From: a candidate division WOR-3 bacterium
Lineage (GTDB): Bacteria > Hydrothermota > Tepidihabitantia > Tepidihabitantales > Tepidihabitantaceae
Length of the DNA stretch: 64,000 nt
NCBI GenBank assembly: GCA_024653355.1
Contig: JANLFQ010000003.1
Location: 1 to 64,000, forward strand
Reading direction: 5' to 3'
Positions 1-64,000 of the stretch are shown here, piece by piece. The notes beneath the pieces were generated by a model, which was not told where the DNA came from, ran no database searches, and was given only the letters and a program-made list of their open reading frames with translations. Position 1 is the first letter of the stretch. Each line of letters opens with the position of its first letter. The translations under genes were made by a program, and so were the position numbers.

Positions 1-2
1 CA

Positions 3-1025
3 CCAAGAAATGACAGTGTTGGTCAGGGTGACAGCGCCTGGGTGCGCGGCACACCCGACTCGGTCCTTTACACAATAAGGCAACTGGGCATTGCGCGTGG
101 TGGTGCCAATAATATGCTTTATGGTTCTGCTCGCTACACCCATACCAACCTTGGTGTTGCCTGCACAACTGGAACAAGCGGACAGGATTATTACTATTGC
201 ACGGTTGGTGGCGGGTATCGCAACACCGCATCGGGCAATTCTACCACAGTTGCTGGCGGTTATAGGAATGCCGCCTCTTACACCAATGCCACGGTTGGTG
301 GCGGTTATCAGAACACCGCTTCAGGCTACGATGCCACTGTTGGCGGTGGCGATGGCAACACCGCCTCGGGCTTCGCTGCCACGATTGCTGGCGGATATGG
401 CAACACCGCCTCGGGCGACCGTGCCACGGTTGGCGGCGGGGCGTACAACACCGTCTCGGGCGGTTATGCCACGGTTCCAGGCGGTTATTACAACAAGGCT
501 ACCGCGCACTACAGTTTTGCCGCGGGAATATATGCCCGGGCGAACCATAACTACAGTTTCGTGTGGAGTGATTCGTGTTCGGAGGTAAATCCTTCTGATT
601 CGCTCTATACCACCGGTGCCAACCAGTGGCGAGTACGGGCGCGGGGCGGAGTCTGGTTCTTCTCCAACCGTGTGATGACGAGCGGTGTTTACCTGGCACC
701 CGGTTCCAACTCCTGGGCATCTGCCTGTGATAGTGCAAACAAGACCGACTTTCAACCGGTTGACCACAAGGCTCTGCTTAAAAAACTGGCTACGGTGCCA
801 GTGCGCTACTACCGGATGAAAGACCAGAATGACGGCACAAAGCACATCGGACCGGTGGCGCAGGAGTTCTACGCTGCTTTCGGCGTCGGGGAAAATGATA
901 AAAGCATAAATATGGCAGATGCGGATGGCGTGCTCTTTGCCGCAATTCAGGCGCTGTATGAAGAGAACCAGCAACTTCTTCACCGGATTGAGGTTTTAGA
1001 GGCACGACTTAATCAGGGGAGGTAA
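3..1025 (+). CDS. Secreted repeat protein with C-terminal S74-type intramolecular chaperone domain (5' end outside window)
   Basis: The frame is open to the left window edge, so the start is missing; about 340 codons are visible. Residues about 67-171 are seven 15-residue repeats of the type TVGGGYxNTASGxxA, resembling the beta-roll or tail-fibre repeats of trimeric adhesins. From about residue 247 to the end the protein matches the Peptidase_S74 endosialidase chaperone: KTDFQPVD, then LPVxYY, then HIGPVAQEFYAAFGVG, then DGVLFAAIQALYEEN, ending in a coiled coil. This domain trimerises fibres and in phage proteins cleaves itself with a Ser-Lys dyad; here a Cys (CDSANK) seems to stand where SDxxxK is usual. 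A surface fibre or adhesin is likely, with phage-like tail ancestry. No T9SS domain is present. Domain call fairly sure, function inferred. Confidence 0.8.
   Translation, partial: PRNDSVGQGDSAWVRGTPDSVLYTIRQLGIARGGANNMLYGSARYTHTNLGVACTTGTSGQDYYYCTVGGGYRNTASGNSTTVAGGYRNAASYTNATVGGGYQNTASGYDATVGGGDGNTASGFAATIAGGYGNTASGDRATVGGGAYNTVSGGYATVPGGYYNKATAHYSFAAGIYARANHNYSFVWSDSCSEVNPSDSLYTTGANQWRVRARGGVWFFSNRVMTSGVYLAPGSNSWASACDSANKTDFQPVDHKALLKKLATVPVRYYRMKDQNDGTKHIGPVAQEFYAAFGVGENDKSINMADADGVLFAAIQALYEENQQLLHRIEVLEARLNQGR
201..515 (+). repeat. Seven tandem 45-bp coding repeats
   Basis: Each 45-bp unit encodes a 15-residue repeat beginning TVGGGY or a variant of it. The units differ at many positions, so this is an old protein-structural repeat rather than a recent expansion. 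Confidence 0.8.
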
Positions 1026-1028
1026 GCG

Positions 1029-1460
1029 ATGGTTCACAAAAATACCTTTGCTGTTTGCTTCCTGTTTATTACCTTATGTTCTGTTGCTATTGCCCAGCCC
1101 TATCGGTGTGAATGGCAGGTGGTGGCAATTGGTGGCAATGAGATGGCAGGTTCATACCGGCTTGGCTCAACCGCTGGCCAAACTGCGATTGGCAGACTTA
1201 CCGGTACCAACCTGCTTGCGCTGATTGGGTTCTGGCAGACGGATTTGGCGGTGGGTATTGCCGAGGAGCAGGAGTCTAATCTACCTTGTGGCTTAAAGAC
1301 CGGCTTGGAGCGAACAATACCAACCCGTCGCGTATGCCTTTGCGAATATCCTGCGCGTTGTCAGAGAAGAGCCGGTGCGGATTGAGTTGTTTGACCTTTC
1401 CGGCAGGCTGGTGTCAACACTGGTGAACTCCTTACTTGGTTCGCGGGGGCGGAGAAAACA
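1029..1460 (+). pseudogene. Decayed T9SS cargo gene, frameshifted and cut off by a palindromic repeat
   Basis: It starts 4 nt after the previous stop with a good signal peptide (MVHKNTFAVCFLF...AIAQ), followed by a short conserved stretch (CEWQVVAIGG...GQTAIGRLTGTN...IGFWQ). The open frame then runs into nonsense and stops at 1385. The expected sorting-domain sequence continues in other frames: TNPSRMPLRIS and CALSEK in one, then EPVRIELFDLSGRLVSTLVN in another up to about 1436. At least two frameshifts are therefore needed, and the last beta-strand (GVYxxR...K) is absent because the palindromic repeat at 1461 follows. The first 85 residues could still be translated and exported, but T9SS anchoring would fail. 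Sequencing error could explain the frameshifts but not the lost tail. Confidence 0.7.
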
Positions 1461-1560
1461 TTGTCATTGCGAGGTTGGCTTTAACAGCCGAAGCAATCTC
1501 CAACCGGGCAAAATGGAATCACACGCAAGAGATTCCTTCGCTTCGCTCAGAATGACAAAT
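1461..1560. repeat. Interspersed palindromic repeat (about 95 bp)
   Basis: The left arm TCATTGCGAG...GAAGCAATCTC (1463-1500) is matched in inverse by GAGATTCCTTCGCTTC...CTCAGAATGA (1529-1555). It can fold into a long imperfect hairpin. Arms of this wording occur as dispersed non-coding palindromic repeats in many bacterial genomes. Only one copy lies in this window, at the breakpoint of the decayed gene. Confidence 0.65.
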
Positions 1561-1580
1561 AAATAGGCAGAGCACAATAA

Positions 1581-1747
1581 GGGCAGAATGCAAGGCTATT
1601 ATGCCGACTGACGGGTGCCTACACTGCCCGACTTTTCCGATGCCATGCCCCTTGACAATATTTTTCTTGACAAACAAGAGAGAGAGTGTGTATATATAAT
1701 TAAATCGCAGTCAGAATAAAACCCTGGCTGTGAAAGGAGTAAAGATG
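1581..1747 (+). repeat. Duplicated upstream module, copy 1 (terminator-like hairpin, promoter-like boxes, RBS, start codon)
   Basis: This 167-bp stretch recurs at 5581-5735 with about five substitutions and a net 12-bp gap. It contains CGGG...CCCG followed by ACTTTT (terminator-like, about 1611-1636), two TTGACA boxes (1652 and 1667), TATATA (1691) or TATAAT (1695), and AGGAG 8 nt before the ATG at 1745. TTGACA at 1667 to TATATA at 1691 gives an 18-nt spacer, so copy 1 may be an active promoter. Confidence 0.75.
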
Positions 1748-2083
1748 AGTGTCGGAACCAAACAAAAAGGTAATAGGATGTACTGGATGATGCTCGTCGC
1801 GGTGCTATTTGCCCTCTTATGCCCATTAATCGCCAATGCGGAGATTCAGATTACTATCTACGGGTATGGGGGTGTTACAATTATCCCTCCCGCAATTTGC
1901 CCTAAACACTCCACCGATAAATGTGCGGAGATTCGCATTTTAAACTGGGGTTCAAGCGTGGGAACAGCGATTGACCTTTTGGGCAATCAATATCGCGTTG
2001 TTTTCGCCGAACCGATACCAGGGTTCGCTACCCAAATACAGGGCGCAGACCTTCGACTGGAAAGCATAGAGCCGATTGAATAA
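1745..2083 (+). CDS. Small secreted protein of unknown function
   Basis: The protein has 112 residues. The start at 1745 is chosen over the in-frame GTG at 1730 because GGAG lies 8 nt upstream and the duplicated module ends here. The N-terminus is a signal peptide: a basic stretch (TKQKGNR), a hydrophobic core (MMLVAVLFALLCPLI) and a cut after ANA. The mature part, about 80 residues, has two cysteines (CPKHSTDKC) and no recognised motif, repeat or sorting domain. The next gene starts 5 nt downstream, so the two are probably one transcript. Function unknown. Confidence 0.65.
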   Translation: MSVGTKQKGNRMYWMMLVAVLFALLCPLIANAEIQITIYGYGGVTIIPPAICPKHSTDKCAEIRILNWGSSVGTAIDLLGNQYRVVFAEPIPGFATQIQGADLRLESIEPIE

Positions 2084-2088
2084 AAGCC

Positions 2089-3849
2089 ATGAAACTCATA
2101 ACAAAGTCAAGGAGGGAAAGGTACTTCCTTTCCCTCCTTATTATTATTCTGTTTTCATTGGTATCCGCCCAGGTAAAATGGGAAACCCAGCTTCATCAGC
2201 TGTTCCAGATTGAAAACAGTGATAAGGAGGTCAAACATCTCTTCAGAAGCCTGGGTATTCCGTATAAATCGGATACGGTCTATGCGTTTATTGTTCCACC
2301 AATGGTTGCTGCAAGAGTTGAGGGCGCGATTAACCCCTTTATCGCTCACCTGCGCAGACAAGGTGTAAAGGAGGATATCATCCTTTTGGCGGTATCGGAC
2401 AAAAGGCGGGCAGCAGAAAGGTATCTAAAGAGAAGGAACTTTAATGCTGATTACCAGTTAGTGGTCGGGGAAGGTTTCTTAAACCCCTTTGAATTTTCCG
2501 CCGGGGATCTTCAAGTTCCTTTCGTTACCAAGTTCAGTATTTCATCGGGTGAACTCCTAACATCAAAATCGTTGATGGGAGCTATTGACTCAGTAACAGT
2601 AGCCGCATTTGTTGCTGACATTTCCAAACCGAGAACGAAAAGAAAGCCTGAACCAGCATCCTCTAAACTGCAGCTAAAAGGGGAACGATACAAACCGGTA
2701 TTTGGGAAAAAAATAAAACTCTACGACAATGAAGATTATCCGCTGTCCACCACCTATCATATAAGTGTTAACCCTTTCGGTACACGCCTGGCGTTAATGG
2801 ACCAGATGAGCTACTACATCTATATCTTTGATTTAACAACGGGCAAACTGATAAATGCCATCTATCCCGATTCAACTGAAGAGGGGATGTTTGTGAATCT
2901 GCCCCGAGAATTACTAACAAAGTTAAAGGAGATGAATATCATCACCAATCCAATGTACTTCAGCCATCAGTTTTCTGACGATACCACTCTGATGATTACC
3001 GCATCTTTCCCAATGATGGTGATTGAGGCAACTGGCAAGGATACAAATGTGGCTTATCACAATGCGCCGGTTCTCATCAGAAAGAGCATCTCTTCCAACC
3101 GGCTATTGAGTTGCTGCTCTTTTCAAAATTTACCTGAGAATGTCAGGGGCAATTTTTTCCACACCGACGCCACAATTGTTCCTCAAGCCGGGTTGATATT
3201 TACCCCATTTAGCAAGGGTTGGCCTAAAGGGTCAGAGATGTTAGACGAACAGCGCACACCGCTTGAGGAGAACCCGTTCACTGACGAATTTTACCAGGAG
3301 GATATTTATCAGTTTGCCGTTTTTGACACTAATGGCAGGTTCATCCGCTTTCTGGGCAGATTGAGCAAGCAGTTTGAAAGCCTGAAGTTGGGATATCTTG
3401 TCTCGGAAGGGTTAGTTAAGTTCCAGAACAACCGGTTCTTAACCACCGATAGATACTCGGGAAAGATATATTTTTACACCTTAGATTTTGCTCTTGATGA
3501 CTCAATTACGCTCTTTGACAACTCTCCGTCTATCGTCCCTGCGATAGACCGTTCAAATGAACCTTTGCGTTATCTCCTTGAGACATTTAAGAGCAATTTC
3601 AAACGGCGCATCGTTGATTTCTTTATTACCTCAAACACCTGTTATGCTCTGATTACTGAAGATGCCCAGCCTGTTCTTTACAAACATGACCTTTCCCATA
3701 ACAGGACAAGAAGGTTCATGCTTCCCCTTCAGTTGGGAAAGATGAAGGCAAAGTATTATCTTTTGCGTGGAACCCCATCTGGCGTATACGCAGTTTCACT
3801 TTTGGAATCCCAAACCGAAACTTGGTACTGCGAGTTCAAACTACCCTGA
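2089..3849 (+). CDS. Exported protein of unknown function, possible beta-propeller
   Basis: The protein has 586 residues. The N-terminus RRERYFLSLLIIILFSLVSAQ is a signal peptide cut after SAQ. Residues about 220-585 contain spaced phrases such as YIYIFDLTTGKLINAIYP and YQFAVFDTNGRFIRFLG, which look like blades of a six-bladed propeller of the kind seen in Bacteroidetes surface proteins. Residues 30-200 look alpha/beta and carry no motif I know. There is no C-terminal sorting domain, so it probably stays in the periplasm or is a non-T9SS outer-membrane-associated protein. It follows the gene at 1745 by 5 nt, which argues for co-expression. Propeller assignment is a guess from spacing. Confidence 0.65.
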   Translation: MKLITKSRRERYFLSLLIIILFSLVSAQVKWETQLHQLFQIENSDKEVKHLFRSLGIPYKSDTVYAFIVPPMVAARVEGAINPFIAHLRRQGVKEDIILLAVSDKRRAAERYLKRRNFNADYQLVVGEGFLNPFEFSAGDLQVPFVTKFSISSGELLTSKSLMGAIDSVTVAAFVADISKPRTKRKPEPASSKLQLKGERYKPVFGKKIKLYDNEDYPLSTTYHISVNPFGTRLALMDQMSYYIYIFDLTTGKLINAIYPDSTEEGMFVNLPRELLTKLKEMNIITNPMYFSHQFSDDTTLMITASFPMMVIEATGKDTNVAYHNAPVLIRKSISSNRLLSCCSFQNLPENVRGNFFHTDATIVPQAGLIFTPFSKGWPKGSEMLDEQRTPLEENPFTDEFYQEDIYQFAVFDTNGRFIRFLGRLSKQFESLKLGYLVSEGLVKFQNNRFLTTDRYSGKIYFYTLDFALDDSITLFDNSPSIVPAIDRSNEPLRYLLETFKSNFKRRIVDFFITSNTCYALITEDAQPVLYKHDLSHNRTRRFMLPLQLGKMKAKYYLLRGTPSGVYAVSLLESQTETWYCEFKLP

Positions 3850-3992
3850 TGACGGCCTACGACCAAATGTTTCTTGAACTTGCGCTCGGGCAGCACAAAA
3901 CGGTCAGCTCAAAACACTCCGCACATCTCCGCCTGACCCGCTTCCGCCGTTCTACGCTCAAGAGTAACTAAGATGAAGGGGGGCAGGGCATT

Positions 3993-5531
3993 ATGAACAG
4001 CAAAACTGTGCTGGTGCTTCTGCTCCCCTTTGCCTTTTTCAGTTCTGTTCATTCCCAGGTCTGGATTAGGACATATGGCCACCCAGGGTTTGGCGTTCAG
4101 GATATGGCTTTTGCACTTACACTTGACCCGGCAGGAAATGTTATTGTTGCCGGTTATGTCCGTATCTCCCACGGCAGTGATACCACACCCAATTACTGCA
4201 CAATCAAATATGACCCGGATGGCAACCTGCAATGGGTAAGGTTCTTTGATTACGGTGTGGGTCTGGCAGTTGCCGCCGACTCCAATGGCAATGTGCTTGT
4301 AACAGGGAAAAAAGTAACAATAAAATACAGGCCTGATGGCGATGTTGCCTGGGTAAGGACTTATGGGGGTTGGGGAAGCGATGTCTGTGCTGACCGTGAG
4401 GGCAATGTTTATGTAACCGGTTATATCCGTGACTCCTTGAACCCAATTGAAACGTATGCCATTACCGTAAAATACACCGGTTCTGGTGATGTTGCCTGGG
4501 TAAGGGTTGATTCAGCCGGCTGGTGGACGGTTAGCATTGGACTTGACACAGCAGGAAATGTTTATGTAGCCGGGGATGATAGAGGACCAAGTTATCTCGT
4601 TATGAAATATTCACCTGCTGGTGACCTTTTATGGCGCCGGGGCGAGAATCTTCCGGGATACGCCTACAAACTGGCGGTTACACCTGAAGGTGATGTCTAC
4701 GTAACCGGCTCACTCGGCCGCGCGTCTAACGATGTAATTGCCACGACGAAATATTCCTCTGATGGCGAACAGCAATGGGTCAGACTTTATGATGGACCCG
4801 GCTATGATATCGGTCAAACCCTGACAATTGACCGTGATGGCAACTGCTATGTTGCCGGACCAAGTGGGGTCCGGCCAGGACTAGTCCCAGGGTTTGATTT
4901 TGTCACAATCAAATATTCTTCGGCTGGGGATGAGTTATGGATGCAGAGATATACCGGGTTTGGTGGTGATGACTGGCCCTTTGCCATCGGGGTGGATGCT
5001 GAGAGAAATGTCTATGTCGGTGGTTGGAGTCAGGCGCCCAGAGGCGGTGATACCTGGGGTGATGACTATACCTTGCTCAAATACGACTCACTGGGCAAAT
5101 TGTTATGGGAGGCAAGATACAGTGGTCCTGACAATTTTGCGGGCTGGATTTATTCTCTTGCGATTGACAATCAGGGCTATATTTACACCACCGGCTTTAT
5201 TCTCACCGGCACCCGAACCAACTACGACTATGACTGGTGCACGGTAAAATTTGCACCCACCGGACCGGGTGTTGCGGAGACGCCCATCTCCAATCTCAAT
5301 CAACTGCAGTTTACCCTCTATCCCAACCCGGCGCACCAGAGTTTTTCCATCAGCGCACCGGTTGCCATACAGAGCATCCGGTTATATGACATTGCCGGTA
5401 AACTGGTCAGGGTTTATAACCATATTGAAAGCAATAATAAACTCTCGCTTGCCGGTGTCCCAGCCGGGGTTTATCTGGTGAAAATCCAGACCCAAGATAA
5501 CCGCACAACCCAAAAACTGATTGTCCGATAA
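3993..5531 (+). CDS. SBBP-repeat beta-propeller protein with T9SS sorting domain
   Basis: The protein has 512 residues. Signal peptide MNSKTVLVLLLPFAFFSSVHSQ. Residues about 30-430 are a series of SBBP (seven-bladed propeller) repeats of the form DxxGNVYVTGY...TIKYxxxGxxxWVRxY, about eight units. Residues about 440-512 are a complete T9SS type A sorting domain: FTLYPNPAHQ, IRLYDIAGKLVRV, LAGVPAGVYLVKIQ, QKLIVR. The protein should be moved across the outer membrane and anchored or released. The last 220 bp are almost identical to the end of the gene at 6379, so the sorting domain was copied or gene-converted recently. An AGGGGGGCAG sequence 9-19 nt upstream serves as RBS. Binding partner of the propeller unknown. 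Confidence 0.85.
   Translation: MNSKTVLVLLLPFAFFSSVHSQVWIRTYGHPGFGVQDMAFALTLDPAGNVIVAGYVRISHGSDTTPNYCTIKYDPDGNLQWVRFFDYGVGLAVAADSNGNVLVTGKKVTIKYRPDGDVAWVRTYGGWGSDVCADREGNVYVTGYIRDSLNPIETYAITVKYTGSGDVAWVRVDSAGWWTVSIGLDTAGNVYVAGDDRGPSYLVMKYSPAGDLLWRRGENLPGYAYKLAVTPEGDVYVTGSLGRASNDVIATTKYSSDGEQQWVRLYDGPGYDIGQTLTIDRDGNCYVAGPSGVRPGLVPGFDFVTIKYSSAGDELWMQRYTGFGGDDWPFAIGVDAERNVYVGGWSQAPRGGDTWGDDYTLLKYDSLGKLLWEARYSGPDNFAGWIYSLAIDNQGYIYTTGFILTGTRTNYDYDWCTVKFAPTGPGVAETPISNLNQLQFTLYPNPAHQSFSISAPVAIQSIRLYDIAGKLVRVYNHIESNNKLSLAGVPAGVYLVKIQTQDNRTTQKLIVR
5310..5529 (+). repeat. 220-bp sorting-domain repeat, copy 1
   Basis: It pairs with 8341-8560 in the same orientation. I count three mismatches in 220 bp, of which two change the residues near the end (QDN versus EDS). 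The upstream propeller parts of the two genes are unrelated, so the repeat is confined to the T9SS domain. Confidence 0.9.
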
Positions 5532-5580
5532 AATCGGCGCCGGGTTATTTCATCACTATTGTGCGGATAAGCCATAGCGA

Positions 5581-5735
5581 GGGCAGAATGCAAGGCTATT
5601 CTGCCGATTGACGGGTGCCTACACTGCCCGACTTTTCGGATGCCATGACCCTTGACAATATTTTTCTTGACAAGAGAGAGAATATAATTAAATCGCAGTC
5701 AGAATAAAACCCTGGCTGTGAGAGGAGTAAAGATG
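5581..5735 (+). repeat. Duplicated upstream module, copy 2
   Basis: It matches 1581-1747, from GGGCAGAATGCAAGGC to the RBS and ATG. A net 12 bp is missing between the second TTGACA (5667) and TATAAT (5683), leaving a 10-nt spacer. The promoter reading that works in copy 1 therefore fails here unless other boxes are used. The hairpin and RBS are kept. Confidence 0.75.
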
Positions 5736-6332
5736 AACAAAGGCACCAGAATAAAGTGGCTGTTAGTTTTATTGGTGTCTTTAGGAAACGCAGGTTATTT
5801 ATACATCTCCGCTAATTTACGCCCAGATTCTATAAACCCGGTTGGTCTAATTGAAACTGATATCCCTTTAGACCCGGTGCCCGATGGTTTTTCACTTACC
5901 ACAATAGATGAAGTTCATGCTTTATCTTTGCTAACGCCAAGTGAGGCAATGGCACAAGCAGAAGCCCGCAGCAGTTCACTTGATGAAATGTTCGGTTCGT
6001 TTATTCCCACCTGGATTGGCCCTATGCGGGATACAGCCCTTGATGAATATGGACCTGACCTTAAGTGGGTCGCATGCGGAGGGTGGACAAAAAGCCACGA
6101 GGGCGACAGTGCAATTTGGGTACGGGGTAAGACACTCCGTGACGAGATAATTATCCCACCCGAGTGGACCCCGTGGTGGATAAAATCCGTCTGCGGTCCC
6201 TTTGATGAAATACGATACGCACGCATTTGGTGTTACTGGTTAAACGAGACGCATTACTGGAAACAATTTAGCCAGCACAATTGGTTGCCATCGGGTAATA
6301 CAACAAATAGTGGAACTCGGAGGATTTTTTAA
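5733..6332 (+). CDS. Exported protein of unknown function
   Basis: The protein has 199 residues. The start at 5733 is preferred over 5718 because AGAGGAG sits 8 nt before it, as in the sister module. The N-terminus (TRIKWLLVLLVSLGNAGYLYISA) is a signal peptide or anchor helix. The mature part is rich in Trp and acidic residues (TWIGPMRD, WVACGGW, PPEWTPWWIK, RIWCYWLNE) and has three Cys. No family was recognised. It lacks a sorting domain and is followed 46 nt later by the LVIVD-repeat gene. It shares its upstream region with the gene at 1745 but not its protein sequence, so the module seems to have been placed before an unrelated gene. Confidence 0.6.
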   Translation: MNKGTRIKWLLVLLVSLGNAGYLYISANLRPDSINPVGLIETDIPLDPVPDGFSLTTIDEVHALSLLTPSEAMAQAEARSSSLDEMFGSFIPTWIGPMRDTALDEYGPDLKWVACGGWTKSHEGDSAIWVRGKTLRDEIIIPPEWTPWWIKSVCGPFDEIRYARIWCYWLNETHYWKQFSQHNWLPSGNTTNSGTRRIF

Positions 6333-6378
6333 GATGCCAAGTAGGTGCAGGGTATAGGTCTGCTTTAAGTAGCAGAAG

Positions 6379-8562
6379 GTGGACATTCTTATTCTTACAC
6401 TGATTATGAGTCTGCACGCGGGGATGCCACGCCAGTGTCACGATTGGCTTAAACCCAGTTTTATCGGGAACCGGTCCTATGGTCTTAATGCCGCACTTGC
6501 CTTAGATACTTTTTATGACTCACTCAATACCCGTTTTGTTGGCAACTGGCCCTTTGGTTTTGGTGGTCCGCTTGCTTTGGATACGATAAGGAAAATCGCC
6601 TATGTCGGCTCGGGCGGCGGGGTTTTTGTCCTTGATATCGCCAACCCGACAGCACCTCGGAAAGTCGGGGAAATTAGGACACGGGGAATTATTTCCTTTC
6701 TCCAATCTCAGGACACTATCCTTTACATCACCAATCAGTGGGACAGAGGTATTGTCGGGTTATGGAATGTGGCAGACCCGTCTCAGCCCGTAAAGGTGGC
6801 AGATATCCCGCTGAATCTCCAGGAGCCGATAAGGATATTTATCAAGGGAAGGTTCCTCTATTGCAGTGACCCGGACAGTTTCCGTATTTTTGACATAGAT
6901 AATCCTAACCAACCGGTGCTATTGGGTTCAATTGGCCCTTACAACAATATTGGTTATATAACCGTTGCCGACTCCTTTGCCTTCATAAGTTTTGAGCCAC
7001 CCAGTTCTGACACCGGCTTGCGTATCATCAATATCCAGAACCCGGCAAACCCTTATGAGGTTGGGAGTTACAAAAGCATAAATATATATGCGATTGCGGT
7101 TGCCGGCCGGTTTGCCTATTGCACAACTGATAGTCACGGTTTCGTGGTGATTGACGTCTCCAATCCATTAATCCCTCATCAGGTTGGTCGCTGCAGTGTT
7201 CCTAACCCGGTGTGTGTTGTGGTGCGCGGCTCATATGCGTATCTGGGTGCCTGGGGTTTGACGATAGTTGATGTGAGTAATCCCACCGAGCCTTATCTGG
7301 TGGCAAATCTGACCCCAGCAGGCTATCAAGGGGTAAAGGGTGTGGCTTTACTGGACAGTTTTGCCTTTCTGACCGACTGGAGCGATATCGGTTTATGGGT
7401 TGCTAACATCAAAAACCCTTTGGCGCCGTTTGAGGTCGGGGGTTATCGAGTCCCGGGCTGGACTACCTGGGTGGAAATCGGTGGTGAATATGCCTACCTT
7501 TGTGACTGGGACTATGGCTTAACAATTCTCAACATCACAAACCCTTGTGAGCCTTATGAAGTTTCGAGGTTCGACGTTGAATGGGGTTGTGCCCATATCG
7601 CGGTGCGGGATACAATTGGCTATTTGAGCCACCAGGGCCATGGCTTGAGGATATTAAATCTCAGTAACTCCGCAAATCCGGTTGAAATCGGGTTCTGTCC
7701 CACACCAGGCGCAGCAAGTGCCTGCGCGGTAAAGGGCTCCTACGCCTATGTTGCTGATGGTGCCCACGGTTTGATGGTGATAGATGTCAGCAATCCTTAT
7801 GCGCCGTGTGAGGTTGGCAACTATGATACCCCTGGTTATGCCTGGTTTGTTGATGTTGGTGAATCCCTCGCCTATGTGGCTGATGAGAACGGTGGATTGC
7901 GGATAATAAACATCAAGAACCCGGCCGCACCTTATGAGGTTGGTTCGGTCTTTTTATCCAATTATCCGGTTATCCTGCAGGTAAAGGACTCTTTCGCCTA
8001 TGTTGGTGGTGCTAACGGCAATATGGTGATTGTCAATGTATCAGAACCAGCCCATCCCCGTCCGGTCGGTCTTTATCAGACCGTGGGCCCTTGCTGGGGC
8101 ATTGACATATCATACCCTTATGCCTATGTCTCGGACTGGTTTATCTGGTTTCACATTGTTGACATCTCTGACCCATCAAATCCAGTTCTTGCCGGGTATC
8201 ATTGGGCACCAAACTGTCCCTATGGCTTGAAGTTTGTCTCACCCTATATTTATGTAACAACCGGATTGTGTGGTCTGCAGATTTATGAAAGTTTGATGCC
8301 CGGGCTTCAAGAGCGAACTGAAATGGACCTCTTGCAAAAGTTTACCCTCTATCCCAACCCCGCGCACCAGAGTTTTTCCATCAGCGCACCGGTTGCCATA
8401 CAGAGCATCCGGTTATATGACATTGCCGGTAAACTGGTCAGGGTTTATAACCATATTGAAAGCAATAATAAACTCTCGCTTGCCGGTGTCCCAGCCGGGG
8501 TTTATCTGGTGAAAATCCAGACCGAAGATAGCCGCACAACCCAAAAACTGATTGTCCGATGA
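6379..8562 (+). CDS. LVIVD-repeat beta-propeller protein with T9SS sorting domain
   Basis: The protein has 727 residues with a GTG start. An in-frame TAG lies just upstream, so no longer start exists; the N-terminal MDILILTLIMSLHAG is a short, poor signal peptide and there is no clear RBS, so the 5' end may be damaged. Residues about 60-640 hold roughly thirteen LVIVD repeats of the form YAYVADxxxGLxVIDVSNPxxPxEVGxY, which build one or two propellers. Residues about 650-727 are a T9SS sorting domain almost identical to that of the gene at 3993. The protein is a surface or secreted propeller of unknown ligand. Confidence 0.8.
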   Translation: MDILILTLIMSLHAGMPRQCHDWLKPSFIGNRSYGLNAALALDTFYDSLNTRFVGNWPFGFGGPLALDTIRKIAYVGSGGGVFVLDIANPTAPRKVGEIRTRGIISFLQSQDTILYITNQWDRGIVGLWNVADPSQPVKVADIPLNLQEPIRIFIKGRFLYCSDPDSFRIFDIDNPNQPVLLGSIGPYNNIGYITVADSFAFISFEPPSSDTGLRIINIQNPANPYEVGSYKSINIYAIAVAGRFAYCTTDSHGFVVIDVSNPLIPHQVGRCSVPNPVCVVVRGSYAYLGAWGLTIVDVSNPTEPYLVANLTPAGYQGVKGVALLDSFAFLTDWSDIGLWVANIKNPLAPFEVGGYRVPGWTTWVEIGGEYAYLCDWDYGLTILNITNPCEPYEVSRFDVEWGCAHIAVRDTIGYLSHQGHGLRILNLSNSANPVEIGFCPTPGAASACAVKGSYAYVADGAHGLMVIDVSNPYAPCEVGNYDTPGYAWFVDVGESLAYVADENGGLRIINIKNPAAPYEVGSVFLSNYPVILQVKDSFAYVGGANGNMVIVNVSEPAHPRPVGLYQTVGPCWGIDISYPYAYVSDWFIWFHIVDISDPSNPVLAGYHWAPNCPYGLKFVSPYIYVTTGLCGLQIYESLMPGLQERTEMDLLQKFTLYPNPAHQSFSISAPVAIQSIRLYDIAGKLVRVYNHIESNNKLSLAGVPAGVYLVKIQTEDSRTTQKLIVR
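8341..8560 (+). repeat. 220-bp sorting-domain repeat, copy 2
   Basis: It is the direct repeat of 5310-5529 with three mismatches, spanning the sorting domain from FTLYPNP to the stop codon. Confidence 0.9.
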
Positions 8563-8581
8563 GGTTTTCCTATATTGACTT

Positions 8582-8683
8582 TTTGCCGCGCAGGAAAATA
8601 ATCGCAATGGCACAAGCGGCGTGTACTTCTTGCGGTTTACTGCGGGTCAGTATCAGGAGAAGAGAAAACTGATCGTTCATTAA
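8582..8683 (+). pseudogene. Orphan tail of a lost T9SS cargo gene
   Basis: Read in the frame ending at the TAA at 8681-8683, the sequence gives NGTSGVYFLRFTAGQYQEKR then KLIVH and stop. This is exactly the last two strands of a T9SS sorting domain. There is no start codon with RBS, and a stop lies in frame at 8576. It is best read as the remnant left after a deletion or recombination that put the copied sorting domain of the preceding gene next to it. Confidence 0.7.
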
Positions 8684-8703
8684 CCGAGCCAGCAAAACCT
8701 ATC

Positions 8704-8735
8704 AGGCAGGGCGAATCTCCACCCTGCCTGTTTCT
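8704..8735 (+). terminator. Rho-independent terminator
   Basis: Stem AGGCAGGG / CCCTGCCT with a 10-nt loop, then GTTTCTAT. It ends the unit at 6379-8562 or the lost gene before it. Confidence 0.65.
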
Positions 8736-8789
8736 ATACTTGATTGGGCACGATAATAACGGACTGAAAACCGTTACACAAACTTTCGC

Positions 8790-8817
8790 TTGACTTGAAT
8801 GTTAGATAGGGTATAAT
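8790..8817 (+). promoter_or_regulatory. Sigma-70-type promoter of the gene at 8919
   Basis: TTGACT (8790-8795), 16 nt, TATAAT (8812-8817). The leader is about 95 nt and ends with AAAGGAG before the ATG. The rest of the 356-bp gap from 8563 holds the orphan tail and the terminator. Confidence 0.75.
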
Positions 8818-8918
8818 TTAAACAAAGAGAAGTATCCCTGAAGCAAACCACCAACGGGTACAGAGAGGCTTTTGAGGATATTTTTCACAAGTAAAAAAAG
8901 AATAAAAGGAGAGTATAG

Positions 8919-10613
8919 ATGAAAAGCAAGATAGTCGCGCTGGCATTGATTTTAATGCTCAGCAGTATCTGGGCGGCGGTTGACCGCAACGCTCCGGAAA
9001 CTCTGTTTGAAAACCGATTTCCAGTTATTCAGAATGGCGCCTCATCTGAAGGAGCGGTTCCGTACCGATTCACGAACGAAGGTGATGCTTTGCCCGGACA
9101 GGTTGATAAACCAGCAGCACCCGCTATAGGCGCACCACCCCAAACTTCAGAGATGACCGACGAAGGGACACCGGTTGAACCCAAGCCATTGTGGGGAGAG
9201 GATTTTCAGGTTTATGATGGTGGAATCAAGAGCCCGGCACAACCTGGTTCGGAGCGGATGATTGCCTATGACCAAACCCACGCCGGGGTTCTGTTTGCTG
9301 CCTTTGTGGTTGCGAGTGGTGACACAATTAAAATCTATCGCTCAACCAATGGCGGTAGCAACTGGAATCTTTGGAATTTGGTTTTTCATACGGGTAATGT
9401 ATTGAGTTCACCAGAATTGGTGGTGGCAGAGGGCGACTCCAGTTTTGTATTTCTTTTTATGCGCACCTCGGCAAACAATGGTGATGTTTACTGTATCAGA
9501 TTCGGATTAACCGGCGGTTCTAATGTTTTTGCGGTTAAGGCGGATGGCGATACCATCGTCAATCTTGCGGCGTGCAAGGACAACGGCACACCCTACTACC
9601 TCTATGTTACCTATGAGTATCATAACGGCGATTATAATGTCCGGCTGATGCGCTCAACCGATTATGGCAGAACCTGGACCGCACCAGCGACTTTTGTTGA
9701 TAATACCCTTGTCCCCCCGAAACCGGACATTGCGGTAGGTTACAACAACCGGATATATGTGTCTTACCTTGACAAACGGCTGAGTTCGGTTGACTCGGCT
9801 TCTTTCCGGGTTAAGCGTTCTACGGACCAGGGTAATAGCTGGGAGCAGTCAAGACAGGTAGGGACGCCGTTTGTACGGGTGTTTGATGGAGTGATTGGGG
9901 CTGATAATACCGACCCGAGCATCTGGCTGGTTCATGTCCGGGATATGGAGCCTTTCAATGGAATGGGGCTGGGGGTATTCTATTACTACACCACCACTGA
10001 TGACACCATCTGGTATTACGGTGGTGATGACGGTATCGGTCACGGGGATACCGATAACAACGAAATGATGCCCAGTATCGCTACCGATTGGTCAACTGGT
10101 GCTCCAACGGTATGTTATGCCATCGTGCCATCGGAATCACTGATGTTCACCTGGTGTTCTGGAGATACAAACTGGACAACGCCGGTCAAGGTGAACGACC
10201 ATCGGCACACGGGCAATTTTGCGCCGGCTGCGGGCTGGAAAAATGTCGGTTCCTCTTCTTATTCAACTGTGCTCTATGCCGGTATTGGACCGGATGAACT
10301 GTGGTTTGACTCCTGGGATAATACAACCGGAGTGAATGAGGAAAAACCGGCAGGAGTCAAACAACTGGTTACGGTTAAGCCAAACCCGGTAGCGGGCAGA
10401 GCGGTAATCAACTGGGCAACTGTTAGCAGCGGCACAGTGGAACTGACGATTCACGATGTTGCCGGCAGACGGGTTGCAACACTTGTTCAGGGACAGTTGA
10501 ATCCGGGTGAGCATCAGGCGGTCTGGAACTGCGCGGATGTGCCAGCGGGTGTGTATCTGTACCGGCTGAATGGAACATTAGCGGAGACAGGCAGGATTGT
10601 AGTTTCCCATTAA
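8919..10613 (+). CDS. Sialidase-like (BNR-repeat) secreted protein with T9SS sorting domain
   Basis: The protein has 564 residues. Signal peptide MKSKIVALALILMLSSIWA. Residues about 100-460 have BNR/Asp-box motifs: STNGGSNWNLW, STDYGRTWTAP and STDQGNSWEQS (S-x-D/N-x-G-x-x-W), the hallmark of six-bladed sialidase-like propellers. I do not see the arginine triad of true sialidases with confidence, so enzyme activity is open. Residues about 480-564 are a sorting domain: VKPNPVAGRAVINW, LTIHDVAGRRVATL, CADVPAGVYLYRL, GRIVVSH. Its own promoter and a strong terminator make it a single-gene unit. Confidence 0.8.
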   Translation: MKSKIVALALILMLSSIWAAVDRNAPETLFENRFPVIQNGASSEGAVPYRFTNEGDALPGQVDKPAAPAIGAPPQTSEMTDEGTPVEPKPLWGEDFQVYDGGIKSPAQPGSERMIAYDQTHAGVLFAAFVVASGDTIKIYRSTNGGSNWNLWNLVFHTGNVLSSPELVVAEGDSSFVFLFMRTSANNGDVYCIRFGLTGGSNVFAVKADGDTIVNLAACKDNGTPYYLYVTYEYHNGDYNVRLMRSTDYGRTWTAPATFVDNTLVPPKPDIAVGYNNRIYVSYLDKRLSSVDSASFRVKRSTDQGNSWEQSRQVGTPFVRVFDGVIGADNTDPSIWLVHVRDMEPFNGMGLGVFYYYTTTDDTIWYYGGDDGIGHGDTDNNEMMPSIATDWSTGAPTVCYAIVPSESLMFTWCSGDTNWTTPVKVNDHRHTGNFAPAAGWKNVGSSSYSTVLYAGIGPDELWFDSWDNTTGVNEEKPAGVKQLVTVKPNPVAGRAVINWATVSSGTVELTIHDVAGRRVATLVQGQLNPGEHQAVWNCADVPAGVYLYRLNGTLAETGRIVVSH

Positions 10614-10626
10614 ACGCTGCTGATTT

Positions 10627-10663
10627 AAGGGGCAGGATGGATTCCTTCCTGCCCCTTTTCTTT
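10627..10663 (+). terminator. Rho-independent terminator
   Basis: An 11-bp stem AAGGGGCAGGA / TCCTGCCCCTT, then TTCTTT. It directly follows the stop of the BNR gene. Confidence 0.85.
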
Positions 10664-10797
10664 CGGTAACTGGTATATTCCCCATACAATATCGGATAGT
10701 CACTGATTGTGGCTTGAGAAAGCACAGTGACACTTCGGTTCTTATAATCGGGCGCACCGGTGTTTAATTACTGCCCGACATCAGCCGGATATTTGAT

Positions 10798-10826
10798 TTG
10801 ACTTTTAAGGATGGGGTAATTATAAT
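10798..10826 (+). promoter_or_regulatory. Promoter of the rpmA unit
   Basis: TTGACT (10798-10803), 17 nt, TATAAT (10821-10826). The leader is about 38 nt with AAAGGAG before the start. Confidence 0.8.
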
Positions 10827-10870
10827 CTACCCTTGTGTTCATCTTAAAGGAGTAAGAGAAAGGAGTAGTT

Positions 10871-11128
10871 ATGGCGCATAAGAAGGGTGGCGGAACCGCC
10901 AAAAACGGCCGCGACAGTGCTGGCAAGCGGCTGGGTGTAAAGGCTTATGGCGGTGAGCTGGTGCGCACCGGCGAGGTTTTGGTCCGGCAGCGCGGCACAA
11001 GGATTCTGCCGGGCAAAAATGTTGGTCGGGGTAGTGATGATACACTTTACGCCTTGCAGGATGGTGTGGTGCGTTTTGAATGGGCAAGCCGGGATAAGAA
11101 ACGGATTTCGGTTTACCCGGTAAATTAA
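10871..11128 (+). CDS. rpmA: 50S ribosomal protein L27
   Basis: The protein has 85 residues, the family's usual length. It begins [24 protein letters not shown], the canonical L27 start, whose flexible tail reaches the peptidyl-transferase centre, and continues [22 protein letters not shown] and [11 protein letters not shown]. There is no N-terminal extension of the kind cut off in Firmicutes. L27 usually follows rplU (L21); here rplU is absent, and rpmA instead leads a unit with a metallo-hydrolase and fumarase genes. The promoter at 10798 and the RBS AAAGGAG fit strong expression. Confidence 0.95.
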
Positions 11129-11156
11129 AGATGACTTTTTCCGAAAAGGGGATGCG

Positions 11157-11813
11157 ATGAAGGTCAAGTGGTTGGGCCATGCGGCATTTCTTTTTACCGC
11201 TGATGACGGGACGAAAATACTCACCGACCCTTATGTGCCCGGTGCTTATGATGGTGCGGTCGGGTATGGTAAGATAGAGGAGGTTGCGGACATCGTTACG
11301 GTGAGCCATGAGCATGCGGACCACAATGGGGCACGGGATTTACCGGGAAAACCGCAGGTTCTGAAAGGAAGCGGTGAATGGGCGATAAAAGGGGTGAAGG
11401 TTAAGGGGGTGGCGACTTTTCACGACCCGACAAAGGGCAAAGAGCGGGGCACAAATACTATTTTTATCTATGAGGTTGACAACCTGCGTTTGGTGCACCT
11501 CGGCGACCTGGGACACATCCTTGATGAAGGAGTGTTGCCAGTTCTGGGCAGGGTTGATGTGCTTTTCGTGCCGGTAGGTGGCGTGTTTACGATTGATGCC
11601 CATCAGGCGGCTGAACTGGTGAAGATGGTTAAACCGCGGCTGGTGATTCCGATGCACTACAAGACACCGAAACTGGGTTTTGGTATTGCCGGGGTTGAGG
11701 ACTTTTTGAAACTGGCACCCGGGGTGAAGCAGGTTGGCAAATCTGAGGTTGAGGTCAAGCCGGCACTACTGCCCGCAGGTACCGAGACCTGGGTGCTTTT
11801 ACCGGCGCTCTAA
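11157..11813 (+). CDS. UPF0173-type metallo-beta-lactamase-fold metal-dependent hydrolase
   Basis: The protein has 218 residues, close to the family's usual 225. It begins MKVKWLGHAAFLF and carries the zinc motif SHEHADHN (H-x-H-x-D-H) at about residues 47-54, HLGDLGH at about 115-121, PVGGVFTIDAHQA and PMHYKT with further metal-ligand histidines near 165. This is the YtkL/UPF0173 family, cytoplasmic, of unknown substrate. It starts 28 nt after rpmA with AAAAGGGG as RBS, and fumarase alpha begins 9 nt after its stop, so it is probably the second gene of one operon. Family call is safe, substrate unknown. Confidence 0.85.
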   Translation: MKVKWLGHAAFLFTADDGTKILTDPYVPGAYDGAVGYGKIEEVADIVTVSHEHADHNGARDLPGKPQVLKGSGEWAIKGVKVKGVATFHDPTKGKERGTNTIFIYEVDNLRLVHLGDLGHILDEGVLPVLGRVDVLFVPVGGVFTIDAHQAAELVKMVKPRLVIPMHYKTPKLGFGIAGVEDFLKLAPGVKQVGKSEVEVKPALLPAGTETWVLLPAL

Positions 11814-11822
11814 GCGGAGGCG

Positions 11823-12695
11823 ATGGTGGCTGAATCGGGTAATGGTTGTCAATGCCGGGAGATTCCGTTTGCACAGGTTAAGGAAACTGTTGCCCGGTTG
11901 TGCATTGAGGCAAACTGTGTTTTAGGCGATGATATGGTGCGGGCGCTGGAGAATGGGTTGAAGGCGGAAGAGTCGGAGACCGGTAAGGAGATTTTCCAGC
12001 AACTGCTGAAGAATCAGGAGATTGCCCGTGCCGATATGATGCCGATATGTCAGGACACCGGTTGGGCGGTTGTCTGGGTGGAGATTGGTTCGGAGGTGCG
12101 CATTACCGGCGGCGCGCTGGGCACCGCAATTCAGGAAGGGGTGGCAAAGGGCTATACCGAAGGTTATTTAAGAAAGTCAATCGTTGCTGACCCGATACGC
12201 CGGAAAAATACCGGCAACAATACGCCGGCGATTGTTTATTATGAGATTGTGCCCGGTAACAAGTTAAAGATTACGGTGCAGCCCAAAGGCGGGGGCAGTG
12301 AAAATATGAGTGAGGTGAAGATGCTTTCTGCCGCTGATGGGGTTGAAGGTATTAAGCGGTTTGTTGTTGACCGGGTGTGGCGTTCGCAGGCGAACCCGTG
12401 CCCGCCGATTATCGTGGGTGTGGGTATTGGCGGGACATTTGAGAAGTGTGCGCAACTGGCAAAGAGGGCGCTTTTGCGGGAGGTGGGCTCGGTGCATCCG
12501 GACCCGTTCTATGCGCAACTGGAGCAGGAGTTGCTGCAAGAAATCAATAAACTGGGAATTGGACCCCAGGGTTTTGGGGGCAGGGTCACCGCCTTAGCGG
12601 TGTTCATTGAGGCGTTCCCCTGTCACATTGCGATGATGCCCTGTGCGGTCAATATCAACTGCCATGCGGCAAGGCATAAGAGCGCAATTTTATGA
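11823..12695 (+). CDS. Class I fumarate hydratase, alpha (N-terminal) subunit
   Basis: The protein has 290 residues, as expected for the two-subunit, Fe-S-dependent class I fumarase/L(+)-tartrate dehydratase family. Diagnostic stretches are MMPICQDTGWAVVWVEIG (first cluster Cys), NTPAIVYYEIVPGNK, PKGGGSENMS, PPIIVGVGIGGTFE and AVNINCHAARHK. It converts fumarate to malate together with the beta subunit, which overlaps it by 4 nt (ATGA). The first 20 residues, rich in Cys (CQC), are unusual. The next genes encode fumarate reductase-like subunits, which favours fumarase over tartrate dehydratase. Confidence 0.9.
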   Translation: MVAESGNGCQCREIPFAQVKETVARLCIEANCVLGDDMVRALENGLKAEESETGKEIFQQLLKNQEIARADMMPICQDTGWAVVWVEIGSEVRITGGALGTAIQEGVAKGYTEGYLRKSIVADPIRRKNTGNNTPAIVYYEIVPGNKLKITVQPKGGGSENMSEVKMLSAADGVEGIKRFVVDRVWRSQANPCPPIIVGVGIGGTFEKCAQLAKRALLREVGSVHPDPFYAQLEQELLQEINKLGIGPQGFGGRVTALAVFIEAFPCHIAMMPCAVNINCHAARHKSAIL

Positions 12696-13255
12696 CGAGC
12701 GATAAGAAACACATCACGACGCCATTGACCGAAGAGGTGGTGCGCAATTTGCGTGCCGGGGATGCGGTGCTTTTGTCGGGCAAGATTTACACCGCCCGGG
12801 ATTTGGCGCACCGGCGTTTGGTTGAAAGTTTAGAACGGGGCGAGAAACTGCCGTTTCAGATTCAGGGTGCGGTTGTTTACTATGTTGGACCGAGTCCGGC
12901 AAAACCGGGTAAGCCGATTGGCGCGTGCGGGCCCACCACATCTTATCGGATGGACCCTTACACCCCGAAACTGCTGTCCGTGGGGCTCAAAGGGATGATT
13001 GGTAAAGGCAACCGCAGTCCGGCAGTGATTGAAGCGCTGAAGCAATACTGTGCGGTTTACTTTGCAGCGGTGGGTGGTGCGGCAGCACTTCTTGCCCAGC
13101 GGGTAAAACAGGCAACGCCGGTTGCCTATGAGGATTTGGGACCGGAAGCGGTACAGGAACTGTTGGTTGAGGACCTACCGCTGATTGTGGTCAATGACTG
13201 TTATGGTGGCGACCTTTACGAGGAGGGCGTGAGGAGGTTTCGAAAGGAGGGTTGA
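12692..13255 (+). CDS. Class I fumarate hydratase, beta (C-terminal) subunit
   Basis: The protein has 187 residues, the normal size for the separate beta subunit. Motifs: HITTPLTEEVVRNLRAGD, LSGKIYTARDLAHRR, VYYVGPSPAKPGKPIGACGPTTSYRMD and GKGNRSP, all typical of the swivelling domain that binds substrate carboxylates. Translation is coupled to the alpha subunit through ATGA at 12692. It ends 5 nt before the ATG of the Fe-S subunit of the reductase, so fumarase and reductase should be made together. Confidence 0.9.
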   Translation: MTSDKKHITTPLTEEVVRNLRAGDAVLLSGKIYTARDLAHRRLVESLERGEKLPFQIQGAVVYYVGPSPAKPGKPIGACGPTTSYRMDPYTPKLLSVGLKGMIGKGNRSPAVIEALKQYCAVYFAAVGGAAALLAQRVKQATPVAYEDLGPEAVQELLVEDLPLIVVNDCYGGDLYEEGVRRFRKEG

Positions 13256-13260
13256 GGATT

Positions 13261-14013
13261 ATGGAAAAGGAGAAGACAAAAGGGCGCAGACCAAAGACAA
13301 AAAAGGTTGCGGAGCAGGAAGCGGCTAACGGTTCCCAGCAGTTCGTGACGATATATGTGATGGGTGAGGCGTATCAGGTGCCCAAAGAGTTGACGATAAT
13401 GAAGGCGATGGAGTATGCCGGGTACCGTTTTATCCGGGGTTGCGGTTGTCGGGGCGGATTCTGCGGTGCCTGCGGTACGGTTTATCGAACCCGGGACTCC
13501 TACAAACTCAAGGTCGGGCTTGCCTGTCAGACGGTGGTGGAAGATGGGATGTATCTGACCCAGATTCCATTCTATCCGGCGAATAAGAAGATTTACAACA
13601 TCGAGGAACTCAAGGCGGACACGCAGGTCCTGGTGCGGCACTATCCGGAACTGATGCGCTGTATCGCCTGCAACTCCTGCACGAAAATCTGTCCCCAGGA
13701 TATCGATGTGATGGGATATGTGCAGGCGGCGATTCGGGGTGACATCGCCCGGGTGGCAGATATGTCGTTTGACTGTATTATGTGCGGGCTGTGTGCCAGC
13801 CGATGTCCGGCAGAGATTGTCCATTACAATGTGGCGCTGCTTGCCCGCCGGCTTTACGGTGCCAAGATTGCCCCGCGCGCGGCACATCTTCAGGAACGGC
13901 TGAAGGAGATTGAAGCCGGGGCGTTTGAGCCCGGTCTGGACAAACTTACCAAGATGAGTGAAGAAGAGCTTTCCCGCCTGTATTACGAGGCGCGGGATAT
14001 TGAACCGGAGTAA
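13261..14013 (+). CDS. Fumarate reductase/succinate dehydrogenase-type iron-sulfur subunit
   Basis: The protein has 250 residues. ATG 13261 is chosen over the overlapping TTG at 13252; AAGGAGGG and GAGG lie before it. The N-terminus is very basic (EKEKTKGRRPKTKK). The 2Fe-2S domain has CGCRGGFCGACG near residues 61-72 and a fourth Cys in GLACQT near 90. The C-terminal part carries CIACNSCTKICP and CIMCGLCASRCP, two cluster motifs arranged as in SdhB/FrdB or thiol:fumarate reductase TfrB. It should pass electrons to the flavoprotein encoded 3 nt downstream. No membrane-anchor subunit is encoded next to it, so the complex is likely soluble or docks on an unknown partner. The electron donor is not evident. 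Confidence 0.85.
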   Translation: MEKEKTKGRRPKTKKVAEQEAANGSQQFVTIYVMGEAYQVPKELTIMKAMEYAGYRFIRGCGCRGGFCGACGTVYRTRDSYKLKVGLACQTVVEDGMYLTQIPFYPANKKIYNIEELKADTQVLVRHYPELMRCIACNSCTKICPQDIDVMGYVQAAIRGDIARVADMSFDCIMCGLCASRCPAEIVHYNVALLARRLYGAKIAPRAAHLQERLKEIEAGAFEPGLDKLTKMSEEELSRLYYEARDIEPE

Positions 14014-14016
14014 AAG

Positions 14017-15645
14017 ATGTACCCAGAATCAATGCAGGAGTCAATTAAAAAACTGGAGGCGACAAGGCAGGAACGAATCAAGCAGGGTAAGATTCAGTTG
14101 CTCGATGCTGAAAGTAAAAAGGCGCTCTTGAAGTCGTTCCACCCCGATTACATTGAGACCAGTATGCGGGCGCTGGTTGTTGGTCCGAACAAAGGCGACC
14201 GAACACCCCACGAACTCGCGGACTTGCTTGAAGCCTGGCCTTTGGTCGAGCAAAAGCGGTTTGACCCGGACAACCCGAAGTTTGATGTTGATGTGTTAAT
14301 CATTGGCGGTGGTGGTGCCGGGGTCGCGGCGGCATTAACGGCGGCGGAGCACGGGGCAAAGGTACTTTTAACCACGAAACTGCGGCTGGGTGACGCCAAC
14401 ACGATGATGGCGCAGGGCGGAATTCAGGCGGCAGACAAGCCGAACGATTCACCAGAAAGGCACTACCTTGATGTACTTGGCGGCGGGCATTTCAAAAACA
14501 TCCCGGCGCTGGCAAGGGCGCTGGTCACTGATGCCCCGGGCGTCATCGCCTGGCTGGAAGAGTTAGGGGTGATGTTTGACAAAGAGCCGGACGGCACGAT
14601 GAAGACGATTCACGGCGGCGGCACTTCCCGGAAGCGGATGCACGCCTGCCGGGACTACACCGGTGCCGAGATTATGCGGACACTGCGGGACGAGTTTCGC
14701 AACCGGGAACTGACGGTCTTGGAGTTCTGTGCCGCGCTGGAACTGTTGACCGATGATGATGGTGCTTGCACCGGTGCGGCGTTTGTCAACTTAGATACGA
14801 ACGAGTTGTTTACGGTGCGGGCAAAGACGGTAATTCTGGCGACGGGCGGTTGTGGCAGACTGCACATCCAGGGTTTCCCCTGCACGAATCATTACGGCGC
14901 CACTGCGGACGGGCTGGTTTTAGCCTATCGGGCGGGTGCAAAACTGGCGTTCATCGACACGATTCAGTACCATCCGACCGGGGTTGCCTATCCGGAGCAG
15001 ATTGTCGGGCAGTTGATTACCGAGAAGGTGCGCGGACTTGGTGCCCATCTGGTCAATGTGCATGGCAACCGGTTTATCTACGAACTGGAGAGCCGGGACA
15101 TCACCGCTTCGGCAATAATACGGGAGTGCGTGGGCAGAGGAAATGGGGTTAAGACGCCCACGGGTCGCCTTGGAGTGTGGCTTGATACGCCGCTCATTGA
15201 ACAACTCAAAGGTGAAGGTGCGGTCAAAGCGAATCTGCCCGCAATGTACCACCAGTTTGCCCGGTTCGGGATTTTTATGGACAAGGAGCCAATCTTGACC
15301 TATCCAACCCAGCACTATCAGAACGGTGGGATTCTAATCAACGACCAGGGCGAGACCGGGGTTAAGAACCTTTATGCCGCGGGTGAAGTGGCGGGCGGAA
15401 TTCACGGCAGAAACCGGTTGATGGGTAATTCACTTCTTGACATACTGGTTTTTGGTCGCAGGGCGGGCAGAAGTGCGGCGGAAAAGGCAAAGGTGACAAC
15501 GGTGCGCAATTGCGGGTTCAAACACATCATCCAGTTTGAAGCGGAACTGAAAAAGGCGGGGGTACCCAAAAACCGGCGCGCACCGATGCTTCTGCCCGAA
15601 TACCGCAGGCCGGAACTACAAACCCCGTTGGCGTTTGTCGATTAG
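14017..15645 (+). CDS. Fumarate reductase/succinate dehydrogenase-type flavoprotein subunit
   Basis: The protein has 542 residues. The dinucleotide-binding motif IIGGGGAGVAAALTAAEHG is near residues 94-112. Then come the FAD-contact stretch TMMAQGGIQAA, GGGTSRKRMHACRDYTGAEIM, ATGGCGRLH, QYHPTGVAYP, EKVRGLGAHLVNVHGNRF, THYQNGGILIN and GRNRLMGNSLLDILVFGRRAG. These hold the substrate His and Arg residues of the FrdA/SdhA/NadB family. About 90 residues precede the FAD domain, with a basic helix (KKLEATRQERIKQGK); that extension is not typical. The C-terminal helical cap is short compared with FrdA (about 600 residues). Next to fumarase it most likely reduces fumarate or oxidises succinate; L-aspartate oxidase is less likely. 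Confidence 0.85.
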   Translation: MYPESMQESIKKLEATRQERIKQGKIQLLDAESKKALLKSFHPDYIETSMRALVVGPNKGDRTPHELADLLEAWPLVEQKRFDPDNPKFDVDVLIIGGGGAGVAAALTAAEHGAKVLLTTKLRLGDANTMMAQGGIQAADKPNDSPERHYLDVLGGGHFKNIPALARALVTDAPGVIAWLEELGVMFDKEPDGTMKTIHGGGTSRKRMHACRDYTGAEIMRTLRDEFRNRELTVLEFCAALELLTDDDGACTGAAFVNLDTNELFTVRAKTVILATGGCGRLHIQGFPCTNHYGATADGLVLAYRAGAKLAFIDTIQYHPTGVAYPEQIVGQLITEKVRGLGAHLVNVHGNRFIYELESRDITASAIIRECVGRGNGVKTPTGRLGVWLDTPLIEQLKGEGAVKANLPAMYHQFARFGIFMDKEPILTYPTQHYQNGGILINDQGETGVKNLYAAGEVAGGIHGRNRLMGNSLLDILVFGRRAGRSAAEKAKVTTVRNCGFKHIIQFEAELKKAGVPKNRRAPMLLPEYRRPELQTPLAFVD

Positions 15646-15656
15646 TTTTCGGTGTT

Positions 15657-16307
15657 TTAGTTTAATAAAAGCAGTTTCTGTTTTTCTTCCTGTCCGTTGA
15701 CCTGGACACGAATGATATAGGCACCACGGGGTAGTGCTCTCAGGTCTAAACTCAACCCATCTTGCCGGGTCAGCCCTGACTTATGAACAACCATTTTGCC
15801 GGTAATGTCGTAGAGATTCAGGTTGACATTAATTCCTGCAGGGAAACCGTTAACCCGAACCTTGCCTGAGGTTGTGGGGTTAGGAGTAATTGAGAACAGA
15901 CTATTTCTATACGGGGAGCCACTTTCATAAAGTCCGCTGATGGAGTCGTCTTCAAACCGCACCTTGGGGGTTTGAAAACCGAGGTAACCGGGCAGGTCGT
16001 ACCAGGTGTCGGGAAGGAGCGGGTAGATTTCTAAACGGGACGGAATTCCCTGAACCCGGTAGAACATTTCGAGCCGGCTGGGCCATTCACTTTTCGGGGC
16101 AAACTGGATTGTGTCAACGGTTCCCGGGTCTCCTCCCCAGTTCGGGGTCTGTTCAACAATCGGACCGGGCGCACTGGTTAAATACCAGATGATACTGTCA
16201 CCATACACGGTAAGATTCCCGGTTTCGAGAATTCCGGCGACAGGTATGCCTGACAAATAGGGCACAAACAGAAAACAGAGACTGATGACTGCAACCATTC
16301 CCTTCAT
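15657..16307 (-). CDS. Small T9SS cargo protein, paralogue of the gene at 22577
   Basis: The protein has 216 residues. ATG 16307 is chosen because GGAGGT lies 5-6 nt upstream; an upstream ATG at 16319 would include that RBS. Signal peptide MKGMVAVISLCFLFVPYLSG. The mature part resembles the protein at 22577: both have a short strand region, PNWGG/PGWAANPG, a Phe-rich stretch, then IYPLLPDTWYDLP versus IYRPVSDSWYSFP. The C-terminus is a sorting domain: FSITPNPTTSGKVRV, LNLYDITGKMVVHKSG, LRALPRGAYIIRVQ, KLLLLN. The molecular role is unknown. It converges on the flavoprotein gene with 11 bp between stops. Confidence 0.75.
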   Translation of the reverse strand: MKGMVAVISLCFLFVPYLSGIPVAGILETGNLTVYGDSIIWYLTSAPGPIVEQTPNWGGDPGTVDTIQFAPKSEWPSRLEMFYRVQGIPSRLEIYPLLPDTWYDLPGYLGFQTPKVRFEDDSISGLYESGSPYRNSLFSITPNPTTSGKVRVNGFPAGINVNLNLYDITGKMVVHKSGLTRQDGLSLDLRALPRGAYIIRVQVNGQEEKQKLLLLN

Positions 16308-16332
16308 TTTTACCTCCATTCCTTATTAATTA

Positions 16333-16361
16333 ATTATACCGGATAAAGAGCGGTCGGTCAA
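16333..16361 (-). promoter_or_regulatory. Promoter of the minus-strand gene ending at 15657
   Basis: On the minus strand, TTGACC (16361-16356), 17 nt, TATAAT (16338-16333). Confidence 0.8.
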
Positions 16362-16372
16362 CCGATTTTATT

Positions 16373-16861
16373 TTACAGTTCATTGTAGGTGTGGGCGATA
16401 ACAATGACCGTTTTGTTCTCCTGAGGAGAGACGGTGATGTCAACAACCTCTTTGTCCACACCGTCAACATAGCCGATAAAACTGCGCCGGGTAAAACGTT
16501 CGTGTTGGACATCTTCTGCCTGTTTCCAGTCGGAGAGGAGATTGGTGAAGTAACGCCATACCTTATCTGCGGGGTCCGATGTTTCGAAGTTGTAAGAGCA
16601 ACCCCAGCGGGCTCTTTCGTATTTGCCGTAGCGGGCGAGCGGTTTAGCACCGGGGTAGTACAGTTTTTTGGGCAAACCGGTCAAGTCGACACCACCGACA
16701 GTGCCAATGAACACTTCACCGAGAAGGCTGTTGAATTGCGGTTTTGCGCCGGCGGCTTTTTCTTTGCCTGCTGGTTTGATTTCGGGTTTGGCGGCTTTGG
16801 GACAGCCGAACAGCCCAATGACAGCAAGAGTAATGATAAAGATTAGGCAGATGCGTCGCAT
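16373..16861 (-). CDS. Predicted lipoprotein of unknown function
   Basis: The protein has 162 residues. MRRICLIFIITLAVIGLFGC is a lipoprotein signal with lipobox LFGC; Cys20 would be lipidated. A Lys/Ala/Pro-rich linker (PKAAKPEIKPAGKEKAAGAK) follows. The globular part (KLYYPGAKPLARYGKYE, SDPADKVWRYFTNLLSDW, VDITVSPQENKTVIVIAHTYN) resembles small lipoproteins annotated only as hypothetical. RBS AAAGGAG. It stands alone with its own promoter, divergent from the SBBP gene at 16993. Role unknown. Confidence 0.75.
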   Translation of the reverse strand: MRRICLIFIITLAVIGLFGCPKAAKPEIKPAGKEKAAGAKPQFNSLLGEVFIGTVGGVDLTGLPKKLYYPGAKPLARYGKYERARWGCSYNFETSDPADKVWRYFTNLLSDWKQAEDVQHERFTRRSFIGYVDGVDKEVVDITVSPQENKTVIVIAHTYNEL

Positions 16862-16882
16862 TGCGTCTCCTTTTTTATATCT

Positions 16883-16910
16883 AATATACCGAATTTCCTG
16901 ATGTTGTCAA
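16883..16910 (-). promoter_or_regulatory. Promoter of the lipoprotein gene
   Basis: On the minus strand, TTGACA (16910-16905), 16 nt, TATATT (16888-16883). It lies back to back with the plus-strand promoter at 16936. Confidence 0.75.
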
Positions 16911-16935
16911 CACTCCGGGGTCAATTGGGAACTAT

Positions 16936-16963
16936 TTGACAAAATGGTATTGGTGATTAAAAT
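16936..16963 (+). promoter_or_regulatory. Promoter of the SBBP gene at 16993
   Basis: TTGACA (16936-16941), 16 nt, TAAAAT (16958-16963), then AAAGGAGGAG before the ATG. Confidence 0.7.
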
Positions 16964-16992
16964 TAAGAATACGAACTTTAAAAGGAGGAGCA

Positions 16993-18603
16993 ATGAGTAA
17001 GAAGGTTATCATCCCGGTTTTCGGGATAGTGCTGGTGATTTGCGGAACAGTTTTTGCAGTTGATGGTACACTCTGGGTTCGCCGCTACGATGGACCCGGA
17101 CACGGTGATGACCAGGTTTGTGCGGTTTTAACCGATGCAGAGCGCAATGTGATTGTTGTGGGCACGGCATTAAGCACAACTACCGCTTACGACATTATTG
17201 TGTTTAAGTACTCTCCTGATGGGGACAGTGTCTGGGCAAAAAGGATTGCTGGGTCCGGGGCATCAAATGAGATAGCGGTTGCGGCCGCGATTGATGCGAC
17301 GGGTGCAGTTTATCTCACCGGCACAACCGGAACTTATCCAGACTATAACATTTTGACGATTAAACTCAATCCTGATGGCAGTGAGGTTTGGCGTGACATT
17401 TATCAGGGACCAGCGGGGAAGGACGACAGTCCAACCGCGCTGGCGATTGATGGAGCGGGCAATGTTTATGTGACCGGGTATGAGAAGAATGCGGACAATG
17501 TTGAGGACTATATTACCATTAAGTACAATGCCACCGGTGGAAGGGAATGGCACCAGAGTTACGATGGCGGGGGTGTGGATGTGAGCCGGGCGATTGCGGT
17601 TGGTACCGACGGTGCGGTTTATGTGACCGGTTCCAGTGTTCAGGGGGGGAACAACGACAACATCCTCACGGTGAAGTACACGGCGAACGGTGCTCAGGAG
17701 TGGGACAAATTTTATGGCAGTGACAGCACACCGGAAAACGGACTGGGTATTGCGGTTGATGGGTCTGGTGTTTATGTTGTGGGCAAGGGAGCAACCCGAC
17801 CTTTGCCTGCGCCCTATAAAATGATTGTGGTGAAGTACTCTACTGCGGGAAACCAGTTGTGGGCAAAGAGTTATACCGGTTCCAATCGCGGTGTAGAGCC
17901 GACCGGCCTGGCGCTTGGTAGTTCTGCTTTGTATGTAACAGGGACTGTTACCCAGTCTGCGAATACCGACATCTACACAGTTGCCTATAACAACGGAACC
18001 GGTGATACCCTATGGCTCCGGCTGTTCAATGCGCCTGCGAACAAGAACGATGTTGGGGGCGGAATTTTGCTTGACGGTCAGGGTCGGGTTCATATCATCG
18101 GGTCAGCCCAGAACGCGGCAAACAACTCGGACTACTGCCGGTTGCGCTACTCGCCGACCGGTGTGCTTCAGGGTAGCGGGCTTTACAACAGTTCTTACAA
18201 CAACGATGACAAAGGTGTTGCCATTGCGATTGATGCCCAGCAGGATGTTGTGGTAACCGGTGTGTCATTCGGTGGTTCGCCGGTTATGACCTATGACATT
18301 GTGACTGTAAAGTACGACTCAGCGGTTCCAGGCATCGCTGAGGCGCGGCAGTTAACCGCCCGTACTCAACCGGAACTGCGGCTCAAGCCCAATCCGGCAC
18401 AAAGTTCGGTGGTGATGCAACTTAACGGGACAGCAGGGGTGTTCAAAGTCTGGGCGGTGAACGGTGCGTTGTGCCGTGAGGGTTTGATTCGTGCCGGTTT
18501 GAAAGAGTACAGGTTGAGCCTTAATGGTCTGGTTCCGGGTGTTTATCTGGTTGAGGTTAAAGATGGGGCTATAAGCCGGCGGGCAAAGTTGATTGTTGAG
18601 TAG
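16993..18603 (+). CDS. SBBP-repeat beta-propeller protein with T9SS sorting domain
   Basis: The protein has 536 residues. Signal peptide MSKKVIIPVFGIVLVICGTVFA. It begins GTLWVRRYDGPGHGDD and then has about eight SBBP repeats, each with a D.xGxVYVTG...TVKYxxxGxxxWxxxY pattern. The sorting domain fills about residues 455-536: LRLKPNPAQSSVVMQL, FKVWAVNGALCREG, LNGLVPGVYLVEVK, AKLIVE. The strand corresponding to LYDxxGR is degenerate. It is related to the genes at 3993 and 47232, but the sorting domain here has its own sequence, so it did not take part in the recent copying. Own promoter and terminator. Confidence 0.85.
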   Translation: MSKKVIIPVFGIVLVICGTVFAVDGTLWVRRYDGPGHGDDQVCAVLTDAERNVIVVGTALSTTTAYDIIVFKYSPDGDSVWAKRIAGSGASNEIAVAAAIDATGAVYLTGTTGTYPDYNILTIKLNPDGSEVWRDIYQGPAGKDDSPTALAIDGAGNVYVTGYEKNADNVEDYITIKYNATGGREWHQSYDGGGVDVSRAIAVGTDGAVYVTGSSVQGGNNDNILTVKYTANGAQEWDKFYGSDSTPENGLGIAVDGSGVYVVGKGATRPLPAPYKMIVVKYSTAGNQLWAKSYTGSNRGVEPTGLALGSSALYVTGTVTQSANTDIYTVAYNNGTGDTLWLRLFNAPANKNDVGGGILLDGQGRVHIIGSAQNAANNSDYCRLRYSPTGVLQGSGLYNSSYNNDDKGVAIAIDAQQDVVVTGVSFGGSPVMTYDIVTVKYDSAVPGIAEARQLTARTQPELRLKPNPAQSSVVMQLNGTAGVFKVWAVNGALCREGLIRAGLKEYRLSLNGLVPGVYLVEVKDGAISRRAKLIVE

Positions 18604-18620
18604 GCTTATCCCGATATCTC

Positions 18621-18648
18621 AGGGGCGGGTTTTTACCCGCCCTTTTTG
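18621..18648 (+). terminator. Rho-independent terminator
   Basis: GGGGCGGGT / ACCCGCCC with a short T-rich loop, then TTTTT. Confidence 0.8.
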
Positions 18649-18683
18649 ATTGTGGGCAGTTTCAGGTTGTACCAAATTTTTGC

Positions 18684-18712
18684 TTGACAAAAGGGTCAGG
18701 GATTGGTATAAT
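18684..18712 (+). promoter_or_regulatory. Consensus promoter of the gene at 18851
   Basis: TTGACA (18684-18689), exactly 17 nt, TATAAT (18707-18712): a full match to the sigma-70 consensus, the best in the window. The leader is about 130 nt, with AAAGGAGG before the ATG. Confidence 0.9.
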
Positions 18713-18850
18713 TTACTCGCAGGGTTTGCCCCGTTGATAACAGCAGTCTGGGTTACGCTGCTTTAAGGGCAGGTTTGCTGTTGTCATCGGGTTTATAGTT
18801 TTGTAAACCCTCGCATAATGCAAAGGTAAAACTCAAAAAGGAGGCATAAG

Positions 18851-21800
18851 ATGACCAAAAAGTATAAAGCAGCCTGGCTGCTGGTGATTCTCGCCACCGC
18901 GGCGTTTGCGGCGTCACCGGTAATGTCGGCTGCAAAGGTCCACTACCACTGGGCGCCCACCGCCTTGCACGCGGAGCCCTGCACAGGGACCGACTGTGAT
19001 GAGGCGACAATCTGGCGTCCTGGCTCTGGACCGCATCCCCAGATTATCGGTGAAGGCACAGACGGCACCTGGGTGTCGGTTCCGGCACCATCAAGCAACG
19101 CAGACCGGATGTGCTCGGCAAACCCCTACGATGCGGTCAACAATATGGTGTATATGATTGGTGGTGACCCGGCAGGTTACTACGGTGTTGCCTACTGCCA
19201 GCGGTTCAATCCGGTTACCAACACCTGGACCAACCTTGCTGATATGCCTGGTGCCCGCACCTGGCTTGATGGTGAAGGTTCGTACTGCCGGCACTTAGGT
19301 AAAATCTACATCGCGGGTGGGTACACCGGTTCTGCCAACAACCAGATGTACATCTACGACATCGCAACCAATCAATGGACAACCGGTGCAACGATGCCTT
19401 CTGCCACGCTTGCCTATATGTCTGGCATCTGGAACGACTCGTTAATCTACATTATGGGTGGCACCGGTCCATCGCTTTCCGGCTCCAATGTGGTTCAGGT
19501 TTACAATGTGAACCGAAACACCTGGGCGACCGCAACCGCTATGCCTGAAGCGGGTGATATGGGTTCGGGCACAATCGTGGGCGATACCATCTACATTACG
19601 AACGCGTACAACCGGTCGAGCGGGGCGCTCTGGACGACGGCGCGTAAGGGTGCAATCAACCCGTCCAACCCGCTTTCCATCACCTGGTCAAACTGGACCG
19701 GTGTTGACCCACTGGGATTCAACGGTGGCACAACCCAGTGTCAGGGCTGGGTTTACCGTCTGGGCGGTTATACTAGCCTAACTGGAAGTGCGCACAAGCG
19801 CGGCTGGCGTTACAACATCTCAACCGGCCAGGTTGAGACCCTGCCCTGGTTGCCAAGCCCACCGTCAACCGGTGTTGCCCGCTGCAACTTCCTGTCCCAT
19901 GTAGACGTGAGCAACGAACTTTTCAAGATTGCGGGTGATGACGAAGGAGACTGGAGCACGCCGAACAACACCTATTACCGGAATCAGTTCACACCACCGC
20001 ACGATGTCGGCGTTTCAAAGATTGTTGAGCCATCTTCCCCGAAACTGGAAATCGGTGTGCCGGTGACACCGACGATTATGGTGAAGAACTACGGGTTGAA
20101 CAAGGAGTACAACTTCCCGGTTACCTTCCGGGTTGATTCTGCCGGGGAGTTGATTTACGAGGAGGCGTTGCTCGTTGACTCCATCGCACCGAATGAAGAG
20201 GTTACGATTGTGTTCCCCAGCGACTGGACACCGAACTGTGCACTGTGGTCGGGCTACACGGTTTACGCCTTTACCTATCTCACCGGCGATGCGATTCGCA
20301 ATAACGACACCTGCAAAATGTACACGATTCACACCGTTGACACCGTGTACTCCTACCGTTCCAGCAGTGCGCCATCAATTGATGGCTACATTGCGTCCGG
20401 TGAGTGGGATGACGCGTACTATGTGAGCGCACCTAATGTGTTCGGTTGGGAAGGCGACCCGTATCCGTGGAATGCGGCACGTGCCTGGTTTAAGCACGAT
20501 GGCAACTACCTGTACGCCGCCTATGCGATGCCGCTCGCTAATATCCGGGACATCGGTGACCAGATTGGCTTCTATCTTGATGAGAACAACGATGGCCAGT
20601 GGGCAACCGACAACTCAGAAGGCAACTACTGGTTCTGGGTGAACGGCTCAGGAGTTGATGAGGTGCTGTATCGGCCCATCACACCGAGCGGAGTCGGGAC
20701 CGCTGGTGTGGCACCCGGGGCGCAGTTGGTAACCGGCACATTCAACGGCTATCTGGTTTTTGAAACCAAGGTACCGTTTGGGGTGCTGCCTTATCAGTTG
20801 AATATGAACCCGTCTGGTGACACGGGCAAACTCTGGTTCTTTGAACTGGACAATAACCGGTTCTTTGGCTGGTGGCCCGTTGATATGCCGGCTGACTCCT
20901 GGCAGGTGCCTTTGATGTACGGCACCTTGATTCTCAAGACCCTGCAGACCGGTGATGTGGGTGTGAAGTCAATCGATGCCCCGCGCAATGCTCGTCCGGG
21001 CGATGCGGTTGTGCCCAAGGCGACCTGGAAGAACTTTGGCACAACATCAATGAACTTCACCGCCTACTACCTGATGAACGACCCGAGTGGGACAAGGGTT
21101 TACACCGAATCTCAGACCGCGACCCTTGCGGGTGGGGCTGAGGTGCAGTTGACCTTCCCGTCCTATGTGGTCAACACCGAGGGTGACTGGGCGGTTAAGT
21201 GCTCAACCGTTGCCGGCGGTGATGTCAATCCGGCAAACGACATCAAGACCGGCACATTCCGGGTGAGCACCGCGCCACCGGTAACTCCGGGCTGGGTTGA
21301 GGTGAAGTCAATTCCGGGCGCAACGAAGGACGGCGCATTCCTCGCATTCAATCCGGACAACGGGTTGATTTATGCGGCGCGCGGCAACAAGTCGGGTGAC
21401 TTCTACGCCTATGACCCGAATGCGGACAGTGCCGGTAACTGGACAACACTGACTTCAATTCCTGCAACCGAAGGCAAACTGCCGGCAAAGGGTGCGAACG
21501 GCTGCTATGGTGACGGCTATGTGTATGCGACAATCGGTAACAACACCCAGGGCTTCCTGCGTTACTCGGTTGAAGGAAACGCCTGGGAGCCGCTGACGCC
21601 GGTACCGCTGGGTGCCAGTGGTAAGAAGGTCAAGGGCGGCACCGACCTGGTGTATGTTGACGGCTATGTGTACCTGCTGAAGGGTTACAAGACTGACTTC
21701 TTCCGGTACAATGTCGCAGCCGCTGCCTGGGAGTCGCTGCCTTCGGCGCCGGCTGGTGCTCGACCCAAGTGGGACAAGGGCTCCTGGCTGGTCTGGGACG

Positions 21801-22513
21801 GTGCAAACACGCTCTACGCTCACAAGGCGAAGTACGGTGAGATGTGGGCGTTTGACCTGACAACCCAGCAGTGGGGCACGAGTGCGCTTCCGGGAATGCC
21901 GACTTCCAGCTCCAAGACCGGCAAGAACAAGAAGTCTAAGGATGGTGCCGACGGCGCCTACTACAACGGCTACATCTATGCGCTCAAGGGTGGCAACACC
22001 TGCGAGTGGTGGCGTTGTGAAGTGGGTACGGGCACCTACACCTGGACCGAACTTGACCCGATGCCCGAGGTTGGTTCAACCGCCAAGAAGAAACGGGTTA
22101 AGGCGGGTGGTGCGCTTGCCGGCTACGGTGCCAACCCAATCTTCTTTGCCCTGAAGGGTGGCAAGACCCAGGAGTTCTGGCGCTACTTTGACACGACCGT
22201 GGTTGTGTTCGCCGCGCAGCCGGAGCGCTCGGGCGTGATGGCGGAGCAGGTGAATGCGAACCGGTTCGGGTTCAGCGTGGCGCCGAATCCGGTGGTTAAG
22301 GGTTATGGCTTGCTCTCCTACAGCGTGCCGCAGCAGGCAACGGCGCGGTTGACGGTGTACGATGTGACCGGTCGAGATGTGATGCATCTCTCCTTTGTTG
22401 CGTCGGGTACCGGTACGCGCAACCTTGACCTGCGGTCGCTGGCAGCGGGTGTGTATCTGGTGAAGTTTGAGAGCGCCGGATACAATGCGAGCCAGAAGCT
22501 CATCGTCCGGTAA
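18851..22513 (+). CDS. Large Kelch/CARDB surface protein with CBM9-like domain and T9SS sorting domain
   Basis: The protein has 1220 residues. Signal peptide at residues 1-25 (WLLVILATAAFAA). Residues about 70-380 are Kelch repeats (NMVYMIGGDP, NTWTNLADMPGAR, KIYIAGGYTGSANN, NQWTTGATMPSAT). A CARDB-type Ig domain follows at about 385-495. Residues about 500-690 start SIDGYIASGEWDDAYY, typical of the CBM9/DOMON-like carbohydrate-binding fold. A second CARDB domain spans about 700-810. A second Kelch-like set (about 815-1120) has units with KGxxTxEFWRY and LDPMPEVGST, shared with the gene at 47232. The sorting domain closes the protein: FSVAPNPVVKGYG, LTVYDVTGRDV, LAAGVYLVKF, KLIVR. A consensus promoter suggests high expression. 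Confidence 0.85.
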   Translation: MTKKYKAAWLLVILATAAFAASPVMSAAKVHYHWAPTALHAEPCTGTDCDEATIWRPGSGPHPQIIGEGTDGTWVSVPAPSSNADRMCSANPYDAVNNMVYMIGGDPAGYYGVAYCQRFNPVTNTWTNLADMPGARTWLDGEGSYCRHLGKIYIAGGYTGSANNQMYIYDIATNQWTTGATMPSATLAYMSGIWNDSLIYIMGGTGPSLSGSNVVQVYNVNRNTWATATAMPEAGDMGSGTIVGDTIYITNAYNRSSGALWTTARKGAINPSNPLSITWSNWTGVDPLGFNGGTTQCQGWVYRLGGYTSLTGSAHKRGWRYNISTGQVETLPWLPSPPSTGVARCNFLSHVDVSNELFKIAGDDEGDWSTPNNTYYRNQFTPPHDVGVSKIVEPSSPKLEIGVPVTPTIMVKNYGLNKEYNFPVTFRVDSAGELIYEEALLVDSIAPNEEVTIVFPSDWTPNCALWSGYTVYAFTYLTGDAIRNNDTCKMYTIHTVDTVYSYRSSSAPSIDGYIASGEWDDAYYVSAPNVFGWEGDPYPWNAARAWFKHDGNYLYAAYAMPLANIRDIGDQIGFYLDENNDGQWATDNSEGNYWFWVNGSGVDEVLYRPITPSGVGTAGVAPGAQLVTGTFNGYLVFETKVPFGVLPYQLNMNPSGDTGKLWFFELDNNRFFGWWPVDMPADSWQVPLMYGTLILKTLQTGDVGVKSIDAPRNARPGDAVVPKATWKNFGTTSMNFTAYYLMNDPSGTRVYTESQTATLAGGAEVQLTFPSYVVNTEGDWAVKCSTVAGGDVNPANDIKTGTFRVSTAPPVTPGWVEVKSIPGATKDGAFLAFNPDNGLIYAARGNKSGDFYAYDPNADSAGNWTTLTSIPATEGKLPAKGANGCYGDGYVYATIGNNTQGFLRYSVEGNAWEPLTPVPLGASGKKVKGGTDLVYVDGYVYLLKGYKTDFFRYNVAAAAWESLPSAPAGARPKWDKGSWLVWDGANTLYAHKAKYGEMWAFDLTTQQWGTSALPGMPTSSSKTGKNKKSKDGADGAYYNGYIYALKGGNTCEWWRCEVGTGTYTWTELDPMPEVGSTAKKKRVKAGGALAGYGANPIFFALKGGKTQEFWRYFDTTVVVFAAQPERSGVMAEQVNANRFGFSVAPNPVVKGYGLLSYSVPQQATARLTVYDVTGRDVMHLSFVASGTGTRNLDLRSLAAGVYLVKFESAGYNASQKLIVR

Positions 22514-22530
22514 GGCAACCGGTTAAAAGT

Positions 22531-22561
22531 GAAGGGGGGCTTTAAGCCCCCCTTCTTTTTT
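22531..22561. terminator. Bidirectional terminator between convergent genes
   Basis: Stem AAGGGGGGCTT / AAGCCCCCCTT with almost no loop beyond TA, then CTTTTTTT on the plus strand. The minus-strand gene ends at 22577, so the hairpin can serve both. Confidence 0.8.
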
Positions 22562-22576
22562 ATTTAAGTTGTTAAA

Positions 22577-23122
22577 TTAATGGATGACGAGGAAACGGCG
22601 CACGATGTTGGGCTGCTCTTTTGAGCGGATGAAGTAAACTCCCGGTGCCAGGGTACGGGAGCGCACCACCATTCCGGAGGCGTTCAGGATTTCAATCCCG
22701 GTGTTGGCAAGCAGGTTGTTGAGCATTGCAGGAAAGGCGATTGCGCCCGGAATCTCTTCAATGCCGGTCTGACCCACGAACTTAATTTTGACCAGGTCAA
22801 AGGGCGGTGGGAACGAATACCAGGAGTCGGAAACAGGACGGTAAATGCTGTCCGTAATCGGCATCCCGGCAACATTTGCGGAGTATTTTATTATTGCGGG
22901 CCAGCCCGGAAACTCGGGGAACTGGAATTGATTGGTTTCTCCCGGGTTTGCTGCCCAGCCCGGGGTTGGTATCCAGGTTCCGGTAGAGCCGTAGAAGAAA
23001 TAGACCGAATCCACTTCCACCGGTTCAGTCTCGGTCGTCAGGTAGCCGGTAATCTGCCACTGGGCGGTGCTCAGCGTCACCAGTCCCAGAGCGATGAGGA
23101 CGATAAAGAACTTATGCTTCAA
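22577..23122 (-). CDS. Small T9SS cargo protein, paralogue of the gene at 15657
   Basis: The protein has 181 residues. Signal peptide MKHKFFIVLIALGLVTLSTAQ. Short body with GYLTTETEPVEVDSVYFF, PTPGWAANPGETNQFQFPEF and DSIYRPVSDSWYSFPPP. It is parallel in order and spacing to the protein at 15657. The C-terminal sorting domain is reduced: the PNP strand is missing and only GIEILNASGMVVRSRTLAPG, VYFIRS and RRFLVIH remain, a truncated form also seen at 27400. Whether this is still recognised by the T9SS is uncertain. RBS AAGGAGG. Function unknown. Confidence 0.75.
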   Translation of the reverse strand: MKHKFFIVLIALGLVTLSTAQWQITGYLTTETEPVEVDSVYFFYGSTGTWIPTPGWAANPGETNQFQFPEFPGWPAIIKYSANVAGMPITDSIYRPVSDSWYSFPPPFDLVKIKFVGQTGIEEIPGAIAFPAMLNNLLANTGIEILNASGMVVRSRTLAPGVYFIRSKEQPNIVRRFLVIH

Positions 23123-23146
23123 AATTACCTCCTTTTTTATGCATTT

Positions 23147-23175
23147 AGTTTAGTTACGCCCCTTTTTAATGTCAA
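23147..23175 (-). promoter_or_regulatory. Promoter of the minus-strand gene at 22577-23122
   Basis: On the minus strand, TTGACA (23175-23170), 17 nt, TAAACT (23152-23147), followed by AAAGGAGG. Confidence 0.75.
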
Positions 23176-23295
23176 GGAAAAAAGTTTGGTTTGTTTACGC
23201 CCCTAAGACAAAGGAACAGGTTTGTCCGGTAAAATTTGTTGGTCAGTTGTGATGGAAAAAGTTAAAACAGTGATTAACTTTTTCGTTTTTCAAAC

Positions 23296-23317
23296 CTGTA
23301 TACTTTAAAGTATACAG
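23296..23317. promoter_or_regulatory. Perfect 22-bp palindrome, possible operator
   Basis: CTGTATACTTT followed by its exact inverse AAAGTATACAG. It lies in the 755-bp gap 23123-23877, about 120 bp upstream of the -35 box of the minus-strand gene and 300 bp before the plus-strand promoter. It could be a repressor-binding site. With no loop it is a weak RNA hairpin. Confidence 0.5.
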
Positions 23318-23378
23318 CAATAAACGGGTGTTTTTATGTGTAACACATTGTAATTTGGATTGTTAACACAATGAGACC

Positions 23379-23430
23379 CAATTTTCCCTACCCAACCCCG
23401 GTACGGTCTCGGGGATGGTATGGGAAATTG
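23379..23430. other. Inverted-repeat element in the intergenic region
   Basis: The outer arms CAATTTTCCCTACC (23379-23392) and GGTATGGGAAATTG (23417-23430) pair almost completely, and the inner arms CCCCG/CGGGG (23396-23400, 23410-23414) continue the fold. It has no T-tract and is not a terminator. A 36-codon open frame (23415-23525, ATG...GIDAGCDEGVRTG, stop) overlaps its right arm; with no RBS I do not call it a gene. Confidence 0.5.
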
Positions 23431-23596
23431 AGTTTGAGGTGGTTTTCCGCGCAGGGGTTGATTTACCGGCGCCTATTGCGGTCGGTATTGACGCCGGCTG
23501 TGATGAAGGGGTAAGGACGGGCTGAAAAACGGTGGCGAAGTTGAGGGGTAGACTGGTTGCTAATTGGAAGGGGTGATGTTATCCCGATATTCGGGC

Positions 23597-23625
23597 TTGA
23601 CCGAACTTAAATTTACCGATAGAAT
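23597..23625 (+). promoter_or_regulatory. Promoter of the methyltransferase unit, with adjacent palindrome
   Basis: TTGACC (23597-23602), 17 nt, TAGAAT (23620-23625). A CCCGA-TAT-TCGGG palindrome (23583-23595) ends one base before the -35 box, a position suited to a regulator. The predicted start near 23632 gives a leader of about 245 nt. Confidence 0.65.
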
Positions 23626-23662
23626 CTGTTAGGTGAACAGTAGGCAAAAGGTTGTTCGCAGG

Positions 23663-23811
23663 AGGTGGCGTAGATGAGGCGCTCCTTTTACCGGAGCGGT
23701 CTGCTCCACCTTCAGATGCAGAAAAACGCGGTTCGGTTAGTTTCGTTTAAGCAGTTAAAGACCGGCAGGCAGGAAAGATGAAACTCCGGTTCTGTACCGG
23801 CGGTCTGCCGG
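23663..23811 (+). ncRNA. Strongly folded 5' leader of unknown class (candidate cis-regulatory RNA)
   Basis: Two nested hairpins lie between the promoter and the methyltransferase start. Hairpin 1 (23663-23711): AGGTGG/CCACCT, then GTAGA/TCTGC (one G-U pair), then CGCTCC/GGAGCG around a 7-nt loop. Hairpin 2 (23762-23811): CCGGCAG/CTGCCGG enclosing CCGGT-TCTGT-ACCGG. Neither is followed by a T-tract. The RBS AAAGGAGG at 23868 lies 57 nt beyond. I compared it by eye with SAM-I, cobalamin, glycine, tmRNA and RNase P consensus elements and saw no match. Confidence 0.5.
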
Positions 23812-23877
23812 CGCGAGAAAATCAGCACAAACTAAAAACCCAACTAAAAACCAACCAACCAAACAAAAGGAGGTAAG

Positions 23878-24669
23878 ATGGCAAAGCGTTACGACTATAC
23901 CGGTAAAGATGTGCAGGAGGTTTACGACGGTCCGGGTGGTCTGCTCTGGGAGGCGGTAATGGGTGAGCAGATTCACTCAGGTGGACCTGATGCCACTGAC
24001 CGGCTGGCACAGGCGCTGGGTCTGAAGCCCGGGATGCATGTGCTTGATGTGTGCAGTGCGCTGGGCGCACCGGCAAGGCAGATCGCCCAGAAGTATGGGG
24101 TCAAAGTTACCGGTCTTGACTTCACAAAGACAATGCTGGAAAAGGCGCGGCAGCGGACCAAAGAGGCGGGTCTTGACCATCTGATTACCTTTGTTGAAGG
24201 CAATGCGCTTGATATGCCGTTCAAGGCGAACACCTTTGATGTGGTCTGGGGGCAGGAGGCGTGGTGCTATGTGACCGACAAGGAACTGCTGGCGCGGGAG
24301 TGCTATCGGGTGCTGAAGCCAGGCGGGAAGATTGGTTTTACCGACTGGGTGATTACTGGAAAGGTGGAGGAGGATTTGCTGGCAAAACTTTACGAGTCGA
24401 TGGCGTTTCCTTATATGGAGACCTTTGAAGGCTGGCAGGAGGTTCTGCGCCGTGCCGGGTTTAAAATCCTTGATGCCCAGGACCAGACTGAGGAGTTCGC
24501 CCGCTGCTTTGATGATTACAAGGTGATGGTGGAGGAGAAACTGAAGCCGACAATTCTTCAGAACTTCGGCAACGACCTTTACCAGTTTGCGGTGAATTTA
24601 GTTAATATGTGGCGGGATGCGGCGCATCGGCATCAGGTGGGCAGAGGCTTTTACATCGGGCAGAAGTGA
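23878..24669 (+). CDS. Class I SAM-dependent methyltransferase, possibly N-methyltransferase of glycine/sarcosine type
   Basis: The protein has 263 residues. Motif I is VLDVCSALGAPAR near residues 55-67 (the usual GxGxG is SALGAP here). The acidic motif II is GLDFTKTML near 79-87, followed by EGNALDMPFKANTFDVVWGQEA and the post-motif RVLKPGGKIGFTDWV. This pattern occurs in glycine/sarcosine/dimethylglycine and phosphoethanolamine N-methyltransferases, but the substrate cannot be fixed from sequence. It begins a probable operon ending with selD and is preceded by the folded leader. The RBS AAAGGAGG is strong. Cytoplasmic. Confidence 0.8.
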   Translation: MAKRYDYTGKDVQEVYDGPGGLLWEAVMGEQIHSGGPDATDRLAQALGLKPGMHVLDVCSALGAPARQIAQKYGVKVTGLDFTKTMLEKARQRTKEAGLDHLITFVEGNALDMPFKANTFDVVWGQEAWCYVTDKELLARECYRVLKPGGKIGFTDWVITGKVEEDLLAKLYESMAFPYMETFEGWQEVLRRAGFKILDAQDQTEEFARCFDDYKVMVEEKLKPTILQNFGNDLYQFAVNLVNMWRDAAHRHQVGRGFYIGQK

Positions 24670-24803
24670 GACGGCGTATCCTGTTCTGGGTGCTGATTGG
24701 GCTCGGTGCTGGGGCGCTGATTTTTGGCTCTTTAGTTGGCGCCTGGGCACGCATTGGCTACTTCAGCAGCCAGATATGCCTCTCCTGTATGGGCATGGTT
24801 TAG
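24666..24803 (+). CDS. 45-residue membrane microprotein with C-terminal CxxC
   Basis: A GTG start at 24666 overlaps the methyltransferase stop (GTGA), the classic sign of coupled translation. The product has MRRR at the N-terminus, one membrane helix (ILFWVLIGLGAGALIFGSLVG, about residues 5-25) and the tail SSQICLSCMGMV with Cys38 and Cys41. By the positive-inside rule the tail would face the periplasm, a place for a redox or metal-binding pair. The next two genes encode exported thioredoxin-like CxxC proteins. No family recognised. The length, coupling and bias of this short frame support a real gene. Confidence 0.6.
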   Translation: MRRRILFWVLIGLGAGALIFGSLVGAWARIGYFSSQICLSCMGMV

Positions 24804-24819
24804 GAAAAAGGAGGTGTTT

Positions 24820-26619
24820 ATGAGAGGTAAGTTGCTGATAGTTGCCGGGCTGTTTTTCGCGTTCGGCGTCGCACTGGCAACCCAGCGGGTGATGGTGATG
24901 GAAGATTTCACCGCCACCTGGTGCACCTATTGTCCGGGTGCGGCACGCGGTGCCGAGGAGTTGAAGTTCCGGGCGTTTGATTCGGTGGTGGTGATTGCCT
25001 ATCATTCGTCAAACAGCGACCCGTTTTACACTGCAGAGGCGGCAAGCCGGATGAGTTACTACGGCGTGACCGGCTATCCGACGATGCGCCTGGATGGCGG
25101 ACAAGCGGTGGTGGGCGGATTGCACTACGGCACGATGTATCCGACCTACCGGCAGTTCTTTGACACCCGCAAACTGGAGCCAAGTCCGCTTGATATTAAG
25201 CTGGCGGTCACCTATGACTCAGCAACGCGCAGCGGGGTGTTGACAATCGTGGTTCGCAACACCAGTTCGAGTGCGGTGAGCGGGCAGTTGCACACGGTTC
25301 TGACCGAGAGTCACATCTACTACCCGTGGCAGGGCATGGACAGTCTGCACGATGTAGAACGGCTGATGTTGCCCAATGCCAGCGGTGAGGCGATAACGGT
25401 CAACCCCGGGGATTCGGTGGTGCGGACGAGAAATTTCACCATCAATGCCGGCTGGGTGGCAAGGAACTGCGAGTTTGTCGTGTTCGTGCAGAACAACACC
25501 ACGAAGTGGATGTATCAGGGTGCGAGTATCGGGGTGATTGCCGAGCCGGAACTGGAGTTTGTCGGTTATCAACCGGTGCGGCCGCTCCCGGGGCAGAGTT
25601 TCAACCTGACGGTCGGGGTGCGCAACATCGGTAGTACGGCGCTGAGCGGCGCGAGCGCGGTATTGACAACCGACGACCCGTATCTTACGGTTGTTCAGGG
25701 AACGAGCAGTTTCGGGCAGATCAACCGGGGCGCAGATGGTTACTGCGCTACGCCGTTTCAACTGCAGGTGAGTTCTTCGTGCCCGGACCCGCATCGGGCG
25801 ACGCTTCGGCTGGTAGTTTCGAGTACCGATATGGGCGTGGATACAATGACATTTCCTTTGAACATAACAACCAGCCCGGGTTTTGCCGATGATATGGAAC
25901 ACGGCATCGGGGGCTGGACTCACAGCGGCACCAGTGACAACTGGCACCTTTCAACTTATCGTTCCTCATCACCGAGTTACTCCTGGTACTGCGGGGTGGA
26001 GTCAAACCACCAGTACACGAATGAGAACGACTCCCGTTTGATGACCCCGTTTTTCACTCTGGGCGACTCTGCCTGGGTGCGGTTCAAGCATTACTACGAC
26101 ACCGAGGCGGACTATGACTTCTGCATCCTGGAGATAAACAACGGTTCGCCGTTCTGGGTACCGCTCGGGATGTGGAGTGGCTCAAGTAACGGCTGGCAGC
26201 AGGAGGCGATAGATTTGAGCCCGTTCCGCAACCAGACAGTGCGGTTGAGGTTCCGGTTTATCAGCGACTACAATGTCACGGGCGAGGGCTGGTATGTTGA
26301 CGACTTTGAATGTGGCGCCCAGGTCGGAGTTGCCGAACCGCGGGTGAATCAGGTGCTGCCAATGGTTCTGGTAAGCAGTCCGGTGCGAATGCGGGCACAG
26401 GTGCGGTTTGTGCTGCCCGCCGGGGTTAAGGCAGAGGCGCAAGTTTACGACATCACCGGAAAGATGGTGCGGCAACTGGGCGACAATCTGAGTGGGACCG
26501 GTACGGTGGTGTGGAATCTGACCGACCAGAGGGGTAAAAAGGTGAGTTCGGGCGGTTACTTTATCCGGCTCTCTTACAGTAACAGTACGGTCAGTGTGCC
26601 GGTAGTGGTTGCGAGGTAA
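24820..26619 (+). CDS. Omp28/thioredoxin-like secreted protein with jelly-roll and T9SS domains
   Basis: The protein has 599 residues. ATG 24820 follows AAAGGAGG. Signal peptide at residues 1-20. A thioredoxin-like domain with WCTYCPGAARG (Cys35, Cys38), SVVVIAYHSSNSDPFY and GVTGYPTMRLDG (with the cis-Pro that thioredoxin folds need) runs to about residue 130, as in Omp28-related proteins. Ig-like parts follow (about 130-360). Residues about 370-510 look like a MAM/jelly-roll domain (DDMEHGIGGWTHSG...NWHLS, WYVDDFECG) found in secreted peptidases. The C-terminal sorting module uses YDITGKMVRQL, SGGYFIRLSY and lacks a clear PNP. Surface redox or adhesive role inferred. Confidence 0.8.
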   Translation: MRGKLLIVAGLFFAFGVALATQRVMVMEDFTATWCTYCPGAARGAEELKFRAFDSVVVIAYHSSNSDPFYTAEAASRMSYYGVTGYPTMRLDGGQAVVGGLHYGTMYPTYRQFFDTRKLEPSPLDIKLAVTYDSATRSGVLTIVVRNTSSSAVSGQLHTVLTESHIYYPWQGMDSLHDVERLMLPNASGEAITVNPGDSVVRTRNFTINAGWVARNCEFVVFVQNNTTKWMYQGASIGVIAEPELEFVGYQPVRPLPGQSFNLTVGVRNIGSTALSGASAVLTTDDPYLTVVQGTSSFGQINRGADGYCATPFQLQVSSSCPDPHRATLRLVVSSTDMGVDTMTFPLNITTSPGFADDMEHGIGGWTHSGTSDNWHLSTYRSSSPSYSWYCGVESNHQYTNENDSRLMTPFFTLGDSAWVRFKHYYDTEADYDFCILEINNGSPFWVPLGMWSGSSNGWQQEAIDLSPFRNQTVRLRFRFISDYNVTGEGWYVDDFECGAQVGVAEPRVNQVLPMVLVSSPVRMRAQVRFVLPAGVKAEAQVYDITGKMVRQLGDNLSGTGTVVWNLTDQRGKKVSSGGYFIRLSYSNSTVSVPVVVAR

Positions 26620-26622
26620 GAG

Positions 26623-27384
26623 GTGCGGTTAAACAGGGGCAGGTTGCTGTTTTTCTTCAGCAGCCTGCTCCTGATTTTCGGCTGTTCGGATGCGCCTTTG
26701 ATTCCCCTCGTGCCGACCGATCGGGTGGTGCTGGTGGAATTTTTTACCTGGCAGCGCTGCGTTTACTGCCCGTATGCGGCACGGGCGCTGGACAGTTTGC
26801 AGAAGGAGTTTGCCGACAGCGTGGTGGTGATTGCCTATCACCGCCGGGTTGCGGGTGACACCCTTTCACCGGCGTATGTTGAGGAGCGGCGCCAAATTTA
26901 TTACGAGTCCGGCGGTGAACCAGCAACAATTTTTGATGGCGGTCCGGTGGTGCGCACCCCGGGACCGGAGTACAACTACGAAACTTTTAAGAACTACATC
27001 CTCGGGGCAAAGGCGGTTTTACCGCAAGTGGAACTGGCGGTCGCGGTGCAGCGCGACTCTTCGCGGGCAACTGTTGTCGTCCGGGTTTTTGGCGTAGATT
27101 CCACACCCGCGGAAAGTTTACGGCTTTTTATTGTGATAACCGAGGATTCGGTGCGGGCGGCTTTGACCGGGGCAACCGATTCGGTTTTCAACGATGTGAT
27201 GCGGGCGATGCTGCCTGATGTCAATGGTTTGCCCTGCTGGTTGCGCCGGGGTGATAGTCTCCGGTTTGAACAGACGGTTCAATTTCCGGTTCACTGGAAT
27301 CCCGGGCAGTTGAATGTGGTTTGTTTTGTTCAGGAGCCTTCAAGCCGGCGGGTTCTGCAAGCCTGCCATAAGAAATTGAATTGA
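26623..27384 (+). CDS. Omp28/thioredoxin-like lipoprotein
   Basis: The protein has 253 residues with a GTG start right after the previous stop; GAGGT serves as RBS. Lipobox LIFGC puts the lipid on Cys21. The thioredoxin-like part is VVLVEFFTWQRCVYCPYAARAL (Cys46-Cys49 as CxxC), SVVVIAYHRRVAGDTLSP and GEPATIFDGG (cis-Pro). It is clearly paralogous to the N-terminal 240 residues of the preceding gene, including the second half (TVVVRVFG, LFIVITEDSV, DVMRAMLPD). It lacks the jelly-roll and sorting domain and would stay membrane-bound. Together the two may form a periplasm-to-surface thiol pair. Confidence 0.8.
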   Translation: MRLNRGRLLFFFSSLLLIFGCSDAPLIPLVPTDRVVLVEFFTWQRCVYCPYAARALDSLQKEFADSVVVIAYHRRVAGDTLSPAYVEERRQIYYESGGEPATIFDGGPVVRTPGPEYNYETFKNYILGAKAVLPQVELAVAVQRDSSRATVVVRVFGVDSTPAESLRLFIVITEDSVRAALTGATDSVFNDVMRAMLPDVNGLPCWLRRGDSLRFEQTVQFPVHWNPGQLNVVCFVQEPSSRRVLQACHKKLN

Positions 27385-27399
27385 CAACAGGGGGTGAAT

Positions 27400-27978
27400 A
27401 TGAAAAGGTTGGTTTTTTGTCTGATGATTCTGGCGGGATGGGTGATGCCGGTGCAAGCCGATTACAGTTTTACCTTTGTGTGCCGGAGTGATACCCTGCA
27501 ACAGGTAGTACCGGGCGGTGTTGGCGTTTACTACTTCACCCTGACCAACACCGGGACCGAACCCGATGTTTATCTGTTTGACTGCCGGATTTTGCAGGAG
27601 GTGCCGGGCTGGAGCGCAATATACTGTTTGCGCGGGCGTTGTGTTGAACCCGGGGTGCCGATGTTTGACTCGCTGGCGCCGGGCGAGGTGGATACGACTA
27701 TTGACATCACGGTGTTCACGACCAATACCGAGGGCGAAGAAGTGATTCAGATGACGGTGACTTCTCAGGGCGACCCATCACAGGTCAGTTCAATTAAGAC
27801 TTACACCCGGGTGAGTTGCGGGGTTGAAGAAGGGGTAACTTATCTTGAGCGTAAGCCGCTGCCCGGTCTGATGTTTGATTATGCCGGAAGAAGGGTACGG
27901 ACGGTGTTGACACCCGGCGTTTATTTTGTCCGTCAAGATTCCGGTGCCGGTTTTAAGAAAGTCGTTGTCCTTCGTTAG
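27400..27978 (+). CDS. Small exported protein with truncated T9SS-like tail
   Basis: The protein has 192 residues. ATG 27400 is used because GGGGGTG lies 5-8 nt upstream. Signal peptide MKRLVFCLMILAGWVMPVQA. The body is an Ig-like/CARDB-type fold (GVYYFTLTNTGTEPDVYLFDC, SLAPGEVDTTIDITV, GEEVIQMTVTSQGDPS). The end (GLMFDYAGRRVRTVLTPGVY, FVRQDSGAGFKKVVVLR) keeps only the last strands of a sorting domain. Three pairs of cysteines could form disulfides, made by the redox proteins encoded upstream. Function unknown. Confidence 0.7.
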   Translation: MKRLVFCLMILAGWVMPVQADYSFTFVCRSDTLQQVVPGGVGVYYFTLTNTGTEPDVYLFDCRILQEVPGWSAIYCLRGRCVEPGVPMFDSLAPGEVDTTIDITVFTTNTEGEEVIQMTVTSQGDPSQVSSIKTYTRVSCGVEEGVTYLERKPLPGLMFDYAGRRVRTVLTPGVYFVRQDSGAGFKKVVVLR

Positions 27979-27987
27979 GGGTGTAAT

Positions 27988-29031
27988 TTGAGGAAAAGGG
28001 GTCTTTTGAGTTATGCCCGCGCCGCGGGCTGCGCGGGTAAGGCGTGTCAGACAGACCTGTTTGCTATGCTGGACGGGTTGCCCGTTTTTCACCATCCCGA
28101 TTTGCTGGTGAGCGGGGCAACCGCGGACGATGCCGGAATTTTTCGGCTGGATAAAAACCGGGCGCTGGTTCTGACGGTGGATGTTTTACCACCGGTTGCC
28201 GACGAACCTTATGTTTTCGGACAGATTGCGGCAGCGAACTCCCTCTCGGATGTGTATGCGATGGGTGGCAAACCGCTCGCGGCACTGGCGATTCTCGGAG
28301 TGCCGGTTGAAGAGATTGAGTTTACGACGGTGCGGACCGTGCTCGCCGGTGCCTGGGACAAGGTGAAGGAGGCGGGTGCGGTTGTTGCCGGCGGTCACAC
28401 GGTAAGAGATTTAGAGTTGAAGTTCGGGCTGGCGGTAACCGGAATTGTTCATCCCGAAAAGGTGGTGACCAACGCCGGTGCCAGACCCGGTGACCGGTTG
28501 CTGTTGACAAAACCGCTCGGGACCGGGGTGATTACAACCGCCCAGAAGCACCACCAGGCACCGCCGCAACTGGTGGCAAAGGTGAACAAATTGATGGCGC
28601 AGTTGAATCGCGCGGCAGCAGAAGCGATGACCGCGGTTGGGGTGAACGCGGCAACCGACATCACCGGTTTCGGGTTGCTGGGGCATTGCTGGGAGATGGC
28701 ACAGGCGAGCGGAGTTGACATAGTAATCAAGGCGGACGCAGTGCCTTTTCTCCCCGGGGTTCAGAGGCTGGCTGAGGAAGGGTGGTTTCCGGGCGGAACA
28801 TTGAAGAATTATGAGTTTATTAGAAGACGAGCGGAGTTTGCCCGGGGGATAAATAAGACGCTGCGGCTTTTACTGTGTGATGCCCAGACTTCAGGCGGTT
28901 TGTTGATTGCGGTGTCCGAAAAGAAGTTTGCCCGGCTGGAGCAAGAGTTAATAAGAGCCGGCGTTTCGGAGTTCAAGGAGGTTGGGGTAGTAACAGTTGG
29001 CACCGGCCGGGTGCGGGTGGTGGCGCGATAA
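27988..29031 (+). CDS. selD: Selenide, water dikinase (selenophosphate synthase)
   Basis: The protein has 347 residues, the normal length. It makes selenophosphate from selenide and ATP. The catalytic loop reads AAGCAGKACQ with Cys15 and Lys18 in the place of E. coli Cys17/Lys20, so this is a Cys rather than a Sec enzyme. Other motifs: DDAGIF, LTVDVLPPVADEPYVFGQIAAANSLSDVYAMGG (substrate and metal Asp residues), AGGHTV, ITGFGLLGH and DAQTSGGLLI. TTG 27988 follows AGGGGTG. No selA, selB, selenouridine synthase or evident selenoprotein lies in the window, so its use of selenium is unknown. It is 42 nt before the corrinoid operon but separated by a promoter. Confidence 0.9.
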   Translation: MRKRGLLSYARAAGCAGKACQTDLFAMLDGLPVFHHPDLLVSGATADDAGIFRLDKNRALVLTVDVLPPVADEPYVFGQIAAANSLSDVYAMGGKPLAALAILGVPVEEIEFTTVRTVLAGAWDKVKEAGAVVAGGHTVRDLELKFGLAVTGIVHPEKVVTNAGARPGDRLLLTKPLGTGVITTAQKHHQAPPQLVAKVNKLMAQLNRAAAEAMTAVGVNAATDITGFGLLGHCWEMAQASGVDIVIKADAVPFLPGVQRLAEEGWFPGGTLKNYEFIRRRAEFARGINKTLRLLLCDAQTSGGLLIAVSEKKFARLEQELIRAGVSEFKEVGVVTVGTGRVRVVAR

Positions 29032-29036
29032 GTTTG

Positions 29037-29064
29037 TTGCCGTGGTCCGGTCATTTCCTATAAT
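29037..29064 (+). promoter_or_regulatory. Promoter of the corrinoid operon, leaderless type
   Basis: TTGCCG (29037-29042), 16 nt, TATAAT (29059-29064). The ATG at 29074 is only 9 nt after the -10 box and has no Shine-Dalgarno sequence, so the mRNA would have a leader of 0-3 nt. Confidence 0.6.
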
Positions 29065-29073
29065 ATTTAATCT

Positions 29074-29712
29074 ATGGAAAACTCCCGGGATTTATTTTCC
29101 TTGCTCGTTGATGCGGTTGTTGCCCTTGACCCGGTGCGGGTAGCGCAACTTTGTCAGGAAGCGTTGCGCCAGGGTTTGGCACCTGAGGAGGCGCTGGAGA
29201 AAGGTCTGGCACGGGGAATGCGGGTCGTGGGTGAGAAGTTTGCCGCCCGGGAGTTTTTTGTCCCGGAGGTGCTTCTGGCATCAAAGGCGATGTATGCCGG
29301 GTTTGATATCCTGAAGGAACAACTGCCCAGGGGAACGCGAAGCCGGGGCCGGGTGGCGCTGGGTGTGGTGCAGGGTGATATCCACGACATCGGCAAGAAC
29401 ATCGTTAAGGTGATGGTGCAGGCGGCAGGGTTTGAGGTTGTGGATTTAGGAAGGAATGTGCCGATTGAGCGGTTTGTCACCGCCGCTGAAGAAGGTGTCC
29501 AGATTGTCGGGATGTCTTCTTTGATGACAACGACGATGCCCAATATGGCAAAGGTGATTGAGGCACTGAAAAAGCAGGGGTTGCGGGAACGGGTGAAGGT
29601 GCTGGTCGGCGGTGCACCGGTGACGCGCCTTTTTGCCGAACGGATTGGTGCGGACGGTTATGCGCCTGATGCCCACAGTGCGGTGGTTGAGGTTGAACGA
29701 TTGTTGAAATAG
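29074..29712 (+). CDS. Methyltransferase-cognate corrinoid protein (MtmC/MtbC/MttC type)
   Basis: The protein has 212 residues, the family's length. An N-terminal four-helix cap (residues 1-88) is followed by the B12-binding Rossmann domain with GDIHDIGKN: Asp102, the axial ligand His104 and Gly107 of DxHxxG. Then comes VGMSSLMTTTMP (SxL motif) and VGGAPVT (GG motif). It carries the methyl group on cobalt between the two methyltransferases and is reactivated by the RACE protein of the same operon. Leaderless start (see promoter). Which methyl donor feeds it is unknown. Confidence 0.9.
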   Translation: MENSRDLFSLLVDAVVALDPVRVAQLCQEALRQGLAPEEALEKGLARGMRVVGEKFAAREFFVPEVLLASKAMYAGFDILKEQLPRGTRSRGRVALGVVQGDIHDIGKNIVKVMVQAAGFEVVDLGRNVPIERFVTAAEEGVQIVGMSSLMTTTMPNMAKVIEALKKQGLRERVKVLVGGAPVTRLFAERIGADGYAPDAHSAVVEVERLLK

Positions 29713-29715
29713 AAA

Positions 29716-30708
29716 GTGGCAAGGGCAAAAGAGCGATTGAGAACCGTTTTACAGCCTGACTTGTCCCGGGTCAAACCGCCGCTGGTGTTTCCGATTGTGG
29801 TGGCAAATCATGCCGCTTGGGTCGCGGGTGAACGGTTGAGCCGGGCTTTGACCGATAGCCGAATTTTGAGCGCCGTGCTCTATCAAGCATATCGGCTTTA
29901 CAATTATGACCTGATTATGGTGTTTGCTGATGTCCTTGTTGAGGCGGAGGCGATGGGGTGCGAGATTGAGATGGCGGAAGACGAGCCACCGATTCTGGTC
30001 CGGGCTGCCGGACAAAGGGCACAGGTTGTCAATCCGGTCCGGGCATGCCGGATGCCAATGATTCTTGATGCGACTGAAGGACTGGTGCGGATGGCGGGTA
30101 AAGATGTTTATGTCCTGACATCGCTCAAGGGTCCATTTTCCCTTGCCAGTTTTCTTGCTGGACCAGAGGAGTTTTTTGAGATTTTACTATCGGCACCAGA
30201 GCGGGCAGCGCAATTTCTGCGCCTGGCGACCGAGAATCAGAAAATCTTTGCCCGGGAGATTGTGAAGCGGGGTGGGGTGCCATTTATCGGTGACCCGATG
30301 GCTTCTGGTAGTGTTATAAGTCCGGCACTGTTTGAGCGGTTTGCCCTGCCCTATTTGAAGGAACTGGTGGCGGCGATTCACCAGCTGGGCTCCTGGACCG
30401 GGTTGCATATCTGCGGCGACACGACCAAGATTTTGCGGCTGATGTGCGCTACCGGTGCCGAGATTATAAGTGTTGACGAGATGGATATCGGTTTTGTCCG
30501 GCAGGAGGTGGGCGCGGACCGGGTGATTATGGGTAATGTGTCAACCGGGTTGCTGGAGAGCGGCAGACCGGAACAGATTTATCAGGCGGCGCAGGACTGT
30601 TTGAAAAAGGGGTTGCCGAAGATGATTCTTGCCAGCGCCTGCGATGTACCGACAGCAACACCGGTGGCGAATGTGCAGGCGCTGGTTTCGGCGGCACAGG
30701 GGTGGTGA
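29716..30708 (+). CDS. UroD-family corrinoid methyltransferase (MtaA/MtbA/CmuA type), first copy
   Basis: The protein has 330 residues with a GTG start 3 nt after the corrinoid gene. It has the uroporphyrinogen-decarboxylase fold of methylcobamide methyltransferases, with zinc ligands HICGD (His231, Cys233) and SACDVP (Cys309). Other conserved parts: GDPMASGSVISP, TGAEIISVDEM, VIMGNVST. True UroD residues for porphyrin binding at the N-terminus are absent. The zinc activates a thiol or similar methyl acceptor. It shares its overall plan with the second copy at 34626, and the two presumably act on different sides of the same corrinoid protein. Confidence 0.85.
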   Translation: MARAKERLRTVLQPDLSRVKPPLVFPIVVANHAAWVAGERLSRALTDSRILSAVLYQAYRLYNYDLIMVFADVLVEAEAMGCEIEMAEDEPPILVRAAGQRAQVVNPVRACRMPMILDATEGLVRMAGKDVYVLTSLKGPFSLASFLAGPEEFFEILLSAPERAAQFLRLATENQKIFAREIVKRGGVPFIGDPMASGSVISPALFERFALPYLKELVAAIHQLGSWTGLHICGDTTKILRLMCATGAEIISVDEMDIGFVRQEVGADRVIMGNVSTGLLESGRPEQIYQAAQDCLKKGLPKMILASACDVPTATPVANVQALVSAAQGW

Positions 30709-32111
30709 TGATTGTTCGCTGTAAACCAGCGGGGTGTAAGTCGCTGCTGGAACTGTTATGGGCTCAGGATATTGATTTACCGGGCGATTGCGGCGGCAGG
30801 GGTTCGTGCGGCAAGTGCCGGGTGCGGCTGTTGTCCGATGGTTCTTATGTGCTTGCCTGTCAGTTTGTGCCCAAGCGTTCGGTGGTGGTTGAGATTGAGG
30901 GCAATTTCAATAAAGCGGTGCGCGGTAAACGTAGTGGTGCAGGACACCCTGAAATCAGGCATAAGGATACGGTGGTGGTTGCGGACATCGGCACGACAAC
31001 TTTACGGCTGGCATTGGTTGACCGGGTAAAAGGGCGGCGGATTAAAACCGTAACGCAGTTAAATCCGCAGATAAGATTCGGTGCTGATGTCCTTACCCGG
31101 ATAAGCCAGGAAAAGAAGGTGCGCCGGGCAGGACTGGGCAATTGTCTCCAAGAGTTTATCAGCCAGAACAGGGTTTGGCGGTCAAATCCGGTCACGGTGG
31201 TGGGCAATACGGTGATGATGCACTTTGTTTTCGGGAAGAGTCCGAAGGGTTTAGGTCAATTTCCCTATCGCCCGAACCTGCCTTTGCGCCGGGTGATTCA
31301 AAGAAAGCAGGACGGCCTGAAGTTGTGTACCCTGCCGCTGCTCGGTTCGTTCATCGGCAGTGACTGCACCGCTGCGATTCTCGCGGCAGGGATAAACCAG
31401 ACCGAAAGGTTGACACTTTTAGTTGATGCCGGGACCAACGGTGAGGTGGTATTAGGTAACCGGCACAAAATTGTTGCCTGTTCAACTGCGGCCGGACCGG
31501 CTTTTGAGGGGGCAACTTTGAGTTGTGGTGCTCTTGCCGTACCAGGGGCGATTACCGGTTGCCGGTTTTACCGGGGAAGATGGGTCGTGAAGACGGTGGG
31601 GAACAAAGTTCCAACTGGAATCTGCGGTTCTGGGGTGCTGGATGCTATTGCCGAGGCGGTGCGTACTGGATTGATTGAACCCGGGGGCAGGCTGAAGCAG
31701 GGGGAACGGCTTCAGATTTACGGTGCGGAGCCGGCAGGGGTTTACCTGACGCAGGCGGACATCAGGGAGGTGCAACTCGCCAAGGCGGCGATTGCCAGCG
31801 GCATAAAATTACTCCATAAAGAGTGGTCCGGAAGACCGATTGAACGGGTGGTGATAACCGGTCGGTTTGGGGGCAGGTTGAACAGTCAGGCGGCAATGGC
31901 GATTGGACTTTTGCCGGTCGTGCCCGCAGCGGTGGTAAAACAAAAGCCCGACTTGGCGCTTGCGGGCGCGATAAAGGCGGTGCTTGCGCCCGATGTTCTG
32001 AAACAGGCGGCGGATTTGAGTGCCCGTGTTACCGAAATTCGGCTCGCCGAACACCCGGATTTTGAAGCGATGTTTGTTGAGTCACTGGCACTAACAGAAT
32101 GGCGATTTTAG
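30708..32111 (+). CDS. RACE-type corrinoid activation protein (2Fe-2S plus ASKHA/DUF4445)
   Basis: The protein has 467 residues. ATG 30708 overlaps the previous stop (TGATG). A plant-type ferredoxin domain has Cys28, Cys34, Cys37 (CGGRGSCGKC) and Cys51. A linker precedes the ASKHA domain, which starts VVVADIGTTTLRLALVD and has VVGNTVMMHFVF, LLVDAGTNGEVVLG, AAGPAFEGATLSCGA, GICGSGVLDAIAE and VVITGRFGGRLN. Such proteins use ATP to return Co(II)-corrinoid to Co(I) after accidental oxidation. It is the expected partner of the corrinoid protein. The N-terminal ferredoxin is somewhat shorter than in many homologues. Confidence 0.88.
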   Translation: MIVRCKPAGCKSLLELLWAQDIDLPGDCGGRGSCGKCRVRLLSDGSYVLACQFVPKRSVVVEIEGNFNKAVRGKRSGAGHPEIRHKDTVVVADIGTTTLRLALVDRVKGRRIKTVTQLNPQIRFGADVLTRISQEKKVRRAGLGNCLQEFISQNRVWRSNPVTVVGNTVMMHFVFGKSPKGLGQFPYRPNLPLRRVIQRKQDGLKLCTLPLLGSFIGSDCTAAILAAGINQTERLTLLVDAGTNGEVVLGNRHKIVACSTAAGPAFEGATLSCGALAVPGAITGCRFYRGRWVVKTVGNKVPTGICGSGVLDAIAEAVRTGLIEPGGRLKQGERLQIYGAEPAGVYLTQADIREVQLAKAAIASGIKLLHKEWSGRPIERVVITGRFGGRLNSQAAMAIGLLPVVPAAVVKQKPDLALAGAIKAVLAPDVLKQAADLSARVTEIRLAEHPDFEAMFVESLALTEWRF

Positions 32112-33220
32112 ATAGCGCCCGGCTTGAGAGTTTACGCTTGGAACGGTTTGAGGAATTGACGGGTTTGAAGGCGCAGGGTAAGAAGGTGGTGGGTTACTTC
32201 TGCCTTTATGCGCCGGTGGAAATTGTTCAGGCAGCAGGAGCGATTCCGGTGCGGCTCGCACGCGCCGATTATGGAAGCGCACTTGCGGGTGAACGGTTTC
32301 TGCGCGCCGATGCCTGTCCGTTCTGTAAGGCGAGTCTGGGTAAATTTGTCCAGGACCCGTTGTATCAACTGGTTGACGGGGTGGTAATTGTCAACACCTG
32401 TGATATGATGCGCCGGTTACCCGAGGCGCTAACAACTAACTTTTCGGTGCCGGTTTTTTTGCTTTATCTGCCGCGCACGAGTGAGTTGTTTCCCAATCGG
32501 TTGCAGGGGTTCCAAGCCGGATTGAGTGACCTTAAGGCGTGGTTGGGCGGTTTGACCGGTCAGGAGTGGCAAGAGGAACGGTTGCTGGAAGCGATTGACG
32601 AGGCAAACCAGTTGCGGCGCAAACTTCAGGAATTGGACCAAACCCGGGCAGAAATGCCGCCCAAAATTTCGGGGGGCGAACTGTTTGATATCGTGGCACT
32701 GGCAACGCTTTTACCACCAAAAAGGATGTTAAATCTACTCAATGATTTGTTAGCAGTGCTCCGGAAGCCGGCGGAAGCGATGAACAAAAACCGCGCGCGG
32801 CTACTTCTGACCGGCAGCATCTTATCCGAAGAGGACCGCACCCTGATTGAAATTGTTGAAGAAAAAGCGGATATTGTTGCGGATACGGTTTGCACCGGCA
32901 GCAGATGGTTTAACGAGGAGATTACGGTTGCGGAGGAGCCGTTTGCCGGTCTTGCCCGATTTTACTTTAGCCGAACACCGTGCGCCTGCCGCCGGCCCAA
33001 TACCGCTCTTTTTGAGTACATCAAGCAGCAGGTGGCGGCGCGAAAGGTTCAGGGAATTGTCAGTAAGAGTTTGCTTTACTGCGATGCCTACCGGTTTGAG
33101 GTTAAACAACTGCGGCAGGAGGTGGGGCTTCCGGTGTTAGAGGTTGATGGCGACTATTCGCAGGTGAACCGCCAGCAGTTGCGTACCCGAGTTGAGGCGT
33201 TTCTCGAGATGTTGCGATGA
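32099..33220 (+). CDS. 2-hydroxyacyl-CoA dehydratase/benzoyl-CoA reductase-like subunit (HgdB family), first
   Basis: The protein has 373 residues and overlaps the RACE gene by 13 bp. The family pattern is VGYFCLYAPVEIVQAAGAIP, RADACPFCKASLG (Cys73, Cys76), VNTCDMMRR (Cys101), TGSILSEED, VCTGSRWF and SKSLLYCDAYRFEVKQL (Cys near 327). The Cys residues before Pro-Phe, after Asn-Thr and in LLYCD are the cluster ligands of HgdB, BcrC and double-cubane cluster proteins. These enzymes take very low-potential electrons from the ATP-driven activator. No acyl-CoA enzyme is encoded nearby, so the substrate may not be a CoA ester. Confidence 0.85.
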   Translation: MAILDSARLESLRLERFEELTGLKAQGKKVVGYFCLYAPVEIVQAAGAIPVRLARADYGSALAGERFLRADACPFCKASLGKFVQDPLYQLVDGVVIVNTCDMMRRLPEALTTNFSVPVFLLYLPRTSELFPNRLQGFQAGLSDLKAWLGGLTGQEWQEERLLEAIDEANQLRRKLQELDQTRAEMPPKISGGELFDIVALATLLPPKRMLNLLNDLLAVLRKPAEAMNKNRARLLLTGSILSEEDRTLIEIVEEKADIVADTVCTGSRWFNEEITVAEEPFAGLARFYFSRTPCACRRPNTALFEYIKQQVAARKVQGIVSKSLLYCDAYRFEVKQLRQEVGLPVLEVDGDYSQVNRQQLRTRVEAFLEMLR

Positions 33221-34629
33221 GTTGGTTTGATTATCAGGACCCAACACCAGCCCGGATTACATTTGACGAGTGGGACGATTTGTTTCAACAAATACCGGAC
33301 GAGTTGATTGACCAATTTCACTACTTTCCGCCCAATCAGGAGGCGTGGTCAAAATATCTGTTTCCGCCCCAGGTGTTCGCCATCTACGGGGCAAGGCATC
33401 TGCGCCGATTGAAGTTTGACAATTCGCTGGCGGCGCTGCGGCTCTGGGGTTTTGTCCAGAATGAAATTGAACGGTTGTTTCGCGCCCGGCAGGTGGGGAA
33501 GAAGGTGGTGGCGGTGATGGGTGACCTGGGTCCGCTGGCGGTGATTGTGAATTCGGTGGCGGCAAGGGCTGGTTCGAGCAAGGATGGTGGGGGATGCGTC
33601 GCCTTTTATCCTGACTGCTGGTGGTGGACACCTTTTGCGATGGAGAGCAAGGTGTTACTGGACAAAGCGGCAGAACTTGGTATCGGTGATGCCACCTGTT
33701 TTTCCCGGGCGGCACTGGGCGCTTTTGCCAAGCACAGTTATTTTCCCGACCCGGATTTGGTGATTGCCGCAACCGGTGCATCGTGCGACGACTATTCCGG
33801 GGTGGAAAGTCTCGTAGCAAAGATGGTGCCCGAGGTCGTCTGGGTGGAAACACCGCTGCGGCGCGTTGAACCTGAGGCAAGGGAACGGGTTGAGCGGATG
33901 GTAGTTGAGGAGTATCAACGGGTGCTCAAAAAACTGGAGGAGTTGACCGGAGTCAAGGTGACCGAAGCGATGTTGCAACAGGGAATACGCCGGGCAAATC
34001 ACCTGCGGCGCCTGACTCAGCGATTGAAGGAACTCGCTTACGGTTATGGCGTGTTTCCAGCACTGGAAACGATGGTCGTGGAGTTTGGTTGTCTGCACGG
34101 CTATTCCGACATTGTGGAGTGGACCGCAATTGTGGAACATCTGGTCCAGACCGGGGAGGCACGGCTTGCGGCGGGGAAAACGGTGCTGGCATTGGACAGT
34201 TTGCGGATTGGCTGGGTAACACCGCCCGCGGACCCGTTACTTTTGTGTTATGTTGAAGACCGGGGGGCACGAATTGTAGCGAGCGAATATGTGATTAATC
34301 AGGCGTTGAGTTTGATTGACGAGTCGGTGCCGCCGCTTTTGGGGATTGCCCGTTCCCTGCTCACCGGTTCGCTGATTGGCACGTCAAGAGAACGGGCGGA
34401 GATGTTTGTCACTGCCGCGCAAGGGCGTCGAGCCGAAGGGGTGATTGTTTCGGGAATTTTAGGCGGTTCGCACTGCGCAATGGAGTCTCGGTTGATTGGT
34501 GATTACATTAAACAGAAACTGGACATCCCGATTCTGGAGTTTGATGTCGCACCACCCAACAAGGCGATTGACCGCCAGACGCAGACAAGGATTGATGCGT
34601 TTCTGGAACTGGTGCGGAGCCGGCGATGA
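33217..34629 (+). CDS. 2-hydroxyacyl-CoA dehydratase-like subunit (HgdA/B family), second
   Basis: The protein has 470 residues, starting in an ATGA overlap. It has the same family plan but is longer and more diverged: an N-terminal 100-residue part (WDDLFQQIPDELIDQFHYFPPNQEAWSK), then VVAVMGDLGPLAVIVNSVAAR, CVAFYPDCWWWTPF, GASCDDYSG, FGCLHGYSD, SLRIGWVTPPADP and a C-terminal GSHCAMESRLIGDYIKQKLDIP then ILEFD. The Cys residues in YPDC, GASC and SHC may bind a cluster. HgdA/B- or BcrB/C-type pairs normally form the catalytic dimer, so this is probably the partner of the gene at 32099. The Trp-rich active-site segment is unusual. Confidence 0.8.
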   Translation: MSWFDYQDPTPARITFDEWDDLFQQIPDELIDQFHYFPPNQEAWSKYLFPPQVFAIYGARHLRRLKFDNSLAALRLWGFVQNEIERLFRARQVGKKVVAVMGDLGPLAVIVNSVAARAGSSKDGGGCVAFYPDCWWWTPFAMESKVLLDKAAELGIGDATCFSRAALGAFAKHSYFPDPDLVIAATGASCDDYSGVESLVAKMVPEVVWVETPLRRVEPEARERVERMVVEEYQRVLKKLEELTGVKVTEAMLQQGIRRANHLRRLTQRLKELAYGYGVFPALETMVVEFGCLHGYSDIVEWTAIVEHLVQTGEARLAAGKTVLALDSLRIGWVTPPADPLLLCYVEDRGARIVASEYVINQALSLIDESVPPLLGIARSLLTGSLIGTSRERAEMFVTAAQGRRAEGVIVSGILGGSHCAMESRLIGDYIKQKLDIPILEFDVAPPNKAIDRQTQTRIDAFLELVRSRR

Positions 34630-35687
34630 AGGAGTTGCTCAATCCCCGGGAGCGGTTTTCGCTTCTGGTTATTGACGAACCACAGGACCGGGTGCCAATT
34701 TTTCCGTTGTTGACCGCCCATGCCGCAAAATTTTCCGGGGTGAGTTTACGCGACTACTACACCGATGGGGTGGTGATGGCAAAGTGCCAGTTAAGAGCAA
34801 GGGAGTTTTACAACACCGACTTTATCTCGATTTTTTCTGAGGTTGGTTTGATTGCCGAGGCACTAGGTTCAGAGTTTTTGTATCCGGAGGATGACCTGCC
34901 GGTGCTGGCACGACCGCGCTGGCAGAAAATCGAGGAGGCGGCGCGCGGTCTAAAAGAAAATCTGACCCTTAAGGGTCGGGTGGCGGTTTATCTTGATGCG
35001 ATAAATTATGCCTGGGAGGCGATTGCTGATGTTGTGCCAGTCCTTGCTTATGTACCGGCACCTTTTACCACCGCGCAGCAACTGGTTGAACCTGAGGAGT
35101 TTCTCCTTGCCCTGCTGGAAAAGCCGGAACTGGTAAAATCGGTCCTTGACGAAGTGACACAGGTGGTAAAAAATTTTTCCCGGCTCGTGATTCGAGCCGG
35201 GGCGTTGCCCATTTTAGTTGACCCGCTGGCTTCGGGTAGCGTACTCAGCCCCAGGGAGTATCGGGAGTTTGCCCTGCCCGCGGAAAAGGCGGTAATAGAT
35301 TTCTGGCACCGCTATGACCTCGATGTGGTTTTACACATCTGTGGCGATACGAGCGAAATCGCACCGTTGATGCCTGAGACCGGTGCCGACCTGATAAGCG
35401 TTGATAAAGTGGACCTTAGTCAGGTTGTTGCGGCAGTGGGAGAAAAGGTGCGGGTCATCGGCAATTTTGATACGACCGAGTTGTGGCTGGGCACCGCAAA
35501 GGAGATTGGCGATAAGGTCAGCGGGATGGTGGCGCAGGCAAAGAGTTGTCCCCGGGGCTATGTGGCGGCGACCGGATGTGAGGTGCCGATTGCCACACCG
35601 GAGGAAAATTTGCAGGCTTTTGTCAGCGCGGCTAAGGAGGCAGGAAGGTATCAATTTCCGCCTGCCCGGATAAGTGAAAGGAGATAG
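34626..35687 (+). CDS. UroD-family corrinoid methyltransferase (MtaA/MtbA type), second copy
   Basis: The protein has 353 residues, starting in an ATGA overlap with the HgdA/B-like gene. Zinc ligands: HICGD (His237, Cys239) and TGCEVP (Cys318). Shared phrases with the first copy: DPLASGSVLSP, TGADLISVDKVDL, IGNFDTTELW. The two copies are clearly diverged, not a recent duplication. One may demethylate the substrate and the other methylate the acceptor. Its place between the dehydratase-like subunits and their activator suggests the dehydratase chemistry and methyl transfer belong to one pathway. Confidence 0.85.
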   Translation: MKELLNPRERFSLLVIDEPQDRVPIFPLLTAHAAKFSGVSLRDYYTDGVVMAKCQLRAREFYNTDFISIFSEVGLIAEALGSEFLYPEDDLPVLARPRWQKIEEAARGLKENLTLKGRVAVYLDAINYAWEAIADVVPVLAYVPAPFTTAQQLVEPEEFLLALLEKPELVKSVLDEVTQVVKNFSRLVIRAGALPILVDPLASGSVLSPREYREFALPAEKAVIDFWHRYDLDVVLHICGDTSEIAPLMPETGADLISVDKVDLSQVVAAVGEKVRVIGNFDTTELWLGTAKEIGDKVSGMVAQAKSCPRGYVAATGCEVPIATPEENLQAFVSAAKEAGRYQFPPARISERR

Positions 35688-35693
35688 CACAAG

Positions 35694-36473
35694 ATGTTGA
35701 GCGTTGGCATTGATGTCGGTTCGGTTAACACCAAGGTGTTGATTTACGATTCAGCACGGGATGAGGTGGTTGCCCGATGTGTGGCACCAACCGGAATGAA
35801 GCCCAGGGAGCAGGCACAGCGGGTGTTTGAGTTTTGTGTGGCGAATGCCGGTCTGGAGCGCTCGGCACTGGGACACATCGTTGCTACCGGTTATGCCCGG
35901 CAGGCGGTTGATTTTGCCCGGCAGACGGTGACCGAGATTACCGCGACGGGCCGGGGGATAAGAAAGTGGCATCCTTCCAGTCGAACGGTCATTGACATCG
36001 GCGGCCAGGATTCAAAGGTGATAGCGCTTGATGAACAGGGACGGGTGCAGGACTTTGTAATGAACGACCGTTGTGCCGCCGGCACGGGTAGTTTTCTTGA
36101 GTTTATTGCCCGGGCGCTGAATGTGCCGATTGAGCAGTTCGGGGAGTTGAGTGCGCGTTCCCAGAAACCGGTGCTGCTCTCCAGCCTCTGTGTGGTGATG
36201 GCGGAGTCGGAAATCCTTTCGCTTGTTGCTGCGGATGTGCCCCGCGAGGATATCATCGCCGGTTTACATCTGGCGCTGGCAACGAGGGTTGTCAATATGG
36301 CGGCACGGGTTAATGTTTTGCCCGAGGTGATTTTTACCGGCGGTACCGCGCTCAATTCAGGGCTGCGCCAGGCGCTGGAACGAGTTCTGGGGTTAAAGGT
36401 CCAAAGCTCTCAGGAGCCGCTTTTTGCGGCGGCAATGGGCGCGGCACTGTTAGGTGCCGACACTACTTTTTAA
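35694..36473 (+). CDS. BadF/BadG/BcrA/BcrD-type ATPase, activator of the dehydratase-like enzyme (HgdC family)
   Basis: The protein has 259 residues, the HgdC length. ASKHA nucleotide-binding motifs: GIDVGSVNTKVLIYD, VIDIGGQDSKVI and FTGGTALNSG. The bridging 4Fe-4S cluster of the homodimer is held by Cys127 (NDRCAAGTGSF) and Cys166 (SSLCVVMAESEI). ATP hydrolysis opens the helix-cluster-helix unit and fires one electron into the catalytic component. RBS AAAGGAGA. It is the last gene of the operon and its last 11 bp overlap the convergent Ntn-hydrolase gene. Confidence 0.9.
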   Translation: MLSVGIDVGSVNTKVLIYDSARDEVVARCVAPTGMKPREQAQRVFEFCVANAGLERSALGHIVATGYARQAVDFARQTVTEITATGRGIRKWHPSSRTVIDIGGQDSKVIALDEQGRVQDFVMNDRCAAGTGSFLEFIARALNVPIEQFGELSARSQKPVLLSSLCVVMAESEILSLVAADVPREDIIAGLHLALATRVVNMAARVNVLPEVIFTGGTALNSGLRQALERVLGLKVQSSQEPLFAAAMGAALLGADTTF

Positions 36474-37809
36474 GGACAAGCAGGCGTTGAACAGCGCCAT
36501 CGTTTGGGATGAAGAAAATCCCGGTAGAGCGAGCGGGAGAAGCGATTCTACCGGTGATGTCATAAACCGGGAAGGAGTTTGGCGGGAGCGAATTTAAATG
36601 GAGCGTGGTCAAGGGCGGGTGATGATTGGGATACTGTTTTTCTAATTCAACCGTCTGCCAGAAGTTCTGGTAGGTGGCCAGTATCAACCGACAGATTGAG
36701 TCGGTCAGGGTTTGCGCCGCGGTGCGGGAGGGACCAATGGCACCCCACTCGGTTTCGCATCGGGCGACGAGGGCAAAAATTGTTGACTCGGTGGGTGCGC
36801 TGAACTGTAACCAGCGCGCCAGGCGCTGGGTGTTGATTGCCTTGGGGTATTCGGGAAGGGGGTAAAGGTAACTAACCAGCCGCTGGGCTTCATCGCAGAT
36901 TGGTGCGGTTATTGTGCCGTCAAGGTAAGAAGGGACTGTTTCGGCCGCGACCCAGAGTGGGATAGGAAGGGTGGCAACCGGTTGACCAAGGAGCACCCAC
37001 ATCATACCGGTTCGAAGATGGGCACCGGGTGCAGGCCCAACCATTATCTCAACGGAGCGGGTCTGGGAACGGCAGATGGTGGTATCGGTGGGAAGGTAAC
37101 CGAATGGTAAAGAACCGAACTTACCAAGAAAAGGCAAGGGGTAAGGCTCAAATCCGACCTGGCCCAAGTCGCGAGCAAGGGTGCAGATGATAAAAGGAAG
37201 ATTGAGGCGGTTTTCATAAAAGGCGGCACGACAGAGTTGTTCTGCCCGCTCGTAGCGGTTTTTCCCCAATAACCGATTCGGTCCCCCGGACATTGAGTAG
37301 TTTGCCCGGATGAGAAATCCTAAGGAGTCGTTCTTGGTATCGTAGCGGGTATAAGATGTGTAACCGGCTTCGAAGATGGCGGTGGTACCGGTAGAGTCAA
37401 AAACCCCAAAGTTTGCCGGTGTTTCCCGGCCAACGATGTTTAAGGAGTCAAGGAGATGGGCAAAGTCTTCCACCGTGGCACAGGAGCCAAGGGCAAGACG
37501 CATTATGTTGCCGTCGTCGGCAGCAGTGATGTTGCCGGTGAGGTTGTAGGAGTTGGAGTTCATAATTGCAAATCCAACCTCATTGATGCCCGCCCAGACA
37601 TCGAGCGTTTCCCCCGCATAAACATTGGCGACAAACCGGAACCGGGGACCGCGGAAGAATTTCATCTCCTGGTCGGGATTGTTGACATCGCGATTTTTCC
37701 AGAGAACGGCACGACCTTCACTCAGCGCTGTGGGACCGAAGGCACCGATGGTACAGGCGAAGGTAAAACTAAGGTGTAGAAGGAGTAGCGGGACGGGTTT
37801 AAATCTCAT
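36463..37809 (-). CDS. Exported Ntn-hydrolase-like amidohydrolase (choloylglycine/C45/C69-like)
   Basis: The protein has 448 residues; ATG 37809 is preferred over the longer frame because it begins the signal peptide MRFKPVPLLLLHLSFTFA. Removal after Ala18 would expose Cys19 as the new N-terminus: CTIGAFGP, followed by GRAVLWKNRD and AGINEVGFAIMNSNSYN. This is the order seen in Ntn hydrolases such as acyl-transferases and penicillin acylases (catalytic N-terminal Cys, Arg/Asp, Asn). The C-terminus (FPVYDITGRIASPARSTGIF, FIPNDGAVQRLLVLKK) keeps the last strands of a T9SS domain. A lipobox reading of TFAC is possible but poor. Substrate unknown. It overlaps the ispG stop by 11 bp. Confidence 0.65.
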   Translation of the reverse strand: MRFKPVPLLLLHLSFTFACTIGAFGPTALSEGRAVLWKNRDVNNPDQEMKFFRGPRFRFVANVYAGETLDVWAGINEVGFAIMNSNSYNLTGNITAADDGNIMRLALGSCATVEDFAHLLDSLNIVGRETPANFGVFDSTGTTAIFEAGYTSYTRYDTKNDSLGFLIRANYSMSGGPNRLLGKNRYERAEQLCRAAFYENRLNLPFIICTLARDLGQVGFEPYPLPFLGKFGSLPFGYLPTDTTICRSQTRSVEIMVGPAPGAHLRTGMMWVLLGQPVATLPIPLWVAAETVPSYLDGTITAPICDEAQRLVSYLYPLPEYPKAINTQRLARWLQFSAPTESTIFALVARCETEWGAIGPSRTAAQTLTDSICRLILATYQNFWQTVELEKQYPNHHPPLTTLHLNSLPPNSFPVYDITGRIASPARSTGIFFIPNDGAVQRLLVLKK

Positions 37810-38851
37810 TGTTGAGGTGCCGCTTGATTTCTTTGCCGAGCGCCGCCACAAGCCGGGACTCAGGATAGGTGCCGATTACTTTACCCTTGACAAACAAAAC
37901 ACCTTTTCCTTTGCCGCCGGCGATGCCAAAATCGGCTTCACGGGCTTCACCCGGTCCATTGACAACACACCCCATTACCGCGACCTTCAACGGCGCAGTG
38001 ATGCCCTGGAGGCTTTTCTGAACCTGACGGGTCAGGCGGACGATGTCAATCCTGGTGCGGCCACAACCGGGACAGGAGTAGACGACCGGTTTAATCTGAC
38101 GCCGATTGAGCGCAGCGAGGAGTTCGTAGGCGGCAACGACTTCAAGGACCGGGTCACCGGTAAGGGAAATGCGGATCGTGTCACCGATACCCTGGCGCAG
38201 GAGCGGTGCAAGCGCTGCGGCGGAGCGAATGCTGCCTTCAAGGGGCGGACCGGCTTCAGTCAAACCGATATGCAGTGGATAGGGAAAACGGTGGGCGAGT
38301 TCTTCATTGACGGCAATCAGGTCTTCAGCGACGGTGGTTTTTGCTGATAAAACCAGGGCTTTGAAGTTCAGTCTTTCAAACGGTTCCAGGGCCCGTGCCA
38401 TCGCCTCAATCAGCGCTTTGACTTCGGGATGACGGTAGCGCGCCCGGACCTCTTTGGGCAACGAGCCGGCATTGACCCCGATGCGGATTGCCACGCCCCG
38501 GTCCTGGGCAGCACGGATAATTTCTTCGATGCGCCGGATAGAGCCAATATTGCCGGGGTTGATACGGATTTTGTCGAAGCCGGCTTTGATTGCCGCAAGT
38601 GCCAACCGGTAGTCAAAGTGGATGTCAGCAATCAAGGGTAGGTCAACACGAGCCCGGATTTCGGGTAAGGCGGCAGCCGCTGCCGCATCAGGGACGGCGA
38701 GGCGCACCAGTTCGCAGCCGGCGGCAGTTAAACGGCGAATTGAACGCACGGTTGCAGTAACATCGTCGGTTCGAGTTTTGGTCATTGACTGGACACGCAC
38801 CGGCGCGCCGCCGCCAATCTGGATGTTACGCACCAGGACCGGCAGCGACAA
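37799..38851 (-). CDS. ispG: 4-hydroxy-3-methylbut-2-en-1-yl diphosphate synthase
   Basis: The protein has about 350 residues. I place the start at TTG 38851, 4 nt after the murA stop, giving SLPVLVRNIQIGGGAPVRVQ; an in-frame ATG at 38920 would add a murA-overlapping, basic, unconserved 23 residues. TIM-barrel motifs: VQSMTKTRTDD, LVRLAVPD, LIADIHFDYRLAL, RINPGNIG, IRIGVNAGSLP, GLTEAG, IRISLTGDP. The 4Fe-4S ligands are SCPGCGRTR and CVVNGPGE. It makes HMBPP, the penultimate MEP-pathway step. It sits in a likely operon after murA. Confidence 0.9.
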   Translation of the reverse strand: MSLPVLVRNIQIGGGAPVRVQSMTKTRTDDVTATVRSIRRLTAAGCELVRLAVPDAAAAAALPEIRARVDLPLIADIHFDYRLALAAIKAGFDKIRINPGNIGSIRRIEEIIRAAQDRGVAIRIGVNAGSLPKEVRARYRHPEVKALIEAMARALEPFERLNFKALVLSAKTTVAEDLIAVNEELAHRFPYPLHIGLTEAGPPLEGSIRSAAALAPLLRQGIGDTIRISLTGDPVLEVVAAYELLAALNRRQIKPVVYSCPGCGRTRIDIVRLTRQVQKSLQGITAPLKVAVMGCVVNGPGEAREADFGIAGGKGKGVLFVKGKVIGTYPESRLVAALGKEIKRHLNNEI

Positions 38852-38855
38852 GCGT

Positions 38856-40121
38856 TTAGGTGGACTTGATGCGCTTGATTTTTCCGCCAAGCCGGGCGAT
38901 TTTCTTTTCGAGGTGTTCATAACCCCGGTCCAAATGATAGATGCGCAGGATTTCAGTTTTGCCTCGGGCGGCAAGACCGGCAAGGACCAGCGCTGCTGAG
39001 GCGCGCAGGTCTGAAGCCATAACCTGAGCACCCTGCAGTTTTTCTACGCCATGAATTACCGCCATATTGCCGTTGATGTCAATTGATGCACCCATCCGGT
39101 TGAGTTCCAGAGCATGGAGAAACCGGGACTCAAAGATGTTTTCGGTAATGGTGCTTGTGCCCGCGGCGATTGCGAGCAGAGCGGTGAACTGTGCCTGGAG
39201 GTCGGTGGGAAAACCGGGATAGGGTGCGGTGGAGATTTTTGTTGCCCGGGGGCGCGATTTCATCTCCACCTGAATGCTGGTTTGGTCAATGTCGATGCGG
39301 GCACCAATTTCTTTTAACTTGGTTAACACCGCTGTGAGATGCTCAGGCTGGCAGTCGGTGATTTGCACCGTACCACGGGTGATAGCAGCGGCAACAGCAA
39401 ATGTGCCGGCTTCAATCCGGTCGGCAATTGGGCGATGGGTGGTGCCCGATAGTTGTTTTACACCCTGAATTCGGATTTCCGGAGTGCCCGCACCGGAAAT
39501 CCGGGCGCCCATTGCGTTGAGAAAATTTGCCAGGTCAACGACCTCCGGTTCGCAGGCTGCGCCCTCAATTACCGTTTCGCCCCGGGCGAGCGTTGCCGCC
39601 ATCATCGTGTTGATGGTTGCACCAACACTGGGACCTTTGTAACCTTCCAGCATCATTGTGTTGCCGTTTAGTTTTTTTGCCTGGGCATGGATGTAACCCC
39701 GCTCAACAGCGACTTTGGCACCCAGCGCCGTGACGCCTTTGATGTGGAGGTCAACCGGCCGGGGTCCAATGGCACAACCACCAGGGAGTGATACGCGACA
39801 GGTGCCAAACCGGGCAAGGAGCGGTCCCAGGACATAGTAACTGGCGCGCATCTTGCGTACGATGTCGTAAGGTGCCTCGTGATTCAGTTTGCCCCGGGCG
39901 GTGAGATGTACGGTGCGGTTCTCTTGTTCGATACGAACGCCAATCAGCCTTAGCAGTTTGAGCATAGTATTGACATCTTCCAGTGCCGGGACATCTTCAA
40001 TTGTGCAGGTGTCTTCAGTTAACAGGCAGGCGGCGAGTAAAGGCAGGACGGCGTTTTTCGCCCGGGCGGTTGAAATTGTGCCTTGGAGTGGTTCCCCACC
40101 CTGAATCAGAAAGCGGTCCAT
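38856..40121 (-). CDS. murA: UDP-N-acetylglucosamine 1-carboxyvinyltransferase
   Basis: The protein has 421 residues, the expected length. It adds enolpyruvyl to UDP-GlcNAc, the first committed step of peptidoglycan synthesis. Motifs: AKNAVLPLLAACLLT (substrate Lys-Asn), MRASYYVLGPLLARFG, LPGGCAIGPRPVDLH with the catalytic Cys116 (fosfomycin target), GPSVGATINTMMAA, PGFPTDLQAQFTALLAI and DLRASAALVLAGLAARG. The start is ATG 40121, preceded by no RBS but by a -10 box 6 nt away (see promoter). Confidence 0.95.
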   Translation of the reverse strand: MDRFLIQGGEPLQGTISTARAKNAVLPLLAACLLTEDTCTIEDVPALEDVNTMLKLLRLIGVRIEQENRTVHLTARGKLNHEAPYDIVRKMRASYYVLGPLLARFGTCRVSLPGGCAIGPRPVDLHIKGVTALGAKVAVERGYIHAQAKKLNGNTMMLEGYKGPSVGATINTMMAATLARGETVIEGAACEPEVVDLANFLNAMGARISGAGTPEIRIQGVKQLSGTTHRPIADRIEAGTFAVAAAITRGTVQITDCQPEHLTAVLTKLKEIGARIDIDQTSIQVEMKSRPRATKISTAPYPGFPTDLQAQFTALLAIAAGTSTITENIFESRFLHALELNRMGASIDINGNMAVIHGVEKLQGAQVMASDLRASAALVLAGLAARGKTEILRIYHLDRGYEHLEKKIARLGGKIKRIKST

Positions 40122-40127
40122 TGGAAT

Positions 40128-40155
40128 ATTTTCAATGATTATCGGTAAAAGTCAA
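40128..40155 (-). promoter_or_regulatory. Possible leaderless promoter of murA
   Basis: On the minus strand, TTGACT (40155-40150), 16 nt, GAAAAT (40133-40128), then 6 nt to the ATG at 40121. The -10 is imperfect. Confidence 0.5.
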
Positions 40156-40222
40156 GGAGATGGTAAAATGTTAAAGATAGGCGTGATGGATATTAGCCCA
40201 ACCGATTGAACCGATAAATAGT

Positions 40223-40251
40223 TTGACATTTACCTTTTCGGCACTTATATT
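40223..40251 (+). promoter_or_regulatory. Promoter of the gene at 40308
   Basis: TTGACA (40223-40228), 17 nt, TATATT (40246-40251). A leader of about 50 nt ends in AAGGAGG. Confidence 0.8.
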
Positions 40252-40307
40252 ATTGAAGGTAAGTTAAGATGTTTAATCGCCCTGAAATGGGGCGGTAAGG
40301 AGGTAAA

Positions 40308-42122
40308 ATGTTTGTAACTATCGTCGTATCGCTGGTAATCGCCCTGAGCCCGGGCGGCGTGCAAAACAATTTGCCGCCGGTATGGGGTGGTGGCGGTCCG
40401 GACTCTTTTGGGTATCGGTACTTTGACTCCGATACCGTTTGCCCAGAGGCGCCCACCTACAACTGGATTAATATCAAAGGTGTAGGCACGCGGGTAACCG
40501 GTCTTGGAGACGACAATGTTGTTGGTCCGTTCGATATCGGGTTCGACTTCCCCTATTACTGGTATAAGGTTCGCCAGGTTTACATCGGGTCCAACGGGTA
40601 CATCGCATTTCACGACAATGCGCTGGCGGCTTCACCCTTCCCGAGGGTGCCAGCGCCCTCAAGGCCCAACAACACGGTTGCGCCGATGATGAGCGATATC
40701 GACTGTTCGGCGTCAGGCTCGCCTAACGGCTCGGTCTGGTACTGGCGCAGCCCGGACAACGACACCTTCATTGTGGAGTACGATAGCGTCCGGTTCTGGT
40801 CAACCGGGGGCAACAACACATTCCAGATTATTTTGTCCCGGCCCGACTCTTCAATCACTTTCCAGTATAAGGAGCAGTCGGGCGCACCTTACAACGGCTG
40901 GGTGCCGGATGCCAATCAGTGCGGGATTGAGAATGTGTCCGGGAGAATCGGGTTGAACTACTTATCGGGCAACATCCCGCCCGGTAATATGTACCATCCT
41001 GAGCTGGCGGTTAAGTTTATTCCGCCCGAATCGACGACGCTACAGGTACACGATGCCGCGGTGCGCAATGCAATGAACGACCGGTCCGGAGGAATGTTTG
41101 CCGTCAACGGCCGCCCGATTACCTTCTGGGCGGTGATTGCCAACACGGGCAATCAGCCCGAGAGCCAGTTTAAAGCGTTAGTGCGGGTGCGTTCTCAGGC
41201 AGGTTCAGTTTTGTTTATCGATTCTACGATGGTCCGTGCGCTTAATCCGGCAGAGACCGATTCGGTCGTGTTCAGTCGCACCTGGACACCGAGTTCAAAC
41301 GGTGTGTACACGATTCAGGCGATAAGCAAACTGCCCGGTGATGCGGTGCCGGTTAACGACACGGTAACGATTGAGTTGCGGGTCGTCACCCTGCCGGCAA
41401 CTTTGACTTACGACCGGGGTACACCGACCAACTCGATGTACTGGAATGGGCCGGGCGGATTTGGCAACCGTTTTGTATCACCAGTTTACCCCTGCACAGT
41501 GACCAGTGCCCGGGTTTATATGCAGGCAACCTCTACCACTCCCTGCGCAATTGGAATCTATGACGATAATGGACCAGGTGGCAGTCCGGGTGATACCCTT
41601 TACATTTCAACGGTGCAGGTTAGTGCTGCCGACTGGTACACCATTACCCCGCCCAGTCCAATCGTGATTGAAGAAGGTGCCTTTTTTGTCGGGGCGACTT
41701 CTGAGGTGAGCGCTTCACCATCATTCGGGATGGATTCGGTGCCACCGCTTTCCTATCAGGGTTGGGAGTACACTGGTGTCTGGGCACCTTCGCGTGACGC
41801 CGCGGCGCGAGATGTAATGGCGAATGCGACGGTTTCGGGTACGGTTGGTGTTCTGGAGCTTGCGCCGGAGGTGGCGCCAGTACGCCGGGTTCTTGAGCTA
41901 AGTCCAAATCCGGCATCAGACCTGGTTACAGTGCGGTTCGCTCGTTCTGCCGGTACTGCCCAGACCCTGGAACTTTACAACGCAGCGGGTACGGTGGTAC
42001 GGACTTCTGAGGTTAGAGATGAGCGGGTGGTTCTTGATACACGACAGATTCCCGCCGGTGTCTACTTCGTGCGCGTAAAGAACAGTGACTATTCGGTGGC
42101 GAAACTGGTAATTCAGCGGTAA
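40308..42122 (+). CDS. Secreted protein with nidogen-like and CARDB domains and T9SS sorting domain
   Basis: The protein has 604 residues. Signal peptide MFVTIVVSLVIALSPGG, short. Residues about 30-235 include VGPFDIGFDFPYYWYKV, VYIGSNGYIAFHD, APMMSDIDCS, DTFIVEYDSVRFW and TFQIILSRPDSSITFQYKE: the pattern of nidogen-like/PEP-type beta-sandwich domains in secreted proteins. A CARDB domain covers about 250-360 (HDAAVRNAMND, PITFWAVIANTGNQPE). A third jelly-roll is at about 365-500. The sorting domain ends the protein: LELSPNPASDLVTVRF, LELYNAAGTVVRT, TRQIPAGVYFVRV, KLVIQR. Its own promoter and a terminator define a one-gene unit. Confidence 0.8.
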   Translation: MFVTIVVSLVIALSPGGVQNNLPPVWGGGGPDSFGYRYFDSDTVCPEAPTYNWINIKGVGTRVTGLGDDNVVGPFDIGFDFPYYWYKVRQVYIGSNGYIAFHDNALAASPFPRVPAPSRPNNTVAPMMSDIDCSASGSPNGSVWYWRSPDNDTFIVEYDSVRFWSTGGNNTFQIILSRPDSSITFQYKEQSGAPYNGWVPDANQCGIENVSGRIGLNYLSGNIPPGNMYHPELAVKFIPPESTTLQVHDAAVRNAMNDRSGGMFAVNGRPITFWAVIANTGNQPESQFKALVRVRSQAGSVLFIDSTMVRALNPAETDSVVFSRTWTPSSNGVYTIQAISKLPGDAVPVNDTVTIELRVVTLPATLTYDRGTPTNSMYWNGPGGFGNRFVSPVYPCTVTSARVYMQATSTTPCAIGIYDDNGPGGSPGDTLYISTVQVSAADWYTITPPSPIVIEEGAFFVGATSEVSASPSFGMDSVPPLSYQGWEYTGVWAPSRDAAARDVMANATVSGTVGVLELAPEVAPVRRVLELSPNPASDLVTVRFARSAGTAQTLELYNAAGTVVRTSEVRDERVVLDTRQIPAGVYFVRVKNSDYSVAKLVIQR

Positions 42123-42140
42123 GGTTCACCGAGTAAATCA

Positions 42141-42180
42141 GGTTGGGCGGCCCTTATTGTGCCGCCCAACCTTTTAATTT
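42141..42180. terminator. Bidirectional terminator
   Basis: An 11-bp stem GGTTGGGCGGC / GCCGCCCAACC, then TTTTAATTTT on the plus strand. The minus-strand operon ends at 42185. Confidence 0.85.
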
Positions 42181-42184
42181 TAAA

Positions 42185-42925
42185 TTATTTTTTTATGTTG
42201 AGGTGAAATTCAGCGTAGAGGTTAATCAGTTGCGTGAGGGAGACGGGCAGAGTCAAATTGGTAAGTTTTGCCATCGGTGTATGGAGCAGGGTTTTTAAAA
42301 TTTCAAGTTCAGCAGTTTTTAACTCAACACCTTCGTTTTGTGATAATGGTTTATCTTCCTTTCTGAGGCAGGTCGGGCAGAGTAGTCCACCGCGCCGGAT
42401 GATAAACCAGGCGGATGAGGAGTTGATGGATTGATGGCAGATGGTACAACGGTCAAAGCGCGGGCGGAATCCCAAAAAGGATACCGCTTTGAGAAGAAAG
42501 GAACCAACCAGTCCACTAAGTTCATTACATTCCGGGGGTGCTTGGGCGATAGCGGTGAGCGTTGTTTCGAGCAGGGTGTAGAGCCGGGGTTCGGGGTGGT
42601 TGGGAAGCAGGGCACGCAGGAGAAACTGGTTGAGCCGGGCAGCGATAAGGAATCGTTCATAGTTAGCGGTGAGCGCCGGGTAACGGGTGATAAGTTCGGC
42701 GTCGCTCAAGGTGGCGAGCCCACTCGTCTTGGGCAAATAGATGGTGATTTCGGAGCGAGCGAATAGGTCAAGGGCGGCAGCGAGTCGGCTTTTGGGTCTT
42801 CGGGCACCACGGGCAACTGCGGTAACAAGACCGAGGTCCGGGGTTAGTAAAGTGACGATGCGGGACGATTCGCGCCAGTTGCGCACCCGCAGGCAAATGG
42901 CGCTTGTCTTCACAAGCCGGCGCAC
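42185..42925 (-). CDS. recO: DNA repair protein RecO
   Basis: The protein has 246 residues with a GTG start directly after the preceding stop. The N-terminal OB-fold (AICLRVRNWRESSRIVTLLTPDLGLVTAVARGARRPKS) loads RecA with RecR in gap repair. The C-terminal zinc finger is CTICH...CPTC (residues about 160-190). It is the last gene of the phoH-ybeY-corC-CNNM-recO unit, a neighbourhood also seen in other bacteria. Confidence 0.85.
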   Translation of the reverse strand: MRRLVKTSAICLRVRNWRESSRIVTLLTPDLGLVTAVARGARRPKSRLAAALDLFARSEITIYLPKTSGLATLSDAELITRYPALTANYERFLIAARLNQFLLRALLPNHPEPRLYTLLETTLTAIAQAPPECNELSGLVGSFLLKAVSFLGFRPRFDRCTICHQSINSSSAWFIIRRGGLLCPTCLRKEDKPLSQNEGVELKTAELEILKTLLHTPMAKLTNLTLPVSLTQLINLYAEFHLNIKK

Positions 42926-43870
42926 TTAGTCCTCACTGCGAATCTCACCGACCAGTTCTTCGACCAGGTCTTCAAGGGTTACGATGCCGATGTTGTTACC
43001 GGCAAGGTTGGTGACAACCGCCAGATGTTCGCCGCGCTGTTGCATCTGGCGCAGGACATCAAGCGCCCGGGTGTCCTGAGAAAGATATTGAACCGGCCGG
43101 ATGCGAACATTTTTTTCCCCTGTTGCTCCGGGGGCAACAACCTCGAGTAAATCTTTTGCAACGATGACACCTATGATGTTGACGGGTTTTTCCCGGTAGA
43201 CCGGTATTCGGCTGTAACCGTATTGATTGAGTAGTGCCAGGATTGTGGTGAGGTCGGCATCAGCGGGTACCGATTTGACCTGTTTGAGCGGAATAGCGAT
43301 TTCACCGATTTTCATTTGCGAGAAGCGGAAGAGCCGCGCCGTCATACTTGCGGTTGTCGGACGGCTGGCAAGCGGCTTTTCCCGCTGGGCGATAACCTTG
43401 AGGAAGTCGTCGCGACTGATACTGGTGTTACCGGTGCGGGGCAGGATTCGGACCAGAAAATAGGTGAGCGGTGTAAAAGCGAATCGACTGAGGTTCAAAA
43501 GAAAAGCGGTTGTTCGTAACCAGCGACTGGGGATGGCTTGGGCGAGCGCCTTGGGCAGGTAGTCACCGAGAATCAGTGTGAGGATGACGACCAGAATTAC
43601 GGCAACAGGGGTGAAGCCGGCACCGAGATGGGTGACAATATAACGTTGAAACAGGATGGTGGCGAATACACTGGCGAAGTTGGTGCCGATGATGGTTGCG
43701 ATGAGCGTCGGGCTTGTTTTTTCGAGCGCCTTAAGCGCATCCCGGGCACCGGGGACACGATTTTTTGCCCAGTGGTTGAGTCGTACCAGGTTTGCGCGGT
43801 AAAGGGCGGTTTCAGAACCGGCGTAAAAACCGGTGAGGAGGATTAAAAGAAAACCGGCGAGGAGTTCCAT
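42926..43870 (-). CDS. CNNM/CorC-type transporter-like protein with CBS pair, lacking the CorC C-terminal domain
   Basis: The protein has 314 residues. The DUF21 membrane domain covers residues 1-155 with four hydrophobic segments (FLLILLTGFYAGSETALYRA, IATIIGTNFASVFATILF, VAVILVVILTLILGDYLPKA, FAFTPLTYFLVRIL). CBS pair at about 185-310 (YGYSRIPVYREKPVNIIGVI, LDVLRQMQQRGEHLAVV, NIGIVTLEDLVEELVGEI). The family handles Mg2+/Co2+ export or resistance. The stop of the upstream CorC gene is 3 nt away, so two related proteins are made together and may form a heterodimer. Confidence 0.8.
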   Translation of the reverse strand: MELLAGFLLILLTGFYAGSETALYRANLVRLNHWAKNRVPGARDALKALEKTSPTLIATIIGTNFASVFATILFQRYIVTHLGAGFTPVAVILVVILTLILGDYLPKALAQAIPSRWLRTTAFLLNLSRFAFTPLTYFLVRILPRTGNTSISRDDFLKVIAQREKPLASRPTTASMTARLFRFSQMKIGEIAIPLKQVKSVPADADLTTILALLNQYGYSRIPVYREKPVNIIGVIVAKDLLEVVAPGATGEKNVRIRPVQYLSQDTRALDVLRQMQQRGEHLAVVTNLAGNNIGIVTLEDLVEELVGEIRSED

Positions 43871-43873
43871 CGG

Positions 43874-45091
43874 TCAGGGCTCCTTTTGTCTAATCAGCAC
43901 CCTTTCCAGTTTGCGTTCCGACACCTCCTGGACTACGATTTCCAGTTTGTTCAGTTCAATCCGGTCACCGGGTTTTGGTAGCCGTCCCAGATAGTCCTGG
44001 ATAAGCGCGGAAAGCCGTTCAAAATTAAAGGGGCGAAAGGCGTTGGGGAAAAGCCGGTTGAGGGTGGCAAGGTCAATTTCGCCATCAACCAGAAAGGCGT
44101 CCTCGGCAACCTTTTTGTAGGGCAGTTCTTCAACGAGGTCAAACTCGTCGGTGATTTCCCCGAAAATTGCCTCAAGGATGTCTTCCAGCGTAACGAGCCC
44201 GGCGGTCTGGCCGAATTCATCGACCACGATGGCGATATGGGAGTTCTTGCGCCGCAGTTCGTCAAGCAAAGGGAGGAGTTTCTTTACTTCGGGCACAAAA
44301 TAAGGGGCACGGGCAAAAGTTTTAACCGGAGTTGCGGGGTCGGAGACCGTGAGTAACTCTTTGGCGTAGACGATGCCGGTGATTTGTTCGAGGTTGTCCC
44401 GGAAAATTGGTATTCGGGAAAAGCCGCTTTCCCGGCACACCTTTAAGGTTTCCGAGACCGGGGTGTTTTCGGGCACGGCGACGATGTCACTGCGCGGGGT
44501 CATCACCTCGGATACGGTTCGGCGTTCCAGGTCAACAAGGTTGCGTAAAATTTCTTCTTCTCCCGCAAGGAGAATTCCCCGCTCCTGTCCCAGTTCAATC
44601 ATCGTATGCAGTTCCTCGTCGGTCAGGGTGTTTTCTTCCCGGGGAAAGGCGGCGACGAGGGCGTTGAGCCGTTCAAAGATGCGGGTTAAAGGTGATAGAA
44701 CAAAATGGGTCACTTTGATAATCGGTGCCATAAGGAGCGCTGACTTTTCCGGGTTAAGACGGGCAATGACTTTGGGGGAAATTTCGCCCAACACCAGAAG
44801 GAGTCCGGTCATCACGATGCCCCCGACTCCAAGAACGACAGCGGTGTTCATTCCCGTGCGGTGAGCGAGATTGATGAGAAAGAGTGTGAAAAGGGCGGTG
44901 GCGGTGGTGTTGACAAGAAGATTGGCAAGCAGGAGGGTGCCGAGGAGCAACTGGGGTTTGTTAAGCAGGTGTTTTAACTTTGGTAATCCGGCAATGCGCC
45001 AGGTCGGGATTGAGAAAAATGCTGCCTCAGAGCCGGAAAAAACCGCTGATAGGATTAGTAATAAACCGGTGCCGAGAAGAAAGATAAGCAT
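43874..45091 (-). CDS. HlyC/CorC family protein (DUF21 + CBS pair + CorC_HlyC)
   Basis: The protein has 405 residues. The membrane domain begins IFLLGTGLLLILSAVFSGSEAAFFSIPTWR. The CBS pair is at about 195-320 (VMTPRSDIVAVPENTPVSE, ESGFSRIPIFRDNLEQITGI, HIAIVVDEFGQTAGLVTLEDI). The C-terminal transporter-associated domain is at about 325-405 (DAFLVDGEIDLATLNRLF). Role: Mg2+/Co2+ efflux or membrane ion homeostasis. It is 12 nt downstream of ybeY, the standard YbeY-CorC neighbour pair. Confidence 0.85.
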   Translation of the reverse strand: MLIFLLGTGLLLILSAVFSGSEAAFFSIPTWRIAGLPKLKHLLNKPQLLLGTLLLANLLVNTTATALFTLFLINLAHRTGMNTAVVLGVGGIVMTGLLLVLGEISPKVIARLNPEKSALLMAPIIKVTHFVLSPLTRIFERLNALVAAFPREENTLTDEELHTMIELGQERGILLAGEEEILRNLVDLERRTVSEVMTPRSDIVAVPENTPVSETLKVCRESGFSRIPIFRDNLEQITGIVYAKELLTVSDPATPVKTFARAPYFVPEVKKLLPLLDELRRKNSHIAIVVDEFGQTAGLVTLEDILEAIFGEITDEFDLVEELPYKKVAEDAFLVDGEIDLATLNRLFPNAFRPFNFERLSALIQDYLGRLPKPGDRIELNKLEIVVQEVSERKLERVLIRQKEP

Positions 45092-45103
45092 CGGCGGGAA
45101 AAA

Positions 45104-45502
45104 TCAGTTCAGGTGTTTCATCTGGGCGTGCGAAAGCCCAGCAAGGTGGAGTAGACCGTGTTGAACGAGAAAGAGCAGTTCATCACGTACCCGGATGCCC
45201 GCTTTCTTTGCCTGGAGATGTGCCTGCTCCCGGGAGATGTAAATTTCACCGATGAGGTGTGGTCCCTTTTTTGAACCCGGTACAAGCGGTGCATCGAGAC
45301 GGAAGGAGAGGACATCGGTTGGCCGGTCTCTTCCCAGAAACTGACGGTTGAGTTGATGGATGTACCGGTTGTTGACAAAGACAATGTTGATTTTTCCCCG
45401 CGGCATCTTGTTTCCCAGTAATCGGCTGATGCGCCGGATTAAACGTTTTATCTCTTGCTGGAGAAGGCGGTTACGGGTGCCGAATATCTCAACCTGTAGC
45501 AT
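45104..45502 (-). CDS. ybeY: Endoribonuclease YbeY (rRNA maturation factor)
   Basis: The protein has 132 residues. The zinc motif is complete: HGLLHLAGLSH (H-x3-H-x5-H) near residues 115-125. The fold marker INIVFVNNRYIHQLNRQFLGRDRPTDVLSFRL is typical. It acts in 16S rRNA 3' processing and ribosome quality control. The protein ends soon after the zinc motif (AQMKHLN), a little shorter than E. coli YbeY (155). Start overlaps the phoH stop by one base. Confidence 0.9.
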   Translation of the reverse strand: MLQVEIFGTRNRLLQQEIKRLIRRISRLLGNKMPRGKINIVFVNNRYIHQLNRQFLGRDRPTDVLSFRLDAPLVPGSKKGPHLIGEIYISREQAHLQAKKAGIRVRDELLFLVQHGLLHLAGLSHAQMKHLN

Positions 45503-46527
45503 CAGCCGGAGGGTTCGGATTTTTTTTCTTGATTCTGGTTGTTGCGTTTTTCGTCGCGCGATTCATAGGCGTGGATGATTCGGGAAACCAAAGGCGGGCG
45601 GACAACATCACCTTTGTCAAAATAGACGATGCTGATGCCGGGGATGCCAATCAACAGTTTTTCTGCTTCCACCAGTCCGGAGGTGTACTGGTGGGAAAGG
45701 TCAATCTGGGTGATGTCACCGGTGACAATCGCTTTGGAGTTCCAGCCCAGCCGGGTAAGAAACATCTTCATCTGGGTTGAGGTGGTGTTCTGGGCTTCGT
45801 CAAGGATAATGTAGGCATCGGAAAGCGTGCGGCCCCGCATAAACGCCAAAGGAGCAACCTCAATTACTTCCTGTTCGATCAAGCGCTGGGTTCGTTCCAG
45901 CGGTACCATATCAAACAGGGCATCGTAAAGCGGGCGGAGATAGGGGTCAATCTTTTCCTTAAAGGTTCCGGGTAGATATCCCAGCGATTCGCCCGCTTCT
46001 ACCGCGGGCCGGGTGAGAATAAGCCGGCTGCATCGGCCGGAGATGAGCGCCGATACCGCAGCGGCAACCGCCAGATAGGTTTTACCAGTGCCGGCAGGTC
46101 CGATGGCAAATACGATGTCATTGCGGGCAATCTCCTCAAGGTAACGGCGCTGGTTTTCACCTTTGGGTACGATAGTTTTGCGCGGTGTGTGAATGATGCC
46201 AACTTCAGGAGGTGGGGCGGGAGATTTTATTTCATTCTCAATTTCTTCTGTCGGTTCCAGCTGGGCACGGCGTTCGGCACGCAATCTTTTGACTTCTGCC
46301 TCGACCAGTTCCGGAGTTATGCGTTCACCGCGGCGACAGCGAGAGATAAGACGGGAGAAAATCTCTTCCAGTTCCTTTTTTTCCGAACGGGGTCCAGAAA
46401 GGCGGAGTAGCCCATCCCGGTAAACAACATAAGACCGATAAAACCGGGCAAGGGTTGTAAGGTTTATGTCTGCCGGACCGAGGAGTTCAACCTGGTCAAC
46501 GTCCTCGGCAGGGATAATGTAACGCAA
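45502..46527 (-). CDS. phoH: PhoH-like ATPase
   Basis: The protein has 341 residues with TTG as first codon. An N-terminal KH-like/region covers 1-110; Walker A is GPAGTGKT (residues 143-150), Walker [10 protein letters not shown], with [11 protein letters not shown] and [22 protein letters not shown]. PhoH/YbeZ proteins pair with YbeY in RNA processing, and ybeY follows here. The C-terminus is charged and disordered ([16 protein letters not shown]). No RBS precedes the TTG; the promoter sits 9 nt upstream (see next entry). Confidence 0.88.
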
Positions 46528-46536
46528 CCTGTAATA

Positions 46537-46564
46537 ATTTTAGCCTCAAACTCGTTGCGGTCAA
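46537..46564 (-). promoter_or_regulatory. Leaderless-type promoter of the phoH operon
   Basis: On the minus strand, TTGACC (46564-46559), 16 nt, TAAAAT (46542-46537), then 9 nt to the TTG start at 46527. Confidence 0.6.
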
Positions 46565-46599
46565 GTTAACAGCGGTTGGGAAATTTTGTTTTTGTTGGT

Positions 46600-47060
46600 T
46601 TATGACAGTTATCAGACATTAACCATCAGGCGAAAAGATTTTAGTTGGTTAATTGATAGGGGATACATTTATAAATATATACGAAAAAACTGGGAAAAGT
46701 GACAAAATTTCATCCCCTCCACAGTCCGGGGGCAATCCCTGGGATAGTCTCAAACACCTTTTTCTTAATCATCCTTTTTGCCATCATTCTTACCCTACCG
46801 AAAACCTTTTTGAATGCGGTTTTGGAGTCTATCTTATTGACAATCAATAGGGTTATGTGCTATGCCCAATCTGGCACTACATTTTAAACAACGAAGCAAC
46901 TAATCTCCGCATCTGTCTTTGCTACTGTTTGCAAGCCTATTTCTAAGGCGGTCTCAGTGGTTCTGTTCAGACCCCCGGTCCTGAGTATTGCGGGCTTTAC
47001 TTGAGCCTGAATTCGTTTAGTAAAAACGGGGACACTGACATTAGTCATCACGGTGGTGCC
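46600..47060. other. Gene-free stretch, AT-rich with a possible mobile-element scar
   Basis: Between the phoH promoter and the next promoter I see no gene. A 65-codon frame at 46653 has no RBS and an odd composition. Near 47019 the phrase AAAACGGGGACACTGACA resembles end sequences of Y1-transposase elements of the GGGGACA type, but no transposase or second end is visible, so this is only a hint. Confidence 0.3.
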
Positions 47061-47138
47061 AATTTCGGATGGCTGTTGGAATATTTTTAACCGGTGCTGA
47101 TAGGAAATTTCTCATCAACACCCATCAAAGGTTATCTC

Positions 47139-47166
47139 TTGACATTCACCAGAAGTTAAATATAAT
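47139..47166 (+). promoter_or_regulatory. Promoter of the gene at 47232
   Basis: TTGACA (47139-47144), 16 nt, TATAAT (47161-47166): full consensus boxes. A leader of about 60 nt ends in AAAGGAGG. Confidence 0.85.
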
Positions 47167-47231
47167 TAAACCCGGTGCGGGTTACATCCACGGTGAGGCG
47201 CGAATCAAATTCCGTAAAAAAGGAGGAAGTA

Positions 47232-50165
47232 ATGGCACGGTTTGGTATTGCGGTTCTCAAACAACACCGGGACAGCAAAATCTTCTATTTAAAATTCGTA
47301 TTGTCAACTTTTTTAGGTCTATTTTTTACCGTAAATGCTCAGGTCGACACCAATTGGGTAAGACGGTTTGCCGGACCGGGCGCAGCCAGCGACGGGTTTA
47401 CGGCACTGGCGGTTGATAGCCGGGGACAAGTTTATGTTGCCGGGTATGTTACCGACACCTTAACGGGTATCAATATGTTAACGATGAAATTTAGTGCAAA
47501 TGGTGTTTTACAATGGTTTCAGCGATATAATGGTCCTGCGGATGGCACTGATTATGCGTTCGGTATTGCGGTTGATTTAAATGGCAATGTTTATGTAACC
47601 GGTTATGCAACAACCAGTACCGGTTCTGACTACTGCACGATAAAATATGACTCTTCCGGCAACCAGCAATGGGTCAATTTTTACAACGGGTCAAGTACGA
47701 CAACAGCACCGTACGATGTTGCGACAGCGATTGCGCTTGACCAGCAAGGCAATGTGTATGTGACCGGATACAGCGAAGGTGCGGGAACTTCTTATGACTT
47801 CTGCACAATTAAGTACAGCCCAACTGGAGTTCAGCAGTGGGTTGCCCGTTACAACAACAGTTCGGTAAACGGTGTTGACCAGGCATATGCGATTGCTGTT
47901 GACCCCCAGGGTAATGTCTATGTTACCGGTTACAGCACGGCAAGTAACTACGACTTTCTCACCATCAAATACAACACATCTGGAACCCAGCAATGGGTGG
48001 CGCGTTACGATGGGGGTTATGGTACCGATTACGCCCGGGCAATCGCGCTTGACCGAATGGGTAACTGTTATGTCTCCGGATACGGCTGGGGCGGTGGAAC
48101 TGCCGACTACGACTATCTGACAGTAAAATATACGAGCACCGGTACCCGGGAGTGGGTTGCACGTTACAACGGTGATGGTAATGACAATGATTACGCTTAC
48201 TCAGTGGCGGTGGATGAAGCGGGATATGTGGTGGTGACTGGCGCCAGTGATGGGCTGGGGACAAGTAGCGATATTACAACTGTTAGATACGACCAGAACG
48301 GGAATTTAATCTGGGTCAGGCGTTATGACACCACGCAACGCGAAGACATCGGTCGGAGCGTTGCCCTGGATAACAGCGGTAATATCTATGTGACGGGCTA
48401 CTCCCGGAGAACCAATATCGACTTCACGACACTTTCTTACGAACCAAACGGAAATCTGCGCTGGACGGCTTTTTACAATGACATCGGTAATGGTGCTGAC
48501 TATGCGAATGTAACAAAGGTTGACCGGACCGGAAATGTCCTTGTCGCGGGTTACGGTTATGGCGGTTCTCAAACCGGAACCGATGCCGTCGTGATAAAGT
48601 ACATTCAACCCGATGTCGCCGCGAAGGAGATTATCTCCCCCGGGGTCAGGGTTGATACTGTAAGTTCGGTGGTGCCAACTGCGGTTATCGCCAACTTTGG
48701 TAGTGCGCCAACCGCCATAAAGGTTTATTTCACAATAAGGCGGCCGGGTGGTTCCCGGCTATTCTACGACAGCGCGCTGGTGAGTGGGGTTGGTCCGGGT
48801 GAAACCACAGTTGTAACTTTTGCCGAGTGGCCTAAACCGCACCCGGTTGGATTTTATGTTGCCAGTTGTTCAACCTATCGTGCCTTCGACCAGAACTTGA
48901 GTAACAATGTGCGGACGCGCGATTTTCAGGTTACCGCTGGTCCTTACGGCTGGGTGGAAGTGATGTCGTTGCCCGGCGCACCTTCAGGCCGGGCAGTGAA
49001 GGATGGAGCGGCTTTAGCCTACTGTGCGGGACTTGACCGAATTTACTGTGCCAAGGGGAACCGAACGGGCGATTTCTACTATTATCAGCCCACACAGCAG
49101 AACTGGGTTACCTTGCCGATAATACCAAATGGTCCATCGGGAAAAACGCCAGGCCGGGGCGCCTGTATGGTGAGCGACAACAATCGATACATCTATCTTG
49201 TGCGGGGTAACAAGACGCTTGAGTTCTGGCGCTTTGATGTGGACAGTACCACCTGGTTGCAGATGACGAACATCCCCCCTGGTCCATCTAATAGACCGGT
49301 GAAATGCGGGGCGGATATGGTTTTCGTTCCGCAGGAGAACAGCATTTATCTTTTGAAGGGGTATCGAAATGAGTTTTACCGCTATCTGATAGCGACCGAC
49401 GAGTGGCAGGCGCTGCCCGAGGCGCCATTGGCTTCGAAGCCCAAATGGGACGACGGTTCATTTCTGGCGTTTGACGGCGCAAACAGTATTTATGCCGGAA
49501 AGGCTAAGTACAACGAGTTCTGGCGTTACGACCGGGTGATTGGTGCTTGGGATACCTTACACCGGCTCAGCTCAATACCTTTTGTTGGTCGGAGTGGGAA
49601 AAGCGTAAAACTTAAGGACGGCGGGTGTGGGGTTTATTACGATGGCAGTGTCTATGTGCTCAAGGGGTCAAACTCCTGCGATTTCTGGCGTTACGATGTT
49701 AGTGGTGACTCGTGGACTGAACTGGACCCGATGCCAGAGGTCGGCTCAACACAGAAAAGAAAGCGGATTAAACGCGGGGCTGATATTGTCTTTGGCGGCG
49801 ATGCCTTGTATGCGTTAAAGGGTAATAAAACGCTTGAGTTCTGGCGCTATGCGATTCCGCCCAGCGTTTTTTCCAATTTCAGCGGCGGGCAGGGACATAG
49901 TCAATGTAGGGTGGCAAGCAAGTTTGTTTGTGTGCCCAATCCGGTTCGGGGGACAAGCGTTAAACTGCTGTTACCGGCTGAAGTTAACGGCAAAGTGAGC
50001 ATTAAGGTTTTTGATGCCACCGGCCAGGTACGAATTGCCCGCAATGGTGTAATGGTGACACCAACAATCGATTTAGCCCTCAAGGGGTTGAGCGCCGGGG
50101 TGTATCTCGTGCGGCTGGATGCAGAGAGGGGAAGTTTCACAAGCAGGTTAGTTATCGAGAAGTAA
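47232..50165 (+). CDS. Large SBBP-propeller + CARDB + Kelch-like T9SS protein
   Basis: The protein has 977 residues. ATG 47232 follows AGGAGGAA; the upstream in-frame start would precede this RBS. The signal peptide is long (FYLKFVLSTFLGLFFTVNAQ). Residues about 35-455 are about nine SBBP repeats (DQQGNVYVTGYSEG...TIKYSPTGVQQWVARY). A CARDB domain follows at about 460-570. Residues about 580-890 are Kelch-like units (RYIYLVRGNKTLEFWRFD, NSIYLLKGYRNEFYRY, ELDPMPEVGSTQKRKR) closely related to those of the gene at 18851. The sorting domain ends the protein: FVCVPNPVRGTSVKLL, IKVFDATGQVR, LKGLSAGVYLVRL, SRLVIEK. Confidence 0.85.
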   Translation: MARFGIAVLKQHRDSKIFYLKFVLSTFLGLFFTVNAQVDTNWVRRFAGPGAASDGFTALAVDSRGQVYVAGYVTDTLTGINMLTMKFSANGVLQWFQRYNGPADGTDYAFGIAVDLNGNVYVTGYATTSTGSDYCTIKYDSSGNQQWVNFYNGSSTTTAPYDVATAIALDQQGNVYVTGYSEGAGTSYDFCTIKYSPTGVQQWVARYNNSSVNGVDQAYAIAVDPQGNVYVTGYSTASNYDFLTIKYNTSGTQQWVARYDGGYGTDYARAIALDRMGNCYVSGYGWGGGTADYDYLTVKYTSTGTREWVARYNGDGNDNDYAYSVAVDEAGYVVVTGASDGLGTSSDITTVRYDQNGNLIWVRRYDTTQREDIGRSVALDNSGNIYVTGYSRRTNIDFTTLSYEPNGNLRWTAFYNDIGNGADYANVTKVDRTGNVLVAGYGYGGSQTGTDAVVIKYIQPDVAAKEIISPGVRVDTVSSVVPTAVIANFGSAPTAIKVYFTIRRPGGSRLFYDSALVSGVGPGETTVVTFAEWPKPHPVGFYVASCSTYRAFDQNLSNNVRTRDFQVTAGPYGWVEVMSLPGAPSGRAVKDGAALAYCAGLDRIYCAKGNRTGDFYYYQPTQQNWVTLPIIPNGPSGKTPGRGACMVSDNNRYIYLVRGNKTLEFWRFDVDSTTWLQMTNIPPGPSNRPVKCGADMVFVPQENSIYLLKGYRNEFYRYLIATDEWQALPEAPLASKPKWDDGSFLAFDGANSIYAGKAKYNEFWRYDRVIGAWDTLHRLSSIPFVGRSGKSVKLKDGGCGVYYDGSVYVLKGSNSCDFWRYDVSGDSWTELDPMPEVGSTQKRKRIKRGADIVFGGDALYALKGNKTLEFWRYAIPPSVFSNFSGGQGHSQCRVASKFVCVPNPVRGTSVKLLLPAEVNGKVSIKVFDATGQVRIARNGVMVTPTIDLALKGLSAGVYLVRLDAERGSFTSRLVIEK

Positions 50166-50199
50166 ATCTTAAAAGTAAAAGTTAAAGAGTTAGGTTAAT

Positions 50200-50229
50200 A
50201 AAAAGGGTATAGCCTTTTTTTAATACCCT
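50200..50229 (+). terminator. Weak terminator
   Basis: Two alternative folds exist: AAAAGG/CCTTTT with a T-tract, or AGGGTAT/ATACCCT around it. The first is the more terminator-like. Confidence 0.45.
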
Positions 50230-50252
50230 GCTCAAGAGTGCCGGGGCACAAT

Positions 50253-50280
50253 TTGACTTTTACCCTTTAAAAAGTATCCT
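50253..50280 (+). promoter_or_regulatory. Promoter of the aldehyde dehydrogenase gene
   Basis: TTGACT (50253-50258), 16 nt, TATCCT (50275-50280). Confidence 0.6.
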
Positions 50281-50363
50281 TCAATAAATAGGGGGGAGTT
50301 CGGGGTAGAAATGGTAACTGTTTTAGTTGATTAAGGTTAAGTTTGTAAAATCAGGAGGATAAT

Positions 50364-51908
50364 ATGTTACCGAAGTTTAGCAATGAGCCGTATCTTGATT
50401 TTTCGGTGCCCGAGAATGCCCAGAGGATGCAAAAAGCAATTGCGGCACTGAAAGAAAAGTCAGGCGCTGAGTATGAGATAATTATCGGCGGAAAAAGGTT
50501 GAAGACAAAGGAGAAGTTTCAGTCCTTTAACCCTTCGGATAAAAAGCCGGTCGGCACATTTCAACAGGCGACAGTAAAAGAGGCGGAGGCGGCAGTCAAA
50601 GCCGCATGGCAGGCGTTTGAGGAGTGGCGATTTGTCCCGGCGATTGAACGGGCGTCCATCTTTTTGCGGGCGGCAAGGATAATGCGGCAGCGTCGGTTTG
50701 AGTTTGATGCCGCAATGGTACTTGAGGTGGGCAAGAACTGGGTTGAGGCGGATGCGGATTTTGCCGAGGCGGTCGATTTTCTTGAATTTTACAGCCGGGA
50801 GGCGATAAGGTACGATGCACCCTGTGGGGTTACGCCGTATCCAGGTGAGATTCAGGAGGTGCGGTACATTCCGCTCGGCGTCGGGTTGGTTATTCCACCT
50901 TGGAATTTTCCCTGCGCAATTATGGCGGGTATGACAACCGCGGCGGCGGTCAGCGGCAATACGGTGATTTTGAAGCCGGCGTCGGACGCACCGCTGATTG
51001 CGGCACTTTTTATGGAATGCCTTGAAGAGGCGGGTCTGCCTGCGGGAGTGGTTAACTTTTTGACCGGACCAGGTTCCACAGTCGGGAATTACCTTGTTGA
51101 ACATCCGAAGACCCGTTTTATCTCCTTCACCGGGTCAAAAGATGTTGGTTTAAGAATTGTGGAGGCGGCAGGAAAAACGGTGCCGGGTCAGATATGGATA
51201 AAGCGGGTGGTGGCAGAGATGGGCGGTAAGGACTGCATTATCGTTGACTCAGAGGCGGACCTGAACAGTGCGGTTGAAGGGGTCGTGGTTTCGGCTTTTG
51301 GATATCAGGGCCAGAAATGCTCCGCCTGTTCAAGGTTAATCCTTGACGCCAAAATTCACGATGAGTTTCTTGATATGCTCATACCCCGAATCAAGAAAAT
51401 CAAGGTGGGCCCGGTTGAGGTTCAGGAAAACTGGATGGGTCCGGTGATAAATCAGGGCGCCTTCCGAAAGATTATGGAGTATATCAGTCTCGGAAAAAAG
51501 GAAGGCAAACTGTTGTGCGGCGGTAAGGGTGATGACCGTGAGGGGTATTTTATCCAGCCGACGGTTTTTGCCGATGTTAAGCGGTCGGCTCGTATTGCCC
51601 AGGAGGAGATTTTTGGACCGGTGCTGGCGGTGATTAAGGCGCGAAACTTTACCGACGCGCTGGACATCGCCAACTCCACCGAATACGGTTTAACCGGAGC
51701 GCTCTACACCCGAAATCGGGAAAAGATTCTGCGGGCGAAAAGGGAGTTTCATGTCGGCAATCTTTATTTCAACCGTAAGTGCACCGGTGCCTTAGTTGAT
51801 GTCCAGCCGTTTGGTGGTTTCAACATGTCAGGCACGGACTCCAAAGCCGGAGGCCGCGATTACCTGCTGCTTTTCCTCCAGGCAAAGTCGATGACCGAAC
51901 GGTTTTAA
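50364..51908 (+). CDS. L-glutamate gamma-semialdehyde (1-pyrroline-5-carboxylate) dehydrogenase
   Basis: The protein has 514 residues. It oxidises glutamate-5-semialdehyde to glutamate with NAD(P)+. ALDH motifs: VIPPWNFPCAIMAGM, ILKPASDAPL, FTGSKDVGLRI, AEMGGKDCIIV (general base Glu) and GYQGQKCSACSR with catalytic Cys319. The C-terminal FNRKCTGALVDVQPFGGFNM, SGTDSKAGG is the RocA/PutA-C signature and separates it from other ALDHs. A stand-alone enzyme; proline dehydrogenase is not next to it. The RBS is TCAGGAGG. It stands in front of the cyclic DPG synthase gene, 55 nt apart. Confidence 0.9.
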   Translation: MLPKFSNEPYLDFSVPENAQRMQKAIAALKEKSGAEYEIIIGGKRLKTKEKFQSFNPSDKKPVGTFQQATVKEAEAAVKAAWQAFEEWRFVPAIERASIFLRAARIMRQRRFEFDAAMVLEVGKNWVEADADFAEAVDFLEFYSREAIRYDAPCGVTPYPGEIQEVRYIPLGVGLVIPPWNFPCAIMAGMTTAAAVSGNTVILKPASDAPLIAALFMECLEEAGLPAGVVNFLTGPGSTVGNYLVEHPKTRFISFTGSKDVGLRIVEAAGKTVPGQIWIKRVVAEMGGKDCIIVDSEADLNSAVEGVVVSAFGYQGQKCSACSRLILDAKIHDEFLDMLIPRIKKIKVGPVEVQENWMGPVINQGAFRKIMEYISLGKKEGKLLCGGKGDDREGYFIQPTVFADVKRSARIAQEEIFGPVLAVIKARNFTDALDIANSTEYGLTGALYTRNREKILRAKREFHVGNLYFNRKCTGALVDVQPFGGFNMSGTDSKAGGRDYLLLFLQAKSMTERF

Positions 51909-51963
51909 TAAATAATAAATAGCGGTTATGCGATTAAACTTCAAACTGTAAAAAGGAGCGTCA

Positions 51964-53316
51964 ATGGCGGAACGGAAACGGGTAATAATAATGGGCGCCG
52001 CGGGAATGGATTACCATGTCTTTAATATGTTTTTCCGTGACCGGGAGGAGTTTGAGGTGGTTGGTTTCACGATGGCGGCGGAGCAGAATCTGGGTACGGT
52101 TGGGAAGTTGCGCACCTACCCGCCGGTCCTTGCGGGTAAACTTTATCCCCGGGGAATTCCAACATACTACGAGCGGGAATTGCCCGAGTTGATTAGAAAA
52201 TTTAAGGTTGACCAGGTGGTTTTTGCCTATTCCGATGTCAAACACGAGTTTGTGATGCACCGGGCTTCGGAAGCGCTGGCAGCGGGTGCCCAGTTTGTGC
52301 TTTTGCCTCCCCGGGTGCTGCAGATTCGGGCTAACAAGCCCGTTATCGCGGTTTGTGCGGTGCGAACCGGTTGCGGTAAATCCCAGACCTCGCGTCGGGT
52401 TTACGAGATTTTGAAGGGGATGGGGTTAAAGGTGGTGGCGATACGGGAACCGATGCCGTACGGTGAGCTTGAAAAACAAATCTGGCAGCGGTTTGCCAGT
52501 TACGAAGACCTGGACCGTGCCGGCGTGACAATCGAGGAGCGCGAGGAGTATGAACCCTACATTGAGCAGGGGATGGTGATATATGCCGGGTGTGACTATC
52601 AGGAGATTTTGCAGCATGCCGAGTCCGAGGCGGATGTTATCGTCTGGGATGGCGGCAACAACGAAATTTCTTTTTATGTTCCGGACCTTTTGATTGTGCT
52701 TACCGACCCGTTGCGTGCTGACCATACGGTGATATACCATCCCGGTGAGATCAATCTATTGATGGCGGATGTGGTGGTCATCAACAAAGAGGACTCCGCA
52801 AAACCGGAAGCGATTGCCCGGTTAAAAGAGTTCATCCGGGAGCGAAATGCCCGGGCGGTAATCGTTGATGCCGATTCCCCTCTGATGGTTGACGACCCGG
52901 ATAGAATCAGGGGTAAACGGGTGCTGGTAATTGAAGATGGCCCGACGGTTACGCACGGTGAAATGCCTTACGGTGCGGGCAGAATTGCGGCAGAAAGGCT
53001 GGGAGCAAAGGAGATTGTTGACCCGAAGCCTTATGCCCAGGGAAGTCTGGCTGAGGAACTGAAAAGGAGCAGCCATCTTGACCGGGTTTTACCAGCGATG
53101 GGTTACTCGGTTGAACAGTTGCGGGAACTGGAAGAGGCGGTTAATCGTGCCCAGTGCGACCTGGTAGTGAGCGGTACGCCGATTGACCTGAGCCGGCTTT
53201 TGAAAACAAATAAACCGATTGTGCGGGTACGGTATCGATTACAGGAGAAGTCGCAACCTGACCTTGAGAAGATTATCACCGAGCGGCTCCGGAATCTGAA
53301 TGTTGTCAAAAAATAA
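51964..53316 (+). CDS. Cyclic 2,3-diphosphoglycerate synthase family protein
   Basis: The protein has 450 residues, as in the archaeal enzyme (about 460). An N-terminal Rossmann part (RVIIMGAAGMDYHVFNMFFR) leads to a P-loop AVCAVRTGCGKSQTSRRV near residues 128-145. Then come IREPMPYG, VIVWDGGNNEISFYVPDLLI and VVINKEDSAKPE. Cyclic DPG is a thermoprotectant made by ATP-dependent cyclisation of 2,3-DPG in hyperthermophilic methanogens. Bacterial homologues exist but their product is largely untested; some are annotated as GTPases. RBS AAAGGAG. Family call firm, activity inferred. Confidence 0.8.
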   Translation: MAERKRVIIMGAAGMDYHVFNMFFRDREEFEVVGFTMAAEQNLGTVGKLRTYPPVLAGKLYPRGIPTYYERELPELIRKFKVDQVVFAYSDVKHEFVMHRASEALAAGAQFVLLPPRVLQIRANKPVIAVCAVRTGCGKSQTSRRVYEILKGMGLKVVAIREPMPYGELEKQIWQRFASYEDLDRAGVTIEEREEYEPYIEQGMVIYAGCDYQEILQHAESEADVIVWDGGNNEISFYVPDLLIVLTDPLRADHTVIYHPGEINLLMADVVVINKEDSAKPEAIARLKEFIRERNARAVIVDADSPLMVDDPDRIRGKRVLVIEDGPTVTHGEMPYGAGRIAAERLGAKEIVDPKPYAQGSLAEELKRSSHLDRVLPAMGYSVEQLRELEEAVNRAQCDLVVSGTPIDLSRLLKTNKPIVRVRYRLQEKSQPDLEKIITERLRNLNVVKK

Positions 53317-53322
53317 CACCTG

Positions 53323-54870
53323 GTGAAAGCGATGGGTGTTGAACAGTGGCGGCCCGAGGAGGTTGCATTACTGAAGGCGCTGGGCAGTATTCCCCAAAAG
53401 CCGGTTAAAATTTCGGAACTGGTCAAAATTCTGTGCCAGGACCAGTCGCTAGTAACAGCGGCGGCGGTGAGTTTGTCACAAAAGGGCTTGGTGCAGATTC
53501 AAGAGGAGGAACAGATAGAACTGGCACGGGGGCCTGAATGGGACGAAAAACTGCCCGAGCGCAAGGCGCTGGAGGTTATCGCCCGGGAGTTTAAATCGGA
53601 ACAGGATACTATTTCCCTGAGCCAGTTGCCAGCACTTTTAAACAAGGCTGATGTTCGTTCCGAGGTCAAATTCCTGTTGCGGAAGGGCTGGTGCGAGCGA
53701 GAAGCACAAAATCTGCGCCTTAGCGCCCGGGGTAAAGAGGCGCTTGCCGGTAAACTTGAGGCGGATGAAATCGTCGTTCAGCAGTTGAGAGAAAAACCGG
53801 TGCTCCTGGCGAGCGAGTTGCAGGATAAGTTATCAGGTGTTGATATTGCGGCAGGGATTAATCTACTTAAAGGACGGGATGGGGTGGTGAAGATTAAAAA
53901 GCGCATTGGGCGCCTGGTTTCGCTTACCCAAGAAGGTGCGGCAGCAGTTCAGAAAGTGGATAAGGTTGGGGCGGAGGTGACGCAATTAACGCCGGAAATG
54001 CTTGCAACCGGCAAGTGGCGCGAGGTCAGTTTTCGGCGCTACGATGTTACCCTGGGAACCAAGCCCCGGTATCCGGGCAAGGAGCACCCTTTACAGCGGA
54101 TAATTCAGGAGGCACGCCGGGCGTTTTTTGAACTGGGGTTTGAGGAGGTTTCATCACCGGTTGTCGAAGTTGCCTTCTGGGATTTTGATGCTTTGTTTCA
54201 ACCTCAAGACCATCCCGCCCGGGAGATGCAAGACACTTTTTATCTTGCTAAACCGGCACGCGGTTCTCTGCCGGCGGAAGAGCTGGTACGGCGTGTTGCT
54301 GAGGCGCACGAACGGGGCGGTGACACCGGTTCTCGAGGCTGGCGCTACCATTGGGACCAGGAACAGGCGAGAAGGTTGCTTTTGCGCACCCATACGACCG
54401 CAGCAACAATCCGGGCACTGGCCCAAAACCCCAATCCGCCTCGCAAGGTGTTCTGCATCGGTAAAGTTTTCCGCCGGGAGAACATTGATGCCACTCATCT
54501 GCCCGAGTTTACCCAGCTCGACGGGATAATCATTGATGACCATGCATCGCTTGTGACTTTGTTTGGGACCTTGGCAGAGTTTTACCGCAAGATGGGAGCG
54601 CACGAGGTGCGTTTTCGACCCTCATATTTCCCTTACACTGAGCCGAGTGTTGAGGTTTTTGCCAATCTCGGAAGTTTGGGTTGGGTTGAGATGGGTGGGG
54701 CGGGCGTATTTCGGCAGGAGGTGGTTAAACCGTTGCGTTGTCAATCAAGAGTTCTTGCCTGGGGTTTGGGTTTGGAACGGCTCGCAATGATGCGTTTTGG
54801 AGTGCAGGATATCCGGCGTCTTTACTGGGCGGATATAAACTGGCTCCGGGAGGCAAAACTTTGCCGGTAG
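53323..54870 (+). CDS. pheS: Phenylalanyl-tRNA synthetase alpha subunit, archaeal/eukaryotic type
   Basis: The protein has 515 residues (about 340 in normal bacterial PheS). GTG 53323 or ATG 53332 are both possible. Residues 1-210 contain three winged-helix-like units (LLKALGSIPQKPVKISELVK, EQDTISLSQLPALLNKADV), the DNA-binding-like domains of archaeal and cytosolic PheRS. The catalytic core has GKEHPLQRIIQEARRAFFEL, GFEEV, FQPQDHPAREMQDTFYL, LRTHTTAATIRAL and KVFRRENIDATHLPEFTQLDG. It charges tRNA-Phe with the beta subunit, whose start overlaps its last codons. Confidence 0.92.
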   Translation: MKAMGVEQWRPEEVALLKALGSIPQKPVKISELVKILCQDQSLVTAAAVSLSQKGLVQIQEEEQIELARGPEWDEKLPERKALEVIAREFKSEQDTISLSQLPALLNKADVRSEVKFLLRKGWCEREAQNLRLSARGKEALAGKLEADEIVVQQLREKPVLLASELQDKLSGVDIAAGINLLKGRDGVVKIKKRIGRLVSLTQEGAAAVQKVDKVGAEVTQLTPEMLATGKWREVSFRRYDVTLGTKPRYPGKEHPLQRIIQEARRAFFELGFEEVSSPVVEVAFWDFDALFQPQDHPAREMQDTFYLAKPARGSLPAEELVRRVAEAHERGGDTGSRGWRYHWDQEQARRLLLRTHTTAATIRALAQNPNPPRKVFCIGKVFRRENIDATHLPEFTQLDGIIIDDHASLVTLFGTLAEFYRKMGAHEVRFRPSYFPYTEPSVEVFANLGSLGWVEMGGAGVFRQEVVKPLRCQSRVLAWGLGLERLAMMRFGVQDIRRLYWADINWLREAKLCR

Positions 54871-56573
54871 TTGCGGTTCCCCTTAACATTCTTTCCCGTC
54901 TTACCGGGAAAATGCTGACACCGGAGGAGATTATCGGTCTGCTGGGTGAGTTGGGGTGCGATGTTGAAGGGTTTGAGCCCCTTACCAACAGACTAAAACT
55001 GAATCTCCTGCCGGCAAGGCCTGATATGTTTGATGTGTGCGGTCTGGCGCGCTGTTTGCGGGGTTATCTTGGCGTTGAAACGGGGCTGAAGGAATACGCC
55101 TTTGACTCTTCTGGGATAACGGTTCAGGTGGCAAAAGGGCTCGAAGAGGTGCGGCGGTTTATTGTGGCGGCGGTGATTAAAAATGTTCGGCTCGATGAAG
55201 AACAGGTGGCGGTGTTGATGGAGATGCAGGAAAATCTACACTGGGGTTTAGGCCGAGACCGGCGTCGGGCATCGATTGGCATTTACGACTTGAGCACGGT
55301 CGCACCCGATTTTGTCTATCGGCCGGTGGCACCGGATGGCGTAAGGTTTGCACCGCTCGGTGGGGTGGAGTTAAAGGGGACGGTGCCGTTGACGCCAGCC
55401 GAGATTCTTGAGTTTCATCCCAAGGGCAGAGCTTACCGGCATCTGTTAGCAGACTATAAGGTTTATCCGCTGCTTACTGACAGCAATGGTAAAGTGCTTT
55501 CAATGCCACCGATAATCAACAGTGATGAAACGAAGGTGACAGAAAAGAGTCGGGAACTTTTTGTCGATGTCACCGGCCCGGACGAGTGGGCGGTGAAGAA
55601 GTGTCTGGCGGTGGTGGCAGCGGCATTCGCCGATTTAGGGGGTGAGGTACAAACGGTGCGGGTTGTTTATCCTGCTGGTAGAGCGGATGTGACACCGGAT
55701 ATGACGCCGGAACGAATGACGGTTAACCTTGATGATGTGGTTGCGGTCGTTGGCGTGCAACTTCCCCCTGATAAAGTAGTTGAGCTCTTGCGCCGGATGC
55801 GCTACGAGGTTGTTAAAGAGAGTGTCCGTCCTGATGCGATGGAAGTTTTAATTCCGGCTTATCGGGTAGATGTACTTCATCCCTGGGACATCGTTGAGGA
55901 TGTGGCAATCGCCTATGGCTATCACCATCTTCCCCGGAAGTTGATACCGACGGTAACAACCAGTAGACCGCAGGCGATTGAGGAGTTCAGTCAGTTGTGT
56001 CGCCGGGTGCTTATCGGGCTGGGGTTTATTGAGACGATGACGCTGGCATTGACCTGTCCCGAGGTCCATTTCGTAAAACTGAACCTGCAGGATGACGGGC
56101 GAAGTGTGCAACTGGAAAATCCCGCAACGGTTGAACAGACAATACTCCGCCGGCATCTTTTTTCCGGATTACTGGAGACATTCAGTATCAACACCACCCA
56201 GCCTTTGCCCCAGCAGATTTTTGAGGTCGGTGATGTCTTTTATGTTGACGAAAAAGCCGAGACGGGCACAATTACCCAACGGCATCTGGCGGTGGGAATG
56301 GCGGACGCCAAAGCCGGTTTTGCCGATATCAAAGCGGTAATTGAGGCGGTGAATCGGGAGCTGGACTTTACGGTTGCATTCGTGCCCAGCGATGAGATGC
56401 CTTTCATTCCCGGACGGTGCGCAGTGCTTCAAACCTCCAGTGGCAAGCGGGTTGGTATCTTGGGTGAGGTGCATCCTGAGGTGCTGGAGCGGTTTGGGTT
56501 GACGGTGCCGCTGGTTATGGCAGAGGTTGATATTGAATGTTTACAGGCAGAAAGAACTCTGCCGCGCCATTAG
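54861..56573 (+). CDS. pheT: Phenylalanyl-tRNA synthetase beta subunit, archaeal/eukaryotic type
   Basis: The protein has 570 residues against about 800 for normal bacterial PheT. TTG 54861 is chosen because GGGAGG lies 7 nt upstream and the product then begins PVVAVPLNILSRLTGKML, like archaeal PheT; it overlaps pheS by 10 bp. The N-terminal EMAP/tRNA-binding OB-fold of bacterial PheT is absent. B3/B4 editing-domain material (SIGIYDLSTVAPDFVYRPVA) and the B5 region (RYEVVKESVRPD...VLIPAYRVDVLHPWDIVEDVAIAYGY) follow, then a catalytic-like C-terminal fold (IGLGFIETMTLALTCPE). The C-terminal anticodon-binding (FDX-ACB) domain of bacterial PheT is also absent. Confidence 0.92.
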   Translation: MPVVAVPLNILSRLTGKMLTPEEIIGLLGELGCDVEGFEPLTNRLKLNLLPARPDMFDVCGLARCLRGYLGVETGLKEYAFDSSGITVQVAKGLEEVRRFIVAAVIKNVRLDEEQVAVLMEMQENLHWGLGRDRRRASIGIYDLSTVAPDFVYRPVAPDGVRFAPLGGVELKGTVPLTPAEILEFHPKGRAYRHLLADYKVYPLLTDSNGKVLSMPPIINSDETKVTEKSRELFVDVTGPDEWAVKKCLAVVAAAFADLGGEVQTVRVVYPAGRADVTPDMTPERMTVNLDDVVAVVGVQLPPDKVVELLRRMRYEVVKESVRPDAMEVLIPAYRVDVLHPWDIVEDVAIAYGYHHLPRKLIPTVTTSRPQAIEEFSQLCRRVLIGLGFIETMTLALTCPEVHFVKLNLQDDGRSVQLENPATVEQTILRRHLFSGLLETFSINTTQPLPQQIFEVGDVFYVDEKAETGTITQRHLAVGMADAKAGFADIKAVIEAVNRELDFTVAFVPSDEMPFIPGRCAVLQTSSGKRVGILGEVHPEVLERFGLTVPLVMAEVDIECLQAERTLPRH

Positions 56574-56576
56574 ATT

Positions 56577-57170
56577 ATGCGTTGTCCTCATTGTGGTGAA
56601 CCGGTGCGGCCCGGTCAAGAGACCTGTTTTGCCTGTGGTGAGAAGTTAAGAACAAGACATTTTCGCCGCCAGCAAAACTTTGATGTTCGGATTGTGATTT
56701 TCGGCGTGGCGCTGTTGGTTGTCGGGCTGGTGGGTTTTTTGATTGTTCAGTTAGGAGGGCGCGCTGCGGTTACAAAAGACGGCAATCGTAAACCTATCAA
56801 GCAAGTTTCCGGAAATAAATCCCGTAAGCCCGCATTGAAGCATGATACGACAAGCGGGCTATCAGCGGATACGATACGATCGGTGACCGATGCGGTAGAG
56901 GTGGCGCGGGCAAAAGAACAGCTGGAGCGCCTGAAAAAGCGCTACGAGACGGTGAAAGGTCAGGTTCTTGGTGAAAGTCCAACGCCCGAACAAAGGGATT
57001 TGATGGCGTTGATTGACCGGGAGTTGACTCTCTTTCAGCGGAAGATAGGTGAGTTTGCCGGTTCGTTAACCGCCCAACGCAAACAGGCGCTCGAGAAGGA
57101 GATTGCCGCGCAACAGCGGGAAATCAACAACTTGATTTCCAAATTTTCGCGCGCACCGAAAAACCGTTAA
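56577..57170 (+). CDS. Zinc-ribbon membrane protein with coiled coil
   Basis: The protein has 197 residues, starting 3 nt after pheT. It has an N-terminal zinc ribbon (CPHCGEPVRPGQETCFACGEK, two CxxC knuckles), a basic stretch, one membrane helix (IVIFGVALLVVGLVGFLIVQL, about residues 39-60), a basic Ser/Lys linker and a coiled coil (about 100-195: EVARAKEQLERLKKRYETVKGQV). A single-pass protein with cytoplasmic zinc ribbon. Its partner and role are unknown. Co-transcription with pheST seems likely. Its stop overlaps that of the convergent ferritin-like gene in a shared TTAA. Confidence 0.7.
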   Translation: MRCPHCGEPVRPGQETCFACGEKLRTRHFRRQQNFDVRIVIFGVALLVVGLVGFLIVQLGGRAAVTKDGNRKPIKQVSGNKSRKPALKHDTTSGLSADTIRSVTDAVEVARAKEQLERLKKRYETVKGQVLGESPTPEQRDLMALIDRELTLFQRKIGEFAGSLTAQRKQALEKEIAAQQREINNLISKFSRAPKNR

Positions 57171-57670
57171 AAGGGCGCAAAGTGGGCGTCCTGCCAGTAG
57201 GAGTCCCGCAACTGATTTAACTGCTTTTGCAATGCTGCCGCATGGGTTTCTTCCCAGCGGACCAGGTTTGTGAAGAAATTTTGCACTTCTGGAATGGTGG
57301 TGGAAGATGCCAGATTGCGATACCGCTGGATAGAAGCCTGTTCCAGAGCCAGACCAACTGAAAGCGCGGTCATTTCCCAGTGGGCGGTGTTCAGCCGGGA
57401 TGTGAGTTCAGAAGAAAAAATCGGGCTTGCCTGCGCCGGGTTGATACGAGAAGTCTCGTTTAGCGGTTCAAAACGGGAGTTTTCCATCAGGTGTCCGTAC
57501 TGACGTTTCAGGTATTCGAGGTGTTTGCGCTCTTCTTCGGCAAGGAGGGCAAAAATCTCTCGCCCCTGGACATCAACGGTCTTTTCTGCGGCGGTGGTGT
57601 AGAATTCAATTCCTGCCATTTCGGTGAGCATCGCCTCTTTTAAACCGGCAAGGAGTTGTTTATTAGTCAT
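57167..57670 (-). CDS. Rubrerythrin/ferritin-like diiron protein
   Basis: The protein has 167 residues; ATG 57670 gives MTNKQLLAGLKEAMLTEMAG. A four-helix bundle carries Glu/His metal ligands: EMAGIEFY, EEERKHLEYLKRQY (ExxH), ALEQASIQRYR and WEETHAAAL (ExxH). No rubredoxin domain is fused, so it is the erythrin/ferritin-like type that handles peroxide or iron in anaerobes. No RBS; a promoter lies 8 nt upstream of the ATG. Confidence 0.8.
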   Translation of the reverse strand: MTNKQLLAGLKEAMLTEMAGIEFYTTAAEKTVDVQGREIFALLAEEERKHLEYLKRQYGHLMENSRFEPLNETSRINPAQASPIFSSELTSRLNTAHWEMTALSVGLALEQASIQRYRNLASSTTIPEVQNFFTNLVRWEETHAAALQKQLNQLRDSYWQDAHFAPF

Positions 57671-57678
57671 ACAATTTA

Positions 57679-57707
57679 ATAATAGCGACTTTGGCAACGA
57701 CAATCAA
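57679..57707 (-). promoter_or_regulatory. Leaderless-type promoter of the ferritin-like gene
   Basis: On the minus strand, TTGATT (57707-57702), 17 nt, TATTAT (57684-57679), then 8 nt to the ATG at 57670. Confidence 0.6.
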
Positions 57708-57716
57708 CTATCACCA

Positions 57717-57947
57717 TTATTGCCTGAGGAGCGAGTCAGGCTGGGTTAGTAATAAATAGAGAATTTTGAACCGGGGGAGGTTGAGTAAGAATACGATTGT
57801 GATGGCGAGGAGTAAAACGAGGGTTACGAGCCAGAGCAGGTTAATACCCGGACGCCGCCGGTTCTGGTCAAGCCGGGCTTTTTGCAGCGCGGCAAGAATT
57901 TTTCGGGCTCTTTCTTCGTCGTTTTCCGGTAGTGGCGGTTTCATCAT
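57717..57947 (-). CDS. Small single-pass membrane protein of unknown function
   Basis: The protein has 76 residues (75 if the second ATG at 57944 is used). A charged helix (ENDEERARKILAALQKARLDQNRRR) leads to a hydrophobic segment at about 36-60 (LLWLVTLVLLLAITIVFLLNL). It sits between the ferritin-like gene and the divergent TonB-receptor gene. No family recognised. A hairpin CCCC-TGC-GGGG lies just before the start and could hide it. Short, so moderate confidence. Confidence 0.55.
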   Translation of the reverse strand: MMKPPLPENDEERARKILAALQKARLDQNRRRPGINLLWLVTLVLLLAITIVFLLNLPRFKILYLLLTQPDSLLRQ

Positions 57948-57990
57948 TGCCCCGCAGGGGTTTTTTTGTTATTGTGTCTAATTGTATAGT

Positions 57991-60456
57991 ATGAAAAAGT
58001 TTCTGACAACTTTTATCGTTTTAGCCGGGGCGGCGGTGTGTTTTAGCCAGCCCCGCAGTGGTATGGGGTCATTGCCGAGAACTGGAATCATCCGGGGTCA
58101 GGTGACTGATGCCCAAGAGGGAATTCCGATTGAGTATGCGAATGTGGTGCTTTACCGGATGCGCGACACAACTCAGCGGTGGATGGCGGGGATGGACACC
58201 AACCGGGTGGTGAGCGGAACCGTCACTGACGCCCAGGGCCGTTTTGTTCTGCGCGAGTTGCCACCGGGCCGGTTCTACCTTGAGGTTTCGTTTATCGGCT
58301 ACAAGACCCGAAGGGTAGAAGACATCCGGCTTGCTCCGGATGGCAATATCGATCTGGGACGGTTGACAATTGAACCGGCGGTAATCTCGATGCCCGGTGC
58401 CGAGGTGACGGCGGATAAGCCGCGGATTGAATACAAGATTGACAAAAAGATTATCAATGTGGCGCAAGACCCGGCGTTGCAGTCGGGAACAGCGGTTGAT
58501 GCGCTGGAAAAGGCGCCCGCGGTGAAGGTTGATATTGAAGGGAATGTTACGCTACGGGGACTTTCCAGTTTCACGGTTCTGGTTGATGGCAAGCCATCGG
58601 TAGTTGATGGTAGTGAAGCGCTGCAACAGATTCCGGCGTCAACGATTGAGCGAATTGAGATTGTGACCAACCCTTCGGCGAAGTTTGACCCGGAGGGCAA
58701 GGCGGGAATTATCAATGTAATTCTGAAAAAGCAGCGGGCCAGCGGTTTAAGCGGGGTTTTGAATCTGAACCTCGGGAACAACGCCAGTTACGGCGGGAAT
58801 TTGCTCCTGACCCTGCGCCAGGGTATCGCCACATTTTATTTCAGCCCGAACTTTAACCAGATGAACTTTCCCGGTAACAGAGTTGTTAACCGCTGGGTCG
58901 AAAGGGACGGAATCAGGTACTTCAGCAGTTCCACCGGCACGATGAACTTTGGTCGGCAGTTTTACGGCATCAGAATTGGTGCCGACTTTCAGCCGAATGC
59001 CAACAACTACCTGAGCCTCGGCACCCGGTTGGGAGGAATGGCGGGAACGCGCTCCCAGGAGGCAGATTACGAGGAGTGGCGATCAGGGGCTGAAGACACT
59101 ACGAGGTACCGGGGAGTTACATCTTCGACGGACAGACACCCTCAGGTGTCGGCTTACCTTGAGGCAAACCACAACTTCGGTAAGAAGGACCATAAGGCGA
59201 CAGTAAGGTTGAACTACAGCGGTAACTGGCGTAACGGGTCGGATTGGTCTGAAAACCGGATTGGGGATAGCGTTTTTGACGGCAAGATGACGACTGATAC
59301 CCGGAATGGCAACCGTTTAGACTGGAAACTGGATTACAGTTTGCCCTTGCGGGAAAAGGACCGGTTGGAAGCCGGTTACCAGGCACGGTTAAGGCGCATG
59401 AGCCAGCGGACGACATTCGCCCAGTTTAATCCGGCGACCGGCGGTTATGAGTCGCTGGCGCAGTACAGCCACAGAATAATTCAGGGTGATGATGCTCAGG
59501 CGATTTATTCCAGTTACAGTTTAAACTGGCACGATTTCGGCGCGATGCTGGGCTTGCGCACCGAGTTCACGGGCCGGAGCACAACCGTTGACAGCGCGGC
59601 GATGACGCCGGTATATCGCTGGGACTTTTTCCCCAGCGCTCATCTCTCATACAGTTTTCCCCAGGAACGGCAGGTGATGGCAAGTTATACCAGAAGGATT
59701 GACCGGCCGCGGGGCTGGGATTTGACTCCGGAAACGACCTGGATGGATGCCAACAATGTGCGAACTGGCAACCCGGCTCTTTTACCCGAGTTTATCGACT
59801 CCTATGAGGCAGGGCTGGTTTTCCCGCTAGGAAAACACCGGATATCTCTTGACGGTTACTATCGAGTAACGCACAATGTGATTGAGCGGTTCCAGCGGGT
59901 GTGGCAGGGTGCGGTGCTGCTCAACACGGTGGAAAATGTCGGTACCGAGTATGCGCTTGGTTCGGAGTTCAATCTTGACTTTGCCCCATTTTCTTTCTGG
60001 AACATCACCCTGAACGGTGACATCTACGACCAGCGACTCAGAACCGTGCTGCCGGAAGCCCAGAGCACCGCGGGCTTTAACTGGGAGGGAGGAATAACTA
60101 CCGATTTTACTTTGCCAACAATGACCCGGATTCAGCTCTCAGCCCGATACGAGAGCCCGCACGCCACCGTCCAGGGAAAAGAATCCGGTCGTATCTGGAC
60201 CAGTGCCGGAGTCCGGCAGGTGCTCTTCAACCGGCAACTTTTGTTGAGTCTGTCGGTCCGGGATATCTTTGCCCAATCGTTGCACGAGAGCGAGAATCAG
60301 GGGGAAAATTTTTACTCTTATCACCGTTTTGCCCGCCGGGCGCCAACCGTTGCGCTTGCACTAACCTATAACTTTAACAACTACAAACCGGAAAGAAGGC
60401 GCCAGAACCAGGATAACGGTGATGAGGAGCTGATGCGTCCTTACGACGAGTACTGA
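57991..60456 (+). CDS. TonB-dependent-receptor-like outer-membrane beta-barrel with carboxypeptidase-like regulatory domain
   Basis: The protein has 821 residues from ATG 57991; the upstream in-frame TTG at 57982 is less likely. Signal peptide KKFLTTFIVLAGAAVCFSQ. A CarboxypepD-regulatory domain (GIIRGQVTDAQEGIPIEYANVV, FYLEVSFIGYKT) spans about 30-115. The plug domain starts near 150 (VDALEKAPAVKVDIEGNVTLRG) with DGKPSVVDGS and GIINVILKKQRAS. A barrel of many alternating strands fills the rest. It resembles outer_membrane_beta_barrel family proteins of Bacteroidetes. The ligand is unknown. The last residues (DGDEELMRPYDEY-like acidic tail) lack the usual C-terminal aromatic, so assembly signals are weak. 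Confidence 0.8.
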   Translation: MKKFLTTFIVLAGAAVCFSQPRSGMGSLPRTGIIRGQVTDAQEGIPIEYANVVLYRMRDTTQRWMAGMDTNRVVSGTVTDAQGRFVLRELPPGRFYLEVSFIGYKTRRVEDIRLAPDGNIDLGRLTIEPAVISMPGAEVTADKPRIEYKIDKKIINVAQDPALQSGTAVDALEKAPAVKVDIEGNVTLRGLSSFTVLVDGKPSVVDGSEALQQIPASTIERIEIVTNPSAKFDPEGKAGIINVILKKQRASGLSGVLNLNLGNNASYGGNLLLTLRQGIATFYFSPNFNQMNFPGNRVVNRWVERDGIRYFSSSTGTMNFGRQFYGIRIGADFQPNANNYLSLGTRLGGMAGTRSQEADYEEWRSGAEDTTRYRGVTSSTDRHPQVSAYLEANHNFGKKDHKATVRLNYSGNWRNGSDWSENRIGDSVFDGKMTTDTRNGNRLDWKLDYSLPLREKDRLEAGYQARLRRMSQRTTFAQFNPATGGYESLAQYSHRIIQGDDAQAIYSSYSLNWHDFGAMLGLRTEFTGRSTTVDSAAMTPVYRWDFFPSAHLSYSFPQERQVMASYTRRIDRPRGWDLTPETTWMDANNVRTGNPALLPEFIDSYEAGLVFPLGKHRISLDGYYRVTHNVIERFQRVWQGAVLLNTVENVGTEYALGSEFNLDFAPFSFWNITLNGDIYDQRLRTVLPEAQSTAGFNWEGGITTDFTLPTMTRIQLSARYESPHATVQGKESGRIWTSAGVRQVLFNRQLLLSLSVRDIFAQSLHESENQGENFYSYHRFARRAPTVALALTYNFNNYKPERRRQNQDNGDEELMRPYDEY

Positions 60457-60576
60457 GCGTACCAGTTCAAGGTAGAATTAATCTCTCGTTTCTGACCAGG
60501 GGCCGGTTTCGGGGTGGAAAAGGGAATCGGGCAGTGCAAGCAACGCGTTAGCCAGATAGTGCCGGAGCGCAGTGGT

Positions 60577-61191
60577 TCAGAGTGGTAACTCTTCAAGGAG
60601 GCGGTTAATCGTTTCGAGGGCAAAGCCGCGGCGGGCAAGGATACCGGCAAGGCGGCGTTTTTTTGTCTTCCCGTCCAGTTTCCGGTACCGGGGCAGGAAG
60701 TGCTCTAACACCATCTGTGCTGCCGCTGTTTCGTCCGGTGCCGCGACGAGGGCGCGGTTGATCAGTTCTTTTGCGATGCCGATTTTTGTCAGTTCCTGCT
60801 GGATGCGCCATTTGCCTTTGTGTCCGATGGTAATGCGGTCCTGGACATAGCGCCGCGCCAGTTTTTCGTCATCCACCAGCCCGGTTTCCTTAAACTTTTT
60901 AATAACCGCTTCAATTACCGCCGGGGTCCAGCCTTTCTTCTCCAGCCTTTCCCGGAGTTCTTTTTCCGACCGTGCCCGGTAGGAAAGGAGGAGCAGGGCA
61001 TACTCCCGGCATTTGCGGAGTTGTTCGGCGAGAACGACATCTTCCAGGAGTCGGGCATCAACCCGTGCCCCTTCTTTGAGCCGGAACTGTTTTACGGTTT
61101 CCCGGTCAAGGGAGAAGGCGAATTCGCCGTCAACGAATACCGAAACCCTTTTTTTACTTCTTCTTTGGGGCTTGAGCCCGGTTATCTTCAT
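60577..61191 (-). CDS. recX: Regulatory protein RecX
   Basis: The protein has 204 residues. Three-helix RecX repeats: [25 protein letters not shown], then [29 protein letters not shown] and [19 protein letters not shown]. RecX binds RecA filaments and limits recombination. It begins 38 bp inside recA, with AAGG before the ATG, so it is co-translated with recA. The N-terminal 40 residues ([21 protein letters not shown]) form the usual beta-hairpin of longer RecX. Confidence 0.88.
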
Positions 61192-62200
61192 CCTTGAACT
61201 TAGGACGGCCGAGTTTTAATTTTTCTCTTAGGGCGGTTTCTATCCGGGTGGCAACATCTTTATGGCTTTTAAGAAACTCAACCGCCGCATCCCGGCCTTG
61301 ACCCAGTTTTGTGGTGCCGTAGGTGAACCAGGCACCGGATTTGTCGATGATACCCTGTTCAACACCGATGTCGATCAGTTCTCCTTCCCGGGAGATGCCT
61401 TCGCCGTAGATGATGTCAAATTCTGCCTCGCGGAAGGGCGGGGCGATTTTGTTTTTCACCACCCGAACCTTGGTGCGGGAGCCAATTACCTGTTCACCCT
61501 TTTTGAGCGCAGCGATGCGCCGGACATCAAGCCGCACCGTAGCGTAGAACTTCAATGCCAGTCCGCCCGGTGTCGTCTCCGGATTGCCGAACATCACGCC
61601 AATCTTGTGCCGAATCTGATTGGTGAAGATGGCACAGGTGCGGGATTTGTGGATGACGCCCGCCAGTTTGCGTAACGCCTGGGACATCAATCTTGCCTGA
61701 ACACCAACAAAGGCGTCGCCCATCTCGCCCTCAATCTCGGCGCGGGGCACGAGCGCGGCAACCGAGTCAATGACAAACAGGTCCAAGCCACCAGAGCGGG
61801 TGAGGAGTTCGGCGATTTCCAGCGCCTGTTCGCCGGAATCGGGCTGGGAGACCAGAAGGTCTTTGAGGTTGACACCAAGTTTTTCGGCATATTTCGGGTC
61901 CAGGGCATGCTCGGCGTCGATGAAGGCGGCGGTGCCACCCAATTTCTGACACTGGGCGATGATTTCAAGGGCAAGGGTTGTTTTGCCCGAGGATTCGGGA
62001 CCAAAAATCTCAACGATGCGACCTTTGGGAACACCGCCAACTCCTAAAACCATATCCATCGCCAGAGAGCCGGTGGGGATAACATCGATGTCAATGACTG
62101 CGCCCTCTTCGCCCAGACGCATTACCGCCCCTTTACCAAACTGCTTTTCAATCTGACCGAGCGCACTGCTCAGCGCCTTAACCTTTTCTTCTTTTGCCAT
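61154..62200 (-). CDS. recA: Recombinase RecA
   Basis: The protein has 348 residues. Walker A is [14 protein letters not shown] near residues 66-79; others include [56 protein letters not shown], the L2 loop [20 protein letters not shown] and the C-terminal lobe. The C-terminus is mostly basic rather than acidic ([17 protein letters not shown]). RBS CCGGAGG. It has a readable promoter but no clear LexA box. Confidence 0.97.
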
Positions 62201-62239
62201 AAAGCCTCCGGTGGTTTAATTTCATCTCCTGTCCTGTCC

Positions 62240-62267
62240 AGTATAAAAATACCCTATGGCAAGTCAA
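62240..62267 (-). promoter_or_regulatory. Promoter of recA-recX
   Basis: On the minus strand, TTGACT (62267-62262), 16 nt, TATACT (62245-62240), then a leader of about 33 nt. Its -35 lies inside the 3' end of the gene at 62254. Confidence 0.75.
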
Positions 62268-62700
62268 GGTTAATTTTGTTTGCCGCCCGGAGTGTTGCCT
62301 TTTCCAGGTCGTAGAGGGTAAAGCGGACTTTTTTTATCCTGCGAGCGTAGCCGGGGAGGTCGATTTTCAACACCTCCTCCAGCACCCGTGCCGCCTCCTG
62401 GGTGCGTTTGAAATTGGCAAACAGGACATCGTTCAGGCTCTGCCGTTTCAGGCGGTCAAACCGGTCACTCCGGCCCGGGTCCTGTTTACTGTTACGAAAT
62501 TGCACGACCGCACGGCGCAATCGGGTGAACTCCTTCCCGAACCTGGTACGCAGTTGGCGGATTCGGTTTAAAAGGGCGGGTTCGTTTATTGTCAGGCGGG
62601 TGATGTCTTCAATTACTTTCAGTCCTTCGCTTAGCCGGTTGAGATTGGCGTCAACAATCCTGCCAACCGCGGGCGACAGGTCATTTGCCCTTTTTGGCAT
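62254..62700 (-). CDS. Stand-alone ThiD2-like protein (thiamin biosynthesis)
   Basis: The protein has 148 residues. RIVDANLNRLSEGLKVIEDITRL, then LRTRFGK, RRAVVQFRNSKQDPGRSD and NDVLFANFKRTQEAARVLEEVLK repeat the two-half helical pattern of the ThiD2 domain, usually fused in front of thiamin-phosphate synthase ThiE. ThiD2 domains have been described as strictly monofunctional HMP-phosphate kinases; here no ThiE part follows and no other thi gene is near. The start ATG 62700 has no RBS; TATAAT lies 7 nt upstream. Confidence 0.7.
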   Translation of the reverse strand: MPKRANDLSPAVGRIVDANLNRLSEGLKVIEDITRLTINEPALLNRIRQLRTRFGKEFTRLRRAVVQFRNSKQDPGRSDRFDRLKRQSLNDVLFANFKRTQEAARVLEEVLKIDLPGYARRIKKVRFTLYDLEKATLRAANKINLDLP

Positions 62701-62707
62701 TTGTTAG

Positions 62708-62713
62708 ATTATA
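62708..62713 (-). promoter_or_regulatory. -10 box of a leaderless-type promoter for the ThiD2-like gene
   Basis: On the minus strand, TATAAT (62713-62708), 7 nt before the ATG. The -35 is poor (TTGCAT, 16 nt upstream). Confidence 0.5.
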
Positions 62714-62720
62714 AGGAAAT

Positions 62721-62743
62721 GCCCGGCGCATGCAACGCCGGGC
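62721..62743 (-). terminator. Hairpin after the Cys-rich gene
   Basis: An 8-bp stem GCCCGGCG / CGCCGGGC with a 7-nt loop. On the minus strand only ATTT follows, so termination strength is uncertain. Confidence 0.5.
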
Positions 62744-62767
62744 AAAATCGCAGTGGGCTGGCGCCGA

Positions 62768-62929
62768 TTAACCGCCGCAGCAGCAGGAACGGTACGGTTT
62801 GTCTTCGCCTTTTTTCTTCATCGGTTTGTCGCAGCAGAGAATAACGCAGTCGTCGCCGCAACCGCAGGGTTTGGACACGGTAACTTCCAGGCCGCATTCG
62901 GTGCAGTAAAGCACATCGTCTTTTTTCAT
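62768..62929 (-). CDS. 53-residue Cys-rich protein, desulforedoxin-like
   Basis: The product has ten cysteines: YCTECGLEV (Cys9, Cys12), PCGCGDDC (22, 24, 28), LCCDKPM (32, 33) and a C-terminal SCCCGG (49-51). The arrangement CxxCG...CC.xPM is that of desulforedoxin or the N-terminal Fe(Cys)4 domain of desulfoferrodoxin, with an extra Cys-rich loop and tail. A strong RBS (AAGGAGG) lies 8 nt before ATG 62929. It is clearly a gene despite its size. Likely metal binding or electron transfer in the cytoplasm. The reading frame used by a longer open frame over the same DNA gives an Arg-rich product with no meaning. Confidence 0.8.
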   Translation of the reverse strand: MKKDDVLYCTECGLEVTVSKPCGCGDDCVILCCDKPMKKKGEDKPYRSCCCGG

Positions 62930-62987
62930 AGTGACCTCCTTTATATATCAAGTTTACTTGCGCGCCGCCGGTTGTCAAATACGCCCG

Positions 62988-63824
62988 CTAAGGCAGCGTC
63001 GTCCAGATGTCCAGCCCAAGATAGTAGTCGGCGATACCACCACCTTTTGACATTGATTTCAAGGGCAGGCTGAACTTGGGCCGAACGGTGAGTAGGGGCA
63101 GCGGCTGGTACATAAGGAGGAAGGTTAAATTGGTTCGGCTCAATTCGCTGTTGGCAACGGGTGTACCGTTGACCCTTTTTTGGTCCTGCCAGTAGCCGGT
63201 AAGCGCTACCTGCGGGGTGAGTTTGGGGATGACCGGAAAGTCCAGACCCGCCATATATTCAAACATATTGCCCAGTTTTGTCGAGTCGTTCGTTTTGCCG
63301 TTGAGCCAGTAGGCACCGCGCAAATGGCCGACGAGAAATAAAAGTTTGGTAGTGTTGAATGCCAGCGCCGCGGCAAAGTCGGTTGAGCCGTCACCAAGTG
63401 CGGGCGCTGCGTCTTTGTCACCGGTAGGAAGCGAGGCACCAATGGACAGGGCACCTTTGACCGGCAGGAGCGGAAACTGCAAAAAGCCGTAGCGGGCAAC
63501 GACGAGCACATCGCCGATACCGCTCGAATGGAGTTCACCCTGCTTTTTGTCCATAATCGGCACAACCCCACCCAGTTCAATTTTGAAGGGCAGCCCGAGG
63601 CTGGCGAGGATGTCCGCGGACAGGACATTAAGGCTCGGGTCAAATTTGTTGAAGCGGTTGTTCGTCCAGTCGTACAACTGATTGTTCTGGTAATAGGTCA
63701 GTGTTGCCCAGGCGAGGACCTGAAAAGGCTTGTTGACCGCGCCGGTGCGAATGATAAGGGGTGTTGCCTGAACATCAGCGGTTAGAAAAAACAGGACAAG
63801 AACAGCCGGTTTTATCAGTTTCAT
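62988..63824 (-). CDS. Predicted outer-membrane beta-barrel protein
   Basis: The protein has 278 residues. Signal peptide MKLIKPAVLVLFFLTADVQA. The mature chain is built of alternating strands (FQVLAWATLTYYQNNQLYDW, FKIELGGVVPIM, GDVLVVARYGFLQFP, ALSIGASLPTGDKDAA, FAAALAFNTTKLLFLVGHL, FEYMAGLDFPVIPKLTPQVALT) like MetA-pathway/OmpA-type porins, about 12 strands. A DKDAAPALGDGS loop could bind metal. No C-terminal sorting domain. RBS AAAGGAGG and its own promoter. Ligand unknown. Confidence 0.7.
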   Translation of the reverse strand: MKLIKPAVLVLFFLTADVQATPLIIRTGAVNKPFQVLAWATLTYYQNNQLYDWTNNRFNKFDPSLNVLSADILASLGLPFKIELGGVVPIMDKKQGELHSSGIGDVLVVARYGFLQFPLLPVKGALSIGASLPTGDKDAAPALGDGSTDFAAALAFNTTKLLFLVGHLRGAYWLNGKTNDSTKLGNMFEYMAGLDFPVIPKLTPQVALTGYWQDQKRVNGTPVANSELSRTNLTFLLMYQPLPLLTVRPKFSLPLKSMSKGGGIADYYLGLDIWTTLP

Positions 63825-63849
63825 TTTTCCTCCTTTTGTTTACGCAAAC

Positions 63850-63878
63850 ACTATACCGTTGATTGAACAGAAGGTCAA
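63850..63878 (-). promoter_or_regulatory. Promoter of the barrel gene
   Basis: On the minus strand, TTGACC (63878-63873), 17 nt, TATAGT (63855-63850). Confidence 0.8.
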
Positions 63879-63888
63879 CCTCTGCGAT

Positions 63889-63916
63889 TTGACACCCGAC
63901 GGTTCGTGTCTATACT
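63889..63916 (+). promoter_or_regulatory. Leaderless-type promoter of the last gene
   Basis: TTGACA (63889-63894), 16 nt, TATACT (63911-63916), then 6 nt to the GTG at 63923. Confidence 0.65.
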
Positions 63917-63922
63917 CTTTTT

Positions 63923-64000
63923 GTGCGGCGGTTGATTGTAATCGCGGTATTCACCCTGCCGGTCTTTATCCGGGCACAGGCGCCAGAAGGGTGGCTGGTG
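63923..64000 (+). CDS. N-terminal fragment of an exported protein (runs off the window)
   Basis: A GTG start gives 26 codons to the window end without a stop: MRRLIVIAVFTLPVFIRAQ then APEGWLV. This is a typical signal peptide, cut after RAQ, like those of other cargo genes here. There is no RBS, but a promoter ends 6 nt before the GTG. The rest lies outside. Confidence 0.6.
   Translation, partial: MRRLIVIAVFTLPVFIRAQAPEGWLV

Follow-up and report, generated by a model that had tools for sequence, protein, structure and literature searches.

What might a cell do with a corrinoid methyl-transfer system that is encoded in one operon with a reductase of the 2-hydroxyacyl-CoA dehydratase (HAD) and benzoyl-CoA reductase (BCR) type? 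The question is raised by the window, which is the whole stretch of 64,000 nucleotides analysed here. Seven open reading frames at 29074-36473, all on the plus strand and separated by gaps of 3 and 6 nt or overlapping by 4 to 13 nt, form this operon. These genes and two upstream neighbours are as follows.

SAM_MT, 23878..24669, plus strand: class I SAM-dependent methyltransferase (Methyltransf_11)
SelD, 27988..29031, plus strand: selenide, water dikinase, Cys form (TIGR00476, 357 bits), second SelD paralogue
Cor, 29074..29712, plus strand: corrinoid protein (B12-binding and B12-binding_2 in Pfam), DIHDIG at residue 102
MT1, 29716..30708, plus strand: UroD-family methyltransferase (URO-D, 206 bits), HxC...C zinc site
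RACE, 30702..32111, plus strand: RACE/RACo-type corrinoid activator (RACo_C_ter, Raco_middle, Fer2), N-terminal 2Fe-2S domain
HgdA, 32099..33220, plus strand: BCR-I/HAD-family subunit (HGD-D, 276 bits), predicted [8Fe-9S] double-cubane carrier
HgdB, 33217..34629, plus strand: BCR-I/HAD-family subunit (HGD-D, 118 bits), predicted [4Fe-4S] catalytic subunit
MT2, 34626..35687, plus strand: UroD-family methyltransferase (URO-D, 227 bits), HxC...C zinc site
Act, 35694..36473, plus strand: HgdC/DCCP-R-type ATPase activator (BcrAD_BadFG, 202 bits), Cys127 and Cys166

The preliminary description of this DNA had claimed the seven-gene order on one strand with tight spacing, the gene identities and the intact key residues. 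All seven reading frames were found at that span, Pfam returned B12-binding, URO-D, RACo, HGD-D twice, URO-D and BcrAD_BadFG, and the residues are in place, including the zinc sites of MT1 (H231/C233/C309, HIC at 231) and MT2 (H237/C239/C318, HIC at 237). Acyl-CoA genes, also said to be lacking, are absent from the operon by the open reading frame list and Pfam. That description overlooked the strongest context of the operon, namely SAM_MT and the selenium genes. Two of these lie upstream in the window: selD, which ends 42 bp before the start of Cor, and the SAM_MT gene, at a distance of 4.4 kb.

We surveyed the gene neighbourhoods in 147 genomes of the phylum of the window (candidate division WOR-3/Stahlbacteria, poorly known anaerobes) and found the genes conserved in the same order in other genomes, as a cassette carried by 38 of the 147. 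More than 30 genomes, drawn from at least five families, share this order, as do several further phylum-level groups, which puts the operon far beyond chance. Outside the phylum it is kept in a few MAGs whose labels read Calditrichota, LCP-89/Tariuqbacter or unclassified. The earlier reading of the operon as a single functional unit was to fall if HgdA and HgdB usually lay elsewhere; that objection fails because the pair lies within the cassette in all mapped WOR-3 loci, and elsewhere with only two exceptions. At loci L087 and L089 no HgdA is found within 10 kb of HgdB, and across the mapped loci the cassette has no constant substrate gene; both points count against the explanation that we prefer.

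The cassette was found to be linked to selenium. SelA was detected in 36/38 cassette genomes of the phylum versus 25/109 cassette-free ones, and SelD in 35/38 versus 27/109. Beyond the phylum, 12/12 cassette genomes had SelA; within it, SelA went undetected in two cassette genomes, G102 and G120, both with SelD. In 22 of the 38 genomes selA or selD lies within 12 kb of HgdB, where about 4% per genome would be expected, and in one family selA and selB directly follow the cassette. The host genome of the window encodes SelA, SelB, two SelD and tRNA-Sec. In a phylogenetic tree the SelD of the window falls in a cassette-linked clade, SelD-2 (support 99/98), apart from the other, SelB-linked copy that this genome encodes. 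The genomes do not represent independent samples, and the association may partly come from shared anaerobic ancestry. Of the genes checked in and around the cassette, SelD alone has a selenocysteine codon in relatives; in-frame TGA codons in some HgdB matches were considered as selenocysteine and rejected, as they are normal C-terminal stops. A flanking ABC transporter at locus L044 is weakly related to SaoA, SaoP and SaoX, scoring below their cut-offs (260/360, 150/295 and 40/300, score/cut-off), and a flanking FTR-like protein is a weak relative of FtrB_double_U. The window itself has no Sao-like flanking transporter.

Because selenium-handling genes adjoin it, the cassette probably helps the cell to obtain selenium (or sulfur) from methylated compounds, by release or by salvage. 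With a confidence that is evenly balanced, we propose a corrinoid system for methylated selenium (or sulfur) compounds that has its own ATP-driven low-potential reductase. The methyltransferases are consistent with this, as His-Cys-Cys zinc sites mark S/Se-methyltransferases (PMC10418091). The methoxy-aromatics and methylamines named in the preliminary description are thus less likely substrates: the zinc sites point to sulfur or selenium instead. The nearest solved chain to both MT1 and MT2 is MtaA (4ay7), and neither reaches the cut-off of 235 of the MtaA/CmuA model TIGR01463 (190 and 165); Cor scored 208 bits against a cut-off of 215 for TIGR02370. MT2 is present in every cassette with enough flank, save one that adjoins an assembly gap, while MT1 is absent in 4 relatives. 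MT1 and RACE are both gone in four genomes, which keep SAM_MT, Cor, HgdA, HgdB and MT2, so a two-methyltransferase relay is not universal.

The losses of RACE bear on what the reductase is for. RACE is missing genome-wide in 11 of the 38 cassette genomes, single-contig ones included, while HgdA/HgdB and SAM_MT are never missing. DCCP-R-type ATPases and RACE alike drive electrons to low potential. HgdA, HgdB and Act could therefore be mainly a corrinoid re-activator which, with SAM_MT, rescues Co(II) by reductive methylation in the style of the MetH activation domain and makes RACE dispensable; the four genomes that lack both MT1 and RACE also favour this. We consider it rather unlikely, as both systems occur together in 27 genomes, HgdB has a catalytic-type three-Cys [4Fe-4S] site by pattern rather than that of a plain relay, and SAM_MT differs from the MetH domain in being a class I Rossmann enzyme. 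Nine RACE-less genomes moreover encode a stand-alone MetH-type domain, a possible rescuer. As a replacement for RACE, the stand-alone activation domain proved a confounded candidate: in G088 its neighbour is a PF02574 protein, so it is probably part of a split methionine synthase.

Equally improbable, in our judgement, is that the cassette serves a methyl-sulfur pathway, in methionine or methylthio salvage or thioether catabolism, which shares ancestry with selenium systems and has selenium genes nearby only by history. The zinc sites take sulfur too, and a sulfur branch of mlp clusters has been proposed (PMC10418091). MetE/MetH domains (PF01717, PF02574, PF02965) were not detected in the genome of the window, and a step from methyl-Cor to homocysteine would fill that gap. 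However, sulfur-salvage genes do not recur in the mapped neighbourhoods, whereas selA, selB and selD do. A reading purely as a methionine synthase was rejected, since MetH-type proteins occur in many cassette genomes of families beyond the close kin of the window and the cassette-free relative G107 likewise has no methionine synthases.

SAM_MT behaves as an obligate partner, found in 38/38 cassette genomes (those of the 147 with full-length HgdB) versus 0/109 others in the phylum. In most relatives its gene immediately precedes Cor, and in distant lineages an EamA-type transporter gene stands between the two. A methyltransferase that is never absent is an odd fit for a demethylation pathway, which counts against our preferred explanation, and any job given to it within the cassette is putative. 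Among solved structures it comes closest to phosphoethanolamine and sarcosine/dimethylglycine-type N-methyltransferases. Together with the perfect co-occurrence and the transporter, this could suggest an anabolic role, in which SAM_MT would make a methylated intermediate (osmolyte-, phospholipid- or metalloid-type) for modification by the corrinoid and reductase steps. We regard such a role as quite improbable: biosynthetic genes do not recur beside the cassette, similarity among class I methyltransferases does not define a substrate, and the selenium linkage would be left unexplained.

Judged by its sequence, the reductase is a heterodimer of the BCR/HAD family. The six cysteines of HgdA (C35/73/101/265/295/328), each kept in 28-31 of 31 relatives, align with those common to DCCP and BzdN, the DCCP ligands being assigned by sequence alignment and the BzdNO paper (PMC11971306). 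The best NCBIfam model for HgdA, double_cubane (NF040772), gave 235 bits, below its cut-off of 350; HgdB scored 65 bits and lacks the full six-Cys set. In HgdB, C134/161/190/420 are invariant in 31 relatives, and the spacing of C161/C190/C420 is near that of BzdO C95/C128/C380. HgdB also has a distinctive, conserved N-terminal extension. Its AF2 model (pLDDT 86.9) matched solely the DCCP/MbdO/HadB/BzdO family in the PDB. We therefore predict a double-cubane cluster in HgdA and a [4Fe-4S] cluster in HgdB. Act exceeded the CoA_E_activ cut-off (249 versus 125 bits). That the pair is an ordinary 2-hydroxyacyl-CoA dehydratase or benzoyl-CoA reductase, by chance in a methyltransferase operon, is very improbable: it shares the superfamily and activator type, but against every HAD and BCR model the scores are far under the cut-off (HadC 98.9/700, BzdN 90.5/453.8, BcrC 87/421, BzdQ 160/380), two of the six HgdA cysteines are absent from HadC, and synteny with methyl-transfer genes is strict, with no acyl-CoA genes alongside.

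The preliminary description knew of no pathway with exactly this set of genes. We found no literature joining a corrinoid system with double-cubane or HAD proteins, but related clusters are known, the closest being the type 1 mlp gene clusters (Kountz & Balskus 2023, PMC10418091) and SdmABC of Methanococcus. A type 1 mlp cluster requires at least one Mlp2-clade and at least one Mlp3-clade UroD methyltransferase (PMC10418091); in the other features that we compared, the cassette resembles it by its His-Cys-Cys UroD methyltransferases (MT1 and MT2), single corrinoid protein and RACE (clustered with Cor in the window, lost in 11/38 relatives). Both also have no tetrahydrofolate methyltransferase, frequent selABD, DCCP and Sao neighbours, and hosts with selenocysteine machinery, as in most mlp members and the genome of the window. 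In contrast, mlp clusters are reported to be without conserved synteny (PMC10418091) and have a separate homodimeric DCCP, whereas the cassette has a fixed gene order, a heterodimeric reductase inside the operon, an obligate SAM methyltransferase, and hosts in WOR-3 and other uncultured lineages. An Mlp2 of C. ljungdahlii is reported to methylate selenide, and Methanococcus voltae is described as needing the Sdm system to use dimethyl selenide (PMC10418091, PMC11097638). SdmABC, which demethylates dimethyl selenide in M. voltae (Niess & Klein 2004, as cited in PMC11097638), likewise ties a corrinoid protein and two methyltransferases to selenium supply; it is without a reductase pair or SAM methyltransferase and belongs to a methanogen with coenzyme M.

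Of solved proteins, DCCP/DCCP-R (6eno, 7yyl) is nearest to HgdA, with all six putative cluster cysteines aligned and Act a DCCP-R-type ATPase. DCCP is a homodimer, however, while the partner of HgdA is the non-identical HgdB, in which three of the six are absent. BzdNO/BzdPQ and MbdONPQ share the class I BCR pattern of a double-cubane-ligand subunit, a three-Cys [4Fe-4S] subunit and an ATPase activator; HgdA and HgdB match the ligands at the level of pattern only (PMC11971306), and differ in their low scores, the HgdB N-terminal region, the lack of CoA-ester genes and the methyl-transfer setting. MtaA/MtbA/MtsA have the same zinc motif, but MT1 and MT2 fall below the NCBIfam cut-offs and have a bacterial host.

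In the mechanism that we infer, including its substrate, its direction of methyl flow and the task of its reductase, the cobalt of Cor would bear the methyl group. As thiol/selenol-type zinc methyltransferases, MT1 and MT2 would shuttle this group between Cor and a selenium or sulfur compound and hand it to a thiol acceptor, and RACE, where present, would reduce Co(II) to Co(I). Act would spend ATP to drive electrons into HgdA, whose double-cubane cluster would store them until they move on to HgdB and its single [4Fe-4S] cluster. HgdB could then reduce a small non-CoA-ester substrate, most likely an organo-selenium or oxidised selenium compound, to selenide, which the adjacent SelD and then SelA/SelB would carry into selenoproteins. 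More tentatively, and with some doubt, we suggest an undescribed route of selenium acquisition, in which the ATP-driven double-cubane/[4Fe-4S] heterodimer reductively releases selenium from an organic or methylated compound of that element, Cor takes the methyl group and the obligate SAM_MT participates.

The fixed eight-gene cassette links a BCR/HAD-type reductase with putative Se/S methyl transfer by a corrinoid protein, with a SAM methyltransferase and with a SelD of its own, and offers a testable setting of selenium supply, methyl selenides and ATP-dependent reduction. To our knowledge, double-cubane proteins have no known physiological role, and we know of little exploration of the non-CoA branches of the BCR/HAD family. 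Reductive selenium release, if true, would give such a branch a catabolic role and double-cubane proteins a physiological setting. Most mlp-type clusters on record come from Firmicutes; the cassette would widen their range to uncultured lineages of sediments and the subsurface, which may join in selenium and sulfur cycling.

The seven open reading frames that the preliminary description had read as a single operon were recovered at the same positions and on the same strand. Adjacent frames either overlap by 4 to 13 nt or lie 3 or 6 nt apart. Pfam and NCBIfam agreed with the gene identities proposed there, namely a corrinoid protein (Cor), a UroD methyltransferase (MT1), a RACo-type activator (RACE), two HGD-D subunits (HgdA and HgdB), a second UroD methyltransferase (MT2), and a CoA_E_activ/BadF-type ATPase (Act), and all of the key residues were found intact on re-check. 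The operon and its surroundings comprise:

23878-24669: SAM_MT, a class I SAM methyltransferase (Pfam)
24736-27384: interval between SAM_MT and SelD, with two neighbouring Omp28-like secreted proteins (thioredoxin-like, bearing CxYC motifs) plus a small partner
ending 42 bp 5' of the operon: selD (TIGR00476, 357 bits)
29074-36473, + strand: the cassette Cor-MT1-RACE-HgdA-HgdB-MT2-Act
36463-37851, - strand: C45/AAT-like acyltransferase gene, convergent with the operon end and overlapping Act by 11 nt

Homologues of the Omp28-like proteins lie close to the cassette in several related genomes, and the C45/AAT-like gene keeps its place in several relatives within the window's family.

HgdB was used as the query against 147 genomes from the window's phylum, and 38 of them gave strong matches (E below 1e-90), all from the window's class. 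One further genome (G115) contained only an HgdB fragment, and the remaining matches were weak and to other HGD-D proteins. The gene order of the cassette was conserved throughout the 37 stretches fetched around HgdB, apart from some gene losses, and SAM_MT was usually located immediately 5' of Cor. A scan of GTDB contigs with an HgdB alignment recovered this block in MAGs of unclassified bacteria and in others bearing the label Calditrichota or LCP-89/Tariuqbacter, as well as in one labelled Planctomycetia. The last contig (PMZT01000246.1, locus L070) has a WOR-3-like neighbourhood and cassette (HgdB 63% identity), followed downstream by the WOR-3-type neighbours AAT-like protein and IspG, and is probably misbinned. 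Cassettes of non-WOR-3 lineages feature a single EamA-type transporter half (~140 aa) inserted between SAM_MT and Cor (L090, L092, L094, L095, and L079). At two loci, L087 (Calditrichota) and L089 (Zixibacteriota), HgdB occurs with no HgdA, Cor or methyltransferase within 10 kb; both HgdB homologues are close to a Lon-like gene.

Within the phylum, SAM_MT (E at most 1e-60) was present in 38/38 HgdB genomes compared with 0/109 others (Fisher p 4e-36, the genomes not being phylogenetically independent), even where it and the operon occupy separate contigs. RACE was absent genome-wide from 11 of the 38 cassette genomes, and in four of these MT1 was also gone from the block, leaving Cor followed by HgdA 15-42 bp away. 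MT2 was missing from only one locus, in G106, where HgdB reaches an assembly gap. SAM_MT, Cor, HgdA, HgdB, and MT2 thus form the near-invariant set, to which Act belongs in most cases, whereas RACE and MT1 fall outside it.

A stand-alone MetH-activation-type domain was found in 9/11 RACE-less genomes (G110, G076, G085, and G087-G092) compared with 2/27 RACE-bearing cassette genomes. It is probably part of a split methionine synthase, since in G088 it adjoins a PF02574 protein. No MetE, MetH or homocysteine S-methyltransferase domains (PF01717, PF02574, PF02965) were found in the whole window genome, so that the organism is either auxotrophic for methionine or has a methionine synthase that goes unrecognised.

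Several lines of genomic evidence tie the cassette to selenium metabolism. SelA was detected in 36/38 cassette genomes of the phylum compared with 25/109 others, and SelD in 35/38 compared with 27/109; the two cassette genomes in which SelA was not detected (G102 and G120) have SelD. In 22 of the 38, selA or selD lies within 12 kb of HgdB, where about 4% per genome would be expected, and in one family selA and selB directly follow the cassette with selD 5' of it. Outside the phylum, all 12 cassette- or HgdB-bearing genomes have SelA, eight of them (G147-G151 and G153-G155; loci L103-L121) in two copies that come from two SelA clades, and one copy adjoins SAM_MT in G147 and G149. The window genome itself encodes tRNA-Sec, SelA, SelB, and two SelD proteins. 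In a SelD tree, SelB-linked SelD grouped separately from another clade of 11 rows (support 99/98). This other clade contains the window SelD together with further cassette-linked copies, and also one copy that neighbours SaoX/SaoP-like genes in a cassette-free genome. Two flanking proteins are weak, below-cut-off relatives of known families: an ABC transporter (family f10 and L079) of SaoA/SaoP/SaoX, and a small FTR-like protein of FtrB_double_U.

The canonical homodimeric double-cubane cluster protein (DCCP; score over the NF040772 cut-off) was enriched, occurring in 15/38 cassette genomes compared with 7/109 others. In several genomes it adjoins or lies near SAM_MT (loci L042, L049, L052, and L064; genomes G085, G109, G117, and G118) with its own activator where checked; in G109 and G117 this contig differs from that of the cassette.

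Among solved chains, MtaA is nearest to MT1 and MT2, and both carry the H-x-C...C zinc motif. PMC10418091 describes the His-Cys-Cys ligand set as a mark of S- or Se-methyltransferases in the UroD superfamily, and the type 1 mlp gene clusters of Kountz and Balskus as combining two or three such enzymes with a corrinoid protein and RACE, often adjoining selABD, DCCP, and Sao genes. As reported there, one Mlp2 was shown to methylate selenide, and the Sdm system is required for dimethyl selenide use in Methanococcus voltae (also PMC11097638). The text of PMC10418091 reports no conserved synteny for mlp clusters, and mentions neither a HAD/BCR-type pair, a SAM-dependent methyltransferase nor WOR-3.

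The clusters and substrate of HgdA and HgdB are predicted from sequence and genomic context. HgdA is nearest among solved structures to double-cubane cluster proteins (5e-42) and BzdN, with whose cysteines its cysteines 35, 73, 101, 265, 295, and 328 align, whereas HadC lacks two of the six. Of 31 relatives, 28-31 retain each of these cysteines. Two or three are missing in single genomes (L040, L047, L048, and L064), and the distal sub-cluster may therefore be dispensable; at L040 and L064 the missing pair is that absent from HadC. HgdB C161, C190, and C420 are spaced much like the BzdO cluster ligands C95, C128, and C380 (PMC11971306). HgdB has an additional invariant C134 within an FYP(D/E)C motif, and its N-terminal region is also conserved.

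We propose that a methyl-Se (or methyl-S) compound would react with Co(I)-Cor to give methyl-Cor and selenide or thiol, the methyl group then passing from Cor to a thiol acceptor. Act would drive electrons with ATP through the HgdA double cubane to the HgdB [4Fe-4S] site, which would reduce a small non-CoA substrate. Gene context suggests that this is a selenium species, and the neighbouring SelD would take up selenide. SAM_MT, whose role is the weakest point of the scheme, might serve in substrate preparation or in a MetH-like rescue by cobalt methylation. The leading alternative is that HgdAB and Act re-activate the corrinoid, which would account for RACE being losable while HgdAB is not. 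The cassette is real and conserved, with both the selenium-centred mechanism and the substrate proposed from genomic evidence, and it represents a previously undescribed variant of an already known kind of cluster.
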